This document shows positions 1 to 64,000 of a stretch of DNA of 64,000 bases, piece after piece. Both the position numbers and the translations under genes were made by a program. The DNA lies in NCBI RefSeq assembly GCF_000521865.1, contig NZ_JAME01000007.1, positions 98,120-162,119 of the forward strand, given 5' to 3'. Origin of the DNA: Roseivivax isoporae LMG 25204. GTDB taxonomy: Bacteria; Pseudomonadota; Alphaproteobacteria; Rhodobacterales; Rhodobacteraceae. The notes beneath the pieces were generated by a model that had not been told where the DNA came from, ran no database searches, and saw only the letters and a list, made by a program, of their open reading frames with translations. Within the stretch, counting starts at the first letter, position 1, and each line of letters starts with the position of its first letter.

Positions 1-876
<876 letters not shown>

Positions 877-901
877 GGATCCTCCCTGCTCGCACCAAGG
901 G

Positions 902-959
902 ATATAACGCAGAAAGCGTCACGCGCGAAGACAATTTTCGAGACCCTCCGTGACGCTTT
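902..959 (-). promoter_or_regulatory. Thiolase promoter with perfect inverted repeat, candidate PaaX operator
   Basis: An 11-bp perfect inverted repeat, AAAGCGTCACG at 913-923 and CGTGACGCTTT at 949-959, sits between paaX and the thiolase gene. On the minus strand a -10-like TTATAT (907-902) lies just downstream of the proximal arm, so that arm falls in the spacer region of the thiolase promoter, where a repressor would act. No strong U-run follows, so a terminator for paaX is less likely. PaaX as the bound protein is inferred from position only. Confidence 0.5.
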
Positions 960-973
960 TGTCCATCCCCTTG

Positions 974-1876
974 TCAGTGGGCCATATTCTCCTCTTCCGC
1001 GCGCTGGCGCGCCAGCGTCTCGCGGCGCCGTCGCGTACCCTCGGTCTCGGCCGCGAGGGGCCCGGCCGAATCGTGGAAGGCTCGGCCCACATGCATGTCC
1101 GCAGCCTCCGCGAGCCTCAGGTAGCTGCCGGCAAAGGCGCGGCGCGCGGCGCGGCCCGGCCAGTCGGCCGGCAGCGCGGCACGCGGCAGCCGCGGATCGC
1201 CCAGCACCACCTGCCGGTAGGCGTGCACGAGACGGAGGCGCAGCGCGAGGCAGGCCGCGCCGTCCCGCGGCATGTCGGCGTCCGGCAGGTCCGCCACCGG
1301 GGCAAAGCGCGCGAGGAACCCGCGATAGCCCTCGGCTACGGTATCGAGCGCCCAGTGCCGCGCCGCGAAGGCACGCAGGTCGCCGAGGCGTTCCCCGTCC
1401 ACCGCCGCGCAGGCGGCAGGACGGCTCACGTCCGCGCGGTCCGGCGCCAGCGCCGCCTCGGGCCCGATCCGGGCCCAGGCCACGCGGCTCAGGTCGCTCG
1501 GCAAAGGCGCCTCGCCCAGCGCGAGGAGCCAACCCGTCGCATCGGGGGGCGGCGCGTAGAAGAGCCGCGCGGCCTCGGCGAACTCGGCCCGCGCGGCGTC
1601 GGTCAGGCGGTAGTAGCTGCGCCGTCCGATCCGTTCGCCCACGAGCCGCCCCGACCCCACGAGCCGCGACACCGCGGTTCGGACGAGGCTTTCCGAAATG
1701 CCGTGCGCCGCGCAGGTCTCGATCAGCGTGCCCATCCACAGCGTGCCGCCCCGCGGCTCGGCCACGTCGCCGTAGATCGTGACGATGAACCCCGTGGCGC
1801 GCGGCGCGGGCGCGTCGAGGATCGCCGCGACCGCCTGCGCCTGCGCAGGCCCGGTCCCCGCCGCGGCGCCGCTCAC
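974..1876 (-). CDS. paaX: PaaX-family transcriptional repressor
   Basis: Represses phenylacetate degradation genes and is released by phenylacetyl-CoA in known members. The 300-residue product has an N-terminal winged-helix domain (roughly 20-90, including SESLVRTAVSRLVGSGRL and RRSYYRLTDAARAEF), then the PaaX central and C-terminal domains, matching the family length of about 300. The GTG start at 1876 overlaps the TGA of the upstream kinase (GTGA), so translation is probably coupled to the polyol operon. This is unusual for paaX. Longer in-frame starts lie inside the kinase gene and carry no family sequence. The downstream thiolase supports the phenylacetate role. Confidence 0.88.
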   Translation of the reverse strand: MSGAAAGTGPAQAQAVAAILDAPAPRATGFIVTIYGDVAEPRGGTLWMGTLIETCAAHGISESLVRTAVSRLVGSGRLVGERIGRRSYYRLTDAARAEFAEAARLFYAPPPDATGWLLALGEAPLPSDLSRVAWARIGPEAALAPDRADVSRPAACAAVDGERLGDLRAFAARHWALDTVAEGYRGFLARFAPVADLPDADMPRDGAACLALRLRLVHAYRQVVLGDPRLPRAALPADWPGRAARRAFAGSYLRLAEAADMHVGRAFHDSAGPLAAETEGTRRRRETLARQRAEEENMAH

Positions 1877-3468
1877 GCGTGCACCGCCGCCGTGGCCGGG
1901 ACCGGCGCGGCGCGCAGGCGCGCGATCTCGTCCCGGTGGGCCTGCATGCGCAGGAACACGGCATAGTCGCGGTCGCGCAGGGCCGCGGCGCGCGGATCCG
2001 GCCGCCGCTCCGCCCCCGGCCGCTGCATGGCGCGCGCCGCCGCCCCGAGCGAGGGAAAGACGCCCGACGCCTCGGCCGCGCAGATCGCGGTGCCGAGCAG
2101 CACCGCCTCGCCCTCGCCCGCCACCCTCACCGGGCAACCGGTCGCATCGGCGTAGAGCTGCAGCAGCAGCGGGCTGCGCGCGTGCCCCCCGCCGATGCCC
2201 AGGCCCTCGATGGCGGCGCCGCCCGCGCGCACGTGCTCAACGATCTGCCGCAGGCCGAGCGCCACCGATACCGCCGCCCGCCAGTAGAGCACGGCCAGCG
2301 ATTCCGGGTCGCGGTCGAGCGTCAGCCCCGCCACAACGCCCCGGAGCCCCGGATCGGAGAGCGGTGTGCGGTTGCCGTTGAAATCGGGCAAAAGGTCGAT
2401 CCCCTCGCCCAGGGCCGGCCCGTGCCGCTCGAGCAGCGCCGCCACTCGCGCCAGCATGTCCTCGTGGGAGGGCGCCGCCCCGCCGCCCGTCGCCGCCATC
2501 CCGAGGATGTAGTCGAGGAGCGCGCCGCTGGCCGACTGGCCGCCCTCGTTCACCCAGTGGCCCGGCAGGATCGCGCCCCGATAGGGCCCCCAGACGCCGC
2601 GCACGCTCCAGCGGTCGACGCCCATGGTCATGACGCAGCTCGACGTGCCCGCGATCACCGCCGCCTCTCCGGGCCGCCCCGGCGCGGGCGGCGCGATGAG
2701 CCCGAGCGCCCCCGCGAAGGCGTCGATCAGCCCGGCCGCGACCGGCGTGCCCGCCGCGAGCCCGAGTTCCGCGGCGGCAGCGGCCGACAGCGTGCCCGCC
2801 ACGCGGCCCGGCGGCACCGGCTCCGCGGGCAGAGCGGCCCGCGCAAGCAGGTCCGGCAGGCCCACCGCGGCCAGGAAATCCGGCTGCCAGCCGCCCGATC
2901 CCGGCAGGTAGGTCCATTTCGACACGAGCGGGCAGAGCGAGCGCGCGCTGCCCCCCGTCGCGCGGTGGGTCATCCAGTCGGTCAGGTCCCACGCCGATCC
3001 GAGCCGGTCCCAGAGATCCGGCCGGCGCGCCTTGAGCCACATGAGCTTCGGGATCTGCATCTCGGGGCTCATGGAGCCGCCGAGGCGCGCGAGGACCGCG
3101 TGGCCCGTGGCGGTGCAGCGCGCGGCCTCCTCGGTTGCGCGGTGGTCGAACCAGGCGATCACGTCGCGCCCGGCCTCCGACAGGGCGAGCGGGCCGCCCG
3201 TCCGGTCACGCAGCACCAGAGAGCAGGTCGCATCGAAGGCCAGCGCAGCGATGTCGTCGCCGGCGAGCCCCGCCGCGGAGAGCGCCGCGCGCACCGCCGC
3301 GCAGGACGCGGCCCATATGCCGTCGGCCTCCTGCTCGCCGCGGCCGGGCGCGCCGGTCCAGAGCGCGATCGGCCGGACCGCGCGCGCCAGCATGCGGCCC
3401 GTCGCGTCGAACAGGCCCGCGCGCGCGCTGGCTGTTCCCACGTCGACCGCGCAGAAGATCGCCGTCAT
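1873..3468 (-). CDS. FGGY-family pentulose kinase, D-ribulokinase type
   Basis: ATP-dependent sugar kinase of the FGGY family, 531 residues. The N-terminal phosphate-binding segment AVDVGTASARAGLFD, then FDATCSLVLRD, VIAWFDHRA, SPEMQIPKLMWLK and SLCPLVSKWTYLP, resemble the D-ribulokinase/FGGY subgroup more than xylulokinase, whose usual SGQMHG and WNDTR signatures I do not see. It would phosphorylate a ketopentose (for example D-ribulose from ribitol) made by the dehydrogenases encoded upstream. The ATG at 3468 follows the HAD phosphatase gene by 28 bp. The stop overlaps the paaX start. Xylulokinase cannot be excluded without an alignment. Confidence 0.8.
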   Translation of the reverse strand: MTAIFCAVDVGTASARAGLFDATGRMLARAVRPIALWTGAPGRGEQEADGIWAASCAAVRAALSAAGLAGDDIAALAFDATCSLVLRDRTGGPLALSEAGRDVIAWFDHRATEEAARCTATGHAVLARLGGSMSPEMQIPKLMWLKARRPDLWDRLGSAWDLTDWMTHRATGGSARSLCPLVSKWTYLPGSGGWQPDFLAAVGLPDLLARAALPAEPVPPGRVAGTLSAAAAAELGLAAGTPVAAGLIDAFAGALGLIAPPAPGRPGEAAVIAGTSSCVMTMGVDRWSVRGVWGPYRGAILPGHWVNEGGQSASGALLDYILGMAATGGGAAPSHEDMLARVAALLERHGPALGEGIDLLPDFNGNRTPLSDPGLRGVVAGLTLDRDPESLAVLYWRAAVSVALGLRQIVEHVRAGGAAIEGLGIGGGHARSPLLLQLYADATGCPVRVAGEGEAVLLGTAICAAEASGVFPSLGAAARAMQRPGAERRPDPRAAALRDRDYAVFLRMQAHRDEIARLRAAPVPATAAVHA

Positions 3469-3496
3469 CCGTTCCTCGATCCCTCCGGGTCAGCCC

Positions 3497-4174
3497 TCAG
3501 GCGAGCGCCGCCAGCGCCCCGGCCAGTTCGTCCATCCTCCCGATGATGGCGTCTGGCGCGCATTGCGCAACCCTTTCCCGCAGGCCGGCGGGCCCGGCAT
3601 GGCCGCCGCCGACGAATCCGATGACGCGCATCCCCGCCGCCTTGGCGGCCGTGATGCCCGCCGGACTGTCCTCGATCACGACGCAATGGGCGGGATCGGC
3701 GCCCATCGTTTCCGCCGCGAACAGGAAGAGGTCCGGCGCGGGCTTGCCCCGCGTCACCATGCTGGCGCTGAAGAGCCGCGTGCCGAAGAGCGGCGCAAGC
3801 CCGGTCAGGCCGAGCGCCAGCGCGATCCGGTCCGGTTGGCTCGACGAGGCGACGCAGACCGGGTCGGGCAGCGCGCGGATCGCCGCGCCGACACCCGGGA
3901 TCGGCGCGAGCTCGGTCCGGAAACGCGCGAAGATGCGCGCGCGCGCCTCGGCGAGGTGCTCGGACGACAGGCGCAGCCCGTGCTCGCGCGCCAGCGTCTC
4001 CGAGATCGAGGCCACCGACCGCCCGAGCAGCGTGCGGTAGCCCTCGCTCTCGGACATGTCGCAGCCCGCCTCGCGCAGCAGCTCGAGGAACACGCCGACC
4101 GAGATTGTCTCGCTGTCCACGAGGACGCCGTCGCAGTCGAAGATGACGAGCCGCCGCGCGGCCCCCCCCGCCAT
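3497..4174 (-). CDS. HAD-superfamily sugar-phosphate phosphatase
   Basis: A 225-residue beta-phosphoglucomutase-like HAD hydrolase. Motif I is DCDGVLVD, with nucleophile D13 and acid/base D15. The SSSQPDR region gives motif II, the lysine of GKPAPD motif III, and EDSPAGITAA motif IV. The ATG at 4174 overlaps the mtlK stop (ATGA), so it is coupled within the polyol operon. A phosphatase acting on sugar or polyol phosphates is the likely role, possibly clearing dead-end phosphates. The substrate cannot be read from sequence. Confidence 0.82.
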   Translation of the reverse strand: MAGGAARRLVIFDCDGVLVDSETISVGVFLELLREAGCDMSESEGYRTLLGRSVASISETLAREHGLRLSSEHLAEARARIFARFRTELAPIPGVGAAIRALPDPVCVASSSQPDRIALALGLTGLAPLFGTRLFSASMVTRGKPAPDLFLFAAETMGADPAHCVVIEDSPAGITAAKAAGMRVIGFVGGGHAGPAGLRERVAQCAPDAIIGRMDELAGALAALA

Positions 4175-5640
4175 CACCCGTGGCCCGTGTACCGCGCCAG
4201 GACCGCGGCCGTGCCCTCGGTCCAGAGCGCGTCCAGCCAGCGCCCGAACGGGTCGGCAAAGCGGCGGTCCTCGCCAAGCGTGCCGTAGACCTCGCGCATC
4301 CCGAGCCAGGCCTGCGGGTCCGTCCGCGCCGCCTGCGCGGCGTCGGTCAGGCGGTCCCAGTTCGGGTCGTTGGGCGCGATCACGGCGCCGCTGTCGGTCG
4401 TGCCCGCGCAGTAGCGGCACCAGAGCGCCGAGGCGAGCGCCAGGCCCTCGACCGGGCCGCCGCGTCCCAGCGCGTCCGCCACCGACGGCAGGATGAACTT
4501 CGGCTGCCGGTTCGACCCGTCGAGGCAGAGCCTGCGCACCGTGTCGCCGATCTTGGGGTTGGCGAAGCGGCGCTCGATGAGCGCGAGATAGGCCGCGACG
4601 TCGGTTTCCGGCACCGGCGGCACGCCGGGCAGGATCTCCTCGCGCTCGACCTTGGCGAGGAAGGCGTTGACCAGCGGATGCTCCATGGCCTCGTGCACGA
4701 AATGCACGTCGAGGAGCCCCGCGGGATAGGCGATGACCGCGTGCCCGCCGTTCAGGATGCGGATCTTCATGAGCTCGTAGGGCGTCACGTCCGGCACGAA
4801 CTGCACGCCCACCTCCTCGAGCGGCGGGCGCCCGGCCGGAAAGTCGTCCTCGAGCACCCACTGGGTGAAGCTCTCGCAGAAGACCGGCCAGCCATCCTCG
4901 ATACCCCACACGTCCCGGCAGAGCGCGCGCTCGCGGTCCGAGGTCGCGGGGGTGATGCGGTCGACCATGGCGTTCGGGAAGGCGACGGTCTCCGCGACCC
5001 AGTCGGCGAAGGCCGGATCGGAGAGCCGCGCGAGCCCGGTCAGCGTGGCCTTCGTCACCGCGCCGTTGTGGGGGATGTTGTCGCAGCACATGATGGTGAA
5101 GGGCGCGTGTCCCGCGGCGCGGCGCAGGCGCAGGCCCTTCAGGATCATGCCGAACACGGTCTTCGGCGCGTCGGGCGCGGCCGCGTCGGCGCGCATCGCC
5201 GGGTGGTCGGGATCGAAGCGGTCCTCGGCGTCGAGGAAATAGCCCCCTTCGGTGATCGTCAGCGACACGATGCGGATGTCCGGCTCGGCCATGCGGGCGC
5301 AGATCGCCTCGGCGTCCGCCGCCGGCAGGTAGTCGACCATGGCGCCCGTGACCCGCGCCGTCGAGGCGTCCGCCTCCTGCTCGACCAGCACGGACAGCCA
5401 GTCCTGCGCCTCGAGCACCGCGCGGGCATGGGCGTCGCCCGCCATCACGCCCGCGCCGACGATGGCCCAGTCCTGCCCGCAGCCCGTGCCGAACAGCCGG
5501 TCGAGATGTTCCGCCTGGTGCGCGCGGTGGAAGTTGCCCACGCCGAAATGCAGGATGCCGGGGCTGAGCGCGGCGCGGTCGTAGCCCGGCCGGCCCACGC
5601 CCCCGGGCAGCTGGTCGAGCGTTGCGAGCGACAGTTTCAC
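4174..5640 (-). CDS. mtlK: Mannitol 2-dehydrogenase (long-chain polyol dehydrogenase)
   Basis: NAD-dependent oxidation of D-mannitol to D-fructose; relatives also take D-arabitol and sorbitol. The 488-residue product has the Rossmann segment HFGVGNFHRAHQ near residue 31 and the active-site KIRILNGGHA motif of the polyol-specific long-chain dehydrogenases (Lys, Asn and His catalytic). A GTG start at 5640 is chosen because GGAGGAG lies 6-7 nt upstream; an earlier in-frame ATG at 5694 has no such site. It sits between smoS and the HAD phosphatase, the gene order of Rhodobacter polyol operons. Confidence 0.92.
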   Translation of the reverse strand: MKLSLATLDQLPGGVGRPGYDRAALSPGILHFGVGNFHRAHQAEHLDRLFGTGCGQDWAIVGAGVMAGDAHARAVLEAQDWLSVLVEQEADASTARVTGAMVDYLPAADAEAICARMAEPDIRIVSLTITEGGYFLDAEDRFDPDHPAMRADAAAPDAPKTVFGMILKGLRLRRAAGHAPFTIMCCDNIPHNGAVTKATLTGLARLSDPAFADWVAETVAFPNAMVDRITPATSDRERALCRDVWGIEDGWPVFCESFTQWVLEDDFPAGRPPLEEVGVQFVPDVTPYELMKIRILNGGHAVIAYPAGLLDVHFVHEAMEHPLVNAFLAKVEREEILPGVPPVPETDVAAYLALIERRFANPKIGDTVRRLCLDGSNRQPKFILPSVADALGRGGPVEGLALASALWCRYCAGTTDSGAVIAPNDPNWDRLTDAAQAARTDPQAWLGMREVYGTLGEDRRFADPFGRWLDALWTEGTAAVLARYTGHG

Positions 5641-5657
5641 GGGGTCTCCTCCTCGGA

Positions 5658-6427
5658 TCAGCTCATCCACTGGCCGCCGTCCACGTTGTAGCATTGCGAT
5701 ACGATGTACCGGGCCTCGTCGGTGGCGAGGAACACGGCCATGCCGGTCAGGTCGTCGGCCGTGCCCATCCGTCCGTAGGGAACGGCGGCGCCGACCTCGC
5801 GCTTCTTCTGGCCCGGCGCCTTGCCCTCGTAGCGGGCGAAGAACGCGTCGACGCCGTCCCAGTGTTCCCCGTCGACCACACCCGGCGCGATGGCGTTCAC
5901 GTTGATGCCGTGGGCGATCAGGTTCAGCCCGGCCGACTGGGTGAGCGAGATGATCGCGGCCTTGGTGGCGCAGTAGACCGCGACGAGCGGCTCGCCGCGC
6001 CGCCCCGCCTGGCTCGCCATGTTGATGATCCGCCCGCCCCGGCCGCGCGCGATCATGTGCCGCGCCACCGCCTGCATCGTGAAGAGCGTGCCCGCCACGT
6101 TGATGTCGAAGGCCCGGGCATAGTCGGCTCGGGTGATCTCGACGATCGGCGCGGCGGTGAAGACCGCGGCGTTGTTGATCAGGATATCGATGCCGCCCAG
6201 CGCGTCGACCGTCCGGGCCACCGCCGCGTCGATCGACGCCTGGTCCGTCACGTCCATGTGCACCGCGACCGCGGCCTCGCCCAGCGCCGCTGCGGTCTCG
6301 GCCGCGCGGGCGTCGTCGATGTCGGCGACGGCCACCCGCGCACCCTCGCGGATATAGGCCTCGGCGAAGGCGCGCCCGATCCCGCGCGCGGCGCCGGTGA
6401 TGAGCGCCGTCCGTCCCGCCAGCCGTG

Positions 6428-6431
<4 letters not shown>
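5658..6431 (-). CDS. smoS: Sorbitol dehydrogenase, short-chain (SmoS)
   Basis: Oxidises D-sorbitol to D-fructose, and galactitol in characterised relatives, with NAD. The 257-residue SDR has the cofactor loop GAARGIG at 13-19, NNAA at 87-90, and the catalytic triad S140, Y153, K157. Long stretches, for example [20 protein letters not shown], are near identical to my recollection of Rhodobacter sphaeroides SmoS. The ATG at 6431 overlaps the smoK stop by 4 bp. Confidence 0.94.
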
Positions 6432-7429
<998 letters not shown>

Positions 7430-7442
7430 GAACGGGGCTCCC

Positions 7443-8273
7443 TTACTTGACCGCGCCGAAGGTCAGGCCGCGGACGAGCTGTTTCTGGCTGAACCAGCCC
7501 ATGATGAGGATCGGCGCGATGGCCATGGTCGAGGCGGCCGAGAGCTTGGCGTAGAACAGGCCCTCGGGCGAGGAATAGGAGGCGATGAAGGCGGTGAGCG
7601 GCGCGGCGTTGGCCGCGGTCAGGTTCAGCGTCCAGAACGCCTCGTTCCAGGCGAGGATGATGTTGAGCAGGAGCGTCGAGGCGATGCCCGGCACCGCCAT
7701 CGGCGTCAGCACGTAGAGGATCTCGGAGCGCAGGCCCGCCCCGTCCATGCGCGCCGCCTCGAGGATCTCGCCCGGGATCTCGCGGAAATAGGTGTAGAGC
7801 ATCCAGACGATGATCGGCAGGTTGATGAGCGTCAGCACGATCACGAGGCCGATGCGGCTGTCGAGGAGCCCGGTGTCGCGGAAGATCAGGTAGATCGGCA
7901 CCAGCACGCCCACGGGCGGCAGCATCTTGGTCGACAGCATCCACATCAGAACGTCCTTGGTGCGCCGTCCCGGCACGAAGGCCATGGCCCAGGCCGCCGG
8001 CACCGCGATCAGCAGGCCGATCAGCGTCGAGCCCACCGAGATCACCACCGAGTTCCAGAAGTGGCGGAAGTAGTTCGACCGCTCCTGCACGGTGACGTAG
8101 TTCTCGAGCGTCCAGTCGAAGTTCAGGAAGAGCGGCGGGTCGGCGATCGCCTGCGCCTCGGTCTTGAAGCTCGTGAGGATGGTCCAGAGGATCGGGAAGA
8201 AGATCAGGATTCCGATGCCCCAGGCGAGCGCGGTGTTGATCGCCTTGCGGCGCGGCGTGACGGCACGGGCCAT
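7443..8273 (-). CDS. smoG: Polyol ABC transporter permease SmoG
   Basis: Inner-membrane permease of the MalG type, 276 residues and about six membrane segments. The cytoplasmic EAA loop [20 protein letters not shown] contacts the ATPase. The start at 8273 is preceded by GAGGAGG. It is separated from smoF by 114 bp that carry a dispersed repeat. Confidence 0.9.
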
Positions 8274-8337
8274 GGTCAGGTCCTCCTCGTGGGGCGCGCG
8301 GCGCGTGGGGCCGGGACGACCGCGCCCGTGGCGCGGC

Positions 8338-8375
8338 CGGATGCCTCCGGCGGGGATATTTCGGCCAAGAAGAAG
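8338..8375. repeat. Dispersed Rhodobacteraceae-type intergenic motif
   Basis: The smoF-smoG gap contains GCCTCCGGCGGGGATATTT followed by CGGCCAAGAAGAAG. From memory, a GCCTCCGGCGGG-TATTTTTGGCCAA-type motif recurs in many intergenic regions of Rhodobacteraceae genomes; no second copy is evident in this window. Its role is unknown. A genome-wide count would confirm or refute it. Confidence 0.5.
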
Positions 8376-8387
8376 CAGGGGACGGGA

Positions 8388-9260
8388 TCAGGCATCGAGG
8401 TTCTTCCCGATCATGCGCATGAGGAAGATCGCGACGATGTTGGCGAGGATGATGGCGACCACGCCGCCCGCCGACCCGGTGCCCACGTCGAAGCGCAGGA
8501 GGCTCTCGGCGTAGACGAGGTAGGTGAGGTTGGTGGAGGCCGTGCCCGGGCCGCCATTCGTGGTCACGAGGATCTCGGCGAAGACCGACAGGAGGAAGAT
8601 CGTCTGGATCAGGATGACCACGGTGATCGCGCGCGCGAGATGCGGCAGCACGATGTGGAAGAAGCGCGCGAGGGGGCTCGCGCCGTCCATCTCGGCCGCC
8701 TCGAGCTGCTCGCTGTCGAGCGACTGCATGGCCGTCAGCAGGATCAGCGTCGCGAAGGGCAGCCACTGCCAGCTGACGATGCCGATGATCGAGGCGAGCG
8801 GCGCCTGGGCGAGGAAGTCGAAGGGCGCGAGGCCCAGCGCCTGGAAGAGGTGCGCGAAGAGCCCGTTCACCGGGTTCATGAACATGTTCTTCCAGACGAG
8901 CGCCGAGACCGTCGGCATCACGAAGAAGGGCGCGATCACGAGGATGCGCACGATGCCCTGCCCCCACATCGGCTGGTCGAGCAGGAGCGCGATCAGGACG
9001 CCGCCCACCACGGTGATGAGGAGGACGCCGAGGACCAGGAGCAGCGTGTTCACGATCGCGGTCTGGAAGGCCGGGTCGGACAGGAAGTAGCTGTAGTTCT
9101 CCCACCCAACGAACGGGTTCGCGCCCGGCATCAGCAGGTTGTAGCGCAGGAACGAGAAGTAGAGCGTCATGCCGAGCGGGATCAGCATCCAGCCCAGGAG
9201 CAGGATCACGGCAGGGGAAATCATCACGCGGGCCGCCGCGCGGGAATGCTGCGTCGCCAT
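8388..9260 (-). CDS. smoF: Polyol ABC transporter permease SmoF
   Basis: MalF-type inner-membrane permease, 290 residues with about six hydrophobic segments, partner of SmoG. The EAA loop is EAAEMDGASPLARFFHIVLP. The N-terminus starts MATQHSRAAARVMISPAV and enters the first membrane span. It is preceded by smoE across 95 bp of very GC-rich hairpins. Confidence 0.9.
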   Translation of the reverse strand: MATQHSRAAARVMISPAVILLLGWMLIPLGMTLYFSFLRYNLLMPGANPFVGWENYSYFLSDPAFQTAIVNTLLLVLGVLLITVVGGVLIALLLDQPMWGQGIVRILVIAPFFVMPTVSALVWKNMFMNPVNGLFAHLFQALGLAPFDFLAQAPLASIIGIVSWQWLPFATLILLTAMQSLDSEQLEAAEMDGASPLARFFHIVLPHLARAITVVILIQTIFLLSVFAEILVTTNGGPGTASTNLTYLVYAESLLRFDVGTGSAGGVVAIILANIVAIFLMRMIGKNLDA

Positions 9261-9291
9261 CGTACGCCTCGTGCGTCAGGAGGGATGGGAC

Positions 9292-9355
9292 GGCCCGCCC
9301 TGCGGGCCGGGTCGGGCCGGGCGCGCCGCGGACGGCGCCCCCGGCCCCGCGGGCC
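9292..9355 (-). repeat. Three GC-rich stem-loops between smoE and smoF
   Basis: GGCCCGC (9292-9298) pairs with GCGGGCC (9302-9308). GGGCCGGGCGC (9314-9324) pairs with 9335-9347 around a 2-nt bulge. GGCCC (9343-9347) can alternatively pair with GGGCC (9351-9355), directly after the smoE stop. There is no U-run. The position after a binding-protein gene suggests 3'-end protection of the smoE mRNA, as with malE-malF in enterics (inference). Confidence 0.55.
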
Positions 9356-10675
9356 TTACTCGATGTAGCCGGCGCGCGTCATCTCGCGCGTGGTCAGCTG
9401 CTGGGCGCTCTGCAGCGCCTGCTCGGCCGACATCTGCCCGGCGAGCGCCGCCGAGAACTGCTGGCCCACCGCGGTGCCGATGCCCTGGAACTCGGGGATC
9501 GCCACGAACTGCACGCCGGTATAGGGGACCGGGTCGACCGTCGGGCTGGTCGGGTCGGCGGCGTTGATGGACTCGAGCGTCATCTCCGCGAAGGGCGCCG
9601 CCGCGAGGTATTCCTCGTTCTCGTAGAGCGAGGTGCGGGTGCCCGGCGGCACGTTCGCCCAGCCCTCGTTCTCGGCCACGAGCTCGGTATAGCCCTGCCC
9701 GGTCGCCCAGGCGATGAACTCCTTCGCGGCCGCCTCGTCGTCGGTGCCCGCCGGGATCGCCAGCGACCACGCCCAGAGCCAGTTGCCGCGCTTGCCGAGC
9801 CCGTTGTCGGGGGCGAGCGCGAAGCCGACGCTGTCGGCCACGGTGGAATCCGAGGGGTTCGTGACGAAGGACGCGGCCACGGTCGCGTCGATCCACATGC
9901 CGCACTTGCCCTGCTGGAACAGCGCGAGGTTCTCGTTGAACCCGTTGTTCGCCGCGCCCGGCGGGCCGTAATTGTTCAGGAGCTCAAGGTAGTCGTTCAG
10001 CGCCGCGGCCCAGGCCTCGCTGTCGAATTGCGGCTGCCAGTTCTCGTCGAACCAGCGCGCGCCGTAGGAATTCGCCATGGCGGTCAGGAATGCCATGTTC
10101 TCGCCCCAGCCGGCCTTGCCGCGCAGGCAGATGCCGTAGACCTCGGCCTCCTTGTCGGTCATCGCCGCCGCGGCTTCCTTGATGAAGTCCCAGCTGGGCG
10201 CCTCGGGCATCTCGAGCCCGGCCGCCTCCATGAGGTCGGTGCGGTACATGACCATCGAACTCTCGCCGTAGAACGGCGCGGCGTAGAGCGTGCCGTCGAC
10301 CGACAGGCCGTCCGCGATGGCAGGCAGGAAATCCTCCTGGTTCCAGTCCTCGGGCATGCCCTCGAGCGCCACCAGCCAGTCCTGGTTCGCCCAGATCGGA
10401 ACCTCGTAGGTGCCGATGGTCATGATGTCGAACTGGCCGCCGCTGGTGGCGATGTCCTGCGTCACGCGCTGGCGCAGCACGTTCTCCTCGAGCGTCACCC
10501 ATTCGAGGGCGATGTCGGGATGCTGCGCGGTGAAATCGTCGGCGAGCCCCTGCATGCGGATCATGTCGCCGTTGTTCACGGTGGCGATGGTCAGGGTGGT
10601 TTCCTGTGCGGATGCCAGCGCGGCCGCGCCGGTCAGCGCGGTGGCGCCCAAGAGGGCGCGGGTCAGGGTCTTCAT
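9356..10675 (-). CDS. smoE: Polyol ABC transporter substrate-binding protein SmoE
   Basis: Periplasmic receptor for sorbitol/mannitol, 439 residues. The Sec signal peptide is about residues 1-23 (MKTLTRALLGATALTGAAAL, cleavage near ASA-QE), followed by a family 1 solute-binding fold. The start at 10675 is fixed by GGGAGGA five to six bases upstream. A longer in-frame start at 10705 would put ten extra residues before the signal peptide. First transport gene of the operon after the SorC-type regulator. Confidence 0.92.
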   Translation of the reverse strand: MKTLTRALLGATALTGAAALASAQETTLTIATVNNGDMIRMQGLADDFTAQHPDIALEWVTLEENVLRQRVTQDIATSGGQFDIMTIGTYEVPIWANQDWLVALEGMPEDWNQEDFLPAIADGLSVDGTLYAAPFYGESSMVMYRTDLMEAAGLEMPEAPSWDFIKEAAAAMTDKEAEVYGICLRGKAGWGENMAFLTAMANSYGARWFDENWQPQFDSEAWAAALNDYLELLNNYGPPGAANNGFNENLALFQQGKCGMWIDATVAASFVTNPSDSTVADSVGFALAPDNGLGKRGNWLWAWSLAIPAGTDDEAAAKEFIAWATGQGYTELVAENEGWANVPPGTRTSLYENEEYLAAAPFAEMTLESINAADPTSPTVDPVPYTGVQFVAIPEFQGIGTAVGQQFSAALAGQMSAEQALQSAQQLTTREMTRAGYIE

Positions 10676-10698
10676 GCCTTCCTCCCAAAGAGCATTGT

Positions 10699-10752
10699 TG
10701 AGCAAATGCCAAGCTCATGGGCAAACATTCATCACGCCGCACATCCTGTCAA
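10699..10752 (-). promoter_or_regulatory. smoE promoter region with paired TTTGCYCA operator half-sites
   Basis: On the minus strand a consensus -35 TTGACA (10752-10747) is followed by a poor -10 and by two copies of TTTGCYCA: TTTGCCCA at 10725-10718 and TTTGCTCA at 10706-10699, 19 bp apart or about two helical turns. The repeats lie where the -10/+1 region should be. Binding by the adjacent SorC-type regulator is inferred from location. Confidence 0.45.
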
Positions 10753-10859
10753 CATCGGACTTCGCGCGCAGCCGCGCGCCATGCGCCCAAAACCTCGCGC
10801 GATGCCGAAAGGGCGGGGCGCAAGATATTGCATAAAATGGATAATGTCCGGAGGGGAAA

Positions 10860-11810
10860 TCAGCGCCCGAGGAGCGCCGTCGCGGTGTCCTCGTCGGTCA
10901 CGAGCCCGTTCACGAGCCCGCCGCGCAGGGCGGCGGACAGGCCCGCCACCTTTTCGGGACCGTGCGCCGCGGCGAGGACGACCCGATTCCCCGCGGGATC
11001 GAGCGGCGCCGAGCAGACCCGTGCGGTGACCGGGTCGGCGACGAGCGTGCCGTCGGCGGCGAGCGGCCAGCCGAGGATCTCGGCCACGGCCCCCTTGCCG
11101 CGCAACCGCGCGAGGTCCTCCGCCCCGATGAAGCCGTCCTGCAGCACCGGCGCGGTGTCGGTCATCACGCCCACGCCCACCACCCACATGTCGGCGGCCG
11201 CGGCGAGCGCGCGGGTATTGGCCAGCATCGCCTGCCCGGTCAGCGCCGCGCGCTCGTCCTCGGAGGCCGCGATCACGGGCACCGGCAGCGGATAGGTCTG
11301 GGCGGTGACCTTCTCGGTCATGGTGAACAGCACGTTGTAGTAGGCGGTCGAGCCGTCGGGCGCGATGTTGCCGGTCAGCGACACGATGCGGTGCTGCGCG
11401 CAATCGAGGCGCGGCAGGTGCTCGACCGCGATGCGCAGGGTGCGCCCCGTCCCGAGCCCCAGCACCATCGGGTCGGGCCGCGACAGCAGCGCCTCGATCC
11501 GGTCGCCCACGGCGAAACTGACGGCGCGGCGGGTGTCCTCGTTGGCGCCGAGGGCCGGCACCACCTCGCATTCCCGGAGCCCGAACGTGTCGCCGAGCGC
11601 ATGGGCGAGGTCGAGACAGCGCGAGATCGGGTGGTCGATGCGGACCTTCACGAGGCCCGAAGCCACCGCCTGGCTGACCAGGCGCTGCGCCGATTGCCGC
11701 GAGACGCCCATGAGGCGCGCGATCTCGTCCTGCGTGCGCCCGGCGACGAAGGAAAGCCAGGCCGCGCGCGCGGCATCGTCGAGCTTCTTGGCGGCGCGGT
11801 CATCGGTCAT
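10860..11810 (-). CDS. SorC-family sugar-binding transcriptional regulator
   Basis: Likely controls the polyol operon directly downstream. The 316-residue product has an N-terminal HTH (about 10-60, with TQDEIARLMGVSRQSAQRLV) and a C-terminal SorC effector domain with GLGTGRTLRIAVEHL and VVGVGVM, which binds phosphorylated sugars in this family. It is co-oriented with smoE, 184 bp upstream. Some characterised members activate and others repress; the sequence does not decide. Confidence 0.88.
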   Translation of the reverse strand: MTDDRAAKKLDDAARAAWLSFVAGRTQDEIARLMGVSRQSAQRLVSQAVASGLVKVRIDHPISRCLDLAHALGDTFGLRECEVVPALGANEDTRRAVSFAVGDRIEALLSRPDPMVLGLGTGRTLRIAVEHLPRLDCAQHRIVSLTGNIAPDGSTAYYNVLFTMTEKVTAQTYPLPVPVIAASEDERAALTGQAMLANTRALAAAADMWVVGVGVMTDTAPVLQDGFIGAEDLARLRGKGAVAEILGWPLAADGTLVADPVTARVCSAPLDPAGNRVVLAAAHGPEKVAGLSAALRGGLVNGLVTDEDTATALLGR

Positions 11811-11900
11811 GGGACGGCTCCCGGCAATGCGGCGGCGGGCCAGATCAGACGGCAGATCGGCCGCCCGGTAAAGCCCGCGCCGCCCCCTGCGCGCGCCGGA

Positions 11901-12626
11901 TCAGTAGAAGCTCACCTGCGCGTCGTCGGTGATGGTGGTGCCCACCTGCTCGCCGGCCAGCACGCGACCCGCCGCGCCCGGCTGGTCGAAGCCCACCACG
12001 TGCACGCGCATCCGGTGCTGCTGGGCCAGCACGAGCGCCGCCTGGTCCATGAAGGTCAGCCGGTCCTTGATGGCCTTCTCGAAGGTCAGCGTCTTGTAGA
12101 GCCGCGCGTCCGGATCCTTGCGCGGGTCGGTGACATAGACGCCGTCGATGCCGTTCTTCATCGCGAGGACGCAGTCGCAGTCGAGCTCGATCGCGCGCTG
12201 CACCGACGGGTAGTCGGTGGTCAGGTAGGGCTCGCCGATGCCGCCGCAAAGCAGCACGATGCGCCGCTTCTCGAGGTGGCGCGCGGCGCGGCGGCGGATG
12301 TAGGGCTCGCCGATCTGCGGGATGGTCAGCGCCGACATGAGCCGAACCTCGATGTCCGAGGTCGCCTCGATCTTCGCGCGCAGCAGGATGCCGTTGGCGA
12401 TGGTGCCCAGCATCCCCACATTGTCCGCCTCGACCCGCTCGATGTTCCAGTCGGACGAGACCGAGCCGCGGAAGATGTTGCCGCCGCCGATCACCGCGGC
12501 CACTTCGGCCCCGGATTCGTGCAGCTTGAGGATTTCCTTCACGACCGAGCTGATGGCGCTGTCGGAAAACACGCCTGCCGCCCCGCTGGCGAGCGCCTCG
12601 CCGCTGATCTTGACCATCACCCGCAT
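11901..12626 (-). CDS. pyrH: UMP kinase (PyrH-like, divergent and isolated)
   Basis: Amino-acid-kinase fold, predicted to phosphorylate UMP to UDP. The 241-residue product shows the N-terminal VKISGEAL, GGGNIFRG phosphate loop, a GMLGTIANG segment, LLCGGIGEPYLTTDYPSVQRAIEL and the late D-G-V-Y-(V)-DPRKDP motif. The residues after NIFRG (SVSSDWNIERVEADNVG) depart from the usual GMDR..AD-MGMLAT stretch, and the gene is not beside tsf/frr, where the housekeeping pyrH normally lies. It could therefore be a second, specialised nucleotide kinase. It begins 454 bp from the divergent opp operon. Confidence 0.78.
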   Translation of the reverse strand: MRVMVKISGEALASGAAGVFSDSAISSVVKEILKLHESGAEVAAVIGGGNIFRGSVSSDWNIERVEADNVGMLGTIANGILLRAKIEATSDIEVRLMSALTIPQIGEPYIRRRAARHLEKRRIVLLCGGIGEPYLTTDYPSVQRAIELDCDCVLAMKNGIDGVYVTDPRKDPDARLYKTLTFEKAIKDRLTFMDQAALVLAQQHRMRVHVVGFDQPGAAGRVLAGEQVGTTITDDAQVSFY

Positions 12627-13080
12627 CGCGCGCCGCTCCCATGTCCGTTGATGGCGGTGTCCTAAAGCGCCGGCGCAGGCGAGTCAACGAAACCGGTTTT
12701 TTAAGAAAATCAATGCCTTGATTTCCGGTCCGGCGCGATGCGGCCGGTCGGGCCGCGCGCCGCCCGGATCGCCCGCCCCGGCCTGGCGCGATGCCGCCGG
12801 CCCGCGCGAATCAGCCCGCGAAAGAATCGCAAAGATGGTGGCCGGCCGGACGCCATCTTTGCAAAGCTCACGCCCCCGTGGCCCAGCGCGTGGGCAGGCC
12901 GGACCGGCGCCGCGTCGCCCGGATTCGGCGAAATCCGGCCGGGACTGGGCGGATCGCCGCGTTGACGCTACGATAGGCTTGATGCCCCCGGTCGGACACT
13001 CTCGTCTCGCGTGCACGACCGGGCGCCGGGGACGGCATCCGGACGACAAGATCCAGGGATCCTTGAGGAGGTAGACCCCC
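12627..13080. other. Divergent intergenic region between pyrH-like gene and opp operon
   Basis: No gene is seen in these 454 bp. It holds an AT-rich patch near 12695-12725, including the inverted repeat AAATCAA (12707-12713) / TTGATTT (12718-12724), and a second perfect repeat GCAAAGATGG (12829-12838) / CCATCTTTGC (12853-12862). A GAGGAGGT ribosome site for oppA lies just before 13081. Both repeats are operator or stem-loop candidates. Confidence 0.6.
12829..12862. repeat. Perfect 10-bp inverted repeat upstream of oppA
   Basis: GCAAAGATGG at 12829-12838 and CCATCTTTGC at 12853-12862 surround a 14-nt GC-rich centre that contains GGCCGGCC. It lies about 220 bp before oppA and 200 bp before the pyrH-like gene. 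The AT-containing arms stand out against the surrounding GC, which suits a protein-binding site more than a terminator, since no T-run follows either way. Confidence 0.45.
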
Positions 13081-14694
13081 GTGCTGAACCGACGCATCGC
13101 CGCATCCGTCCTGGCGCTGGCCGTGGCCGCGCCCGCACTTGCCGACAACCCCGTGCCAGAAGGCGTGACGCTTTCCGAGGACCAGCACTACACGTTCTGG
13201 TTGCTCGACGCGATCAAGTCGATGGATCCGCAGGTCAACACCGACGTCGAGGGCTCGGACATCCTGCGTCAGCTCTTCGAGGGGCTCTACAACGAGGACG
13301 GCGAGGGCAACATCGTGCCCGGCGTCGCGCTGGAGCACGCGGTGTCCGAGGACCAGAAGACCTACACCTTCACGCTGCGCGACGACGCGCGCTGGTCGAA
13401 CGGCGACCCGGTGACGGCGGACGATTTCGTCTACGCCTGGCGCCGCCTCGCCGATCCCGCGACCGCGTCGGAATACGCCTGGTACATGGAGCTCATGCAG
13501 GTCGAGAACGCGCCCGAGGTCATCGCGGGCGACATGCCGCCCGAGGAGCTCGGCGTGCGCGCGGTCGACGACCACACGCTCGAGGTCACCATCGGCACGC
13601 CGCTGCCCTACTTCCCGCAGATGCTGGTGCATGCCTCGACCTTCCCGGTCCATGCCGCCACGATCGAGGAGCATGGCGACGCCTGGACCCGTCCCGAGAA
13701 CATGGTGGGCAACGGCGCCTACAAGCTTGACGAGCACATCCTCGGCGAGCGGGTCGAGATGTCGCCCTCGGAGACCTACTGGGACGCCGAGAACGTCGTC
13801 CTCGACCGGCTGACCGCGCTCACCATCAACGACGTGAACCTCGGCCTCACGCGTTACCTCGCGGGCGAGCTCGACCGCGTCGACGTCCCCGCCGGCCAGT
13901 ATCCCCGTCTCGCGGAGGAATATCCCGACCAGGCGACGTCGACGCCCTATTCCTGCAGCTACATCTACATGCTGAACGTGGGCGACCAGGGCCCCGAGGC
14001 CCTCGACGACGTGCGCGTGCGCAAGGCCATGTCCTACGGCATCGACCGCGACATCATCGTCGAGCGCATCCTGCAGGGTGGCCAGCGGCCGTCCTACAAC
14101 TGGACCCACTGGGCAACCGCCGGCTTCGAGGTGCCCGAGATCGACTACGCGGGATGGGACCAGTCCCGCCGCATGGAAGAGGCCCGCACGCTGATGGAAG
14201 AGGCCGGCTACGGCCCCGACAACCCGGTCGCGCTGACGCTGAACTACAACACCTCCGAAGATCACAAGAAGATCGCCATCGCGGTCAGCCAGATGCTGAA
14301 GCCGCTCGGTTTCGACATCACGCTGAACAACATGGAATGGAAGGTGCACACCGACCGGATGCAGGCGCAGGACTTCGAGATGGCGCGCTATGCCTGGTGC
14401 GGCGACTACAACGAGGCGTCGACCTATCTCGACCTCTTCACCTCGTATTCCGGGCACAACAACGGCGAGTTCTTCAACGAGGACTACGACCGCATCATGA
14501 AGGAGTCGAAGACCGCAGAGGATCCGCAGCCCCTCTACCAGGAGGCCGAGGAGATCCTCGCGGCCGAGATGCCGGTGATCCCGATCTACCATTACGCGCA
14601 GGTCGACATGGTGGCCGAGGACATCCGCGGCCTGCCGACCCAGAACGTGATGCAGACCTGGTACGCCAAGGACATGTACCGCGTCGCCGAGTGA
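13081..14694 (+). CDS. oppA: Peptide ABC transporter substrate-binding protein (OppA-like)
   Basis: Periplasmic peptide-binding protein of solute-binding family 5, 537 residues. The GTG start is supported by GAGGAGGT about 8 nt upstream. A signal peptide covers residues 1-21 (cleavage ALA-DN). Family motifs include LRDDARWSNGDPVTADDFVYAWRRL near 99-123 and the peptide-pocket region. First gene of oppABCDF. Followed by a 10-bp perfect hairpin before oppB. Confidence 0.92.
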   Translation: MLNRRIAASVLALAVAAPALADNPVPEGVTLSEDQHYTFWLLDAIKSMDPQVNTDVEGSDILRQLFEGLYNEDGEGNIVPGVALEHAVSEDQKTYTFTLRDDARWSNGDPVTADDFVYAWRRLADPATASEYAWYMELMQVENAPEVIAGDMPPEELGVRAVDDHTLEVTIGTPLPYFPQMLVHASTFPVHAATIEEHGDAWTRPENMVGNGAYKLDEHILGERVEMSPSETYWDAENVVLDRLTALTINDVNLGLTRYLAGELDRVDVPAGQYPRLAEEYPDQATSTPYSCSYIYMLNVGDQGPEALDDVRVRKAMSYGIDRDIIVERILQGGQRPSYNWTHWATAGFEVPEIDYAGWDQSRRMEEARTLMEEAGYGPDNPVALTLNYNTSEDHKKIAIAVSQMLKPLGFDITLNNMEWKVHTDRMQAQDFEMARYAWCGDYNEASTYLDLFTSYSGHNNGEFFNEDYDRIMKESKTAEDPQPLYQEAEEILAAEMPVIPIYHYAQVDMVAEDIRGLPTQNVMQTWYAKDMYRVAE

Positions 14695-14702
14695 TCCGTC
14701 CC

Positions 14703-14727
14703 GGACGGGGGCGCTCGGCCCCCGTCC
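14703..14727 (+). repeat. Intercistronic hairpin after oppA
   Basis: GGACGGGGGC (14703-14712) and GCCCCCGTCC (14718-14727) form a perfect 10-bp stem with loop GCTCG, starting 8 nt after the oppA stop. No U-run follows, so it more likely stabilises the upstream mRNA or causes partial termination, giving more binding protein than permease (inference). Confidence 0.6.
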
Positions 14728-14793
14728 GCGCCGCATCGCGCTCTGCCCCACGCGCGGCCGCGTCTCCTTGGCCGCCCTGCCCGGGACCCGTCC

Positions 14794-15717
14794 ATGCTGA
14801 GCTACACCCTGAAGCGTCTCGCCATCGCGATCCCGACGCTCCTGATCCTGATCGTCGTGTCCTTCGTGCTGATGCACGCCGCCCCCGGCGGGCCCTTCAC
14901 CTCGGAACGCGAGCTGCCGCCCGAGGTTCTGGCGAACCTCAACGCCAAGTACGGCCTCGACCAGCCGCTCTGGCGGCAGATCGTGACCTATGTCTGGGGG
15001 ATCGTGACCCAGTTCGATTTCGGCCCCTCCTTCGTCTACAAGGACCGCACGGTGAACGAGATCATCGCGCAGGGCTTCCCGGTGACGCTGACCTACGGGA
15101 TCCTGTCGTTCGTCGTCGCCGTGGTGGTGGGCGTGACGCTGGGCGTGGTCGCCGCGATCCGGCAGAACACGGTCGCCGACTACTTCGCCGTGGGCGTCTC
15201 GATCGGGGCGCAGGTGCTGCCGAACTTCGTCATGGCGCCGATCCTCGTCCTCGTCTTCACGCTCTGGCTCGGCTGGCTGCCGGGCGGCGGCTGGCAGGGC
15301 GGCCAGTGGCAATACGTCATCATGCCGGTGATCGCGCTCTCGACCTCGTTCATGGCCTCGATCGCGCGCATCACCCGCTCGTCCATGCTCGAGACGCTGA
15401 CGATGAACCACATCCGCACCGCGCGCGCCAAGGGCCTGCCCGAGCGCCGCGTGATCCTGCGCCACGCGCTCAAGCCCGCCATGCTGCCGGTGATCTCGTA
15501 TCTCGGCCCCGCCTTCGTCGGCATGATCACCGGCTCGGTCGTGGTGGACGTCTATTTCTCGACCGGCGGCATCGGGAAGGCCTTCGTCGACAGCGCGCTC
15601 AACCGCGACTACGCGGTGATGATGGGGGTCACGATCCTCATGGGCGCGCTCACCATCCTCTTCAACCTCGTGGTCGACATCCTCTACGGCTGGATCGACC
15701 CGAAGATCCGGTACTGA
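14794..15717 (+). CDS. oppB: Peptide ABC transporter permease OppB
   Basis: Inner-membrane permease of 307 residues. It starts with the typical MLSYTLKRLAIAIPTLLILI membrane segment, has the extracytoplasmic loop LNAKYGLDQPLWRQ, and the EAA-type loop TARAKGLPERRVILRHALKP near residues 205-225. Pairs with OppC. It lies 99 bp after oppA and 4 bp before oppC. Confidence 0.93.
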   Translation: MLSYTLKRLAIAIPTLLILIVVSFVLMHAAPGGPFTSERELPPEVLANLNAKYGLDQPLWRQIVTYVWGIVTQFDFGPSFVYKDRTVNEIIAQGFPVTLTYGILSFVVAVVVGVTLGVVAAIRQNTVADYFAVGVSIGAQVLPNFVMAPILVLVFTLWLGWLPGGGWQGGQWQYVIMPVIALSTSFMASIARITRSSMLETLTMNHIRTARAKGLPERRVILRHALKPAMLPVISYLGPAFVGMITGSVVVDVYFSTGGIGKAFVDSALNRDYAVMMGVTILMGALTILFNLVVDILYGWIDPKIRY

Positions 15718-15721
15718 TCCC

Positions 15722-16651
15722 ATGGTGGTGAACCAGCAGAAGATGCGCGCCCTCTCCGACCGACTGGCCGAGGACGCGGACAGCCCCGGCCGCTCGCTCT
15801 GGGCCGACGCGCGCCGCCGCTTCCTCGCCAACCGCGCGGCGATGACGGGCCTCGCCATGCTCGTCCTCGTCACGCTCTTCGCCCTCTTCGGCGGCACCCT
15901 CGCCCAGTGGTCGAACGAGGAGCTCGATTACACCGTGATGGGCATGGTCGCCGAGGAAGGCGGCCCGCGGCTCGACAACGGCCACTATTTCGGCACCGAC
16001 GAACTCGGCCGCGACCTCTACGCGCGCACCGTGCAGGGCACGCAGGTCAGCCTGCTCGTGGGCGTGGTCGGCGCGCTCGTCGCGGTCAGCGTCGGCACTC
16101 TCTACGGCGCGGTGGCGGGCTATGCGGGCGGACGGGTCGACAACGCGATGATGCGCGCCGTCGACGTGCTCATGTCCATTCCCTACATGTTCGTGCTGAT
16201 CCTGATCCTCGTGATGTACGGCCGCTCGATGACCGCGCTCTTCGTGGGCCTCGGGCTCATCTCTTGGCTCGAGATGAGCCGGATCGTCCGCGGCCAGACG
16301 CTGAGCCTCAAGAACCGCGAGTTCATCGAGGCCGCCCGCGCCACCGGTGTGCCCGCGGCCACGATCATCCGCCGCCACATCCTGCCGAACCTCGCCGGCG
16401 TCATCGCGGTCTACGCGACGCTGCTCGTGCCGCTGATGATCCTGACGGAAAGCTTCATCTCGTTCCTCGGGCTCGGCGTGCAGGAACCTTTGACCTCGCT
16501 CGGAGCGCTCATCTCCGAGGGCGCGGGCACGATCGCCTATGGCACGATCTGGCAGCTCGGCTTCCCGCTCCTGTTCTTCGTGCTGACGCTCTTCGGCTTC
16601 TTCTTCGTGGGCGACGGCCTGCGCGACGCGCTCGACCCAAAGGACCGCTGA
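15722..16651 (+). CDS. oppC: Peptide ABC transporter permease OppC
   Basis: Inner-membrane permease of 309 residues. It has an N-terminal OppC_N segment (LWADARRRFLANRAAMTGLA), the HYFGTDELGRDLYARTVQG signature, and the coupling loop EAARATGVPAATIIRRHILPN. Forms the channel with OppB. Confidence 0.93.
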   Translation: MVVNQQKMRALSDRLAEDADSPGRSLWADARRRFLANRAAMTGLAMLVLVTLFALFGGTLAQWSNEELDYTVMGMVAEEGGPRLDNGHYFGTDELGRDLYARTVQGTQVSLLVGVVGALVAVSVGTLYGAVAGYAGGRVDNAMMRAVDVLMSIPYMFVLILILVMYGRSMTALFVGLGLISWLEMSRIVRGQTLSLKNREFIEAARATGVPAATIIRRHILPNLAGVIAVYATLLVPLMILTESFISFLGLGVQEPLTSLGALISEGAGTIAYGTIWQLGFPLLFFVLTLFGFFFVGDGLRDALDPKDR

Positions 16652-16653
16652 CC

Positions 16654-17622
16654 ATGCCCCTTCTCGAGATCGACGACCTTTCCGTCACCTTCGACACCGC
16701 GGACGGTCCCGTGCACGCCGTGAACGGCCTCTCGCTGACGCTCGATCGCGGCGACACGCTCGGCATTGTCGGGGAAAGCGGCTCGGGCAAGTCGCAGACC
16801 GCCTTCGCGGTGCTCGGGCTGCTCGCGCGGAACGGCCGCGCCACGGGGTCGGTGCGCTTCGACGGGCAGGAGATCCTGAACGCGCCGCCGCGCGTCCTGA
16901 ACCGCATCCGGGCCGAGCGCATCGCGATCATCTTCCAGGACCCGATGACCTCGCTCAATCCCTACATGAAGATCGCCGACCAGATGACCGAGGTTCTGGA
17001 ACTGCACCAGGGTCTCGCGCGCCGCGACGCGCTGGCCGAGGCGGTGCGCATGCTCGACGCGGTGCGCATCCCGGGCGCCAGGGACCGTGTCCGGCTTTAC
17101 CCGCACGAGTTCTCGGGGGGCATGCGCCAGCGGGTGATGATCGCCATGGCGCTGCTCTGCCGGCCGGACCTGCTCATCGCCGACGAGCCGACCACCGCGC
17201 TCGACGTGACGGTGCAGGCGCAGATCATGCAGCTTCTGTCCGACCTGCAGGCCGAGTTCGGCATGGCGACCATGCTCATCACCCACGACCTCGGGGTCGT
17301 CGCTGGCTTCTGCGAGAAGGTCACCGTGATGTATGGCGGCCGGATCATGGAGCGTAGCGCCGCGGGCCCCCTGTTCGCCCGCCCGACCCATCCCTATACG
17401 AGCGGGCTGCTGGCCGCCGTGCCGCGCGTCGACCGCGGCACCTCGGCCATGCGCGCGATCCCCGGCAACCCGCCCAACATGGCCCGCCTGCCGGAGGGCT
17501 GCCCGTTCCGCCCGCGCTGCCCGCATGCGGGCGAGGATTGCGCCGTCATGCCACCGCTCGTGCCGGCGGCGGACGGGCGCGACCGCGCCTGCCACCGCCC
17601 CGCAGAGGAGATCGCCGCATGA
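16654..17622 (+). CDS. oppD: Peptide ABC transporter ATP-binding protein OppD
   Basis: ATPase of 322 residues with Walker A GESGSGKS, signature [15 protein letters not shown], Walker [13 protein letters not shown], and the C-terminal oligopeptide/dipeptide domain with clustered cysteines ([16 protein letters not shown]) that bind an Fe-S cluster in relatives. The ATG at 16654 is 2 bp after the oppC stop. Confidence 0.93.
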
Positions 17623-18620
17623 CCACGCCCCTCCTCTCCGCCCGCGACATCCATGTCCGCTTCGAGCTGTCGCGGCCGGGCGACATGCCGTGGACGCGCA
17701 AGCCCGTCCTGCATGCGGTCAACGGCGTCAGCTTCGACCTGATGCCGGGCCAGACGCTGGGCATCGTGGGGGAATCGGGCTGCGGCAAGTCCACGCTCGC
17801 CCGTGCGCTGATCCGCATGGTGCCGGCGACGGGCCAGGCGATCTGGCAGGGCGGCGACGACCTGATGGCGCTGTCGAACGCGCGGATGAAACGCTACCGC
17901 TCCGAGATCCAGATGATCTTCCAGGACCCGCTGGCATCGCTCAACCCGCGCATGACGCTCGGCCGGATCATCGCCGAGCCGCTTCTCACCCACCGGCCCG
18001 ACCTGTCGCGGGCGGAGGTGCAGGCTCGGGTCCGCGCGATGATGGACCGGGTCGGGCTTCTGCCGCAGATGATCAACCGCTACCCGCACGAGTTCTCGGG
18101 CGGCCAGTGCCAGCGCATCGGCATCGCCCGCGCGCTGATCGTGGAACCGAAACTGCTGATCTGCGACGAACCCGTCTCGGCGCTCGACGTCTCGATCCAG
18201 GCGCAGGTGGTGAACCTGCTCGAGGAACTGCAGCGCGATCTCGGCCTCGCCATCCTCTTCATCGCCCACGACCTGAGCGTGGTGAAGCACATCTCGGACG
18301 AGGTGATGGTGCTCTATCTCGGTCGGATGATGGAAAAGGCGCCGGCCGACCGGCTCTATGCCGAACCGCAGCATCCCTACACGCAGGCGCTCCTGTCGGC
18401 GGTGCCGGTGCCCGACCCGGTGGTGGAGCGCGGCAAGAAGATCGTCGCGCTCAAGGGCGACCTGCCGAGCCCGCTCGCCCCGCCCTCGGGCTGCGTGTTC
18501 CGCACCCGCTGCCCCCGCGCGGTCGAGGCCTGCGCGGCCGAGGTGCCGCATCCGGGCACCGGCGCGCACCGCTGCGCCTGCCTCTTCCCGGGCCCGCCGC
18601 GGCACTCCGAGGTCGCCTGA
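17619..18620 (+). CDS. oppF: Peptide ABC transporter ATP-binding protein OppF
   Basis: Second ATPase of the peptide importer, 333 residues. Walker A is GESGCGKS, signature FSGGQCQRIGIARAL, Walker B LLICDEPVSALD; the C-terminal motif GCVFRTRCPRAVEAC matches OppF. The ATG overlaps the oppD stop (ATGA). Last gene of the operon, converging on the esterase gene with 10 bp between them. Confidence 0.93.
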   Translation: MTTPLLSARDIHVRFELSRPGDMPWTRKPVLHAVNGVSFDLMPGQTLGIVGESGCGKSTLARALIRMVPATGQAIWQGGDDLMALSNARMKRYRSEIQMIFQDPLASLNPRMTLGRIIAEPLLTHRPDLSRAEVQARVRAMMDRVGLLPQMINRYPHEFSGGQCQRIGIARALIVEPKLLICDEPVSALDVSIQAQVVNLLEELQRDLGLAILFIAHDLSVVKHISDEVMVLYLGRMMEKAPADRLYAEPQHPYTQALLSAVPVPDPVVERGKKIVALKGDLPSPLAPPSGCVFRTRCPRAVEACAAEVPHPGTGAHRCACLFPGPPRHSEVA

Positions 18621-18630
18621 CCGGGCGGCC

Positions 18631-19488
18631 TCACTCGCCGAGGCGCGCGCCCTCGAACCAGTCGAGCGTCATCTCCGCCCAGCCGGGCGGGATGCCGTGC
18701 CCGCCGTAGAACAGCGCGAAATCGAGGCTGCCGCCCTCGCAGGCGTCCCAGGCCCGCCGCCAGTAGGGTCCGGTCTCGGCGAAGTGGCGCGGCTGCAGCC
18801 GGCAGCCATTCGTGCGGCGCCAGATCTCCATCGCCTGCCACACGTCGCCCTGCGCCACCGCGCCCATGTCCTCGAGGCTGTCGCCGCGCAAAAGCCGCCC
18901 CTCGAGCGGCACGGTGCCGTCCGTCCAGCCATGGGTGTGCAGGAGCCGCACAGGCCCCGCGCAGCGCGCCGGATGCGGACGCCAGAAGCTGCCCGACACC
19001 GGCGCGTAGGCGGCGAAGGCTTCGGGCGTGGCGCACGCGAGGTAGGTGGCCATCGATCCGCCGATGGAGAAGCCCGCAAGCAGCATGCGCCCGGTGTCGA
19101 GGCCGAAGCGCCGGCCGGCATCGTCGCGCACCGCCGCAAGGAAGGCGACCTCGTCCCGCGGCCCGCGCCGTTCCGGCTGGAAGCCCCAAGTGCGTCCGGG
19201 CCGGCCCTGCCGAGGCACGCCGTCGGGCGCGATCACCGCGTAGCCGCGGCCGAGCGCCGCCTCGACCATGCCGCGCATGCTGAGCGTGCCTTCACCCGAC
19301 GCGCCCCAGCCGTGCACGAAGACGAGCGCGGGCGCGTCCTCGCCGCCGCCCGCGGGCAGCTCCACGTGGTAGGTACCGGTCTCGATCTCGCAGGGCGCCG
19401 GATCGTCGCCGCAGCCCGCCTGTGCCGTCCCGCCCAGCGCCCCCGCCAGCAGCAACGCCGCCGCCCCGGCCCATCGCGTCATGCCCAT
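18631..19488 (-). CDS. Secreted alpha/beta-hydrolase, polyhydroxybutyrate depolymerase/LpqC-like
   Basis: Probable periplasmic or exported esterase, 285 residues. Signal peptide 1-24 (cleavage AQA-G), oxyanion region FVHGWGAS at 57-64, nucleophile S141 in GFSIGGS, catalytic Asp in HTHGWTDGTVP and His in GGHGIPPGW near the C-terminus. The ATG at 19488 follows GAGGAGG. It is the last of five closely packed genes after opgC-G-H and rhodanese, which hints at a cell-envelope substrate, but the substrate is unknown. Confidence 0.82.
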   Translation of the reverse strand: MGMTRWAGAAALLLAGALGGTAQAGCGDDPAPCEIETGTYHVELPAGGGEDAPALVFVHGWGASGEGTLSMRGMVEAALGRGYAVIAPDGVPRQGRPGRTWGFQPERRGPRDEVAFLAAVRDDAGRRFGLDTGRMLLAGFSIGGSMATYLACATPEAFAAYAPVSGSFWRPHPARCAGPVRLLHTHGWTDGTVPLEGRLLRGDSLEDMGAVAQGDVWQAMEIWRRTNGCRLQPRHFAETGPYWRRAWDACEGGSLDFALFYGGHGIPPGWAEMTLDWFEGARLGE

Positions 19489-19499
19489 GCCTGTCCTCC

Positions 19500-19949
19500 T
19501 CAGCCCGGAACCGTCGTGACCGGCAGCCCCCGGGCGATCCATCCCGGCCCCGCGCCCGACCCCAGCATGCCCTCGGACACGTCCGCGACCGCGGGGATTC
19601 CCGCCGCGTGCAGCCGTCCCGCCATGCGCCGAGACCGCACGCCCCGCGCGCAGATCAGCGCGACCGGCCTCTCGGGAGCCGTGCGCGTCGCCTCTTCCAG
19701 CGCCGCGAGGAAATCGTCCCGCCGCATGTCGAGCGGGATCGCGTCCTCGGCCACGCCCGTCACCGCCCATTCGTCGGGCCTGCGGATGTCCACGAGCCAG
19801 ATCGACCCGTTCCGGACCCGTTCCAGCGCCGCGTCCGCAGACAGCGCGACCACGCCATCGGGCAGGCCCGGTTCCGGCCAGAGCAGCGCGCCCGCGACGG
19901 CCAGCGCCGCGACGCCGCCCGCCAGAACGGTGCGCCGCCCCAGACCCAT
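19500..19949 (-). CDS. Exported rhodanese-like protein
   Basis: 149 residues. An N-terminal signal with GRRTVLAGG, Tat-like with two arginines and a hydrophobic core (6-23), is followed by one rhodanese domain. DIRRPDEW is the family entry motif, and C100 in ICARGVRS is the active-site loop that carries persulfide in sulfurtransferases. It starts 3 bp after opgH ends, so it is almost certainly co-transcribed with the glucan genes. Role there unknown. Confidence 0.82.
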   Translation of the reverse strand: MGLGRRTVLAGGVAALAVAGALLWPEPGLPDGVVALSADAALERVRNGSIWLVDIRRPDEWAVTGVAEDAIPLDMRRDDFLAALEEATRTAPERPVALICARGVRSRRMAGRLHAAGIPAVADVSEGMLGSGAGPGWIARGLPVTTVPG

Positions 19950-19952
19950 CCG

Positions 19953-21836
19953 CTATTCCGCCGCGATGGCCGCGGCCTCGGGCGTCTCGAGGGCCTTGGC
20001 GATCCGCGCGCGTTCGACCCGCGCGCAGCGCTCGACCCGCGGCGCGCGCAGCGACAGCGGCGTGTCGAGCCGGAACGGCCCCGGTGCTCCGGACACCTTG
20101 ACCCCGGATAGCCGCGACAGGACCACGGCGCCCGCAAGGCTCGCCGCGACCGGCGTCAGCCATGCCGACAGGAGCCCCGCGAACATGCCGGCCAGCAGCA
20201 CCGCGCCCAGCGCGGTCTCGAGCCAGTGGAAACGGACCAGGGTCATCCAGCCGTATTGCGCGGCGCCGCGCTGCTGCGGGGCCCAGGGGTTCGGCGCGCC
20301 CGCGAGCGCGCGGACCACCGCCACGGTCTGCTGCACCATCATGATCGGCGCGTAGAGGATGGCGAGCGCGATCTCGACCGCCGTTGTCGCGGCGAACCGC
20401 CCGGCCCCGCCATAGAGCGCCACCACGCCGCGCGACTGCGCCAGCAGCGCCGCCGCGACGATCTTGGGCAGCAGAAGCATGACGTAGATGAAGACGAGGA
20501 ACCACACGCCGTCGATCCGGCTCATCTGCGGCCAGACCGGGTAGAGCGGGTTGGCCGGGTTGAAGTAGCTGACCGGCCCCTGCGCCATGGGCAGGAAGGC
20601 CGACCACACCACGAGAAGCGCGAACCACGCCGGCGACAAGAGGTACGCGACCGCGCCCTGCAGCAGGTGGAACCGCGTGATCGGGTGAAAGCCGCGCGCG
20701 GCGAGGATCCGCAGGTGCTGCAGGTTCCCCTGGCACCAGCGGCGGTCGCGCAGCACGTAGTCGACGAGCGTCGCCGGCGTCTCCTCGAACGACCCGCCCG
20801 GGCGCGCGAGGAACCGCACCGCCCAGCCCGCGCGCCGCAGCATCCCCGCCTCGACGAAATCGTGGCTCAGGATCAGCTCCGGCCGTCCGCCGCGGCCGCG
20901 CAGGTAGGGCAGCCGCGCGCTGTCGGCGAAGGCACGGGTGCGGATGATGGCGTTGTGGCCCCAATAATTGCCCTCGTTGCGCGACCAGAGCGCCAGCCCC
21001 TCGGCCAGAAGCCAACCGTAGACCGAGGTCGCGAACTGTTGCATCCGCCCGAACAGCGTCTCGGCCGAGATCAGCGCCGGGAAGGACTGGATGAGGCCCG
21101 CATCGGGGTCGCGGGCAAGCGCGTCCGCGAGCTGGCGGATCGCCGCGCCGGTCATCAGGCTGTCCGCGTCGAGGACGATCATCGCCTCCCAGTCGGCGCC
21201 CCAGCCCATGATCCAGTCGTTGATGTTGCCGATCTTCTTGTCGGTGTTGCGCGCGCGGCGGCGATAGTGCACCGGCACGTCGCCGTCGTCCTGCAGCAGC
21301 CGCACCGCGCGCAGCTCCGCCGCCGCGATGCTCGGATCCTGGGTGTCGCTCAGCACGAAGAAGGCGAAGCTGTCCTTGCGCGGCCCGCGCGCGAGTTCCG
21401 CGCGCATGGCGGCCACGTTGCCCAGCACCGCGGTCGGGTCCTCGTTGTAGATCGGCACCAGCAGCGCCACCCGCTGCGGCCCGCCCCGCGCGCGCGTCTC
21501 GCGCCCGCGGCCGAGCCAGAGCCGCACGATCGCCAGCACCACCGCCGAGACCGACAGCGACACCCAGATGAAGGTCATGCCGATCAGCAGCACGACGATG
21601 CCTTCCTGCAGGGTGAACCCGCCGGCATCGAACCAGCGGATCACGCCCGCGATCAGCGACAGCGTGATGAGAAGCGCGGGCCCGAAGGCGCCCACGCGCC
21701 ACAGGAGGTCGCTCACCCGCCAGCGCGGCAGGGCGCCGCGCGCGGGTGCGCAGGCGTCGAAGCGCTGCTCGCGCATGTCGAGCGGCGCGCGCGGCGGCAT
21801 CAGGTCGTCCGGTGCGGGACGGGCGGTCGGCATCAT
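19953..21836 (-). CDS. opgH: Periplasmic glucan glucosyltransferase OpgH (MdoH)
   Basis: Inner-membrane glycosyltransferase (GT2) that polymerises glucose from UDP-glucose into the backbone of osmoregulated periplasmic glucans. 627 residues, shorter than the roughly 850 of E. coli, as in Rhodobacter. It shows VPIYNEDP, the metal-binding VLDADSLM, the acceptor-region Q-R-R-W motif as RDRRWCQGN, and several C-terminal membrane spans. The ATG at 21836 overlaps the opgG stop (ATGA); an ATG nine bases upstream (21845) is an alternative. Confidence 0.93.
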   Translation of the reverse strand: MMPTARPAPDDLMPPRAPLDMREQRFDACAPARGALPRWRVSDLLWRVGAFGPALLITLSLIAGVIRWFDAGGFTLQEGIVVLLIGMTFIWVSLSVSAVVLAIVRLWLGRGRETRARGGPQRVALLVPIYNEDPTAVLGNVAAMRAELARGPRKDSFAFFVLSDTQDPSIAAAELRAVRLLQDDGDVPVHYRRRARNTDKKIGNINDWIMGWGADWEAMIVLDADSLMTGAAIRQLADALARDPDAGLIQSFPALISAETLFGRMQQFATSVYGWLLAEGLALWSRNEGNYWGHNAIIRTRAFADSARLPYLRGRGGRPELILSHDFVEAGMLRRAGWAVRFLARPGGSFEETPATLVDYVLRDRRWCQGNLQHLRILAARGFHPITRFHLLQGAVAYLLSPAWFALLVVWSAFLPMAQGPVSYFNPANPLYPVWPQMSRIDGVWFLVFIYVMLLLPKIVAAALLAQSRGVVALYGGAGRFAATTAVEIALAILYAPIMMVQQTVAVVRALAGAPNPWAPQQRGAAQYGWMTLVRFHWLETALGAVLLAGMFAGLLSAWLTPVAASLAGAVVLSRLSGVKVSGAPGPFRLDTPLSLRAPRVERCARVERARIAKALETPEAAAIAAE

Positions 21837-23371
21837 GCGGTCCATCTGTAGACCCAGGCCTCGCTCAGGGGCTTGTCCTCGAGCCGCAGTTGCGCGCGGA
21901 GCTCGACGAGGCCCGCATCGCGCGGGTGCAGGGTGAAGGCCAGCCGGGCGCCGCCGGTGGCCGGGTTGCGCTGGAGGATCGCGGGGCTGAGGTCGCCCGC
22001 GTTGGCGCGCACCAGCGTCTCGACGCGGCTGAGGTCCTCGGGCAGGTCCTCGCCCGCCTCGAAGTCGATGGCGAAGCGCAGCCCGCCGTCGCGCGCCGCC
22101 CCGGCCCGGGTGTTCAGCACGCGCAGGACGCCCGCGGGCGGCGGCTCCACCCCCCAGGTCATGTCGTAGGAAAAGGCCAGCGATCCGCCCGCCGGCACCG
22201 GCTCCTCCGGACGCCAGTAGGCCACGATGTTGTCGTAGACCTCGTCGTCGGTCGGGATCTCGACGAGCGTCACTGCCCCCTGCCCCCAGCCGTCTCGCGG
22301 CGCGATCCAGAGACCCGGCCGGCGGTGGTAGAGCGCCTGCAGGTCGCCGAAATCCTCGAACTCGCGCGCCCGCTGCAAGAGCCCGAACCCCTGCGGGTCG
22401 CGGTCCTGGAAGGCGCTGATCTGCAGCGCCTTGGGATTCGCGAGCGGCCGCCACAGCGTCTCGCCCCAGCCCGTGCGCATCAAGAGCCCGTCGCTGTCGT
22501 GGATGGCCGAGCGGAAATCCGAGAACCGGTCGCGGTTCGTCTCGTCGAACTGGAACATCGAGGTCAGCGCGCCGAGCCCCACGTGGTCGAGCTCCTCCCG
22601 GGCGAAAATCTCGGCCTCGACACCCATCTGCAGCGTCTCGCCCGGTGTCAGCACGAAGCGGTAGGCGCCGGTGCAGCGCGGCGAATCGAGCAGCGCGTGC
22701 AGGATGAGGTCGGAGGTGCCCGGCGCCGGCCGCTCGATCCAGAAATGCCGGAACTCGGGGAATTCCTCACCCTCGGGTTCGGCCACGTCGACGGCGAGCC
22801 CCCGCGCCGACAGCCCGTAGATCTGCCCGGCACCGATGCCGCGGAAATAGCTCGCGCCCTGGAAGACCGCGAACTCGGTGAAGATGCCGCGCTGTTCCAG
22901 CTCCGCCCGGAGCCGGATGCCGGAATAGCCGAGCGTGTCGTCCACCGGCACGTCGGGAAACTTGTCGGTCGTGTCGAATACGCCGAGATCGAACAGCAGC
23001 GGCCGCGTCTGCCCGGCCTCGACCACCTCGATGCGCACCGGGCGCGGGTAGTAGAGGCCCGGCGCGAACACGTCGACGCGGAAGGGCTCGACCCCGCTGT
23101 CGTTCCAGAGCGCGTTGCGCGGGTCGAACCAGATCTTGCGGTATTGGTCGTAGCTGAGCTCGGTCCATTCCGTCGGGATGGTCGGCAGGGGCGTGTAGGC
23201 CTCGCCCGCCATCCGCTCGGCCATGGCGCGCACGTCCGACGGGTGGAACGGGCGCGCCTCGCCCAGCTGCAGACCGGGCTCGCCGGCCACGCCTTCGGCC
23301 CGCGCCGCGCGCGGTGCCGCAACTGCCGCAGCAAGGGCCGCAAGGCCCCCCAGAACGTCTCGTCTCAACAT
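21833..23371 (-). CDS. opgG: Glucan biosynthesis protein OpgG
   Basis: Periplasmic protein required for branching and maturation of osmoregulated periplasmic glucans. 512 residues with a signal peptide bearing MLRRDVLGGLAA (Tat-like). The mature MdoG domain includes YDQYRKIWFDPRNALW and FDLGVFDTTDKFPDVP. ATG at 23371 chosen for AAGGGGTGA upstream; a start nine codons earlier would run into opgC. Confidence 0.92.
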   Translation of the reverse strand: MLRRDVLGGLAALAAAVAAPRAARAEGVAGEPGLQLGEARPFHPSDVRAMAERMAGEAYTPLPTIPTEWTELSYDQYRKIWFDPRNALWNDSGVEPFRVDVFAPGLYYPRPVRIEVVEAGQTRPLLFDLGVFDTTDKFPDVPVDDTLGYSGIRLRAELEQRGIFTEFAVFQGASYFRGIGAGQIYGLSARGLAVDVAEPEGEEFPEFRHFWIERPAPGTSDLILHALLDSPRCTGAYRFVLTPGETLQMGVEAEIFAREELDHVGLGALTSMFQFDETNRDRFSDFRSAIHDSDGLLMRTGWGETLWRPLANPKALQISAFQDRDPQGFGLLQRAREFEDFGDLQALYHRRPGLWIAPRDGWGQGAVTLVEIPTDDEVYDNIVAYWRPEEPVPAGGSLAFSYDMTWGVEPPPAGVLRVLNTRAGAARDGGLRFAIDFEAGEDLPEDLSRVETLVRANAGDLSPAILQRNPATGGARLAFTLHPRDAGLVELRAQLRLEDKPLSEAWVYRWTA

Positions 23372-23376
23372 GGAAA

Positions 23377-24621
23377 TCACCCCTTGGTCCGGCGCCATGG
23401 CTGTGACTTGAACCAGCCCGCGCCGTAGGCCACCGCGGCGAGCACACAGAACCCCGCGAGGTTAACGACGAGCATCGTCAGATGGTTCCGCCCCGCGATG
23501 TCGAGCGCGAGCCCGAGGATCCGCGCGAGGTACATCGACGCGATGAACACCGCGAGCGATTGCTGCCCCACCTTCATGATGACCGCGAGAAGCGCCTCCC
23601 AGGCGCGGGCGATCGCGCCGTCCCCCTCGGGCGGGCGCAGCCGGTGCCCGCCCTCGCCCGCCGCCATCCACGCGAGATAGGCGAGCGCCAGGAAGTGCAC
23701 GTAGCGCAGGATGCCGAAATCGGTCTTCTCGCGAAATTCGCGGATGTCGGCGTAGAACGCCATCGACCACTCCGCCGAGGCCGGCCAGACGACCTTCATG
23801 ACCTCGAGCACGCGGGGCGAGGACACGGGCGTCGTCAGCACGACGAAGGCCAGCGCCACCCAGACGAGCCAGCGCGCCCGCGGCGGCGCCGGCAGCCAGC
23901 GCGCCATGAAGGCGAAGCCGGTGAAGAAGACGAGCTGCCAGCCGAACGGGTTGAAGAACCATTCGCGGTCCGACCAGGGCTCTGCCGACAGCGCCAGGAG
24001 GTCGACCTGCGCCGCCACCCAGATCCCCACCACCGCCGCCAGCGCGGCCCAGGGGCTCAGCCGGTAGAGCGCCACCATCACCGGCATCATCGCGAGGATG
24101 ACGAGGTACATGGGCAGGATGTCGAAGTAGTTCGGCACGTAGGTCAGCGTCATCAGGCCGACGAGGTTCGCCGCGGTGTCCTCGAAGAACGGCACGAGGT
24201 TCAGCTCGCCCACGTAGATGCGCTCGAACGCCCCGGTCGCGTCCAGCGCCGCGACGGTGGCGGCAACGGCGAAGAACAGCCCGATATGCGCCCAGTAGAC
24301 CTGCCAGCAGCGGAAGGCGACGCGCGCCGTGCCCATCCACAGGCCGCGGCGGGCGAAGACCGCGCCGAACGCGATCGCCGACGCCATGCCCGAGCAGAAC
24401 ACGAAGATCTCGGTCGCGTCGGAAAATCCGAACCGCGCCGGAATCCACGCGGTCAGCCAGTTGCCCGGCGTGTGCGAGACAAGGATGATGAACATGGCGA
24501 TGCCGCGGAAGAAATCCAGGCGCGGATCGCGCATACGGGCTTCTGTCGCGGCACGCGCCGCAAGCTGTGACGGGCTCTCGGCCCGGAGTGGCGCAGTCAA
24601 GGCAGTCTCGGCCAGGCTCAT
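23377..24621 (-). CDS. opgC: Glucan succinyltransferase-like membrane protein OpgC
   Basis: Adds succinyl groups to periplasmic glucans in Rhodobacter sphaeroides. 414 residues, about ten membrane segments. The RDPRLDFFRGIAMFIILVSH opening and PARFGFSDATEIFVFCSG are typical of OpgC/acyltransferase-3 proteins. Ends 5 bp before opgG. Starts 27 bp after the TPR gene with no obvious strong ribosome site. Confidence 0.9.
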   Translation of the reverse strand: MSLAETALTAPLRAESPSQLAARAATEARMRDPRLDFFRGIAMFIILVSHTPGNWLTAWIPARFGFSDATEIFVFCSGMASAIAFGAVFARRGLWMGTARVAFRCWQVYWAHIGLFFAVAATVAALDATGAFERIYVGELNLVPFFEDTAANLVGLMTLTYVPNYFDILPMYLVILAMMPVMVALYRLSPWAALAAVVGIWVAAQVDLLALSAEPWSDREWFFNPFGWQLVFFTGFAFMARWLPAPPRARWLVWVALAFVVLTTPVSSPRVLEVMKVVWPASAEWSMAFYADIREFREKTDFGILRYVHFLALAYLAWMAAGEGGHRLRPPEGDGAIARAWEALLAVIMKVGQQSLAVFIASMYLARILGLALDIAGRNHLTMLVVNLAGFCVLAAVAYGAGWFKSQPWRRTKG

Positions 24622-24648
24622 GTGATTCGAGATTGTCTCATGATGCCT

Positions 24649-26013
24649 TTACTGTGCCGCGTAAAGGGCAGCGTCGCGTCGCGCCTCCGCAATGCGCGCC
24701 ATTCGGCTCTCGGCGAAGGAATCCGCCCGCCCCGCACGCAATTGCGTGCGCTCCGCGAGGATCGCGGCGACCGCGTCGAGCTGCCCCGCGCGCAGGCCCG
24801 CATCGACCGTGATGCGCTCGAACACGTCGCGCTGCGCGTGGCTGCCGCCCATGGTGGGCATGTGCGCCCGCGCCGCCGACAGCCGCGCGAAGGCCCGCGC
24901 ATAGAGCCCCTCGCCGAAATCGCAAAGCCCCTCGGCCGCGGCGCGTCCGGGATGCGCGGCGATGCGGCCGAGCTCGGTCGCGCCGCTGCCCGAGGCCGCG
25001 ATGCGGCGGGCGAGCCGCGCGGCCGCCCCGGGGCGGCGGTCGCCCGCCAGCGCCAGCATGTAGTGCAGGTCGGCGAAGACGAGGCAGCCGTCCGACAGCC
25101 GCGCCTCGGCCAAGTCCGCAAGCTCCGCCCAGCGGTCGCCCACGTCCACCTCCTCGAGCTCGAGCCGCACGAGCAGAGAGGTCGCGTTCGAGATGTCGCG
25201 GTAATCGTCCGTCTTTTCGGCGCGGATCTTGGCGTCGTAGAGCGCCAGCACGACCTCGTGCTCGCCGCGGTCGAGATGCAGCAGCGCCTTGTGCCACCAG
25301 ACGTGGAAGCGGAAGTTGTTGCAATGGTCCCAGGCCGCGCGGTTCTCCTCGATCAGCGCGATGCCGGCCTCCGGCCGGTGGGTCATGTCGTGCACGTGGG
25401 CGACCGCGTGCAGCCCCCACGCGTCGTCGCCCGCGCGCAGAAGACCCTCGCGACCCGCCCGCTCCGCCGCCTCGTAGGCGCCGGTCTCCTCGAGCGCGAA
25501 GGCATGGCAGCCCAGCGCGTAGCCCGACAGCGGGTGGTCGGCGCCGTGCGCCGGCAGCGCGCGTTCGACCGACCGCCGCATGCCGCCCGCGTCCCCGATC
25601 ATGAAGCGCACGCCGTGGCTCGCCTTCATGGTCAGCGTGTCGCCCGGATCGCGCGCGAGGATGCCCTCGAGATGGAAGATCGCGCCGCCGGGGCTGCCCG
25701 AAAGCCACGCGCCCAGCGCATCGGCCCACGCCCGCGCGCGCAGGCCCGCCGCGCCGCCGGGCAGGCGCCCCAGTGCCGCCGCGTGGGCCGTCCGCGCCGT
25801 CTCGGTCATCTCGCGCCGGCCGAGCATCATGCAGAACATGCCGCGCGCCGCATGCGCCATCGCGCAATCGGGCGCGCGGTCCAGCACCCGCCCGAGATGC
25901 TCGGGGGTCGTCGCGCCGTGCGCGAGGAAGGCCCGCACCATGGCGTTCCACGCCGCGAGCGCCTCGGGGTCGTCAAGATCGACGGGCGAACGGCAGATGT
26001 CGAAAGTCGTCAA
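24649..26013 (-). CDS. TPR-repeat protein of the TTC38-like family
   Basis: 454 residues made of helical repeats. The segment around GYALGCHAFALEETGAYEAAERAGREGL and AVAHVHDMTHRPEAGIALIEEN is characteristic of the tetratricopeptide repeat protein 38 family, whose function is unknown. A TTG start at 26013 (MTTFDICRSPVDL) is preferred because family similarity begins there and a -10-like TATCCT (26084-26079) lies between it and the only longer ATG (26112). It may be the first gene of the opg transcript. Confidence 0.75.
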   Translation of the reverse strand: MTTFDICRSPVDLDDPEALAAWNAMVRAFLAHGATTPEHLGRVLDRAPDCAMAHAARGMFCMMLGRREMTETARTAHAAALGRLPGGAAGLRARAWADALGAWLSGSPGGAIFHLEGILARDPGDTLTMKASHGVRFMIGDAGGMRRSVERALPAHGADHPLSGYALGCHAFALEETGAYEAAERAGREGLLRAGDDAWGLHAVAHVHDMTHRPEAGIALIEENRAAWDHCNNFRFHVWWHKALLHLDRGEHEVVLALYDAKIRAEKTDDYRDISNATSLLVRLELEEVDVGDRWAELADLAEARLSDGCLVFADLHYMLALAGDRRPGAAARLARRIAASGSGATELGRIAAHPGRAAAEGLCDFGEGLYARAFARLSAARAHMPTMGGSHAQRDVFERITVDAGLRAGQLDAVAAILAERTQLRAGRADSFAESRMARIAEARRDAALYAAQ

Positions 26014-26099
26014 GGGCGTCGTCCCGCTGGTCCTGTTCGAGCGCGCGGCGTCGGAGGAGCGCCGCCCCGCACGGTCACAGGATAGCGTGCGACCGTAAC

Positions 26100-26130
26100 G
26101 CGCAGGTCTCACATGCGTGGCAACCTGCGC
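26100..26130. repeat. Inverted repeat upstream of TPR/opg genes
   Basis: GCGCAGGT (26100-26107) and ACCTGCGC (26123-26130), 8-bp perfect arms with a 15-nt centre. It lies just downstream of the CoA-transferase stop and about 16 bp upstream of the TATCCT element of the TPR gene. Operator or terminator-like hairpin; no U-run. Confidence 0.4.
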
Positions 26131-26154
26131 ATTTGTGATCGCCGCGGGCGCCTG

Positions 26155-27381
26155 TCAGGACCGCCCGGATGGCGTGGTCCTGAGCGCCCTCAGCCGGTCG
26201 AGGATGCCCGAACCGTCCTGTCCCACCCGTGGCGGCGGGCGTCGCACGGTCACCGGCGTTGCCGAGAATTTCAGAGGATTTCCAAGCAGCTGCACCTCTC
26301 CTCGCAAGGTGTCCGGATGCGGGACGGAGATCACCGCGCCCCGCGCGCGGGCCTGCTCAGACCCGAGCGCCTCGGCCACGGTGTGGATCGGGCCCGCCGG
26401 CACCTTCACCTCCGCGAGCCGCCCAAGGATGTCGCAGCGCGGCATCGCCGCCATCAGCTCTGTAACAATTTCCGTCAAAGCCACCCGGTTCTCGAGCCGC
26501 AGGGGATTGGTCATGAACCGCGGATCCTGTCCGAGCTCGGGCCGTCCCATGGCCGCGGCGAAGCGGCGGAACTGCCCGTCATTGCCCACGGCGAGGATCA
26601 CGTGCCCGTCCGCGCAAGGGTAGACGTCGTAGGGTGCGATGTTGGGGTGCGCGTTGCCGCGCCGCTCGGGATCGCGGCCCGAGGCGAGGTAGTTGGTCCC
26701 CTCGTTGATGAGCCAGGCCATCTGCGCGTCCACGAGCGAGAGGTCGATGTGCTGGCCCTCGCCGGTCGAGTCGCGGTGCCGGAGCGCGGCGAGGATGCCC
26801 ACGCAGGCATACATCCCGCACATCACGTCGGCGATGCCCACGCCCACCTTGTGCGGCGCACCGTTCGCGGGGCCCGTCAGCGACATGATCCCGCCATAGC
26901 CCTGCGCCATCAGGTCGTAACCCGGCAACTCCCGGTTGGGCCCGGTCTGGCCGAAGCCCGAGATCGAGCAGTAGACGAGCCGCGGATGTGCCGCCCGCAG
27001 CGTCTCGTGGTCGAGCCCGTATTTCACGAGCCCTCCCGGCTTGAAGTTCTCGATCACCACGTCTGCCTCGGCGGCGATCGCGCGCACCAGCGCCGCGCCC
27101 TCCTCCGTGGCGAGGTCGGCCGCGACCGACAGCTTGTTGCGATTGGCCGCCATGAAATAGGCCGAGAGGTCGCTCTGCCCGTCATGGGTCTCGGCATAGG
27201 GCGGCCCCCAGGCGCGGGTGTCGTCCCCGCCGGATCCCGGGTTCTCGATCTTCACCACCGTGGCGCCCAAGTCGCCCAGGAGCTGCGTCGCCGTCGGCCC
27301 CGCGAGGATGCGCGACAGGTCGCACACCACCAGTCCGTCGAGCGCGCCCCGCGCGCCGCCCGTCTCAGATCCGTCCGTCAT
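26155..27381 (-). CDS. Class III CoA-transferase (CaiB/BaiF family)
   Basis: Transfers CoA between carboxylic acids. 408 residues with the family features LSRILAGPTATQLLGDLGATVVKIE, ADVVIENFKPGGLVKYGLD, the catalytic Asp region GYDLMAQGYGGIM, and the insertion near HPNIAPYDVYPCADG. The ATG at 27381 has GGAGGG directly upstream and overlaps the TPP-enzyme gene by 17 bp, so the two are co-translated. Substrate acids unknown; the gene pair recalls oxalate modules (frc/oxc), but the partner is not oxalyl-CoA decarboxylase. Confidence 0.87.
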   Translation of the reverse strand: MTDGSETGGARGALDGLVVCDLSRILAGPTATQLLGDLGATVVKIENPGSGGDDTRAWGPPYAETHDGQSDLSAYFMAANRNKLSVAADLATEEGAALVRAIAAEADVVIENFKPGGLVKYGLDHETLRAAHPRLVYCSISGFGQTGPNRELPGYDLMAQGYGGIMSLTGPANGAPHKVGVGIADVMCGMYACVGILAALRHRDSTGEGQHIDLSLVDAQMAWLINEGTNYLASGRDPERRGNAHPNIAPYDVYPCADGHVILAVGNDGQFRRFAAAMGRPELGQDPRFMTNPLRLENRVALTEIVTELMAAMPRCDILGRLAEVKVPAGPIHTVAEALGSEQARARGAVISVPHPDTLRGEVQLLGNPLKFSATPVTVRRPPPRVGQDGSGILDRLRALRTTPSGRS

Positions 27382-28984
27382 AGGCCCTCCGGTCAATTTC
27401 CGCGGCGATCACGGTGAACGTCTCGGCCTCGAGCGCCGCCTCGAGCGCCGCGCGCAGCGCCTCGCGGGAGGTCACGACGTGCCCCGCGCCGCCCATGGCG
27501 CGGCCGAGCGCGGCAAAGTCCGTGCGCCCGAAATCGACGCCCGCATTGCGCATCTGCCGCTGCCGCTGCTTCAGCTCGATGAGCGCGAGCGAGCGGTCGA
27601 CGAACACGACGAAGATGGTGCGCAGGCCCAGATCCGCCGCCGTCGCCAGCTCTCCCGCGACCATCAGGAAGCCCGCATCGCCCGAGAACGACACGCAGGG
27701 CCGGTCGGGTTCGGCCAGCTGCGCCCCCATGGCGAGCGGCACCGCGCATCCCATGGTGCAGAGGCCCGATGACTGGACCAGCGCCCGCGGGTAGGAACAG
27801 CGCCACATCTGCGACAGCAGGATCCGGTGCGCGCCGCTGTCGGCGCTGGCGCGCGTCTCGGGCGGCAGCACCTGCCGGCACGTCTCGATGACGGCGGCCG
27901 GGCCCCACGCCTCCTCCGGCGCGAAGGCCGCGTCGAGCGCCGCGCGCGTCTCGGCCACGCGCCCGCCCCAGCCGGCCGCGGGCGTCGCCCCCTCGGTCAG
28001 CGCGGCGAGGCTCGGGCCGATGGCGCCGACGACGTTCACGCTGCCCTGGTGCATGTAGTGCAGGTTCGGCTCGGCCGTGACGTCGACCACGGGGACCGCG
28101 TCCGGGTCCCACGGGTCCTGCCAGCCGGTGCGCATCTCGATCGGATCGTAGCCCGCCAGGAGGATCGCGTCCGCCGCGCGCACCAGCGGCAGCAGGATCG
28201 CGTCGGCCCGTGGCGACAGCCCCGCACCCCCGAGCGCCAGCGGATGGTCCTCGGGCAGGAGCCCCTTGGCCTTGTAGGTGGTCACGACCGGCGCCCCCAG
28301 CGCCTCGGCCGCGGCGCGCAAGGCCTCGGCCGCTCCGCCGTTCACAGCGTCGACGCCCGCCACGATCAGCGGCCGCTCGGCCCCCGCAAGCGCCGCCCGC
28401 GCCGCATCGAGCCCGGGCCCCCGCGCCGGCGCCACGGGCAGGGCCGGACGGCGCCGCAGGTCGGGCCGCGCCTCGGCCGGGGCATCGGCGACCGAGATCG
28501 GCACGTCGATATGCACCGGGCCCGGCCGGCCGTCCGTGGCGATCGCCAGCGCCTTGTCGATGGTGACCTCGGCCGCGCCCGCCGCCAGCGTGAAGCTCGC
28601 CTTCGCCACCGCGGCAAAGACCCGCCCCTGGTCCAGCACCTGGTGGGTGTAGCGCGCCGCGGTTTCGGGATCGACGCAGCCCGTGAGCACGATCATCGGC
28701 ACCCGGTCCTGCCGCGCGTTTTCCACCGCGTTGATCGCGTTGAGCGCGCCCGGCCCCACCGTCGCCACCAGCACGGCAGGCGCGCCGGTCGCGTGGTGCA
28801 TGCCCTCGGCCATGAACCCGCCGGAGTTCTCGTGCCGCACGAGCACGAAGCCGATGCCCGCCGCCTCGAGCGCGTCGACGAGCGTCAGCACCTCGCCCCC
28901 GGGCATCCCGAAGGCGCGGCGCACCCCCGCATCGTAGAGACGGCGCGCCAGCACGTCGGCGCTGCGCAGGACAGGTTCGGTCAT
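27365..28984 (-). CDS. Thiamine-diphosphate enzyme, acetolactate-synthase-like
   Basis: 539 residues with the three-domain ThDP fold. The N-terminal domain carries the cofactor-activating Glu (E52 in VRHENSGG) and GPGALNAINAVENA. A middle domain follows, then the C-terminal PP domain with the metal-binding SFSGDAGFLM ... VDRS. It resembles IlvB-like large subunits without an adjacent small subunit. The reaction cannot be assigned. Co-translation with a CoA-transferase suggests a 2-oxo-acid or acyl-CoA substrate. Start ATG at 28984. Confidence 0.84.
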   Translation of the reverse strand: MTEPVLRSADVLARRLYDAGVRRAFGMPGGEVLTLVDALEAAGIGFVLVRHENSGGFMAEGMHHATGAPAVLVATVGPGALNAINAVENARQDRVPMIVLTGCVDPETAARYTHQVLDQGRVFAAVAKASFTLAAGAAEVTIDKALAIATDGRPGPVHIDVPISVADAPAEARPDLRRRPALPVAPARGPGLDAARAALAGAERPLIVAGVDAVNGGAAEALRAAAEALGAPVVTTYKAKGLLPEDHPLALGGAGLSPRADAILLPLVRAADAILLAGYDPIEMRTGWQDPWDPDAVPVVDVTAEPNLHYMHQGSVNVVGAIGPSLAALTEGATPAAGWGGRVAETRAALDAAFAPEEAWGPAAVIETCRQVLPPETRASADSGAHRILLSQMWRCSYPRALVQSSGLCTMGCAVPLAMGAQLAEPDRPCVSFSGDAGFLMVAGELATAADLGLRTIFVVFVDRSLALIELKQRQRQMRNAGVDFGRTDFAALGRAMGGAGHVVTSREALRAALEAALEAETFTVIAAEIDRRAYDGRI

Positions 28985-29132
28985 CGCGGGATCTCGCTCT
29001 CCGGCAGGGGTCGGCCGCGAGCCAAGCGCGCGCCGCGCAAATTTGCAAGCCGGCTGCCCCCATTTCCCCCGCGCCCGCCAGCGTATAGGACGCGGGGGAC
29101 ACGGGGACTGCCGCCGCGAGAGGACGATCACG

Positions 29133-30023
29133 ATGGACAACCTGCGCGGCATCGCCCTCATGGTCCTCGCCATGGCCGGCTTCGCCATCGAGGACGCCTT
29201 CATCAAGGGCGCGGCCGCAACCCTGCCCACCGGGCAGATCCTCCTGACCATCGGCGTCGTGGGCGGCGGCATCTTCGCGCTCGTGGCCAAGAGCCGCGGC
29301 GTGCGCCTGATCTCGCCCGTCCTGCTGACGCCCGCCCTGCTCTGCCGGACGGCGGCCGAGATGGTGGCAACGATCAGCTTCGTGACCGCGATCACGCTCA
29401 TCCCGCTCGCCATGGCCTCGGCCATCATCCAGGCGGTGCCGCTGGCACTCGCCGCCGGCGCCTCGCTCATCTTCGGCGAGGTGGTGGGCTGGCGGCGCTG
29501 GTCGGCGATCCTGTCGGGCCTCGTCGGCGTGATCGTGATCCTGCGGCCGGGCCTCGAAGGCTTCGACGTGAACGCGCTCTGGGCAGTGCTGGCGGTGTTC
29601 GGCCTCGCCGCGCGCGACCTCGCGGTGCGGGCGGTGCCTGCGACCGTGGGCCATCTCCAGCTCGCGACCTACGGCCTTCTGACCTGCGTGCTCTCGGGCC
29701 TCGTGCTCATCCCCTTCACCGGCCTGCCGGTCCGGCCCGACCCCTACGCGGCGGCGATGCTCGCCGGAGCGAGCATCATGGGCGTCTTCGCCTACTACGC
29801 CATCACGGCGGCGGCCCGCACCGGCGCCGTCGCGGTGGTCACGCCCTTCCGCTACACGCGCATCCTCTTCGCCATCGTCGTGGGCCTCGTCGCCTTTTCC
29901 GAGGTTCCGGACGCGGCGACCCTCGCCGGCGCCGGGCTGGTGGTCGCCTCGGGCGTCTACACGCTCCTGCGCGAACGCAGCCTGGCCCGCGCCGCCGCGC
30001 GCCGCGACGCCGGCGCCGCATGA
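29133..30023 (+). CDS. EamA/DMT-family transporter
   Basis: 296 residues, ten predicted membrane segments in two EamA repeats, for example PLALAAGASLIFGEVVGWRR in the first and TPFRYTRILFAIVVGLVAFSE in the second. Probable metabolite exporter or importer in the inner membrane; substrate unknown. The ATG follows GAGAGGA. Divergent from the TPP-enzyme gene across 148 bp. Confidence 0.86.
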   Translation: MDNLRGIALMVLAMAGFAIEDAFIKGAAATLPTGQILLTIGVVGGGIFALVAKSRGVRLISPVLLTPALLCRTAAEMVATISFVTAITLIPLAMASAIIQAVPLALAAGASLIFGEVVGWRRWSAILSGLVGVIVILRPGLEGFDVNALWAVLAVFGLAARDLAVRAVPATVGHLQLATYGLLTCVLSGLVLIPFTGLPVRPDPYAAAMLAGASIMGVFAYYAITAAARTGAVAVVTPFRYTRILFAIVVGLVAFSEVPDAATLAGAGLVVASGVYTLLRERSLARAAARRDAGAA

Positions 30024-30078
30024 CCCGTTCGCCGTTAACGCTAACAGCTGCGTTTACGAACCCCGTCCCCTGCGCTAG

Positions 30079-31395
<1,317 letters not shown>

Positions 31396-31403
31396 CGCGC
31401 GCA

Positions 31404-31462
31404 CGGGTCCCGCAACTTCCCGGCGCGTTCGCGCGTTGGGGCCGAACACCTCACGGGACCCG
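31404..31462. repeat. Long inverted repeat between eno and dedA
   Basis: CGGGTCCCG (31404-31412) and CGGGACCCG (31454-31462) are perfect 9-bp arms enclosing a GC-rich 41-nt segment. It begins 9 bp after the eno stop and ends 9 bp before dedA, filling the gap. Possibly a terminator or attenuator without U-run. Confidence 0.4.
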
Positions 31463-31470
31463 ACCGCCGC

Positions 31471-32109
31471 ATGCCAAACTGGATCCTCGACTTCATGCAG
31501 CAGGGCGGCGCCGTCGCGGTGGCCGCCCTGATGTTCCTCGAGAACCTCTTCCCCCCGATCCCGTCCGAGGTGGTGATGCCGCTCGCCGGCTACATCGCCG
31601 AGCGCGACGGCACGAGCCTCGTGCTGATGATCGCGGGCGGCAGCATCGGGTCGCTCGCCGGCGCGTTCTTCTGGTACTGGGTCGGCCGCAGGATCGGCGT
31701 CGACCGGCTCAAGGACTTCTCGCGCGCCTATGGCCGCTGGCTGACGCTCACGCCGGGCGACATCGACGCCGCGGACCGCTGGTTCGACCGCTACGGCGGG
31801 CTCGCGGTGTTCTTCGGCCGCCTGATCCCGGGCGTGCGCACCTTCATCTCGGTGCCCGCCGGCATCTCGGGGATGGGTCTCGGCAAGTTCCTGGTCTTTT
31901 CCGCCGCGGGAACGGTCCTCTGGACCGCGTTCCTCGCGCTCGCGGGCTGGTATCTCGGCCAGAACTACGCCGCGGTCGAGGGCTGGCTCGGCCCGGTCTC
32001 GAACGTCATCATCGTGGGGCTCGTCGCGGGCTACCTCTACCGCGTCGCGACCTTCCGGCGGACCGTGCGCAAGCAGGACCGCAAGCGCGAGCGGCGCGAG
32101 CGCGGCTAG
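31471..32109 (+). CDS. DedA-family membrane protein
   Basis: 212 residues, SNARE-associated/DedA family of inner-membrane proteins linked to lipid flipping and proton-motive-force maintenance. Shows MFLENLFPPIPSEVVMPLAGY, the re-entrant loop region FFGRLIPGVRTFISVPAGISGM, and a very basic C-terminal tail (KQDRKRERRERG). Converges on ccmE with 13 bp between. Confidence 0.9.
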   Translation: MPNWILDFMQQGGAVAVAALMFLENLFPPIPSEVVMPLAGYIAERDGTSLVLMIAGGSIGSLAGAFFWYWVGRRIGVDRLKDFSRAYGRWLTLTPGDIDAADRWFDRYGGLAVFFGRLIPGVRTFISVPAGISGMGLGKFLVFSAAGTVLWTAFLALAGWYLGQNYAAVEGWLGPVSNVIIVGLVAGYLYRVATFRRTVRKQDRKRERRERG

Positions 32110-32122
32110 GCCGTCCGCGCCG

Positions 32123-32578
32123 TCAGCTGCCCGGCTCGGCCTCCTTGTAGACGCCCTGCTCCTTCAGCGCGTCCACGACCTCCTTCGGCATGTAGGTCTC
32201 GTCGTGCTTGGCGAGGATCTCCGTCGCCTCGAACGTGCCGTCCACGAAGCGGCCGGTCCCGACCATGCCCTGGTTCTCCTCGAAAAGGTCGGGCAGCACG
32301 CCGCGGTAGACCACCGGCACGCTTGCGCCGCCATCGGTCACGCGGAACGAGATCGCCTCGCCCTGCCCGCGCACCACGCTGCCCTCCTCGACCAATCCGC
32401 CGATGCGGAAGACCTCTGTCGCCATGGGCGGCTCCGCCATGACCTGGCTCGGGGAGCGGAAGAAGTTGATGCCGTCGCGCATGGCGTAGCCGATGAGCGC
32501 GGTCGACAGCACCAGCGCCACGGCGGCGAGCGCCACGACCTGGACGCGCCGCTTCTTCTTCAATGTGCCAAGCGCCAT
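32123..32578 (-). CDS. ccmE: Cytochrome c maturation haem chaperone CcmE
   Basis: Periplasmic membrane-anchored haem carrier for c-type cytochrome assembly. 151 residues, one N-terminal membrane anchor (about 12-31), OB-fold, and the haem-attachment motif H125-x3-Y129 in LAKHDETYMP. Start preceded by GGAGGGG. No other ccm genes are nearby. Confidence 0.95.
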   Translation of the reverse strand: MALGTLKKKRRVQVVALAAVALVLSTALIGYAMRDGINFFRSPSQVMAEPPMATEVFRIGGLVEEGSVVRGQGEAISFRVTDGGASVPVVYRGVLPDLFEENQGMVGTGRFVDGTFEATEILAKHDETYMPKEVVDALKEQGVYKEAEPGS

Positions 32579-32633
32579 CCGCGATCCCCTCCGTCCGTTC
32601 AGTCGGGAATATACGGGATCGCGGGCAGTCGCA

Positions 32634-32661
32634 AAAGGACCCGGCGCCGCGGCGCCGGGTC
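32634..32661 (-). terminator. Terminator-like hairpin after the alcohol dehydrogenase gene
   Basis: Perfect 11-bp stem GACCCGGCGCC (32638-32648) / GGCGCCGGGTC (32651-32661), 17 bp beyond the dehydrogenase stop. On the minus strand it is followed by CTTTTG, a short T-run. Likely intrinsic terminator separating the dehydrogenase from ccmE. Confidence 0.65.
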
Positions 32662-32678
32662 ACAGCATCGTCAGGCGG

Positions 32679-33788
32679 TCACTCCGCGGCCAGCGCGTGG
32701 TCGCGCACCGGGTCGGCGATCGGCGTCGCGCCGGTATCCGCAAGCGTGCTCATGTCGATCACGTGGCGGAAATGCCCCGCGCCGCCCTTCTCGAGCGTCG
32801 CCAGCACGTCGTTGATGTCGCGTGCCCCCACGGTCTCGATCGCGGGCTCGATGCCGTGCGCGGCGCAGAGGTCGAGCACCTCCTGCGTCTCGGCGATCCC
32901 GCCGATCAGCGAACCCGACAGCGTGATCCGGTTGAACACGAGCGGTCCGGGCGAGAACGCCTCGAGCTCGATCATGTTGCCCACGATGCAGAGATTGCCG
33001 TCGTGGCGCATCAGCGAGATGTAGGGGGCCACGTCGAAGGCGACCGGGATCGTGTTGATCATCATGTCGACGCTGCCCGCCAGCTCGGCCATCGCGTCGG
33101 GATCCTGCGACGACACCACGCGGTCCGCGCCGAAGCCGCGGATCTCCTCGGCCTTGTCGAGGCTGCGCGTCAGCGCGATCACCTCGGCGCCCAGCGCCTT
33201 GCCGATCTTGATCGCCATGTGGCCGAGCCCGCCGACACCGGCCACCGCCAGCCGCTGGCCCGTCTTCAGGCCGAAATGCTTCATCGGGTTGTAGACCGTG
33301 ATGCCCGCGCAGAGGATCGGCGCCGCCGCCTCCGACCGCAGGCCCTCGGGGATGCGCAGCACGAATTCCTCGCGCACCACGATGCGGCTCGTGTAGCCGC
33401 CATAGGTGTTGATGCCCGACGGGATCTTGGTGCCGTTGTAGGTCATGGTGCAGCTGTGCGGACCGCTGCAATACTGCTCGTCGCCCGCGCGGCATTCCGG
33501 GCAGTCCTGGCAGCTGTCGACCATGCAGCCGACGCCCACACGGTCGCCCTCGGCGAACTTGGTGACGTCGCGGCCGGCCTTGCGCACCACGCCCACGATC
33601 TCGTGGCCCGGCACGCAGGGAAAGATCGTGTTGCCCCAGTCGTCGCGCACCTGGTGCAGGTCGGAATGGCACATGCCGCAATGGGTGATCTCGATCTCGA
33701 CCTCGCCCGCGCGCGGCTCCGCGCGGTCGAAGGTGACGGGGACGAGATCGCGGTCGGCGGCGGTGGTTCCGTATCCGGTGACTTTCAT
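32679..33788 (-). CDS. Zinc-dependent NAD(P) alcohol dehydrogenase, YahK/cinnamyl-alcohol type
   Basis: 369 residues of the medium-chain dehydrogenase family. Catalytic zinc ligands lie in CGMCHSDLHQ and GHEIVG; structural zinc cysteines in CMVDSCQDCPECRAGDEQYC; cofactor loop GVGGLGHMAIK. Probably reduces aldehydes with NADPH. The start has AAAGGGCAG upstream. It lies between argC and ccmE on the same strand but has its own hairpins on both sides, so it is probably a separate unit. Confidence 0.9.
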   Translation of the reverse strand: MKVTGYGTTAADRDLVPVTFDRAEPRAGEVEIEITHCGMCHSDLHQVRDDWGNTIFPCVPGHEIVGVVRKAGRDVTKFAEGDRVGVGCMVDSCQDCPECRAGDEQYCSGPHSCTMTYNGTKIPSGINTYGGYTSRIVVREEFVLRIPEGLRSEAAAPILCAGITVYNPMKHFGLKTGQRLAVAGVGGLGHMAIKIGKALGAEVIALTRSLDKAEEIRGFGADRVVSSQDPDAMAELAGSVDMMINTIPVAFDVAPYISLMRHDGNLCIVGNMIELEAFSPGPLVFNRITLSGSLIGGIAETQEVLDLCAAHGIEPAIETVGARDINDVLATLEKGGAGHFRHVIDMSTLADTGATPIADPVRDHALAAE

Positions 33789-33836
33789 GTCTGCCCTTTC
33801 GTTTCGGAATCTGCGTTCGGTTTCCGGAACGATGCA

Positions 33837-33854
33837 CGGAACCGCCCGGTTCCG
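33837..33854. repeat. Palindromic hairpin between argC and alcohol dehydrogenase
   Basis: CGGAACCG (33837-33844) / CGGTTCCG (33847-33854), 8-bp perfect arms with a 2-nt centre, about 45 bp downstream of argC and 50 bp upstream of the dehydrogenase start. Could be an operator for the dehydrogenase or an argC terminator lacking a U-run. Confidence 0.4.
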
Positions 33855-33898
33855 CGCTGCAGCATGGCTCACGCCGATCTCAACGCCTTGTGACGGCG

Positions 33899-34927
33899 TC
33901 AGGGGAAACAGGGCGCCAGCATCAGGCCCGCGGTCTCCTCGACACCGAGCATCAGGTTGGCGTTCTGCACCGCCTGGCCCGACGATCCCTTGGTCAGGTT
34001 GTCCAGCGCCGCGATCACGATGGTCCGCCCGCTCACCCGGTCGCCCGACACGCCGACATGGCAGAAGTTCGAGCCGCGCACGTGGTGCGTGGACGGCATC
34101 TCGCCCATGGGCAGGACCTGCAGGAACGGTTCGGCCGCATAGGCCTCGGACAAGGCCGCATGCACCGCGGCCGGGTCGCCCGAGACGTAGACCGTGGCGA
34201 GGATGCCGCGGTTCATGGGCAGGAGGTGCGGCGTGAACTGCACCCGCACCTCGCGGCCCGCAAGCTTCGAGAATTCCTGGTCGAACTCGCCGAGATGCCG
34301 GTGCGTGCCGCCCACCCCGTAGGCGTTCGTGCCCTCGCTCAGCTCCGCGTGCAGGAGGTTCTCCTTCAGCGACCGGCCCGCGCCCGACACGCCGCACTTG
34401 AGGTCGAGGATGATGTCGTCGAGCCCGATCACCCCGCCCGCGATCAGCGGGCGCAGCGCGAACTGCCCGGTCGCCGCGTTGCAGCCGGTTCCGGCGACCA
34501 GACGCGCCGCGCGGATCTCCTCGCGGTAGAACTCGGTCAGGCCGTAGACCGCTTCCTGCTGCATCTCGGCCGCCGCGTGCGGGTTGCCGTACCAGCGCTC
34601 GTAGGCACCGGTGTCCGTCAGACGGAAATCCGCCGACAGGTCCACGATCTTCAGCCCGCGCGGCAGCTTCGAGATGACCTCCTGGCTCGTCTTGTGCGGC
34701 AGCGCGCAGAAGCACAGGTCGATCCCGTCGAAGTCGATCTCCTCCCAGGTCACGAGCGGCGGCAGGTCCATGTGGCGCAGGTGCGGAAAGACCTGCGCCA
34801 TCTGCTGGCCGACCTTGGAATTCGCGGCCAGCGCCGCGACCTCCATCTCGGGATGGGTGGCGATCAGCCGCAGAAGTTCGGCGCCGGTATAGCCGGACGC
34901 GCCGATGATGGCGATCCTGTGGGTCAT
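33899..34927 (-). CDS. argC: N-acetyl-gamma-glutamyl-phosphate reductase
   Basis: NADPH-dependent step of arginine synthesis. 342 residues, type-1 ArgC: nucleotide loop [12 protein letters not shown] at 9-20, DLSADFR at 97-102, catalytic cysteine C149, and the [11 protein letters not shown]is region. The cysteine context is GTGCNAATG rather than the common GCYPT. Upstream murI is co-oriented, with a perfect hairpin in the 58-bp gap. Confidence 0.94.
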
Positions 34928-34960
34928 GGTCTGTCTCCCTCGGGACGGGTCTTGTCTCTG

Positions 34961-34982
34961 GCGGGCGGCAGAAGCCGCCCGC
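34961..34982 (-). repeat. Hairpin between murI and argC
   Basis: GCGGGCGGC (34961-34969) and GCCGCCCGC (34974-34982) form a perfect 9-bp stem with tetraloop AGAA (TTCT on the coding strand), 3 bp past the murI stop. No U-run. Confidence 0.55.
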
Positions 34983-34985
34983 GCC

Positions 34986-35798
34986 TCACGCGCTCTCGAA
35001 CCGGATCTCGCGTCGGAGGAACTGGGTCGCCTGCCCGGACACCTTGCGCGGATCGCCCGTGGTCAGGAACCGCGCCGGCCGGTCCGCGCCGCGCATCTCC
35101 GGATGCCGCGCGAGATAGTCCGCAAGGCTCTCGGCCACCACCTCGGCCTGGCTGTAGACCTTGACCTCGGGGCCCAGCGCCGCGCGGAACTGGTCCTCGA
35201 GCAGCGGGTAATGCGTGCAGCCCAGCATCGCCGCGTCGGGATGCGGCATCTTGCGCTTCAGCGCCTCGACGTGGCTGCGCACCAGCGCCTCGGCGAGGAT
35301 CATGTCGCCCTCCTCGATCGCGTCGACGAGCCCGCCGCAGGATTGCGCCTCGACGTCGACGCCCACCGCGCGAAAGCTCAGCTCGCGCTGGAACGCGCGG
35401 CTGCGCACCGTCGCCGGCGTGGCGAACAGCGCGACGCAGTTGACCGCCACCTCCCGCGGGGGCGAGTTGTCGCCCCAGCGCCGCTCGGTCAGCGCCTCGA
35501 TCAGCGGCACGAAGACGCCCAGCACCCGCTTGCCCGGCGGCACCCAGCCTTCCTGCATGCGCCGCAGCGCCGCGGCGCTGGCGGTGTTGCACGCGAGGAT
35601 GACGAGGTCGCAGCCCTCCTCGAACAGCCGCGACACGCCGGCCACGGTCAGGTCGTAGATGTCGTCGGCCTCGCGCACGCCGTATGGCGCGTTCGCGTTG
35701 TCGCCGAGATAGACGAAGGACACGTCGGGCAGCCGCCGCGCCACCCGGTCGAGCACGGTCAGTCCGCCGAGCCCCGAATCGAAGATCCCAACCGCCAT
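34986..35798 (-). CDS. murI: Glutamate racemase
   Basis: Makes D-glutamate for peptidoglycan. 270 residues with [10 protein letters not shown] (D7, S8), first catalytic cysteine C70 in ACNTAS, and second C194 in GCTHYP. Confidence 0.95.
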
Positions 35799-35831
35799 GT
35801 CCCGTCCCCTCGGATGGGGCCGAGCGGCCCC

Positions 35832-36722
35832 TCAGACGCTCTGGTCGCGCCTGTGCTTCACCTCGAACTCGAAGCCCGCCTCGAGCGAGGCGAGCGGAGT
35901 CGGAGACAGTCCATACGTCGATTTCCGGAGGAACTCCATCAGGTCTCGCGCGTCGCGCGCCCGCGGGCCGATCTCGGCCGGCGGGATCGGCCGGCCGATC
36001 ACCAGCCGCACCGGCTTGTCCACGCGCCGCCCGAACTCGCGGATCAGCAGCCCCATGCGCAGCGTGTAGTGCAGGTGGCTCGCCAGCTGGAACAGCCGCG
36101 AATTGTGGCCGTCGAAATAGATCGGCACCACGGTCGCGCCGGACTTCGCGATCATCCGGGCGGTGAAGCTGCGCCAGCCCGGGTCCATCGGCCGCGCGAA
36201 AGGGCGCAGCGCCGTCGAGACGGTGCCGCCCGGGAAGATCCCGATCGCCCCGCCCGCGCCGAGATAGCGCAGCGCCTCCTTGCGGGTCTCGAGGTTCTGC
36301 GCCACCGCTGCCTTGGTGTCGTCGAATGAGATCGGCAGGATCACCCGGTCGAGGTCCTGCGCCTTGCGGAACACGCTGTGGGCGAGGATGCGGAAATCGC
36401 CGCGGGCCACCGACATCAGGTGCCCCAGCATCAGCCCGTCGAGGATGCCGTAGGGATGGTTCGCCACCACCACGAGCGGCCCCTGCGCCGGGATGTCGGC
36501 CATGGCGCCGCCCACGACCTCGAGCCGGAGGCCGTAGCGCTCGACCATCACCTGCCAGAAATCCCGGCCCGCGCGCACCTCCTCCTCGTAGCCCTCCGCC
36601 CGCCGGATCAGGCCGATCCGCCCGGTGGCGTTCTCCATCAGCCGGATCAGGGCGCGGCCGCCCCGGGTCTGCGCGGAATAGGAATACGAGATGTCCCGGG
36701 CCACCTGACCTCGTTCGGGCAT
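35832..36722 (-). CDS. Lysophospholipid acyltransferase (PlsC-like)
   Basis: 296 residues, 1-acylglycerol-phosphate acyltransferase superfamily, membrane-associated. Motif I is NHPYGILDG (the H and D of the acyltransferase), motif III-like GIFPGGTVS, and VVPIYFDG later. Start at 36722 with GAGGAGG upstream; an earlier in-frame ATG adds a cysteine-rich stretch with no ribosome site. Phospholipid or ornithine-lipid acylation is plausible. Confidence 0.85.
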   Translation of the reverse strand: MPERGQVARDISYSYSAQTRGGRALIRLMENATGRIGLIRRAEGYEEEVRAGRDFWQVMVERYGLRLEVVGGAMADIPAQGPLVVVANHPYGILDGLMLGHLMSVARGDFRILAHSVFRKAQDLDRVILPISFDDTKAAVAQNLETRKEALRYLGAGGAIGIFPGGTVSTALRPFARPMDPGWRSFTARMIAKSGATVVPIYFDGHNSRLFQLASHLHYTLRMGLLIREFGRRVDKPVRLVIGRPIPPAEIGPRARDARDLMEFLRKSTYGLSPTPLASLEAGFEFEVKHRRDQSV

Positions 36723-36824
36723 CGCGGCGGGCCTCCTCTGGCTCTTGCACGTCACGCAGGAATGCAACGGAAACATGACGGTATTGTAAAAATGGCCGCC
36801 CCGCGGCGTCCCGTCGCGCCGACG

Positions 36825-39800
36825 TTACTCCGCCGCCCGGGCGAGCGTCGCACCGCCGTCCCGCAGCGCCGCCAGAAGCTCTTCCCGGCGCTTCTCGGCC
36901 TTTGCGGCGTTCGCCATCTTCACCGGCCCGAAGCCCCGGATCGACAGCGGCAACTCGGCCAGCGCCACCAGCGCGTCCATGCGCGCCGGGTCCGCCTGCG
37001 GCAGCCATTCGCCCATGTCCGCCTCGTATTGCCGGATGAGCGCCCGCTCCATCCGCCGCTCCTCGGTGCGCCCGAAAGGGTCGAACCACGTCCCCCTGAG
37101 GGCCCTGAGCCGCGACAGCACCGCAAAGCCGCGCAGCATCCCCTCGCCGAAGCGCCGCTTGGCCGGCCGCCCGTCGGGCCCGGTCCGCGACAGCAGCGGT
37201 GGCGCGAGGTGAAAGGTCATGCGGAAATCGCCGCCGAACGCCTCTTCCGCCTTCCTTCGGGTCTCGAGATGCAGCCGCGCCACCTCGTATTCGTCCTTGT
37301 AGGACAGAAGCTTGTGGTAGCCCGTCGCGACCGCTTCGCGCAGCCGGGCATCCTCGACCCGGTCCACCAGCGCGCGGTAGCGCCGCGCCAGCCGGCGGCC
37401 CTGGTAGGCGGTCAGGTGTTCGGCGCGCCGCGCGATCCGCTCCTCGAGGCTCGCGGGTTTCGCCACCACGTTCGGAGCCGCGATCCGCCCCGCCTCGGCG
37501 GGATGGGTGACCGCCCAGCGGCCGATCTCGAAGGCGCGCTTGTTCGCCTCGACCGCTGCGCCGTTCAGGTCGATCGCCTGCATCAGCGCGTCGTGCGGCA
37601 GCGGCACGAGCCCCCGCTGCCACGCCGCGCCGAGGATCATGACGTTGGAGAAGATCGAATCGCCCATCGTCGCCCGCGCGAGCTCGGAGGCGTCGAAGAG
37701 GTCGAGCCGCTCCTGCATCCGCCGCTCGAGCGCCAGTCTCAGGCGGTCCGCCGGCAGCGCGAAATCGGGCTGACGGGTGAAGTCGCCGGTCACGATCTCG
37801 TGGCTGTTGACCACCGCGCCGGTCCGCCCCGGCCGCGTCAGCCCCAGCGTCTTGGCGCCCGCGCTCACCACGAGGTCGCCGCCGATCAGCGCGTCGGCCT
37901 CGCCGGTCGCCACGCGCACCGCGGTGATGTCCTCGGGCCGGCGGGCGAGCCGCAGGTGGATGTGCACCGCGCCGCCCTTCTGCGCGAGGCCCGCCATCTC
38001 CATCATGCCGGCCCCCATGCCCGCGATCTGCGCCGCCTGCGCCATCACCGCGCCCACGGTCACGACGCCGGTGCCGCCGACGCCGGTGACGACCACGTTC
38101 CACGTCCCCTCGATCCGGGGCAGGTCCGGCACCGGCAGGTCCGGCAGGTCGATCTCGGTCGTCGCGCCCGTGCGCACCCTGGCGCCCTCGAGGGTCACGA
38201 AGGACGGGCAGAACCCGTTCAGGCACGAGAAGTCCTTGTTGCACGCCGACTGGTCGATCGCGCGCTTGCGCCCGAACTCGGTCTCGGCGGGCACGATCGC
38301 CACGCAGTTCGACTGCACGCCGCAATCGCCGCACCCCTCGCAGACATCCGTGTTGATGAAGACCCGCGTGTCCGGGTCGGGAAACGCCCCGCGCTTGCGC
38401 CGGCGCCGCTTCTCGGCCGCGCAGGTCTGCACGTAGATGATGGCCGTCACGCCCGGGACCTCGCGCAGCGCCTTCTGGACATTGTCCAATTCGGCCCGTT
38501 CGTGCCAGCCCACGCCTTGCGGGAACAGCGACCGCTCGGGCTCCTCCTTGGCGTCGAAGACGACCTCGATCCGGCCCACGCCCATCGCCTGCAGCTCGCG
38601 GGCGATCCGGTCGGGGCTGAGGCCCCCCTCGTTCTTCTGCCCGCCGGTCATGGCGACCGCGTCGTTGTAGAGGATCTTGTAGGTGACGTTCGTGCCCGCC
38701 GCGAGCGCGGCCCGGATCGCCTGCACGCCCGAATGGTTGTAGGTCCCGTCGCCGAGGTTCTGGAACACGTGCGGGGTCTTCGAGAACGGCGCCTCGCCGA
38801 TCCAGTTCGCGCCCTCGCCGCCCATGTGGGTGAAGCCGACGGTGTTGCGGTCCATCCACTGCACCATGTAGTGGCAGCCGATCCCCGCATAGCCGCGCGA
38901 GCCCTCGGGCACCTTGGTCGAGGTGTTGTGCGGGCAGCCCGCGCAGTAATAGGGCAGCCGCGCCGCGATCTCCTGCACTTTGTCCGCCTGCCGCGCCTCC
39001 GCGAGCCGCGCGAGCCCCGCCGTCACCCGGTCGGTGCCGCGCCCCTCCTCCACCAGGATGCCGCCCAGCTTTTCCGCGATCCACACGGGATCGAGCGCGC
39101 CGCGCGTCGGAAACAGCTCCTCGCGGTGCATGCCGCCCGCGCCGCCCTTGTACCAGCCGTAGACGCGCCGCCCCCGCCGGTCGTCGAAGATCGCCTCCTT
39201 GACCTGCACCTCGATCAGCTTGCGCTTTTCCTCGACGATCACGATGAGGTCGAGCCCCTCGGCCCAGTCGTGGAACCCCGTCATGTCCAGCGGAAACGTC
39301 TGCCCGATCTTGTAGGTGGTGATCCCGAGCCGCTCCGCCTCCGCCTCGTCGATGCCGAGAAGCGCCAGCGCGTGGCAGAGGTCGAGCCAGTTCTTGCCCG
39401 CCGCGACGAGACCGATCTGCGCCCCCGCCTTGCCCCAGACCCGCCGGTCCATGCCGTTCGCGTGGCTGAACGCCTCGGCCGCGTAGCGCTTGAAGTCGAT
39501 CATGCGCGCTTCCTGCGCGTGCGGCGTGTCGCCCAGCCGGATGTTGAGCCCGCCCTCGGGCATCGCGAAATCGCCCGGCGCCACGAGCCGCAGGCGGTCC
39601 GGCCGTCCGTCAACCACCGCGGTCGCCTCGACCGTGTCCTTCATGGTCTTGAGGCCCACCCAGAGGCCCGAATAGCGCGACAGGGCGTAGCCGTAGATGC
39701 CGTAGTCGAGGATCTCCTGCACGCCCGCCGGGCTCACCACCGGCATGTAGGCATCGACCAGCGCCCATTCCGACTGGTGCAGCACGGTCGAGCTCTCGCC

Positions 39801-40247
39801 GGTGTGGTCGTCGCCCATGGCCATCAGCACCCCGCCATGGGGCGAGGTCCCGGCCATGTTGGCGTGCCGCATCACGTCGCCCGACCGGTCCACCCCCGGC
39901 CCCTTGCCGTACCAGAGCCCGAACACGCCGTCGTATTTCCCCGTCCCGCGCAGCTCGGCCTGCTGGCTGCCCCAGAGCTGGGTCGCCGCGAGATCCTCGT
40001 TCAGGCCCTCCCGGAACACCACGTCCGAGGCCGCGAGCAGCTTCTGCGCGCGCCGCATCTGCAGGTCGACCGCGCCCAGCGGCGATCCGCGATAGCCCGT
40101 CACGTAGCCGGCCGTGTTCAGCCCCGCGGCCACGTCCCGCGCCTTCTGCATCAGCATGAGGCGGACCAGCGCCTGCGTGCCGTTCAGCAGCACGCTGCCC
40201 TTGCCCAGGTCGAAACGGTCGTTCAGGGAAATGTCAGGCTTGCTCAT
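36825..40247 (-). CDS. Indolepyruvate:ferredoxin oxidoreductase, fused alpha-beta subunits
   Basis: Oxidatively decarboxylates aryl-2-oxo acids such as indolepyruvate to acyl-CoA, using ThDP and reducing ferredoxin. 1140 residues in one chain: N-terminal pyrimidine-binding domain (GYRGSPLGAVD), PP domain with CAGCPHNTSTKVPEGSRGYAG and GDGTYNHSG, an Fe-S domain (CEGCGDCGVQSNC, CNKDFSCLNGFCPSF), then the IorB gamma-type domain (GVGGTGVVTVGAVMAQAA). Start at 40247 chosen for GGGAGG seven bases upstream. Divergent from a LysR gene. Confidence 0.92.
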   Translation of the reverse strand: MSKPDISLNDRFDLGKGSVLLNGTQALVRLMLMQKARDVAAGLNTAGYVTGYRGSPLGAVDLQMRRAQKLLAASDVVFREGLNEDLAATQLWGSQQAELRGTGKYDGVFGLWYGKGPGVDRSGDVMRHANMAGTSPHGGVLMAMGDDHTGESSTVLHQSEWALVDAYMPVVSPAGVQEILDYGIYGYALSRYSGLWVGLKTMKDTVEATAVVDGRPDRLRLVAPGDFAMPEGGLNIRLGDTPHAQEARMIDFKRYAAEAFSHANGMDRRVWGKAGAQIGLVAAGKNWLDLCHALALLGIDEAEAERLGITTYKIGQTFPLDMTGFHDWAEGLDLIVIVEEKRKLIEVQVKEAIFDDRRGRRVYGWYKGGAGGMHREELFPTRGALDPVWIAEKLGGILVEEGRGTDRVTAGLARLAEARQADKVQEIAARLPYYCAGCPHNTSTKVPEGSRGYAGIGCHYMVQWMDRNTVGFTHMGGEGANWIGEAPFSKTPHVFQNLGDGTYNHSGVQAIRAALAAGTNVTYKILYNDAVAMTGGQKNEGGLSPDRIARELQAMGVGRIEVVFDAKEEPERSLFPQGVGWHERAELDNVQKALREVPGVTAIIYVQTCAAEKRRRRKRGAFPDPDTRVFINTDVCEGCGDCGVQSNCVAIVPAETEFGRKRAIDQSACNKDFSCLNGFCPSFVTLEGARVRTGATTEIDLPDLPVPDLPRIEGTWNVVVTGVGGTGVVTVGAVMAQAAQIAGMGAGMMEMAGLAQKGGAVHIHLRLARRPEDITAVRVATGEADALIGGDLVVSAGAKTLGLTRPGRTGAVVNSHEIVTGDFTRQPDFALPADRLRLALERRMQERLDLFDASELARATMGDSIFSNVMILGAAWQRGLVPLPHDALMQAIDLNGAAVEANKRAFEIGRWAVTHPAEAGRIAAPNVVAKPASLEERIARRAEHLTAYQGRRLARRYRALVDRVEDARLREAVATGYHKLLSYKDEYEVARLHLETRRKAEEAFGGDFRMTFHLAPPLLSRTGPDGRPAKRRFGEGMLRGFAVLSRLRALRGTWFDPFGRTEERRMERALIRQYEADMGEWLPQADPARMDALVALAELPLSIRGFGPVKMANAAKAEKRREELLAALRDGGATLARAAE

Positions 40248-40315
40248 CGTGCGCCTCCCGTCGCTCAATGACCCTGCAGGCGTTGTTGGCAAACCACGCC
40301 ATGACGATCATTTTA

Positions 40316-40332
40316 GGTCAAATGCATTGACC
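40316..40332. promoter_or_regulatory. Perfect LysR-type palindrome between iorAB and lysR
   Basis: GGTCAA-ATGCA-TTGACC, a perfect 6-bp inverted repeat with 5-bp spacer that contains the LysR T-N11-A core (TCAAATGCATTGA). It lies 69 bp from the iorAB start and 103 bp from the lysR start, the classical arrangement for a LysR protein controlling a divergent target and itself. Confidence 0.65.
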
Positions 40333-40434
40333 CGCACAGACCAAATTCCCACCTTCGCTGCGCCGCAGCGCAAAACGACGCACACATGTTCATGATTCCC
40401 TGTAAGAAGGCCGGGGCCTCAGAAAGTTGATCCG

Positions 40435-41340
40435 ATGGATTGGGACAAGCTCAGAATATTTCACGCCGTGGCGGATGCGGGGTCCCTGACCCATGCGGGC
40501 GACGCGCTGCACCTGTCGCAATCGGCGGTCTCCCGCCAGATCCGTGCGCTCGAGGAGAGCCTGAACACCACGCTGTTCCATCGCCACGCACGGGGACTGA
40601 TTCTCACCGAGCAGGGCGAACTGCTGTTCGACGCCACCTCCGCCATGGTCAAGCGTATCGACGCCGCGACCGCGCGCATCCACGACAGCGAGGAGGAGGT
40701 GTTCGGCGAACTGCGCGTCACCACGACGACGGGTTTCGGCTCGCTCTGGCTCGCGCCGCGCCTCTCCAAGCTCTACGAGAAGTATCCCGAGCTCAACATC
40801 GAGCTCATGCTCGAGGAACGCGTGCTCGACCTGCCCATGCGCGAGGCCGACGTCGCCATCCGCATGAAGGAGCCGAGCCAGGCGGACCTCATCCGCAAGC
40901 GGCTCATGAACATCCGCATGCGGCTCTACGCCTCGCCGGGCTATCTGGAACGCTTCGGCACGCCCGAGCGGCTCGAGGATCTGAACAGCCACCGGCTGAT
41001 CTGCCAGAACCCGCGCTCGGCGCAGGTGACGGCGGGCCTGCAGCTCGTGCAGCAGCTCATGACCCACGACATCCAGGCCATGCTCACGGTGAACAACTAC
41101 TTCGGCGTGCTGCAGGCGGTGATCTCGAATCTCGGCATCGGCGTCCTGCCCGATTACATCATCGAGGACTTCCCCTCGGTCGTGCGCGTTCTTCCTGAGG
41201 TTGAATCGAACGAGGTTCCGGTCTTCCTCGCCTACCCCGAGGAACTGCGCCAGTCCAAGCGCATCGCCGCCTTCCGCGACTTTGTTCAGGAAGAGATCGT
41301 CGCGCACAGGATGCAGCGCAAGGCCATGGGCGCGGAATGA
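40435..41340 (+). CDS. LysR-family transcriptional regulator
   Basis: 301 residues. HTH domain 1-60 (MDWDKLRIFHAVADAGSLTH ... LSQSAVSRQIRALEE), then the periplasmic-binding-like effector domain from about 90. Probably regulates the divergent fused iorAB through the palindrome between them (inference). Confidence 0.88.
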   Translation: MDWDKLRIFHAVADAGSLTHAGDALHLSQSAVSRQIRALEESLNTTLFHRHARGLILTEQGELLFDATSAMVKRIDAATARIHDSEEEVFGELRVTTTTGFGSLWLAPRLSKLYEKYPELNIELMLEERVLDLPMREADVAIRMKEPSQADLIRKRLMNIRMRLYASPGYLERFGTPERLEDLNSHRLICQNPRSAQVTAGLQLVQQLMTHDIQAMLTVNNYFGVLQAVISNLGIGVLPDYIIEDFPSVVRVLPEVESNEVPVFLAYPEELRQSKRIAAFRDFVQEEIVAHRMQRKAMGAE

Positions 41341-41399
41341 CCGCCTGTGGCATGCACGTGACGCATAGCGGAAATGTGCCTGTGCGGGGCGGGATTTCC

Positions 41400-41428
41400 T
41401 TGATCGACTCGAAACCGCTGACTAATTG
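41400..41428 (+). promoter_or_regulatory. Candidate sRNA promoter
   Basis: TTGATC (41400-41405), 17-bp spacer, TAATTG (41423-41428). The -35 matches four of six consensus bases and the -10 is weak. Offered because the spacing is right and an intrinsic terminator lies 60-90 bp downstream with no gene between. Confidence 0.35.
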
Positions 41429-41435
41429 AACACAT

Positions 41436-41517
41436 GAACGATGGGGCGCCCACCGGCGCATCATCTTCATACCTCCCTGTTGGACTTCGGCCGAGCTTTG
41501 TGCTCGGCCTTTTTTTT
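41436..41517 (+). ncRNA. Candidate small RNA with CCUCCC loop and intrinsic terminator
   Basis: A roughly 80-nt transcript is predicted. Hairpin 1 pairs GATG (41440-41443) with CATC (41459-41462) and CGCC with GGCG around loop CACC, with a GGG bulge. A single-stranded stretch follows with CCTCCC at 41472-41477, complementary to GGGAGG ribosome sites. It ends in a perfect 8-bp terminator stem and eight Ts. No open frame fits. The alternative is a long lysR 3' UTR. The family is not recognised with certainty. Confidence 0.5.
41489..41517 (+). terminator. Rho-independent terminator
   Basis: GGCCGAGC (41489-41496), loop TTTGT, GCTCGGCC (41502-41509), followed by eight Ts. The strongest intrinsic terminator in the window. 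Ends the sRNA candidate and/or the lysR transcript. Confidence 0.92.
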
Positions 41518-41563
41518 GGCACACCCGTTGCGGTTGCGCCGCTCCCGGCACGCGGGCGGCGCG

Positions 41564-41989
41564 TCAGCCCCGCTTCGGCGGCAGGGAATAGGTCAGGCTC
41601 GCCCGCGCCACCGGCTCCGGCATCCCCTCCGAGTAGAGCAGCACGTCGCATACAGACAGCGACCGGCCGAGCTTCAGCACGCGGCACTCCGCCAGCACGT
41701 CCGCGCCCGCCACGGGCTTGCGCATGAAGTCGATGGAGCAGTTCGTCGTCACCGCCAGCGCCTCGCGCCCGATCCGCGCCATGGTCGCCACGTAGGCCGC
41801 GACATCCGCCAGCCCGAACATCGCCGGCCCCGACACCGTGCTCCCCGGCCGCAGGTGCCGCTCGTGCGCGAAGAGCCGCATCACCAAGAGCTCCGCGTCC
41901 AGGCGGTCGATGCCGAACATCCCCTTCACCTGCGGGAACACCTCGTCGAGGAACCCCGCCATCTCCTCCGCACCGATCCGGATCGTCAT
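41564..41989 (-). CDS. PaaI-type hotdog thioesterase
   Basis: 141 residues, single hotdog domain. HLRPGSTVSGPAMFGLADVAAYVATM contains the usual catalytic Asp region, and TTNCSIDFMRKPVAG is the core strand. Probable acyl-CoA thioesterase. ATG at 41989 preferred; a GTG three codons upstream (41998) is possible. Divergent from the enoyl-CoA hydratase gene. Confidence 0.83.
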   Translation of the reverse strand: MTIRIGAEEMAGFLDEVFPQVKGMFGIDRLDAELLVMRLFAHERHLRPGSTVSGPAMFGLADVAAYVATMARIGREALAVTTNCSIDFMRKPVAGADVLAECRVLKLGRSLSVCDVLLYSEGMPEPVARASLTYSLPPKRG

Positions 41990-42062
41990 CTCGCCCACCC
42001 TCGGCCCTTCCCCTCGCCGCCCTTTGGCGCCTAGGCTGGCCCGGCAAGGCGGGGAGGACAAG

Positions 42063-42848
42063 ATGGCTCTGGTGGATGAGGCGCGCCGCGGCGCCGTGCT
42101 CGACCTGACGATGAACGCGCCCGAGCGGCTCAATGCGCTGTCGGACGAGATGATGGCGGCGCTGTCGGCCGCGCTCGACGCTGCCGCCGCCGACCCCTCT
42201 GTGAAGGTGGTGACGCTGGGCGGCGCCGGCCGCGCCTTCTGCGCGGGCCACGACCTGCGGCAGATGCAGGCGGCCCGGCAGGCCGAGGATGGCGGCGCCG
42301 CCGCCTTCGCCGACCTCTTCCGCCGCTGCACCGACCTCATGCTCAAGGTGCGCGATCTGCCCCAGCCGGTGATCGCCCGCGTGCACGGCATCGCCGCCGC
42401 CGCCGGCTGCCAGCTCGTCGCGACGTGCGACATGGCGGTCGCGGCAGAGGACACGCGCTTCGGCGTGAACGGGGTGAACATCGGCCTCTTCTGCTCGACC
42501 CCCATGGTGGCGCTCACCCGCAACGTCCCGCGCAAGCGCGCCTTCGAGATGCTCGTGACCGGCGCCTTCCTCGACGCGCCGCGCGCGGCCGAGATCGGCC
42601 TCGTCAACCGCGTCGTCCCCGCCGCGGCGCTCGCGGCCGAGACCGCCACCCTCGCCGACACCGTCGCCGAGAAGCTCGGCAGCGCCGTCCGCATCGGCAA
42701 GCGCGCCTTCTACGCCCAGGCCGAGTTGCCGCTCGAGGCCGCCTATGCCCATACCGGCGAGGTCATGGTGACCAACATGCTCGACGCCGACACCGCCGAG
42801 GGCATCGCCGCCTTCCTCGAGAAACGCGATCCCGACTGGCGGCAATGA
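42063..42848 (+). CDS. Enoyl-CoA hydratase/isomerase family protein
   Basis: 261-residue crotonase-fold enzyme. Oxyanion-hole segments are [11 protein letters not shown] and [20 protein letters not shown]. Start with GGGGAGGA upstream. Resembles the ECHDC3-like subgroup; the exact substrate is not assignable. Runs into trmFO on the same strand after 88 bp. Confidence 0.88.
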
Positions 42849-42936
42849 GCCGCACCGGGCGCCATACCGGAGCCATACCCATGCCGGACGCACGCCGCCC
42901 CGTGACAACCGGGCCGCAAATGCCTATCTCGGCGCC

Positions 42937-44298
42937 ATGACCGAAGAGCTTCACATCGTCGGCGGCGGCATGGCCGGTTCCGAGGCCGCGTGGCAGGCCG
43001 CCAATCGCGGCGTCCGCGTCGTGCTGCACGAGATGCGGCCGGGCCGCGGCACATTTGCGCACAAGACCGGCAACCTAGGCGAGATGGTGTGTTCCAACTC
43101 CTTCCGCTCGGACGACCACGAACAGAACGCCGTGGGCCTCCTGCACTGGGAGATGAAGGCAGCCGAAGGTCTCGTGATTTCAACCGCCTACAAGCGGAGA
43201 TTGCCGGCCGGCGGCGCGCTGGCCGTCGATCGCGAGCCTTTCGCCGAAGACATCACCGCCGCGTTGACGTCGCACCCGAACATCCTGATATCGCACGAGG
43301 AAGTGACATCGCTGCCGGACCAGCACCAGTGGATTTTCGCCACCGGCCCGCTGACCTCCGACGCGCTGGGCCAGGCCATCGCGGCCGAGACCGGCACCGA
43401 GGCGCTCGCCTTCTTCGACGCCATCGCGCCCATCGTCCATGCCGACTCCATCGACATGTCGAAGGCGTGGATGCAGTCCCGCTACGACAAGGGCGAGACC
43501 GAGGAGGAACAGCGCGCCTACCTGAATTGTCCCATGGACAAAGACACTTACGAGGCGTTCATCGACGCGCTTCTGGCCGCCGACAAGACCGAGTTCCACG
43601 AAGGCGAGACCGCGGGCTACTTCGACGGCTGCCTGCCGATCGAGGTCATGGCCGAGCGCGGCCGCGAGACCCTGCGCCACGGGCCGATGAAGCCCGTGGG
43701 CCTCACGAACCCGCACCAGCCCGAGGTGAAAGCGCACGCTGTGGTTCAGCTCCGCCGGGACAACGCCTTGGGAACGCTCTACAATATCGTTGGCTTCCAG
43801 ACCAAGATGAAGTACGGCGCGCAGACGCAGGTCCTGCGCATGATCCCCGGGCTCGAGAATGCCCGCTTCGCCCGGCTGGGTGGGATCCACCGCAACACCT
43901 TCCTCAACTCGCCCACGCTGCTCGACGCGTCCATGCGCCTGAAATCGCGGCCGAACATCCGCTTTGCCGGCCAGATCACCGGGGTCGAGGGCTATGTCGA
44001 ATCTGCCGCCATGGGCCTCGTCGCGGGCCGCATGGCCGCGGCAGAGATCACCGGCGCGGCGTTGCCGCCCGTGCCGCAGGACAGCGCCCACGGCGCGCTC
44101 CACATCACCGGCGGCGCGGAGGCAAAGACGTTCCAGCCCATGAACGTCAATTTCGGCCTCTTCCGCCCGCTCGAGGAAAAGTTGCGCGGCGGCCGCCGCG
44201 GCCGGCGCGACCGCTACAAGGCCTATACCGACCGCGCCAAGGCGGCGTGGACGGATTGGCTTACCGACACCGCGCAAGCCGCGCAAGCAGCGGAGTAG
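42937..44298 (+). CDS. trmFO: Folate/FAD-dependent tRNA (uracil-54-C5)-methyltransferase TrmFO
   Basis: Forms ribothymidine at U54 of tRNA using methylenetetrahydrofolate and FADH2. 453 residues; FAD loop [11 protein letters not shown] at 9-19; catalytic cysteines C52 (MVCSNSFRS) and C232 ([15 protein letters not shown]); FGLF...R near the C-terminus. The 60 C-terminal residues are basic and then Ala-rich. Confidence 0.96.
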
Positions 44299-44302
44299 GC
44301 TC

Positions 44303-44509
44303 ATGAATTACGTCCTCGCCCTGTTCCTTCCGCCGCTGTCGATCCTGCTCACCGGCCGGATCCTGACGTCGATCGTGGTGTTCCTGATCTGGATTCCCGC
44401 GATCCTGTTCTCGGGCGGACTGACACATCCGATGTTCATCCTGCTGGCATGGATCCTGATCTACCAGGCGGGCGAGGAGCGCCGCGCGCGCCGGCTGCGC
44501 GACGACTGA
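44303..44509 (+). CDS. YqaE/Pmp3-like small membrane protein
   Basis: 68 residues, two hydrophobic segments (about 4-21 and 24-55) and a charged tail EERRARRLRDD. Length and LFLPPLSILLTGRI suit the Pmp3/YqaE stress-related proteolipid family, though the match is loose. Starts 4 bp after trmFO and ends 7 bp before gluQRS, so all three are probably co-transcribed. Confidence 0.7.
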   Translation: MNYVLALFLPPLSILLTGRILTSIVVFLIWIPAILFSGGLTHPMFILLAWILIYQAGEERRARRLRDD

Positions 44510-44516
44510 AGCGCCC

Positions 44517-45383
44517 GTGCGCACCCGCTTCGCGCCCTCGCCGACCGGCCCCCTGCATCTCGGCCACGCGTTCTCCGCGCTGACCGCCTTCGACATGGCG
44601 GAAGCCGCAGGCGGAACGTTTCTTTTACGGATCGAGGATATCGATCGGTCGCGCGCCCGCCCGGAATGGGAAGCGCAGATCGAAACGGACCTCGCTTGGC
44701 TGGACATCCGCTGGCCCGGTCCCGTCCGGCGCCAGTCGGATCACCTGGACGCCTATCGCCGCGCCCTGCAGACCCTTTGGGATCGCGGGTTCCTCTACCC
44801 GTGTTCGTGCAGCCGGCGCGACATCCTGACCGCCCTCGACGCCCCGCAGGAGGGTGTGACCCACGGCCCCGACGGCCCCGTCTACCCGGGCACCTGCCGG
44901 CCTGCGGCGCCGCCCTCCGGCCCGCTGCCCGTCGACGCCGCCCTGCGGATCGACATGAGAAAAGCGGTGCAAGCCATTGATGGAAAATCGTTAGGCTTCA
45001 CGGAGACCGGTCCTCGGCACGCGGGCACCGTGCACCTGTCGCCCGACCATCTGCTGACGCATGTGGGCGACGTCGTGCTGGCACGGCGCGACATGGGGAC
45101 GTCCTACCACCTGTCCGTCTGCGTGGACGACGCCGCACAAGAGGTCACGCACGTGGTCCGCGGCGAGGACCTCTTCGACGCCACCGCGATTCACGTTCTG
45201 CTGCAAAGGCTTCTGGACCTTCCCTCACCCGTCTATCACCATCACCGCCTGATCCGCGACGCGGCCGGTCGCCGGCTCGCCAAGCGGGACGATGCACGCG
45301 CCATCGCCCGCTACCGGGAGGACGGCCTCACGTCCGGCGACCTGCGCGCGCGCCTCGGACTCAGCCGGGCTCCGGCGCCATGA
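44517..45383 (+). CDS. gluQRS: Glutamyl-queuosine tRNA(Asp) synthetase
   Basis: Attaches glutamate to the queuosine base of tRNA-Asp. 288 residues, a GluRS catalytic core without anticodon domain. HLGH at 14-17, zinc ligands C96, C98, Y123, C127, and a KMSKR-like LAKRDD near the C-terminus. GTG start at 44517 directly at the conserved TRFAPSPTGPLHLGH. Its 3' end overlaps hisI by 23 bp on the opposite strand. Two tRNA-Asp genes, whose product is its substrate, lie at 60456-60645. Confidence 0.93.
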   Translation: MRTRFAPSPTGPLHLGHAFSALTAFDMAEAAGGTFLLRIEDIDRSRARPEWEAQIETDLAWLDIRWPGPVRRQSDHLDAYRRALQTLWDRGFLYPCSCSRRDILTALDAPQEGVTHGPDGPVYPGTCRPAAPPSGPLPVDAALRIDMRKAVQAIDGKSLGFTETGPRHAGTVHLSPDHLLTHVGDVVLARRDMGTSYHLSVCVDDAAQEVTHVVRGEDLFDATAIHVLLQRLLDLPSPVYHHHRLIRDAAGRRLAKRDDARAIARYREDGLTSGDLRARLGLSRAPAP

Positions 45384-45723
45384 TCTCGACCTCGTGGCCG
45401 TCGCGCAACGCGGTGTAAAAGCAGCTGCGCCGGTTCGTGTGGCATGCGGGCCCGGTCTGCCGCACCAGCACGAGCAGCGCGTCGCGATCGCAGTCGACCC
45501 GCATCTCGACAAGCTCCTGCACGTGCCCCGAGCTTTCCCCCTTGACCCAGAAGCTCTGCCGCGAGCGCGACCAGTAGGTGACGCGGCCCGTCTCCAGCGT
45601 GCGCATCACCGCGTCCCGGGTCATCCACGCCATCATCAGCACGGTGCCGTCCGCGGCATCCTGCGCGATCGCCGGGATCAGCCCGTTCGCGTCATAGACC
45701 AAGGTCTGAGGATCGAACTGCAT
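45361..45723 (-). CDS. hisI: Phosphoribosyl-AMP cyclohydrolase
   Basis: Third step of histidine synthesis. 120 residues; metal ligands D77, D79, D81 in DCDRDA and zinc cysteines C78, C94, C101; WSRSRQSFWVKGESSGH is the signature. Stand-alone HisI without the HisE domain. Divergent from the Fe-S scaffold gene. Confidence 0.95.
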   Translation of the reverse strand: MQFDPQTLVYDANGLIPAIAQDAADGTVLMMAWMTRDAVMRTLETGRVTYWSRSRQSFWVKGESSGHVQELVEMRVDCDRDALLVLVRQTGPACHTNRRSCFYTALRDGHEVEIMAPEPG

Positions 45724-45791
45724 GGGCGATATTCCTTTTGCATCCGGAAAGCGGGTGCCTATCTAAGGGGGACCGGGCGAAAGGGAAAGCG

Positions 45792-46244
45792 ATGTCGAGC
45801 GACAGCGACCTCATCAAACTCTATTCGCAGCGCATCCTCGCGCTTGCGGCGGACATCCCGAACACGGCGCGGCTCGACGCGCCGGACGCCACCGCACGCA
45901 AGCGCTCGCCGCTCTGCGGTTCGACGGTCACGGTCGACGTGCAGCTGCGCGACGGCCGCGTCTCGGCCTACGGCCAGGACGTGAAGGCCTGCGCGCTCGG
46001 CCAGGCGGCCGCGTCGGTGGTCGGGCGCAGCATCGTCGGCTGTCGCCCCGAGGAGGTTCGCGCGGCCCGCGATGCGCTGCGCGCGATGCTCAAGGACAAC
46101 GGGCCGGTGCCGGCCGCGCCCTTCGACGGGCTCGAGGTGCTGCGCCCGGCGCAGGACTACAAGAACCGCCACGCGTCGATCCTGCTGGCGCTCGACGCCG
46201 CATCGGCCGCCCTCGACGAGGCCGAGGCGTCAGCGACGGCCTGA
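45792..46244 (+). CDS. IscU/NifU-like iron-sulfur scaffold protein
   Basis: 150 residues. Cluster-ligand cysteines C42 (PLCGST) and C68 (KACALGQA) are spaced as in IscU, but the third position is Ala (NRHASILLALDAASAALDEA), where IscU has Cys. The ATG at 45792 is chosen because the family alignment begins with SDLIKLYSQRIL; a longer frame from 45738 lacks similarity. May be a carrier or a degenerate scaffold. Confidence 0.84.
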   Translation: MSSDSDLIKLYSQRILALAADIPNTARLDAPDATARKRSPLCGSTVTVDVQLRDGRVSAYGQDVKACALGQAAASVVGRSIVGCRPEEVRAARDALRAMLKDNGPVPAAPFDGLEVLRPAQDYKNRHASILLALDAASAALDEAEASATA

Positions 46245-46262
46245 CCGCAAGTCGTTGATCAT

Positions 46263-46303
46263 GAAAAGAAAAAACCGCCGCGCTTCCAGTGGAAGGCGGC
46301 GGT
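46263..46303 (-). terminator. Rho-independent terminator of the small SOS-type gene
   Basis: Stem 46274-46287 / 46291-46303 (ACCGCCGC-CTTCC against GGAAGGCGGCGGT, one bulged G, loop AGT). On the minus strand it is followed by TTTTTTCTTTT. The nearest upstream minus-strand gene is the 36-codon membrane peptide. Confidence 0.88.
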
Positions 46304-46439
46304 GAGTGGCGCGTCTTGCGTGGGACCCGGAGCCCGAATGGGGAACGGGCGGGACAGGCATGTCGGCCGAAACGTGCATCCTTGGGGCGGAATGCGGTTC
46401 GCGGCTCCGGCGCAAGCGGCGCAGGCAGAAAGAGAAACC

Positions 46440-46550
46440 CTAGAGATGCAGTGCTGCGACCAGCAACACGGCCAGTGCGATCCCGCCGGCCGCATCCTGA
46501 GCGAGCGTGGCCTGCGGGCGGGACAATGCGGCCTTGATCTGGTCGAACAT
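46440..46550 (-). CDS. Small membrane peptide (36 aa), LexA-box-controlled
   Basis: Starts MFDQIKAALSRPQ and ends in one hydrophobic helix (GGIALAVLLVAALHL). The ATG at 46550 follows GGAGGTTCCC, an excellent ribosome site. The promoter side holds two LexA-type boxes, and the gene has its own intrinsic terminator. No family recognised. Size, single helix and SOS control recall the DNA-damage division inhibitor SidA of Caulobacter and the TisB-type peptides, but no homology is claimed. Confidence 0.72.
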   Translation of the reverse strand: MFDQIKAALSRPQATLAQDAAGGIALAVLLVAALHL

Positions 46551-46581
46551 GGGAACCTCCATCGCTTCGGGTTGCCCTTTT

Positions 46582-46623
46582 GTTCTCACATGGAACGCGA
46601 TTCGTAAAGAACTTTCTAGGAAC
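46582..46623 (-). promoter_or_regulatory. Two LexA (SOS) boxes
   Basis: On the minus strand, GTTC-CTAGAAA-GTTC (46623-46609) is an exact alphaproteobacterial LexA box (GTTC-N7-GTTC). A second site, GTTC-N7-GAAC at 46596-46582, has the same spacing with one arm inverted. They lie 32-73 bp upstream of the small peptide start and just beyond the recG stop. Confidence 0.75.
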
Positions 46624-46640
46624 ATCCGCGAACGGAAGGG

Positions 46641-51770
<5,130 letters not shown>

Positions 51771-51824
51771 CGTGCACCTCCGGGGAACTGGTAACGTTCA
51801 CAAGCCGTTGTTGCGGCCAATTGG

Positions 51825-51839
51825 TTAACTTCGCCTTAC
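51825..51839. promoter_or_regulatory. Near-consensus CtrA box upstream of ctrA
   Basis: TTAA-CTTCGCC-TTAC at 51825-51839 matches the CtrA consensus TTAA-N7-TTAA at seven of eight positions. It lies 55-69 bp upstream of the ctrA start, suggesting autoregulation. No GANTC (CcrM) site is present in the 133-bp gap. Confidence 0.55.
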
Positions 51840-51903
51840 CGTGCCTGCCTGGAATGAGTATATTGTATAATTTTTACGAGACAACCTAAAGCTGTCCGAA
51901 TTT

Positions 51904-52182
51904 CTAAAGGTGTCTGAATTTTTGAACGCAGGTTGCCTTCAGCGCGGCCTCGCCGTGCGCGTCCACCGCCCGCATCCAGCCGTCCAGTTCCTCCGCGCTC
52001 AACGCGTAGCGTTCCTGCGCCTGCGCCGCGGTCAGCAGCCCGTGGCGCACCGCGCGCACCACCGCGGCCTTGCGCGAGACCACCCAGCGCTTGGTGGTCG
52101 CCGGCGGCAGGTCCGCACGCGTCATGATCGTGCCGTCGGGCAGCGTCACCGCGCGCGGCCCGTCCACTTTTCGCAGGTACAT
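51904..52182 (-). CDS. sciP: CtrA inhibitor SciP (DUF1153)
   Basis: 92-residue helix-turn-helix-like protein that binds CtrA and blocks activation of its targets in Caulobacter. MYLRKVDGPRAVTLPDGTIM and TTKRWVVSRKAAVVRAVRHG are the DUF1153 signature. Lies 133 bp upstream of ctrA in the same orientation. Confidence 0.92.
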   Translation of the reverse strand: MYLRKVDGPRAVTLPDGTIMTRADLPPATTKRWVVSRKAAVVRAVRHGLLTAAQAQERYALSAEELDGWMRAVDAHGEAALKATCVQKFRHL

Positions 52183-52251
52183 CTCTCGGGTCCGTGTCCG
52201 TTTGTGAGGATATCTGCGCCGGCGCGGCTTAACGTCGCCTGAAACGGGGGA

Positions 52252-52279
52252 TTGAGAGTGTGTGCGATTTTCCTATATT
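52252..52279 (+). promoter_or_regulatory. mnmA: Sigma-70-type promoter of mnmA
   Basis: TTGAGA (52252-52257), 16-bp spacer, TATATT (52274-52279), each five of six consensus bases, 40 bp upstream of the mnmA start. This also argues against the longer in-frame start at 52262, which would lie inside the promoter. Confidence 0.75.
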
Positions 52280-52318
52280 CCGCCCCGATACACCGGAGCC
52301 CGATCACCGGAGATCGTC

Positions 52319-53458
52319 ATGCCTCTCGACACAACGCCGCTCAACTCGCTGGGCCTGGCCAAGAAGCCCTCTGAGACCCGCGTCGTCGTCGCCATGTCCG
52401 GCGGCGTCGACAGCTCGGTCGTGGCCGCGCGCCTCGCCGAGGAAGGCTACGACGTCGTGGGCGTCACGCTCCAGCTCTACGACCACGGTGCCGCGCTCGC
52501 GAAGAAGGGCGCGTGCTGCGCCGGCCGCGACATCCACGACGCCCGCCGGGTCGCCGAGACCATGGGCTTCCCGCATTACGTGCTCGACTACGAGAACACG
52601 TTCCGCGAGGCGGTGATCGACGAGTTCGCCGACAGCTATCTGGCGGGCGCGACGCCAGTGCCCTGCATCCGCTGCAACGAGCGGGTCAAGTTCCGCGACC
52701 TGCTCGAGACCGCGCGCGACCTCGACGCCGACTGCATGGCGACGGGCCATTACATCCAGCGCCAGGCGGGCCCGCACGGGGCCGAGCTGCACCGCGCCGC
52801 CGATCCGCGCCGCGACCAGTCGTATTTCCTGTTCTCGACCACCCAGGAACAGCTCGACTTCCTGCGCTTCCCGCTCGGCCACCTTGAATCCAAGGCCGAG
52901 ACCCGCGCGCTCGCCGAGCGCTACGGGCTGTCGGTCGCCGACAAGCCCGACAGCCAGGACATCTGCTTCGTGCCGAACGGCGATTATGCCAGCGTGATCG
53001 AGAAGCTGCGCCCGGGCGCAGCCGACCCGGGCGAGATCGTGCATGCGGACGGCCGCGTGCTCGGCCGCCACGAGGGCGTCCTGCACTACACGATCGGCCA
53101 GCGCCGCGGGCTCGGCATCGGCGGCCTCGCCGAGCCGCTCTACGTGGTCAAGCTCGATGTCCCCGAGCGCCGCGTGATCGTCGGCCCCAAGGAGATGCTC
53201 GCGACCCGCCGCGTGCCGGTGGCCGAGATCAACTGGCTGGGCGACGCGCCCTTCACCTCGCGCGCGGAATGGCACCTCGCGGTCAAGGTCCGCTCGACCC
53301 GTCCCCCGCGCGAGGCGGTGATCCGCCCGCTCTCGGACACCGAGGCCGAGGTCGAACTCGTGACACCCGAGGAAGGCGTCTCGCCCGGGCAGGCCTGCGT
53401 GTTCTACGACCCCGACAGCACCCGAATCTTCGGCGGTGGCTGGATCCGGCGCTCCTGA
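52319..53458 (+). CDS. mnmA: tRNA-specific 2-thiouridylase MnmA
   Basis: Thiolates U34 of tRNA Lys/Glu/Gln. 379 residues. PP-loop SGGVDSS at 27-33, catalytic cysteine C119 ([10 protein letters not shown]) and persulfide-accepting C216 (DSQDICFV). ATG at 52319 with GGAG seven bases upstream. Confidence 0.96.
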
Positions 53459-53471
53459 GGCCCGCGGGTCG

Positions 53472-54854
53472 CTAGAGCACGAAGACCGATCCGAGCCCGA
53501 TCACCGCGACCGTCGCGAGAAGCGGGATCGCCACCGCCACCACGAAGATGTCGCCATAGCTCTGGCGGTGCGTCAGCCCCGTGATCGCGAGGAGCGTGAT
53601 GACGGCGCCGTTGTGCGGCAGCGCGTCGAGCCCGCCCGAGGACAGCGCCGTGACCCGGTGCATAAGCTCGAGGCTGATGTCCGACTGCTCGGCCATCTCG
53701 CGCAGCCGGTCGCCCAGCGTCTCGAGCGCGATGGACATGCCCCCCGAGGCCGAGCCGGTGATGCCCGCCAGCACGTTGGTCGCGACCGCCGTCGAGATGA
53801 GCGGGTTCGACGACACGCCCAGCACCGCGTCCCGCACCGCGGCAAAGGCCGGCAGCGACGCGATCGTGGCGCCGTAGCCCACTTCGGACGCCGTGTTGAA
53901 CACCGGAAGAAGCGATCCGAACGTGCCCTTGTTCACGCTCTCCTTCAGGTCGCCGAACCGCTTGAGGTTCAGCGCGATGACCAGCGCGATCGCCAGCACC
54001 AGCGCGGCGATGATCGACCAGATGCCGCGCACGTCGTCCTTGGTCACGCCGCCATATTGCTCGGTCTCGAGGTAGCTCGTGTCGAGCGACGGGATGACGA
54101 CATAGGTGAAGGCCGCGTTCAGCACGATGACCGCGACGACCGGAACGATGGCCACCGCGATGGACGGCAGACCGGCCTCGGGCGCGTCGGCATCGGCGTC
54201 GGTGGCGGGATGCTCGCCGTACCCCTCGCCCCTGCCCTGCGCCCGCGCCTTGCGGGTGTTCAGCCAGACGACGCCGCCCAGCATCATCATCAGCCCCGCC
54301 ACCGTCCCTAGGAAAGGAGCGGCAAAGGGCGTGGTGCCGAAATACGGCGACGGGATCGCGTTCTGGATCGCCGGCGTGCCCGGAAAGGCCGTCATGGTGA
54401 AGGTGAACGAGCCGAGCGCCAGGGCCGCGGGGATGAACCGCTTGGGGATGTCCGCGCGGCGAAAGAGCGCGTTGGCGATGGGGTAGACCGCGAAGGCCAC
54501 GACGAAGAGCGACACGCCCCCATAGGTCAGGACGCCGCAGGACAGGACCACAGCGGCGATCGCCTGGGACGGCCCCATGCGCCCGACGAACCATTCCGCG
54601 ATGGTCCGCGCCGACCCGCTGTCGGCCATGAGCTTGCCGAAGATCGCGCCCAGCAGGAACAGCGGAAAGAAGCTGATGAGGTATCCGCCCAGTTCCTGCA
54701 TGAAGATCTGCGTGTAGGTCGCGAGAAGCGGCCCGTTCCCCGACAGCAGCACCGCGAGCAGCGACAGGATGGGCGCCAGCACCAGCACGTTGATCCCGCG
54801 ATAGGCGAGAAACATGAGCAGCCCGAGCGACAGCAGAATTCCGAACAATCCCAC
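53472..54854 (-). CDS. GntP-family permease
   Basis: 460 residues, about 12 membrane segments, gluconate:H+ symporter superfamily. Motifs ELGGYLISFFPLFLLGAIFGKL, TYGGVSLFVVAFAVYPIA and the late SSGGLDALPHNGAVITLL. Substrate may be a hydroxy- or keto-acid rather than gluconate. GTG start at 54854 with GGGAGGTGA upstream. Confidence 0.9.
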   Translation of the reverse strand: MGLFGILLSLGLLMFLAYRGINVLVLAPILSLLAVLLSGNGPLLATYTQIFMQELGGYLISFFPLFLLGAIFGKLMADSGSARTIAEWFVGRMGPSQAIAAVVLSCGVLTYGGVSLFVVAFAVYPIANALFRRADIPKRFIPAALALGSFTFTMTAFPGTPAIQNAIPSPYFGTTPFAAPFLGTVAGLMMMLGGVVWLNTRKARAQGRGEGYGEHPATDADADAPEAGLPSIAVAIVPVVAVIVLNAAFTYVVIPSLDTSYLETEQYGGVTKDDVRGIWSIIAALVLAIALVIALNLKRFGDLKESVNKGTFGSLLPVFNTASEVGYGATIASLPAFAAVRDAVLGVSSNPLISTAVATNVLAGITGSASGGMSIALETLGDRLREMAEQSDISLELMHRVTALSSGGLDALPHNGAVITLLAITGLTHRQSYGDIFVVAVAIPLLATVAVIGLGSVFVL

Positions 54855-55051
54855 GCCGTTTCACCTCCCTGAATTGACCGTCCTCCGGCCCGACATGGGC
54901 CGCGGCGCGCCGGCGACCACGACGTTGGCACGGTTCCGCCGGCCGCACACGTCAAAGGCGCAGTTACGCACGCTCAACGCAACCCACAGTTTCTCCGTGC
55001 GTTCGTCGGATTGCCTGACCGCGATGCGGGGGTCCTGCCCGGGCTCGGGTC

Positions 55052-56260
55052 TCAGACCGCCTTCAGCGCCAGGACGGCGTTGAGCCCTCCGAAGGCAAAG
55101 GCGTTCGACAGCGCGACGCCCACCTTCGCCTCGCGCGCCTCGTTCGGCACCACGTCGAGGGCGCATTCGGGATCGGGTTCCTCGTAGCCGATCGTCGGCG
55201 CGATGATCCCGTCGCGCAGCGCCATGATGCAGGCCAGTAGCTCCACCGCCCCGGTGCCGCCGATCAGGTGGCCGTGCATGGACTTCGTCGAGGACAGCAT
55301 CAGGTCGTCCGCATGGGTGCCGAAGACGTCCGCGACGGCGGCGCATTCGGTCTTGTCGTTCGCGGTCGTGCCGGTGCCGTGGGCGTTGATGTAGCCGACC
55401 GCGCGGCGGTCGATGCGGGCATCCGCGAGCGCCCCCGCGATGGCGCGCGCCGCGCCCTGCTTCGACGGCATCACGATGTCGGCCGCGTCCGAGGACATGG
55501 CAAAGCCCGCGACTTCCGCGAGGATCTCGGCGCCCCGGGCCCGCGCGTGCTCGTATTCCTCGAAGACGAAGATGCCCGCGCCCTCGCCCTGAACCATGCC
55601 GTTGCGCGTGGCCGAGAACGGCCGGCAGCCGTCCTTCGACATCACCCGCAGGCCTTCCCAGGCCTTGATGCCGCCGAAGCACAGCATGCTCTCGGACCCG
55701 CCCGTGACCATCACCGGCGCGATGCCCGACCGCACGAACCAGAATGCCTGCCCCATCGCGTGGTTCGACGACGCGCAGGCCGAGGCGACGGTAAAGCTCG
55801 GGCCCTTGATGTTGTACTGCATCGAGACGTGGGAACAGGCGGCGTTGTTCATCAGCTTCGGCACGATGAACGGGTGCACCCGGTTCTTCCCTTCCTCGTA
55901 GACCGCGCGGTAGTTCTCGTCCTGCGTCGTGAGCCCCCCGCCAGAGGTCCCGAGCACCACGCCGGACCGCGCCGCCATCTCGCCCTCGAAGGTCAGGCCG
56001 GACTGGCGGATCGCCTCCTCGGCGGCGATCAGGGTGAACTGGGTGTAGCGGTCGTACAGCGCGATCTGCTGGCGGTTGAACACCTCTTCCGGGTCGAAGC
56101 CGCGCACCTGCCCGCCGATGCGGATCGCCAGCCTGTCGGCGTCGCGGATGTCCAGCGGACCGATCCCGCAGCGCCCCTCGCGCATGGCGGCGAGCGTCTC
56201 GGGCACCGTCCGTCCCAGCGCGTTGATCGTTCCCGCACCGGTGATGACGACGCGCTTCAC
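55052..56260 (-). CDS. Beta-ketoacyl-ACP synthase (FabF/KAS II-like)
   Basis: Condensing enzyme of 402 residues with complete Cys-His-His triad: C162 (ASACASSNHA), H294 (NAHGTGT) and H331 (KSMHGHLIGG). GTG start at 56260 overlaps the ACP stop (GTGA), so it is coupled to a dedicated acyl carrier protein. Likely makes a specialised acyl chain, perhaps for lipid A given lpxD next door (inference). Confidence 0.9.
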   Translation of the reverse strand: MKRVVITGAGTINALGRTVPETLAAMREGRCGIGPLDIRDADRLAIRIGGQVRGFDPEEVFNRQQIALYDRYTQFTLIAAEEAIRQSGLTFEGEMAARSGVVLGTSGGGLTTQDENYRAVYEEGKNRVHPFIVPKLMNNAACSHVSMQYNIKGPSFTVASACASSNHAMGQAFWFVRSGIAPVMVTGGSESMLCFGGIKAWEGLRVMSKDGCRPFSATRNGMVQGEGAGIFVFEEYEHARARGAEILAEVAGFAMSSDAADIVMPSKQGAARAIAGALADARIDRRAVGYINAHGTGTTANDKTECAAVADVFGTHADDLMLSSTKSMHGHLIGGTGAVELLACIMALRDGIIAPTIGYEEPDPECALDVVPNEAREAKVGVALSNAFAFGGLNAVLALKAV

Positions 56261-56517
56261 GTCTTCTGGTCCGCCACCAGGGCCTCGACGCCCGCGACGA
56301 TGCGCTCCACCGACGAGATGTCGAAATCGCTCGCGCCGGGGTCGTTCGCGTTGAACGGCACCGAGATGTCGAACGCCTCCTCGATGGCGAAGATCGATTC
56401 GACCAGTCCGAGCGAATCGATGCCAAGGTCCTCGAGCGTCATGTCCATCTTCACGTCGGAGGGCTCCAGCACCGCCTGTTCGGCTATGATGGCGATCACC
56501 TTGTCCTTCACGTCCAT
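56257..56517 (-). CDS. Acyl carrier protein (specialised)
   Basis: 86 residues with the phosphopantetheine serine S35 in LEDLGIDSLGLVE. Differs from housekeeping AcpP by VPFNANDPGASDFDISSVERI after helix III. Start ATG at 56517. It precedes the KAS gene with a 4-bp overlap and follows lpxD by 40 bp. Confidence 0.9.
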   Translation of the reverse strand: MDVKDKVIAIIAEQAVLEPSDVKMDMTLEDLGIDSLGLVESIFAIEEAFDISVPFNANDPGASDFDISSVERIVAGVEALVADQKT

Positions 56518-56557
56518 GACACGTGCCCCTTCCCGGTCGCGCGATGCGCCGCGAGCC

Positions 56558-57649
56558 TTAGCGGCTCTCACCGGCCTTGGAAACCGCTTTCCGAAGCTCC
56601 TCGACCTGGCGGATCAGCCGCGGCAGGCGGCGCAGGTTCTTGTAGCCCTCGATGTGGCTTTCCATCTTCATCGCCGGGTACCCCAGCATGACGCGGCCCG
56701 CGGGGATCGAGGACAGGACCACCGTGGCGCCGCCGCAGATCACGTTGTCGCCGATCCGCACGTTGTCCGAGACGCCGACCTGGCCCGCCAGCACCACGAA
56801 GGATCCGATCGACACCGACCCCGCGATCCCCACCTGCCCGCAGAGCAGCGTGTGCTCGCCGACCACCGTATTGTGGCCCACCTGCACGAGGTTGTCGATC
56901 TTGGTGCCGTTGCCGATGCGGGTGTCGCGCACGGTGCCGCGGTCGATGGCCGTGTTCACGCCGACCTCGACGTCGTCGCCGATGGTGACGCCCCCCAGCG
57001 AATGGATGCGCGCCCAGGGCTGCCCCTTGGCCTCGCCCTGGTCGCCGAGCGACGCGCGCGCCTTCTCCACCCCCGAGGGCTCCGGCGTCACGAAGGAAAA
57101 GCCGTCCGAGCCGATGACCGCGCCATGGTGGCCGATGAACCGCGCGCCGATGCTGACCCGCGCGCCGATCTTGACCCCGGCATGCAGGAGCGCGTCCGGC
57201 CCGATCCGCGTGTCCCAGCCCACGTGCACCTGCGGGCCGACGACCGACCCCGCGCCGATCTCGACGTTCGCGCCGATGACCGCGAAGGGGCCCACCGACA
57301 CGCCCGGCCCGAGCGTCGCCGAGGGGTCCACGTAGGCCATGGGATGGATGCCCGACGGGTAGCCCTGCCCGGGGTCCATGGCCGCCGACAGCGCCGAGAG
57401 CGCGTAGCGCGGCCGCGGCGCGAGGATCGCCGCGTCGAGGCCCATCGCCTGCCAGTCCGCCCCGTCCCACAGCATGGCCGCGCGCGCCTGCCCCTGCGAC
57501 AGGCCTTCCGCGTATTCCGGCTTCATCGCCATGGCCAGCCGGTCGGGCGGGCAGTCGGCGGGCTCGGCCACGCCTTCGACCACGATCGACGTGTCGCCCA
57601 CGGCCTCGAGGCCCAGGGTCTCGGCGATCTCTGCGACGGTATGGGTCAT
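56558..57649 (-). CDS. lpxD: UDP-3-O-acylglucosamine N-acyltransferase LpxD
   Basis: Adds 3-hydroxyacyl from ACP to UDP-3-O-acyl-glucosamine in lipid A synthesis. 363 residues. N-terminal uridine-binding domain, then a left-handed beta-helix of hexapeptide repeats, catalytic His in QVGHNTVVG, and HHGAVIGSDGFSFV. Start preceded by GGAGGACGACC. The usual bamA-fabZ-lpxA neighbours are absent here; instead ACP and KAS follow. Confidence 0.93.
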   Translation of the reverse strand: MTHTVAEIAETLGLEAVGDTSIVVEGVAEPADCPPDRLAMAMKPEYAEGLSQGQARAAMLWDGADWQAMGLDAAILAPRPRYALSALSAAMDPGQGYPSGIHPMAYVDPSATLGPGVSVGPFAVIGANVEIGAGSVVGPQVHVGWDTRIGPDALLHAGVKIGARVSIGARFIGHHGAVIGSDGFSFVTPEPSGVEKARASLGDQGEAKGQPWARIHSLGGVTIGDDVEVGVNTAIDRGTVRDTRIGNGTKIDNLVQVGHNTVVGEHTLLCGQVGIAGSVSIGSFVVLAGQVGVSDNVRIGDNVICGGATVVLSSIPAGRVMLGYPAMKMESHIEGYKNLRRLPRLIRQVEELRKAVSKAGESR

Positions 57650-57683
57650 GGTCGTCCTCCGGCGGCGTTTCTCAGCCGGAGAC

Positions 57684-59294
57684 TTAACTTTCCCCGACGC
57701 CCAAAACCACCCCCGCATCCTCGAGCGCAGCCCAGATCCGCCCGTCCCGTCCGTAGATATCGGCGCGGTACTGCACGTTGCCCTTCGCCTGCGTGTAGGC
57801 GGTGCGGTAGATCAGGTGCACCGGCACCGGCGTCTCCAGGTTCACCCGCGCCTCGGCACCGGTGCGCAGCCGCGCGTGAAAGAAGCCCTCGGGATCGGCT
57901 TCCTGCGCGGCAAGCAGCGTGTAGGCGAACTCGAAGGGCTCGTTTAGCCGGATGCAGCCATGCGAATAGGCGCGCACGTCGTGGGCAAAGAGGTGCTTCG
58001 CCGGCGTGTCGTGCAGGTAGATGTTGTACTTGTTGGGGAACATGAACTTCACCTTCCCCAGCGCGTTGTTCGGCCCCGGCGGCTGGCGCATGGAATAGGG
58101 AAAGTTCGACCCGAACCCGCGCGCGCGGTTTACCACGCGGCCGCGGCTGTCGATGATCTGCAGGTGGCTCACCGCGTAGGGATTGCGCTGCAATTGCGGC
58201 AGGTACTCGTTGCGGATGATCGAGCGCGGCACGTACCAGCTCGGGTTGATGACCATGTGGTCCATCTCGTCCGAGAACTCGGGAGTGCGCCGGTCGGGTG
58301 ACGTCGCGCCGATCACCGCGCGGGTCTCGAACGTCACCTTCTCGTCGTCGTAGATGCGCGCGCTGAACTCGGTCAGGTTCACCTTGATGTGGCGCGCGCC
58401 CATGTCACCCGCGCTCGACAGCCACCGCTCGCGCTCCATGGCGACCACAACCGACTGCAGCCGCGCCTCGGCCGACACGTTCAGCGCGTCGAGCGTCGAC
58501 TGCCCCGCGACGCCGTCCGCCTCGAGCCCGTGGTCGGCCTGGAAGAGCCGCACCGCCGTTCCCACCCGATCGTCGTAGGTGGCACGCGCGGTGCGCTCGA
58601 GATACCCCATCGCGATCAGCCGGTTGCGCAGCGCGACGACCCGCTCGCCGCTGTCGCCGGGCGACAGCGTGCCGCCGCCCACCTCGGCGCCCCAGCCGCC
58701 GCGCGCAAGCGCGCGCTCGAGCTCCATCTTGGCGCGCATGAGCCGCGCATATTCCTGCGTCCGGGGCGCGAGGCCGCGCAGCACCGCGCGCGGTGCGCCG
58801 GTCTCGAGCGCCGAGAGCAGCTCCGCCGCGTGCCGCCGCACCGGTTCGCGCTTGATGTCGCCGAGCACCCGTCCGGGTGTCAGCACGCCGCTCTCGAGGT
58901 CGTGGGCGAACTGCACGAAGACGCGGCTCAGCTCGACGTCGAGCGCGCCGCGGGCCTGGTCGGACCGGGCCGCGCGCATGCCGGCGATGAGCTTCGGAAT
59001 GTCGTAGCGCCCGGCCGGCAGGCCGTGGGTCCGCGCCGTGCCGATCGCCTCGAGCAGCGCCTCGCGCCGCGCGAGGTGTTCGGGCCCGGCACCCGTCCAC
59101 AGCGGCTCGAAGTTGCGCGCGCGGTAGAAGGTGGCGATCTCGTCGTGTTCGGCCACCGATTCGGCCACCGCCACGCGGAAGGCGGTCACCTGCCCCGTCT
59201 GCGCCTGCGCCATGCTGGCCGGCACCCCGCCCGCCAGGAATGTGGCCACGACGATCCCGTTCAGCCACCGTCTTGCGCGCACGCCGCTACCCAT
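57684..59294 (-). CDS. L,D-transpeptidase, YcbB/LdtD type
   Basis: Periplasmic peptidoglycan cross-linking enzyme, 536 residues. Signal peptide about 1-31 (cleavage AQA-QT), scaffold domain, a peptidoglycan-binding domain (GDSGERVVALRNRLIAMGYL ... FQADHGLEADGVAGQSTLDALN), then the YkuD catalytic domain with HDTPAKHLF and HGCIRL (catalytic Cys). ATG at 59294 with GGAG upstream. Confidence 0.92.
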   Translation of the reverse strand: MGSGVRARRWLNGIVVATFLAGGVPASMAQAQTGQVTAFRVAVAESVAEHDEIATFYRARNFEPLWTGAGPEHLARREALLEAIGTARTHGLPAGRYDIPKLIAGMRAARSDQARGALDVELSRVFVQFAHDLESGVLTPGRVLGDIKREPVRRHAAELLSALETGAPRAVLRGLAPRTQEYARLMRAKMELERALARGGWGAEVGGGTLSPGDSGERVVALRNRLIAMGYLERTARATYDDRVGTAVRLFQADHGLEADGVAGQSTLDALNVSAEARLQSVVVAMERERWLSSAGDMGARHIKVNLTEFSARIYDDEKVTFETRAVIGATSPDRRTPEFSDEMDHMVINPSWYVPRSIIRNEYLPQLQRNPYAVSHLQIIDSRGRVVNRARGFGSNFPYSMRQPPGPNNALGKVKFMFPNKYNIYLHDTPAKHLFAHDVRAYSHGCIRLNEPFEFAYTLLAAQEADPEGFFHARLRTGAEARVNLETPVPVHLIYRTAYTQAKGNVQYRADIYGRDGRIWAALEDAGVVLGVGES

Positions 59295-59631
59295 CGCGTT
59301 CTCCAATACTCGAATGAAAACCGTCCCTTGTCAGGGAAGCGGCGATTCCTGCAGCTGTCTATTCACAAACAGTCCAGAAGCTGAATATGCCGGTTGCCTG
59401 GTGCAGGAACGCAGCGCGGGGATCATGCCGCACTGCGGCGATCCGGTCACGGTGCCCACCGGATGAGCAAGTTCCCGCCGAAGCGCCCTGTCAATTGGCG
59501 CTTTTCCAGACCCCCGCTTTTTCGCGCTGGCCGGGTGTGGCATAAATGATAACACATCCGGAAAAGGATGGCGTGGCCGGCGCAACGACGCCGGCATCGG
59601 CAGCAGGACAACCACGGGACAGCACCTCATC
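59295..59631. other. Divergent intergenic region, L,D-transpeptidase / DUF882
   Basis: 337 bp without a supportable gene. Only short hairpins are seen (CCCTTGTCAGGG at 59325-59336; GCCGC-ACT-GCGGC near 59428-59440). An AT-richer patch at 59540-59556 (CATAAATGATAACAC) is the likely promoter zone of the DUF882 gene. Confidence 0.55.
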
Positions 59632-60204
59632 ATGACACAGGCACCATCAGGCGGTTTCACCCGCCGCGGGCTGTTGCAGGCAGCATTCGCCGCGACTGCA
59701 GTCGCTGCGGCTCCCACCTACGCCAATGCCGCGGGCTTCCTGCGCGGCGGCGGCGACATCCGGCGCATCCGGATGTATTCCGGCCGCACCGGCGAACGCA
59801 TCGACATGATCTACTGGGTCGAAGGTGACTACATCGCGGACGCGGTGAACGAGATCACCTACTTCATGCGCGACTGGCGCAACAACGAGGCGCGCAACAT
59901 CGACCTGCGCACGATCGACATCATGGCGGCGGCCCACAACCTGATGGAAGCGTCCGAACCCTACATGCTGATCTCGGGCTACCGCAGCCCCGCGACCAAC
60001 GCGATGCTGCGCTCGCGCTCCTCGGGCGTGGCCAAGAACTCGCGCCACCTCGTCGGGCAGGCGGCGGACCTCCGCCTCACCTCGCGCTCGGTCAACCAGA
60101 TGGCCCGCGCGGCCTCGGCCTGCCGCGGCGGCGGCGTCGGCCGCTACAGCGGGTCGAACTTCGTGCACATGGATTGCGGCCCGGTGCGCAGCTGGGGCAG
60201 CTGA
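59632..60204 (+). CDS. DUF882/YcbK-like M15-type peptidase homologue, Tat-exported
   Basis: 190 residues. Twin-arginine signal FTRRGLLQAAFAATAVAAAP (cleavage near ANA-AG), then a zinc D,D-carboxypeptidase-like fold with putative ligands H139, D146 and H179 (SRHLVGQAADLRL, FVHMDCG) and SGYRSPATN. Probable periplasmic cell-wall enzyme. Divergent from the L,D-transpeptidase, so the two probably work on the same polymer. Confidence 0.87.
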   Translation: MTQAPSGGFTRRGLLQAAFAATAVAAAPTYANAAGFLRGGGDIRRIRMYSGRTGERIDMIYWVEGDYIADAVNEITYFMRDWRNNEARNIDLRTIDIMAAAHNLMEASEPYMLISGYRSPATNAMLRSRSSGVAKNSRHLVGQAADLRLTSRSVNQMARAASACRGGGVGRYSGSNFVHMDCGPVRSWGS

Positions 60205-60324
60205 CCGCACGCGCGTCGCTTCTCGTCCCGACGCGACGCGCGACCGCCTTGCCGCCCCGCGCGGCAGGGCACGGCGTGGGGCGATCCTCCCGGCCATCGC
60301 GGCCCCGCAGACCTTCGCCAGCCG

Positions 60325-60345
60325 GGCGCCCTCGGGCGCCTTTTT
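60325..60345 (+). terminator. Rho-independent terminator after DUF882 gene
   Basis: GGCGCC (60325-60330), CTCG tetraloop, GGCGCC (60335-60340), then TTTTT. It is 120 bp past the DUF882 stop. Confidence 0.75.
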
Positions 60346-60455
60346 CCGTTTCGCGTCCATGGGTTGCAAACGCCTGACCCGGCAGGCGGTTCCCCGCCGT
60401 GCGGCGCGCCTGCCGCAACGTCATCCGGTTTTTCCGGGAACGTGGGGAAGAAGAG

Positions 60456-60532
60456 TGGCGCGGTTGACGGGGCTCGAACCCGCGACCCCCGGCGTGACAG
60501 GCCGGTACTCTAACCAACTGAGCTACAACCGC
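60456..60532 (-). tRNA. tRNA-Asp (GTC)
   Basis: 77 nt including encoded CCA. Acceptor GCGGTTG / CAACCGC with discriminator G, D-loop AGCTCAGTTGGTTAGAG, anticodon GTC in CCTGTCACG, T-arm GGGTTCGAGCC. Identical to the second copy 36 bp upstream on the same strand. Confidence 0.97.
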
Positions 60533-60568
60533 GCATACGCTTCGGCGAGGATCGTGTCGGACGGGCAG

Positions 60569-60645
60569 TGGCGCGGTTGACGGGGCTCGAACCCGCGACC
60601 CCCGGCGTGACAGGCCGGTACTCTAACCAACTGAGCTACAACCGC
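60569..60645 (-). tRNA. tRNA-Asp (GTC), second identical copy
   Basis: 77 nt with encoded CCA, sequence identical to the neighbour; the pair is a tandem duplication presumably transcribed together from the promoter at 60682-60710. Confidence 0.97.
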
Positions 60646-60681
60646 ATGTGCCGTCCGCCCGTTCCTCCGGGCGTGGGGCGC

Positions 60682-60710
60682 GTTCTAGGCGGGCGTCCGG
60701 CCGCCGTCAA
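60682..60710 (-). promoter_or_regulatory. Promoter of the tRNA-Asp pair
   Basis: On the minus strand TTGACG (60710-60705), 17-bp spacer, TAGAAC (60687-60682), 37 bp before the first tRNA. Near-consensus -35 and correct spacing. Confidence 0.75.
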
Positions 60711-60772
60711 GCGGATTTGCACCCTCTTTCCGCAAGGACCGCGCGCATCCGCCGGACCGCGCCCGTCGCGCC

Positions 60773-61711
60773 TCAGCGGGGCGGCAGCGGGATGAACTCC
60801 GCGTCGTCCCCCGGAGGCAGGCTGAAGCGCCCGTGCGACCAGTCCTCGCGGCGCCAGGCCTCCTTGGCCTCCTCGATCCGTTCCTTCGACGAGGCGACGA
60901 AATTCCACCAGATGTAGCGCGGCCCCTCGAGCGTCTCGCCCCCGAGCAGCATCAGCCGCGCGCCGGCAGGGCCCGCGGTCAGCGACACCCGGTCACCCGG
61001 GCGGAAGACCATCATCCGCCCGGCCTCGAAGGTGTCGCCCGCCACGTCGACCGCTCCCTCCGTGACGTAGACGCCGCGGTCCTCGTGGTCGTCGGGCATG
61101 GGCAGCTTCGCCCCGGGCGCGAGCACCGCGTCGGCGTAGAACATCTCGGACGCGGTGGTGACCGGCGCGCGCGCCCCCCAGGCGTGGCCGAGGATCAGCC
61201 GCACCTCCTTGCCTTCGCCCTCGAGGACCGGCAGCGCGGCCGCCTCCGCGTGCTGGAACTCCGGCGGGCGATCCTCGTGGTCCTTGGGCAGCGCCACCCA
61301 GGTCTGGATGCCGAAGAACGGCATCGGGTCGGTCTGCGTCGCGTCGTCGGTCCGCTCCGAATGGGTGATGCCGTACCCCGCCACCATCCAGTTCACCGCG
61401 CCCGGCTCGATCCACGCGTCGGTCCCGAGCGAATCGCGGTGATGCATCCGCCCGCGATAGAGGTACGAGATGGTCGCGAGGCCGATATGCGGATGCGGCC
61501 GCACGTCGAGCCCGCGGGTCGGCAGGAACTCCGCCGGCCCCATCTGGTCGAAGAAGATGAACGGCCCCACCATCTGCCGCCGCGGCGCGGGCAGCGCGCG
61601 GCGCACCTCGAACCCGCCAAGGTCGCGGGCGCGCGGCACGATGACCACGTCGATGGCATCGACGTCGTCGCCGGTGGGGCAATGCGGATCGAGCGCAGGA
61701 TTCCAGCTCAT
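60773..61711 (-). CDS. Pirin-family protein
   Basis: 312-residue bicupin. N-terminal pirin motif RPHPHIGLATISYLYRGRMHHRDS with metal-binding histidines, and ITHSE further on. Bacterial pirins can act as quercetin dioxygenases or redox sensors; the role here is unknown. Start follows GGAGAACGCC. Confidence 0.91.
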   Translation of the reverse strand: MSWNPALDPHCPTGDDVDAIDVVIVPRARDLGGFEVRRALPAPRRQMVGPFIFFDQMGPAEFLPTRGLDVRPHPHIGLATISYLYRGRMHHRDSLGTDAWIEPGAVNWMVAGYGITHSERTDDATQTDPMPFFGIQTWVALPKDHEDRPPEFQHAEAAALPVLEGEGKEVRLILGHAWGARAPVTTASEMFYADAVLAPGAKLPMPDDHEDRGVYVTEGAVDVAGDTFEAGRMMVFRPGDRVSLTAGPAGARLMLLGGETLEGPRYIWWNFVASSKERIEEAKEAWRREDWSHGRFSLPPGDDAEFIPLPPR

Positions 61712-61903
61712 GGCGTTCTCCTCTGGTGGGGTCCGCGCTCAGGATACCCCGTTGGCGTGCGCACGATAGCCCGCTCCGCCCGCACAAATGGTGCGCAATC
61801 GCACAATGCGACCCGAACGCGCGGCAAAGCGTGCGGGGCTGTCCGGACCCGGCCGCGCTGCTACGTCACGCCCCGCAGGTCGCCCGACGAGAAGGAAGAT
61901 GCC

Positions 61904-62553
<650 letters not shown>

Positions 62554-62557
<4 letters not shown>

Positions 62558-64000
62558 CCCGCACGGTGCTCTCCGCCCTCCTGTCGCACTGGACGCGCCG
62601 GCCGGGGCAGCTCGCGGCGCTCCTTCTCGGCCTCGCGCTCGCCACCGCGCTCTGGTCCGGCGTGCAGGCGATCAATTCCGAGGCCAAGCGCAGCTATGCC
62701 GAGGCCGCGGCGACCGTGGGCCAGCAGGAACTCGACCGCCTGACCGCCCCCGAGGGCGTGACGCTCGACCAGTTCGTGGCGCTGCGCCGCGCGGGCTGGC
62801 GCGTCTCGCCGGTGGTCGAGGGCACCGTGCGCCGCGGCGATCTCGACCTCGCGCTGACCGGGATCGACCCGCTCACCGCGCCGCCGCGCCCGGGGCTCGG
62901 GACGCTCGTGGGCGACGGCGCGGCGCTCGAGGCCTTCCTGTCCGAGGCGGGGCTCCTTCTCGCCGCGCCCGAGACCGCGGGCGCGATCGGGGCCGCGGGC
63001 GACCTGCCCGCCGTGCGCATCGCCCCGGACGTGGCCCCCGGCACCGCCCTCACCGACTACGCGACCGCCCTGAGGCTCCTTGCCCGCGACCGCCTCTCCT
63101 ACCTCGTCGTCGCCGCGGACCAGCCGCTCGGCATCCCGCCCCTCGACACGCTGACCGACCTCGACCGGGTGGCACCCGAGGACGGCACCGATCTCGGCGA
63201 GCTGACGGCAAGCTTCCATCTCAACCTCACCGCCTTCGGGCTCCTGTCCTTCGCGGTCGGTCTCTTCATCGTGCAATCCTCCATCGGTCTCGCCTTCGAG
63301 GAACGCCGCGGGACCTTCCGCACCCTGCGCGCCCTCGGCGTCGGGCTGAACCGCCTCGTCGTGCTGCTCGCCGTCGAGCTCGCGGGCTTCGCGCTCGTCG
63401 CGGGCGCGGTCGGGCTGGCGCTCGGCTACGCCATCGCCGCCGCGCTCCTGCCCGGGGTCGCGGGCACGCTGCGCGGTCTCTACGGCGCGCAGATCTCGGG
63501 CACGCTCGGCTTCGACCCGGTCTGGGCACTGGCGGCGCTCGGCATGACGCTCGCGGGGACCGCGCTCGCCGGCGCCCGCGCGCTGTGGCAGGTGGGCCGC
63601 ATGCCGCTCCTCGCCCCGGCCCGCCCGCGCGCCTGGGCCATGGCCTCGGCCCGCACGCTGCGGGCGCAGGCCGGCGCGTCGCTCGCGCTCCTCGCCGCCA
63701 GCGCCGCGCTCGCCGTCTCGGGCGACGGGCTCGTGGCGGGCTTCGCCTGCCTCGCGGCGCTCATGCTCGGCGCGGCGCTGGCGCTGCCGCCGCTCCTGAT
63801 CGTGGCGCTCCGGCTGGCGCGCCCGCTCGCCCGCGGGCCGGTTGCCGCCTGGCTCCTCGCCGATGCGCGCCAGCAGGTGCCGGCGCTGTCCCTGCCGCTC
63901 ATGGCGCTGCTCCTCGCGCTCGCGGCGAATATCGGCGTCGGCACCATGGTCGGATCGTTCCGCACCACCTTCACCGGCTGGCTCGACCAGCGGCTCCCCG
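62554..64000 (+). CDS. FtsX-like ABC transporter permease (partial, runs off right edge)
   Basis: GTG start at 62554 overlapping the ATPase stop. 482 codons visible. N-terminal membrane anchor (LAALLLGLALATALWSGVQA), a periplasmic domain of roughly 200 residues, then the FtsX domain with LNLTAFGLLSFAVGLFIVQS, FEERRGTFRTLRALGVGLNR and following spans; a second FtsX unit appears to begin near the edge. Together with the ATPase it forms an exporter of unknown substrate. Confidence 0.88.

Follow-up and report, generated by a model that had tools for sequence, protein, structure and literature searches.

Directly behind recG in Roseivivax isoporae lies a small gene that we are inclined, with moderate confidence, to read as a DNA-damage-induced unit whose one transcript carries both a membrane peptide and a structured 3′ RNA, the two together holding back cell division. 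Most of the genera sampled in a large family carry the pair of peptide and RNA, beside recG and under a LexA-type operator, and the locus is a candidate dual-function SOS RNA. Its parts are listed below by their positions in the window, that is, the whole 64,000-nucleotide stretch of R. isoporae LMG 25204 DNA that was analysed.

46641..48731, minus strand: recG, immediately upstream of the peptide gene; start codon approximate, by similarity to RecG; stop codon at 46641-46643
46630..46633, minus strand: outer GTTC repeat, ten bases upstream of LexA box A; from sequence and conservation
46609..46623, minus strand: LexA box A, GTTCCTAGAAAGTTC (GTTC-N7-GTTC); from conservation and the motif common to recA and lexA promoters
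46603..46608, minus strand: −35-like TTTACG (TTTACA or TTGACA in the family); from the sequence logo, promoter role putative
46571..46585, minus strand: second, degenerate LexA-type element GAAC-N7-CAAC, GAACAAAAGGGCAAC; from conservation, a putative LexA-binding site
46556..46560, minus strand: ribosome binding site GGAGG, five bases ahead of the ATG; from sequence
46440..46550, minus strand: 36-codon peptide gene MFDQIKAALSRPQATLAQDAAGGIALAVLLVAALHL with its TAG stop; from homologues, selection tests and a predicted helix 2-35
46310..46428, minus strand: structured 3′ RNA with a closing stem, starting CUGCCUGCG with UUU just before it; from the covariance model and the arm-pairing test
about 46264-46302, minus strand: intrinsic terminator, hairpin and T-run; from sequence, folding and a simple rule in relatives

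The distance from the stop codon to the terminator is 137 bases, and the GAAC-N7-CAAC element overlaps an extended −10-like TGA-GAACAA. On the same strand upstream of recG there are what we take to be a DNA ligase-like gene (48728-50980, minus) and, presumably, a gene for a CtrA-like response regulator (51054-51770, minus). A preliminary description of this DNA, made from the letters alone, had claimed the 36-codon frame with a well-placed ribosome site, the box at 46609-46623 and a terminator downstream, and all three are indeed found in the sequence.

The preliminary description had also proposed looking for the gene in other Rhodobacteraceae, and there it proved to be common. With the 36 residues as query (E<=1), matches were obtained in 35 of 61 genomes; 28 of the 30 loci fetched were relatives adjoining recG, and the other two (L028 and L030), chance matches with no recG beside them, were dropped before the counts, as were five duplicate loci (L125, L129, L134, L137 and L146). 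A search with a profile built from the 28 relatives found the peptide in 346 of 394 genomes of the same family (345 of 393 genera) and, in a class-wide sample, in 5 of 385 genomes, all five belonging to that family. At E<=0.001 the protein database yielded 407 proteins. The 120 of them that were listed are without a Pfam domain and, wherever a name is attached, are called hypothetical or uncharacterized protein; the hosts named include Ruegeria, Phaeobacter, Sulfitobacter, Leisingera and Roseivivax. The family had been called unrecognised at the outset, and it has stayed so: at E<=0.1 no Pfam family matched any of the 28 peptides, PADLOC gave no match, and NCBIfam and PHROGs returned stray single-member matches only (E 0.04-0.06).

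Further comparisons used 113 loci from unique genomes, namely the 28 of the first search, 25 new ones from the best 30 of the profile search and 60 more from its upper part, a sample that favours good matches. In this set recG was identified no more than 400 bases upstream in 111 loci (the exceptions are L161 and L183), and the start codon is ATG in every frame. The relatives' peptides are hydrophobic and 36-45 residues long, dN was below dS in all 35 usable same-genus pairs (one of 36 was undefined), and conservation by codon position runs second > first > third. By these comparative measures the 36-codon frame is a real gene under protein-level selection. A frame arising by chance between recG and the terminator, with which the number of boxes in the window alone would be compatible, is contradicted by every conservation result, whether for the peptide, the operator or codon-level selection; it is thereby ruled out and its probability is practically nil.

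Of the 48 family genomes in which the profile found no match, 17 were searched with RecG. This returned 14 recG loci, one of them cut at its end, while three genomes gave a weak match only. When the 13 readable recG ends were inspected by eye, seven had an N7 box with a peptide-like frame, one (G023) had a peptide-like frame with GTTC-N6-GTTC, and five had neither box nor peptide at that place; the gene is therefore dispensable in some lineages. Behind recG in L217-L220, L222-L224 and L227 the frames are hydrophobic and divergent, about 37-43 residues long, and seven of the eight have an N7 LexA-type box. Given such frames in genomes without a profile match, the count of 346 is to be taken as a lower bound.

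The single hydrophobic helix proposed in the preliminary description is supported by hydropathy and by modelling. The best 17-residue hydropathy was at least 1.72 in 113/113 peptides, with a median start at residue 20, and the first 18 residues carry a net positive charge in 85 of them. M1, D19, G22 and L34 are invariant in the alignment of 28 sequences, which has one internal gap, in one row. For the window peptide AlphaFold2 gave one helix spanning residues 2-35 (mean pLDDT 81.3, pTM 0.40). We predict a single-span membrane peptide with its N-terminus in the cytoplasm.

Judged by the window alone, neither box stands out: GTTC-N7-GTTC occurs twice against 1.09 expected (28 of 100 shuffles reach two), and GTTC-N7-GAAC occurs once, a number reached in 46 of 100 shuffles. 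It is the conservation across loci that makes the box significant. GTTC-N7-GTTC stands upstream of the peptide in 117 of 118 loci, or 112 of 113 after duplicate removal; in L166, the one locus without it, the GTTC copies are spaced differently. In fetched family loci this motif also stands before recA (17/18) and lexA (22/22), and the window's genome contains 111 copies of it versus 30 of the reversed control pattern. The operator logo reads GTTC-N6-GTTCTYAAAAAGTTCTTTACA-N12-ATATGAGAACAAAGGGGCAACA, in which the outer GTTC, at its spacing, is 91-99% conserved per base (112 loci). The claim of a second box, GTTC-N7-GAAC at 46582-46596, held in part: its TGAGAAC half is conserved, whereas the left half is not and the box was mis-registered, so that GTTC-N7-GAAC is rejected as a site. 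The conserved element is instead GAAC-N7-CAAC, and LexA may bind there as well; when 108 loci are aligned on GAACAA, CAAC has its C in 91% and the AAC in 100%. Box and GAAC are separated by 23 bases in 99 of the 113 loci and by 22-24 in 108. TTTACA/TTGACA and TGA-GAACAA, 17 bases apart, would fit a −35 and an extended −10 element; a simple sigma-70 promoter scan found none.

The operator was also searched for on its own, as a pattern of box plus second element, with one genome per species and without use of the peptide. At least 117 stretches matched. Among the 80 matches listed with names, nearly all were from Rhodobacteraceae or the Roseobacter group and the rest from unplaced Alphaproteobacteria or Rhodobacterales. 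In the matches examined recG was upstream in 117/117 and the peptide downstream in 115/117, the other two ending after 24 and 53 bases; among these matches the operator is therefore specific to this locus. It is conceivable that the box serves a different regulator, one that likewise recognises GTTC repeats, as the layout of three GTTC copies with GAAC-N7-CAAC is unlike the operators of recA and lexA. However, its GTTC-N7-GTTC core is the very motif found before those two genes in the family, and we regard this alternative as most improbable. LexA control, as the preliminary description had proposed, is thus well supported by the comparative evidence, and the peptide gene is likely to be switched on by DNA damage.

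The preliminary description overlooked a conserved RNA structure between the stop codon and the terminator. A simple rule places a hairpin and T-run no more than 360 bases past the stop in 109 of 113 loci, at least one of these calls (L011, 78 nt) being false and too early; in the window a simple terminator scan did not report the terminator of the peptide gene. Motifs were counted in the 105 stop-to-terminator stretches of 110-240 nt, with expectations from dinucleotide shuffles: CTGCCT is present in 98 of them versus 10.4 expected, and TGTCCC in 93 versus 11.9. As CUGCCU and UGUCCC, both are repeated in unpaired segments of the RNA, their unpaired probability being 0.766 versus 0.479 for hexamers of the same composition. 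For comparison, the motif of the CcsR RNAs is CCUCCUCCC. The arms of the closing stem pair better with their cognate partners than with non-cognate ones (−24.96 versus −18.17 kcal/mol, n=103; z −21, 0/5000 permutations), while a control window gave a z of −0.5. Cognate arms likewise pair better in the hairpin around TGTCCC (n=93, 0/5000 permutations), and the window RNA folds better than its shuffles (z −3.1).

A covariance model built from 13 sequences, none of them from the genus of the window, matches the window element with an E of 6.3e-7. Its 13 training members carry the repeats in the loops of small hairpins that the closing stem encloses. There are three of these inner hairpins, and the middle one is the weakest, with 79.4% of cells paired. 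At E<=0.001 the model matched 62 of 100 loci, 13 of which are training rows, and missed 38. In the matched loci 92.2% of cells pair versus 74.5% after shuffling, and double-sided changes occur at 24 of 25 pairs, both in an alignment fitted to the model. Among nine whole genomes of the window's genus the model reported four at E<=1 and missed five; given these misses, the RNA diverges fast. RNAalifold retrieved the terminator from both MAFFT alignments, A2 and A3, but of the remaining structure no more than four closing-stem pairs, in A2, probably because the inner stems differ by insertions and deletions; for this reason the arm test and the covariance model were used instead. Rfam gave no match up to E 1 at 46200-46700 of the window, and in nine relatives it gave two up to E 0.1, both outside the element and below gathering. 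These are weak matches to Ysr141 (L007:116-333, 31.3 bits; L122:69-313, 22.1 bits; cut-off 196), probably due to chance. On comparative grounds, the stretch from stop to terminator is a conserved, covarying RNA structure.

In Paracoccus saliphilus (L404, about 7.2-7.6 kb) the peptide is shortened to 31 residues, as read by eye, with its N-terminal part missing; the operator is kept and the CTGCCT/TGTCCC repeats are largely lost. Judging from this locus, evolution may be able to part the peptide from the RNA. Further copies of CTGCCTGTCCC in the window's genome were considered and rejected: there are six sites versus five for the control pattern and, as all six also lie inside open frames of more than 90 codons, they look like chance.

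As to function, SidA, DidA, YneA, ChiZ and SosA are small membrane proteins that inhibit division and are induced by the SOS response or DNA damage, and the first three of them target FtsW or FtsN (PMC4211646, PMC13396833). DinR, a LexA-controlled RNA from the 3′ UTR of dinI, silences ftsZ in Klebsiella (PMC10907235), and dicBF encodes a small protein and an ftsZ-silencing RNA on one transcript, both of which inhibit division (PMC10448788). SulA (Pfam PF03846), which the peptide family does not match, gave no match in any of the 37 genomes searched, 23 of them from the same family, with a positive E. coli control. From the known small-membrane-protein inhibitors, the lack of a SulA match and the precedents of DinR and dicBF we infer that the locus is a division checkpoint with two arms, one a peptide and the other an RNA, of which the peptide arm is the more likely. 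In the proposed mechanism, LexA lying over the −35-like and −10-like elements would keep the promoter shut until RecA triggers LexA cleavage, and a single transcript would then give the 36-residue membrane peptide and the structured 3′ RNA. The peptide, predicted to be one helix with a positive, cytoplasmic N-terminus and hydrophobic from residue 20, would, on the analogy of SidA, DidA and YneA, engage the FtsW/FtsI/FtsN complex that builds the septal wall. The 3′ RNA, kept in the mRNA or released as a small RNA, would expose CUGCCU and CUGUCCC segments that may pair with the ribosome sites of mRNAs, possibly that of ftsZ, and both products would hold cell division back during DNA repair.

Each of these precedents resembles the locus in part. 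SidA of Caulobacter is likewise a LexA-controlled, very short inner-membrane peptide of an alphaproteobacterium, a likeness of architecture only; by prediction from sequence, the peptide here is also a short SOS-controlled single-span membrane peptide, of 36 residues versus 29 in SidA, and the available part of PMC4211646 mentions no structured 3′ RNA for the latter. DinR shares with the present locus a LexA-controlled mRNA with a 3′ RNA (PMC10907235), here one that is structured, runs from stop codon to terminator and is a candidate for pairing with the ftsZ ribosome site, LexA control being assigned here by motif only; it differs in its host gene, dinI, and its clade. The dicBF transcript of the E. 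coli Qin prophage combines a small protein and an sRNA in the way proposed here, yet it is prophage-borne and repressed by DicA rather than LexA, and DicB has 62 residues (PMC10448788). In Rhodobacter sphaeroides, ccaF1 is a small-protein mRNA whose 3′ UTR gives the sRNAs CcsR1-4, although the main text of PMC8625941 does not mention LexA, SOS or DNA damage.

Two other readings of the products deserve consideration. The peptide might be the only product, with the 3′ structure stabilising the mRNA or tuning its decay and the repeats binding a protein, and this we hold to be quite possible, if short of probable. The repeated loop motifs would also fit a protein-binding RNA, and the covariance model has a single strong match in the window's genome, namely this locus (next best E 0.64). 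On the other hand, two distinct motifs repeated in unpaired segments exceed the needs of a stability stem, and R. sphaeroides does have sRNAs derived from a 3′ UTR, such as CcsR1-4 behind ccaF1 (PMC8625941). Alternatively, the peptide could be a TisB- or DinQ-like SOS toxin that disturbs the membrane potential and slows growth, the 3′ RNA serving as a cis element that tunes the mRNA. The anatomy is the same (a LexA-type box, a very short protein and one hydrophobic helix), and TisB and DinQ of E. coli are described as SOS-controlled membrane peptides. Yet non-systematic inspection recognised no antisense RNA gene, and the invariant D19, G22 and L34 suggest a specific partner; we find a toxin of this kind rather unlikely. 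The repeat motifs could also serve a cis role, which speaks against the two-product reading.

All the ingredients have counterparts elsewhere; what is new, as far as the literature was searched, are the two families, of peptide and of RNA, and their combination under one LexA operator: no description was found in open-licence literature, and the gene is not named in the available text of PMC6473078 (the LexA network of D. shibae), PMC4809877 (sRNAs of R. pomeroyi), PMC5089854 or PMC13384398. The locus makes damage-induced division arrest directly testable in laboratory strains.

For the RNA arm of the proposed checkpoint, ftsZ is the candidate target. In most clade genomes its ribosome site reads (A/G)CAGGCGGA, and that of the window's genome can form 11 consecutive pairs, one of them G-U, with UUUCUGCCUGC. 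By pairing with the 5′ motif ftsZ ranked 10/512, or 18/512 if any start codon was allowed, and 8/505, 21/299 and 7/304 when this was rerun over three genomes. With the inner loops the ranks in the three genomes were 130/505, 145/299 and 45/304, and with motif and loops together 28/505, 86/299 and 22/304; restriction to predicted-unpaired segments gave 358/533 and 28/224, the ftsZ of G245 not being recognised in that run. Mean duplex energies were −18.15 for ftsZ (n=14), −14.87 for recA (n=15) and −12.98 for lexA (n=18). AGGCGGA precedes ftsZ in 29 of 31 RNA-bearing genomes, in five of seven with a divergent peptide, in two of four without the peptide behind recG (G088 clearly, G025 doubtfully), in none of three where recG was not recovered and in none of nine outgroup genomes; G016 gave no ftsZ match. 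Its presence in G088, which lacks the peptide, counts against ftsZ as the target, and common descent alone could explain the co-occurrence of AGGCGGA and the RNA. Pairing of the 3′ RNA with the ftsZ ribosome site is thus no more than suggestive. In its strongest form, the proposal would have the peptide jam the septal wall synthase while the 3′ RNA, through its repeated antisense segments, shuts off ftsZ translation, which we consider improbable; if true, this dual strike would represent the SOS division checkpoint so far missing in Rhodobacteraceae and an independently arisen chromosomal counterpart of dicBF and DinR. The ribosome site of ftsZ shows strong conservation across the family, in a non-canonical form that often reads ACAGGCGGACAG (ftsZ loci L234-L255 and L299-L327).
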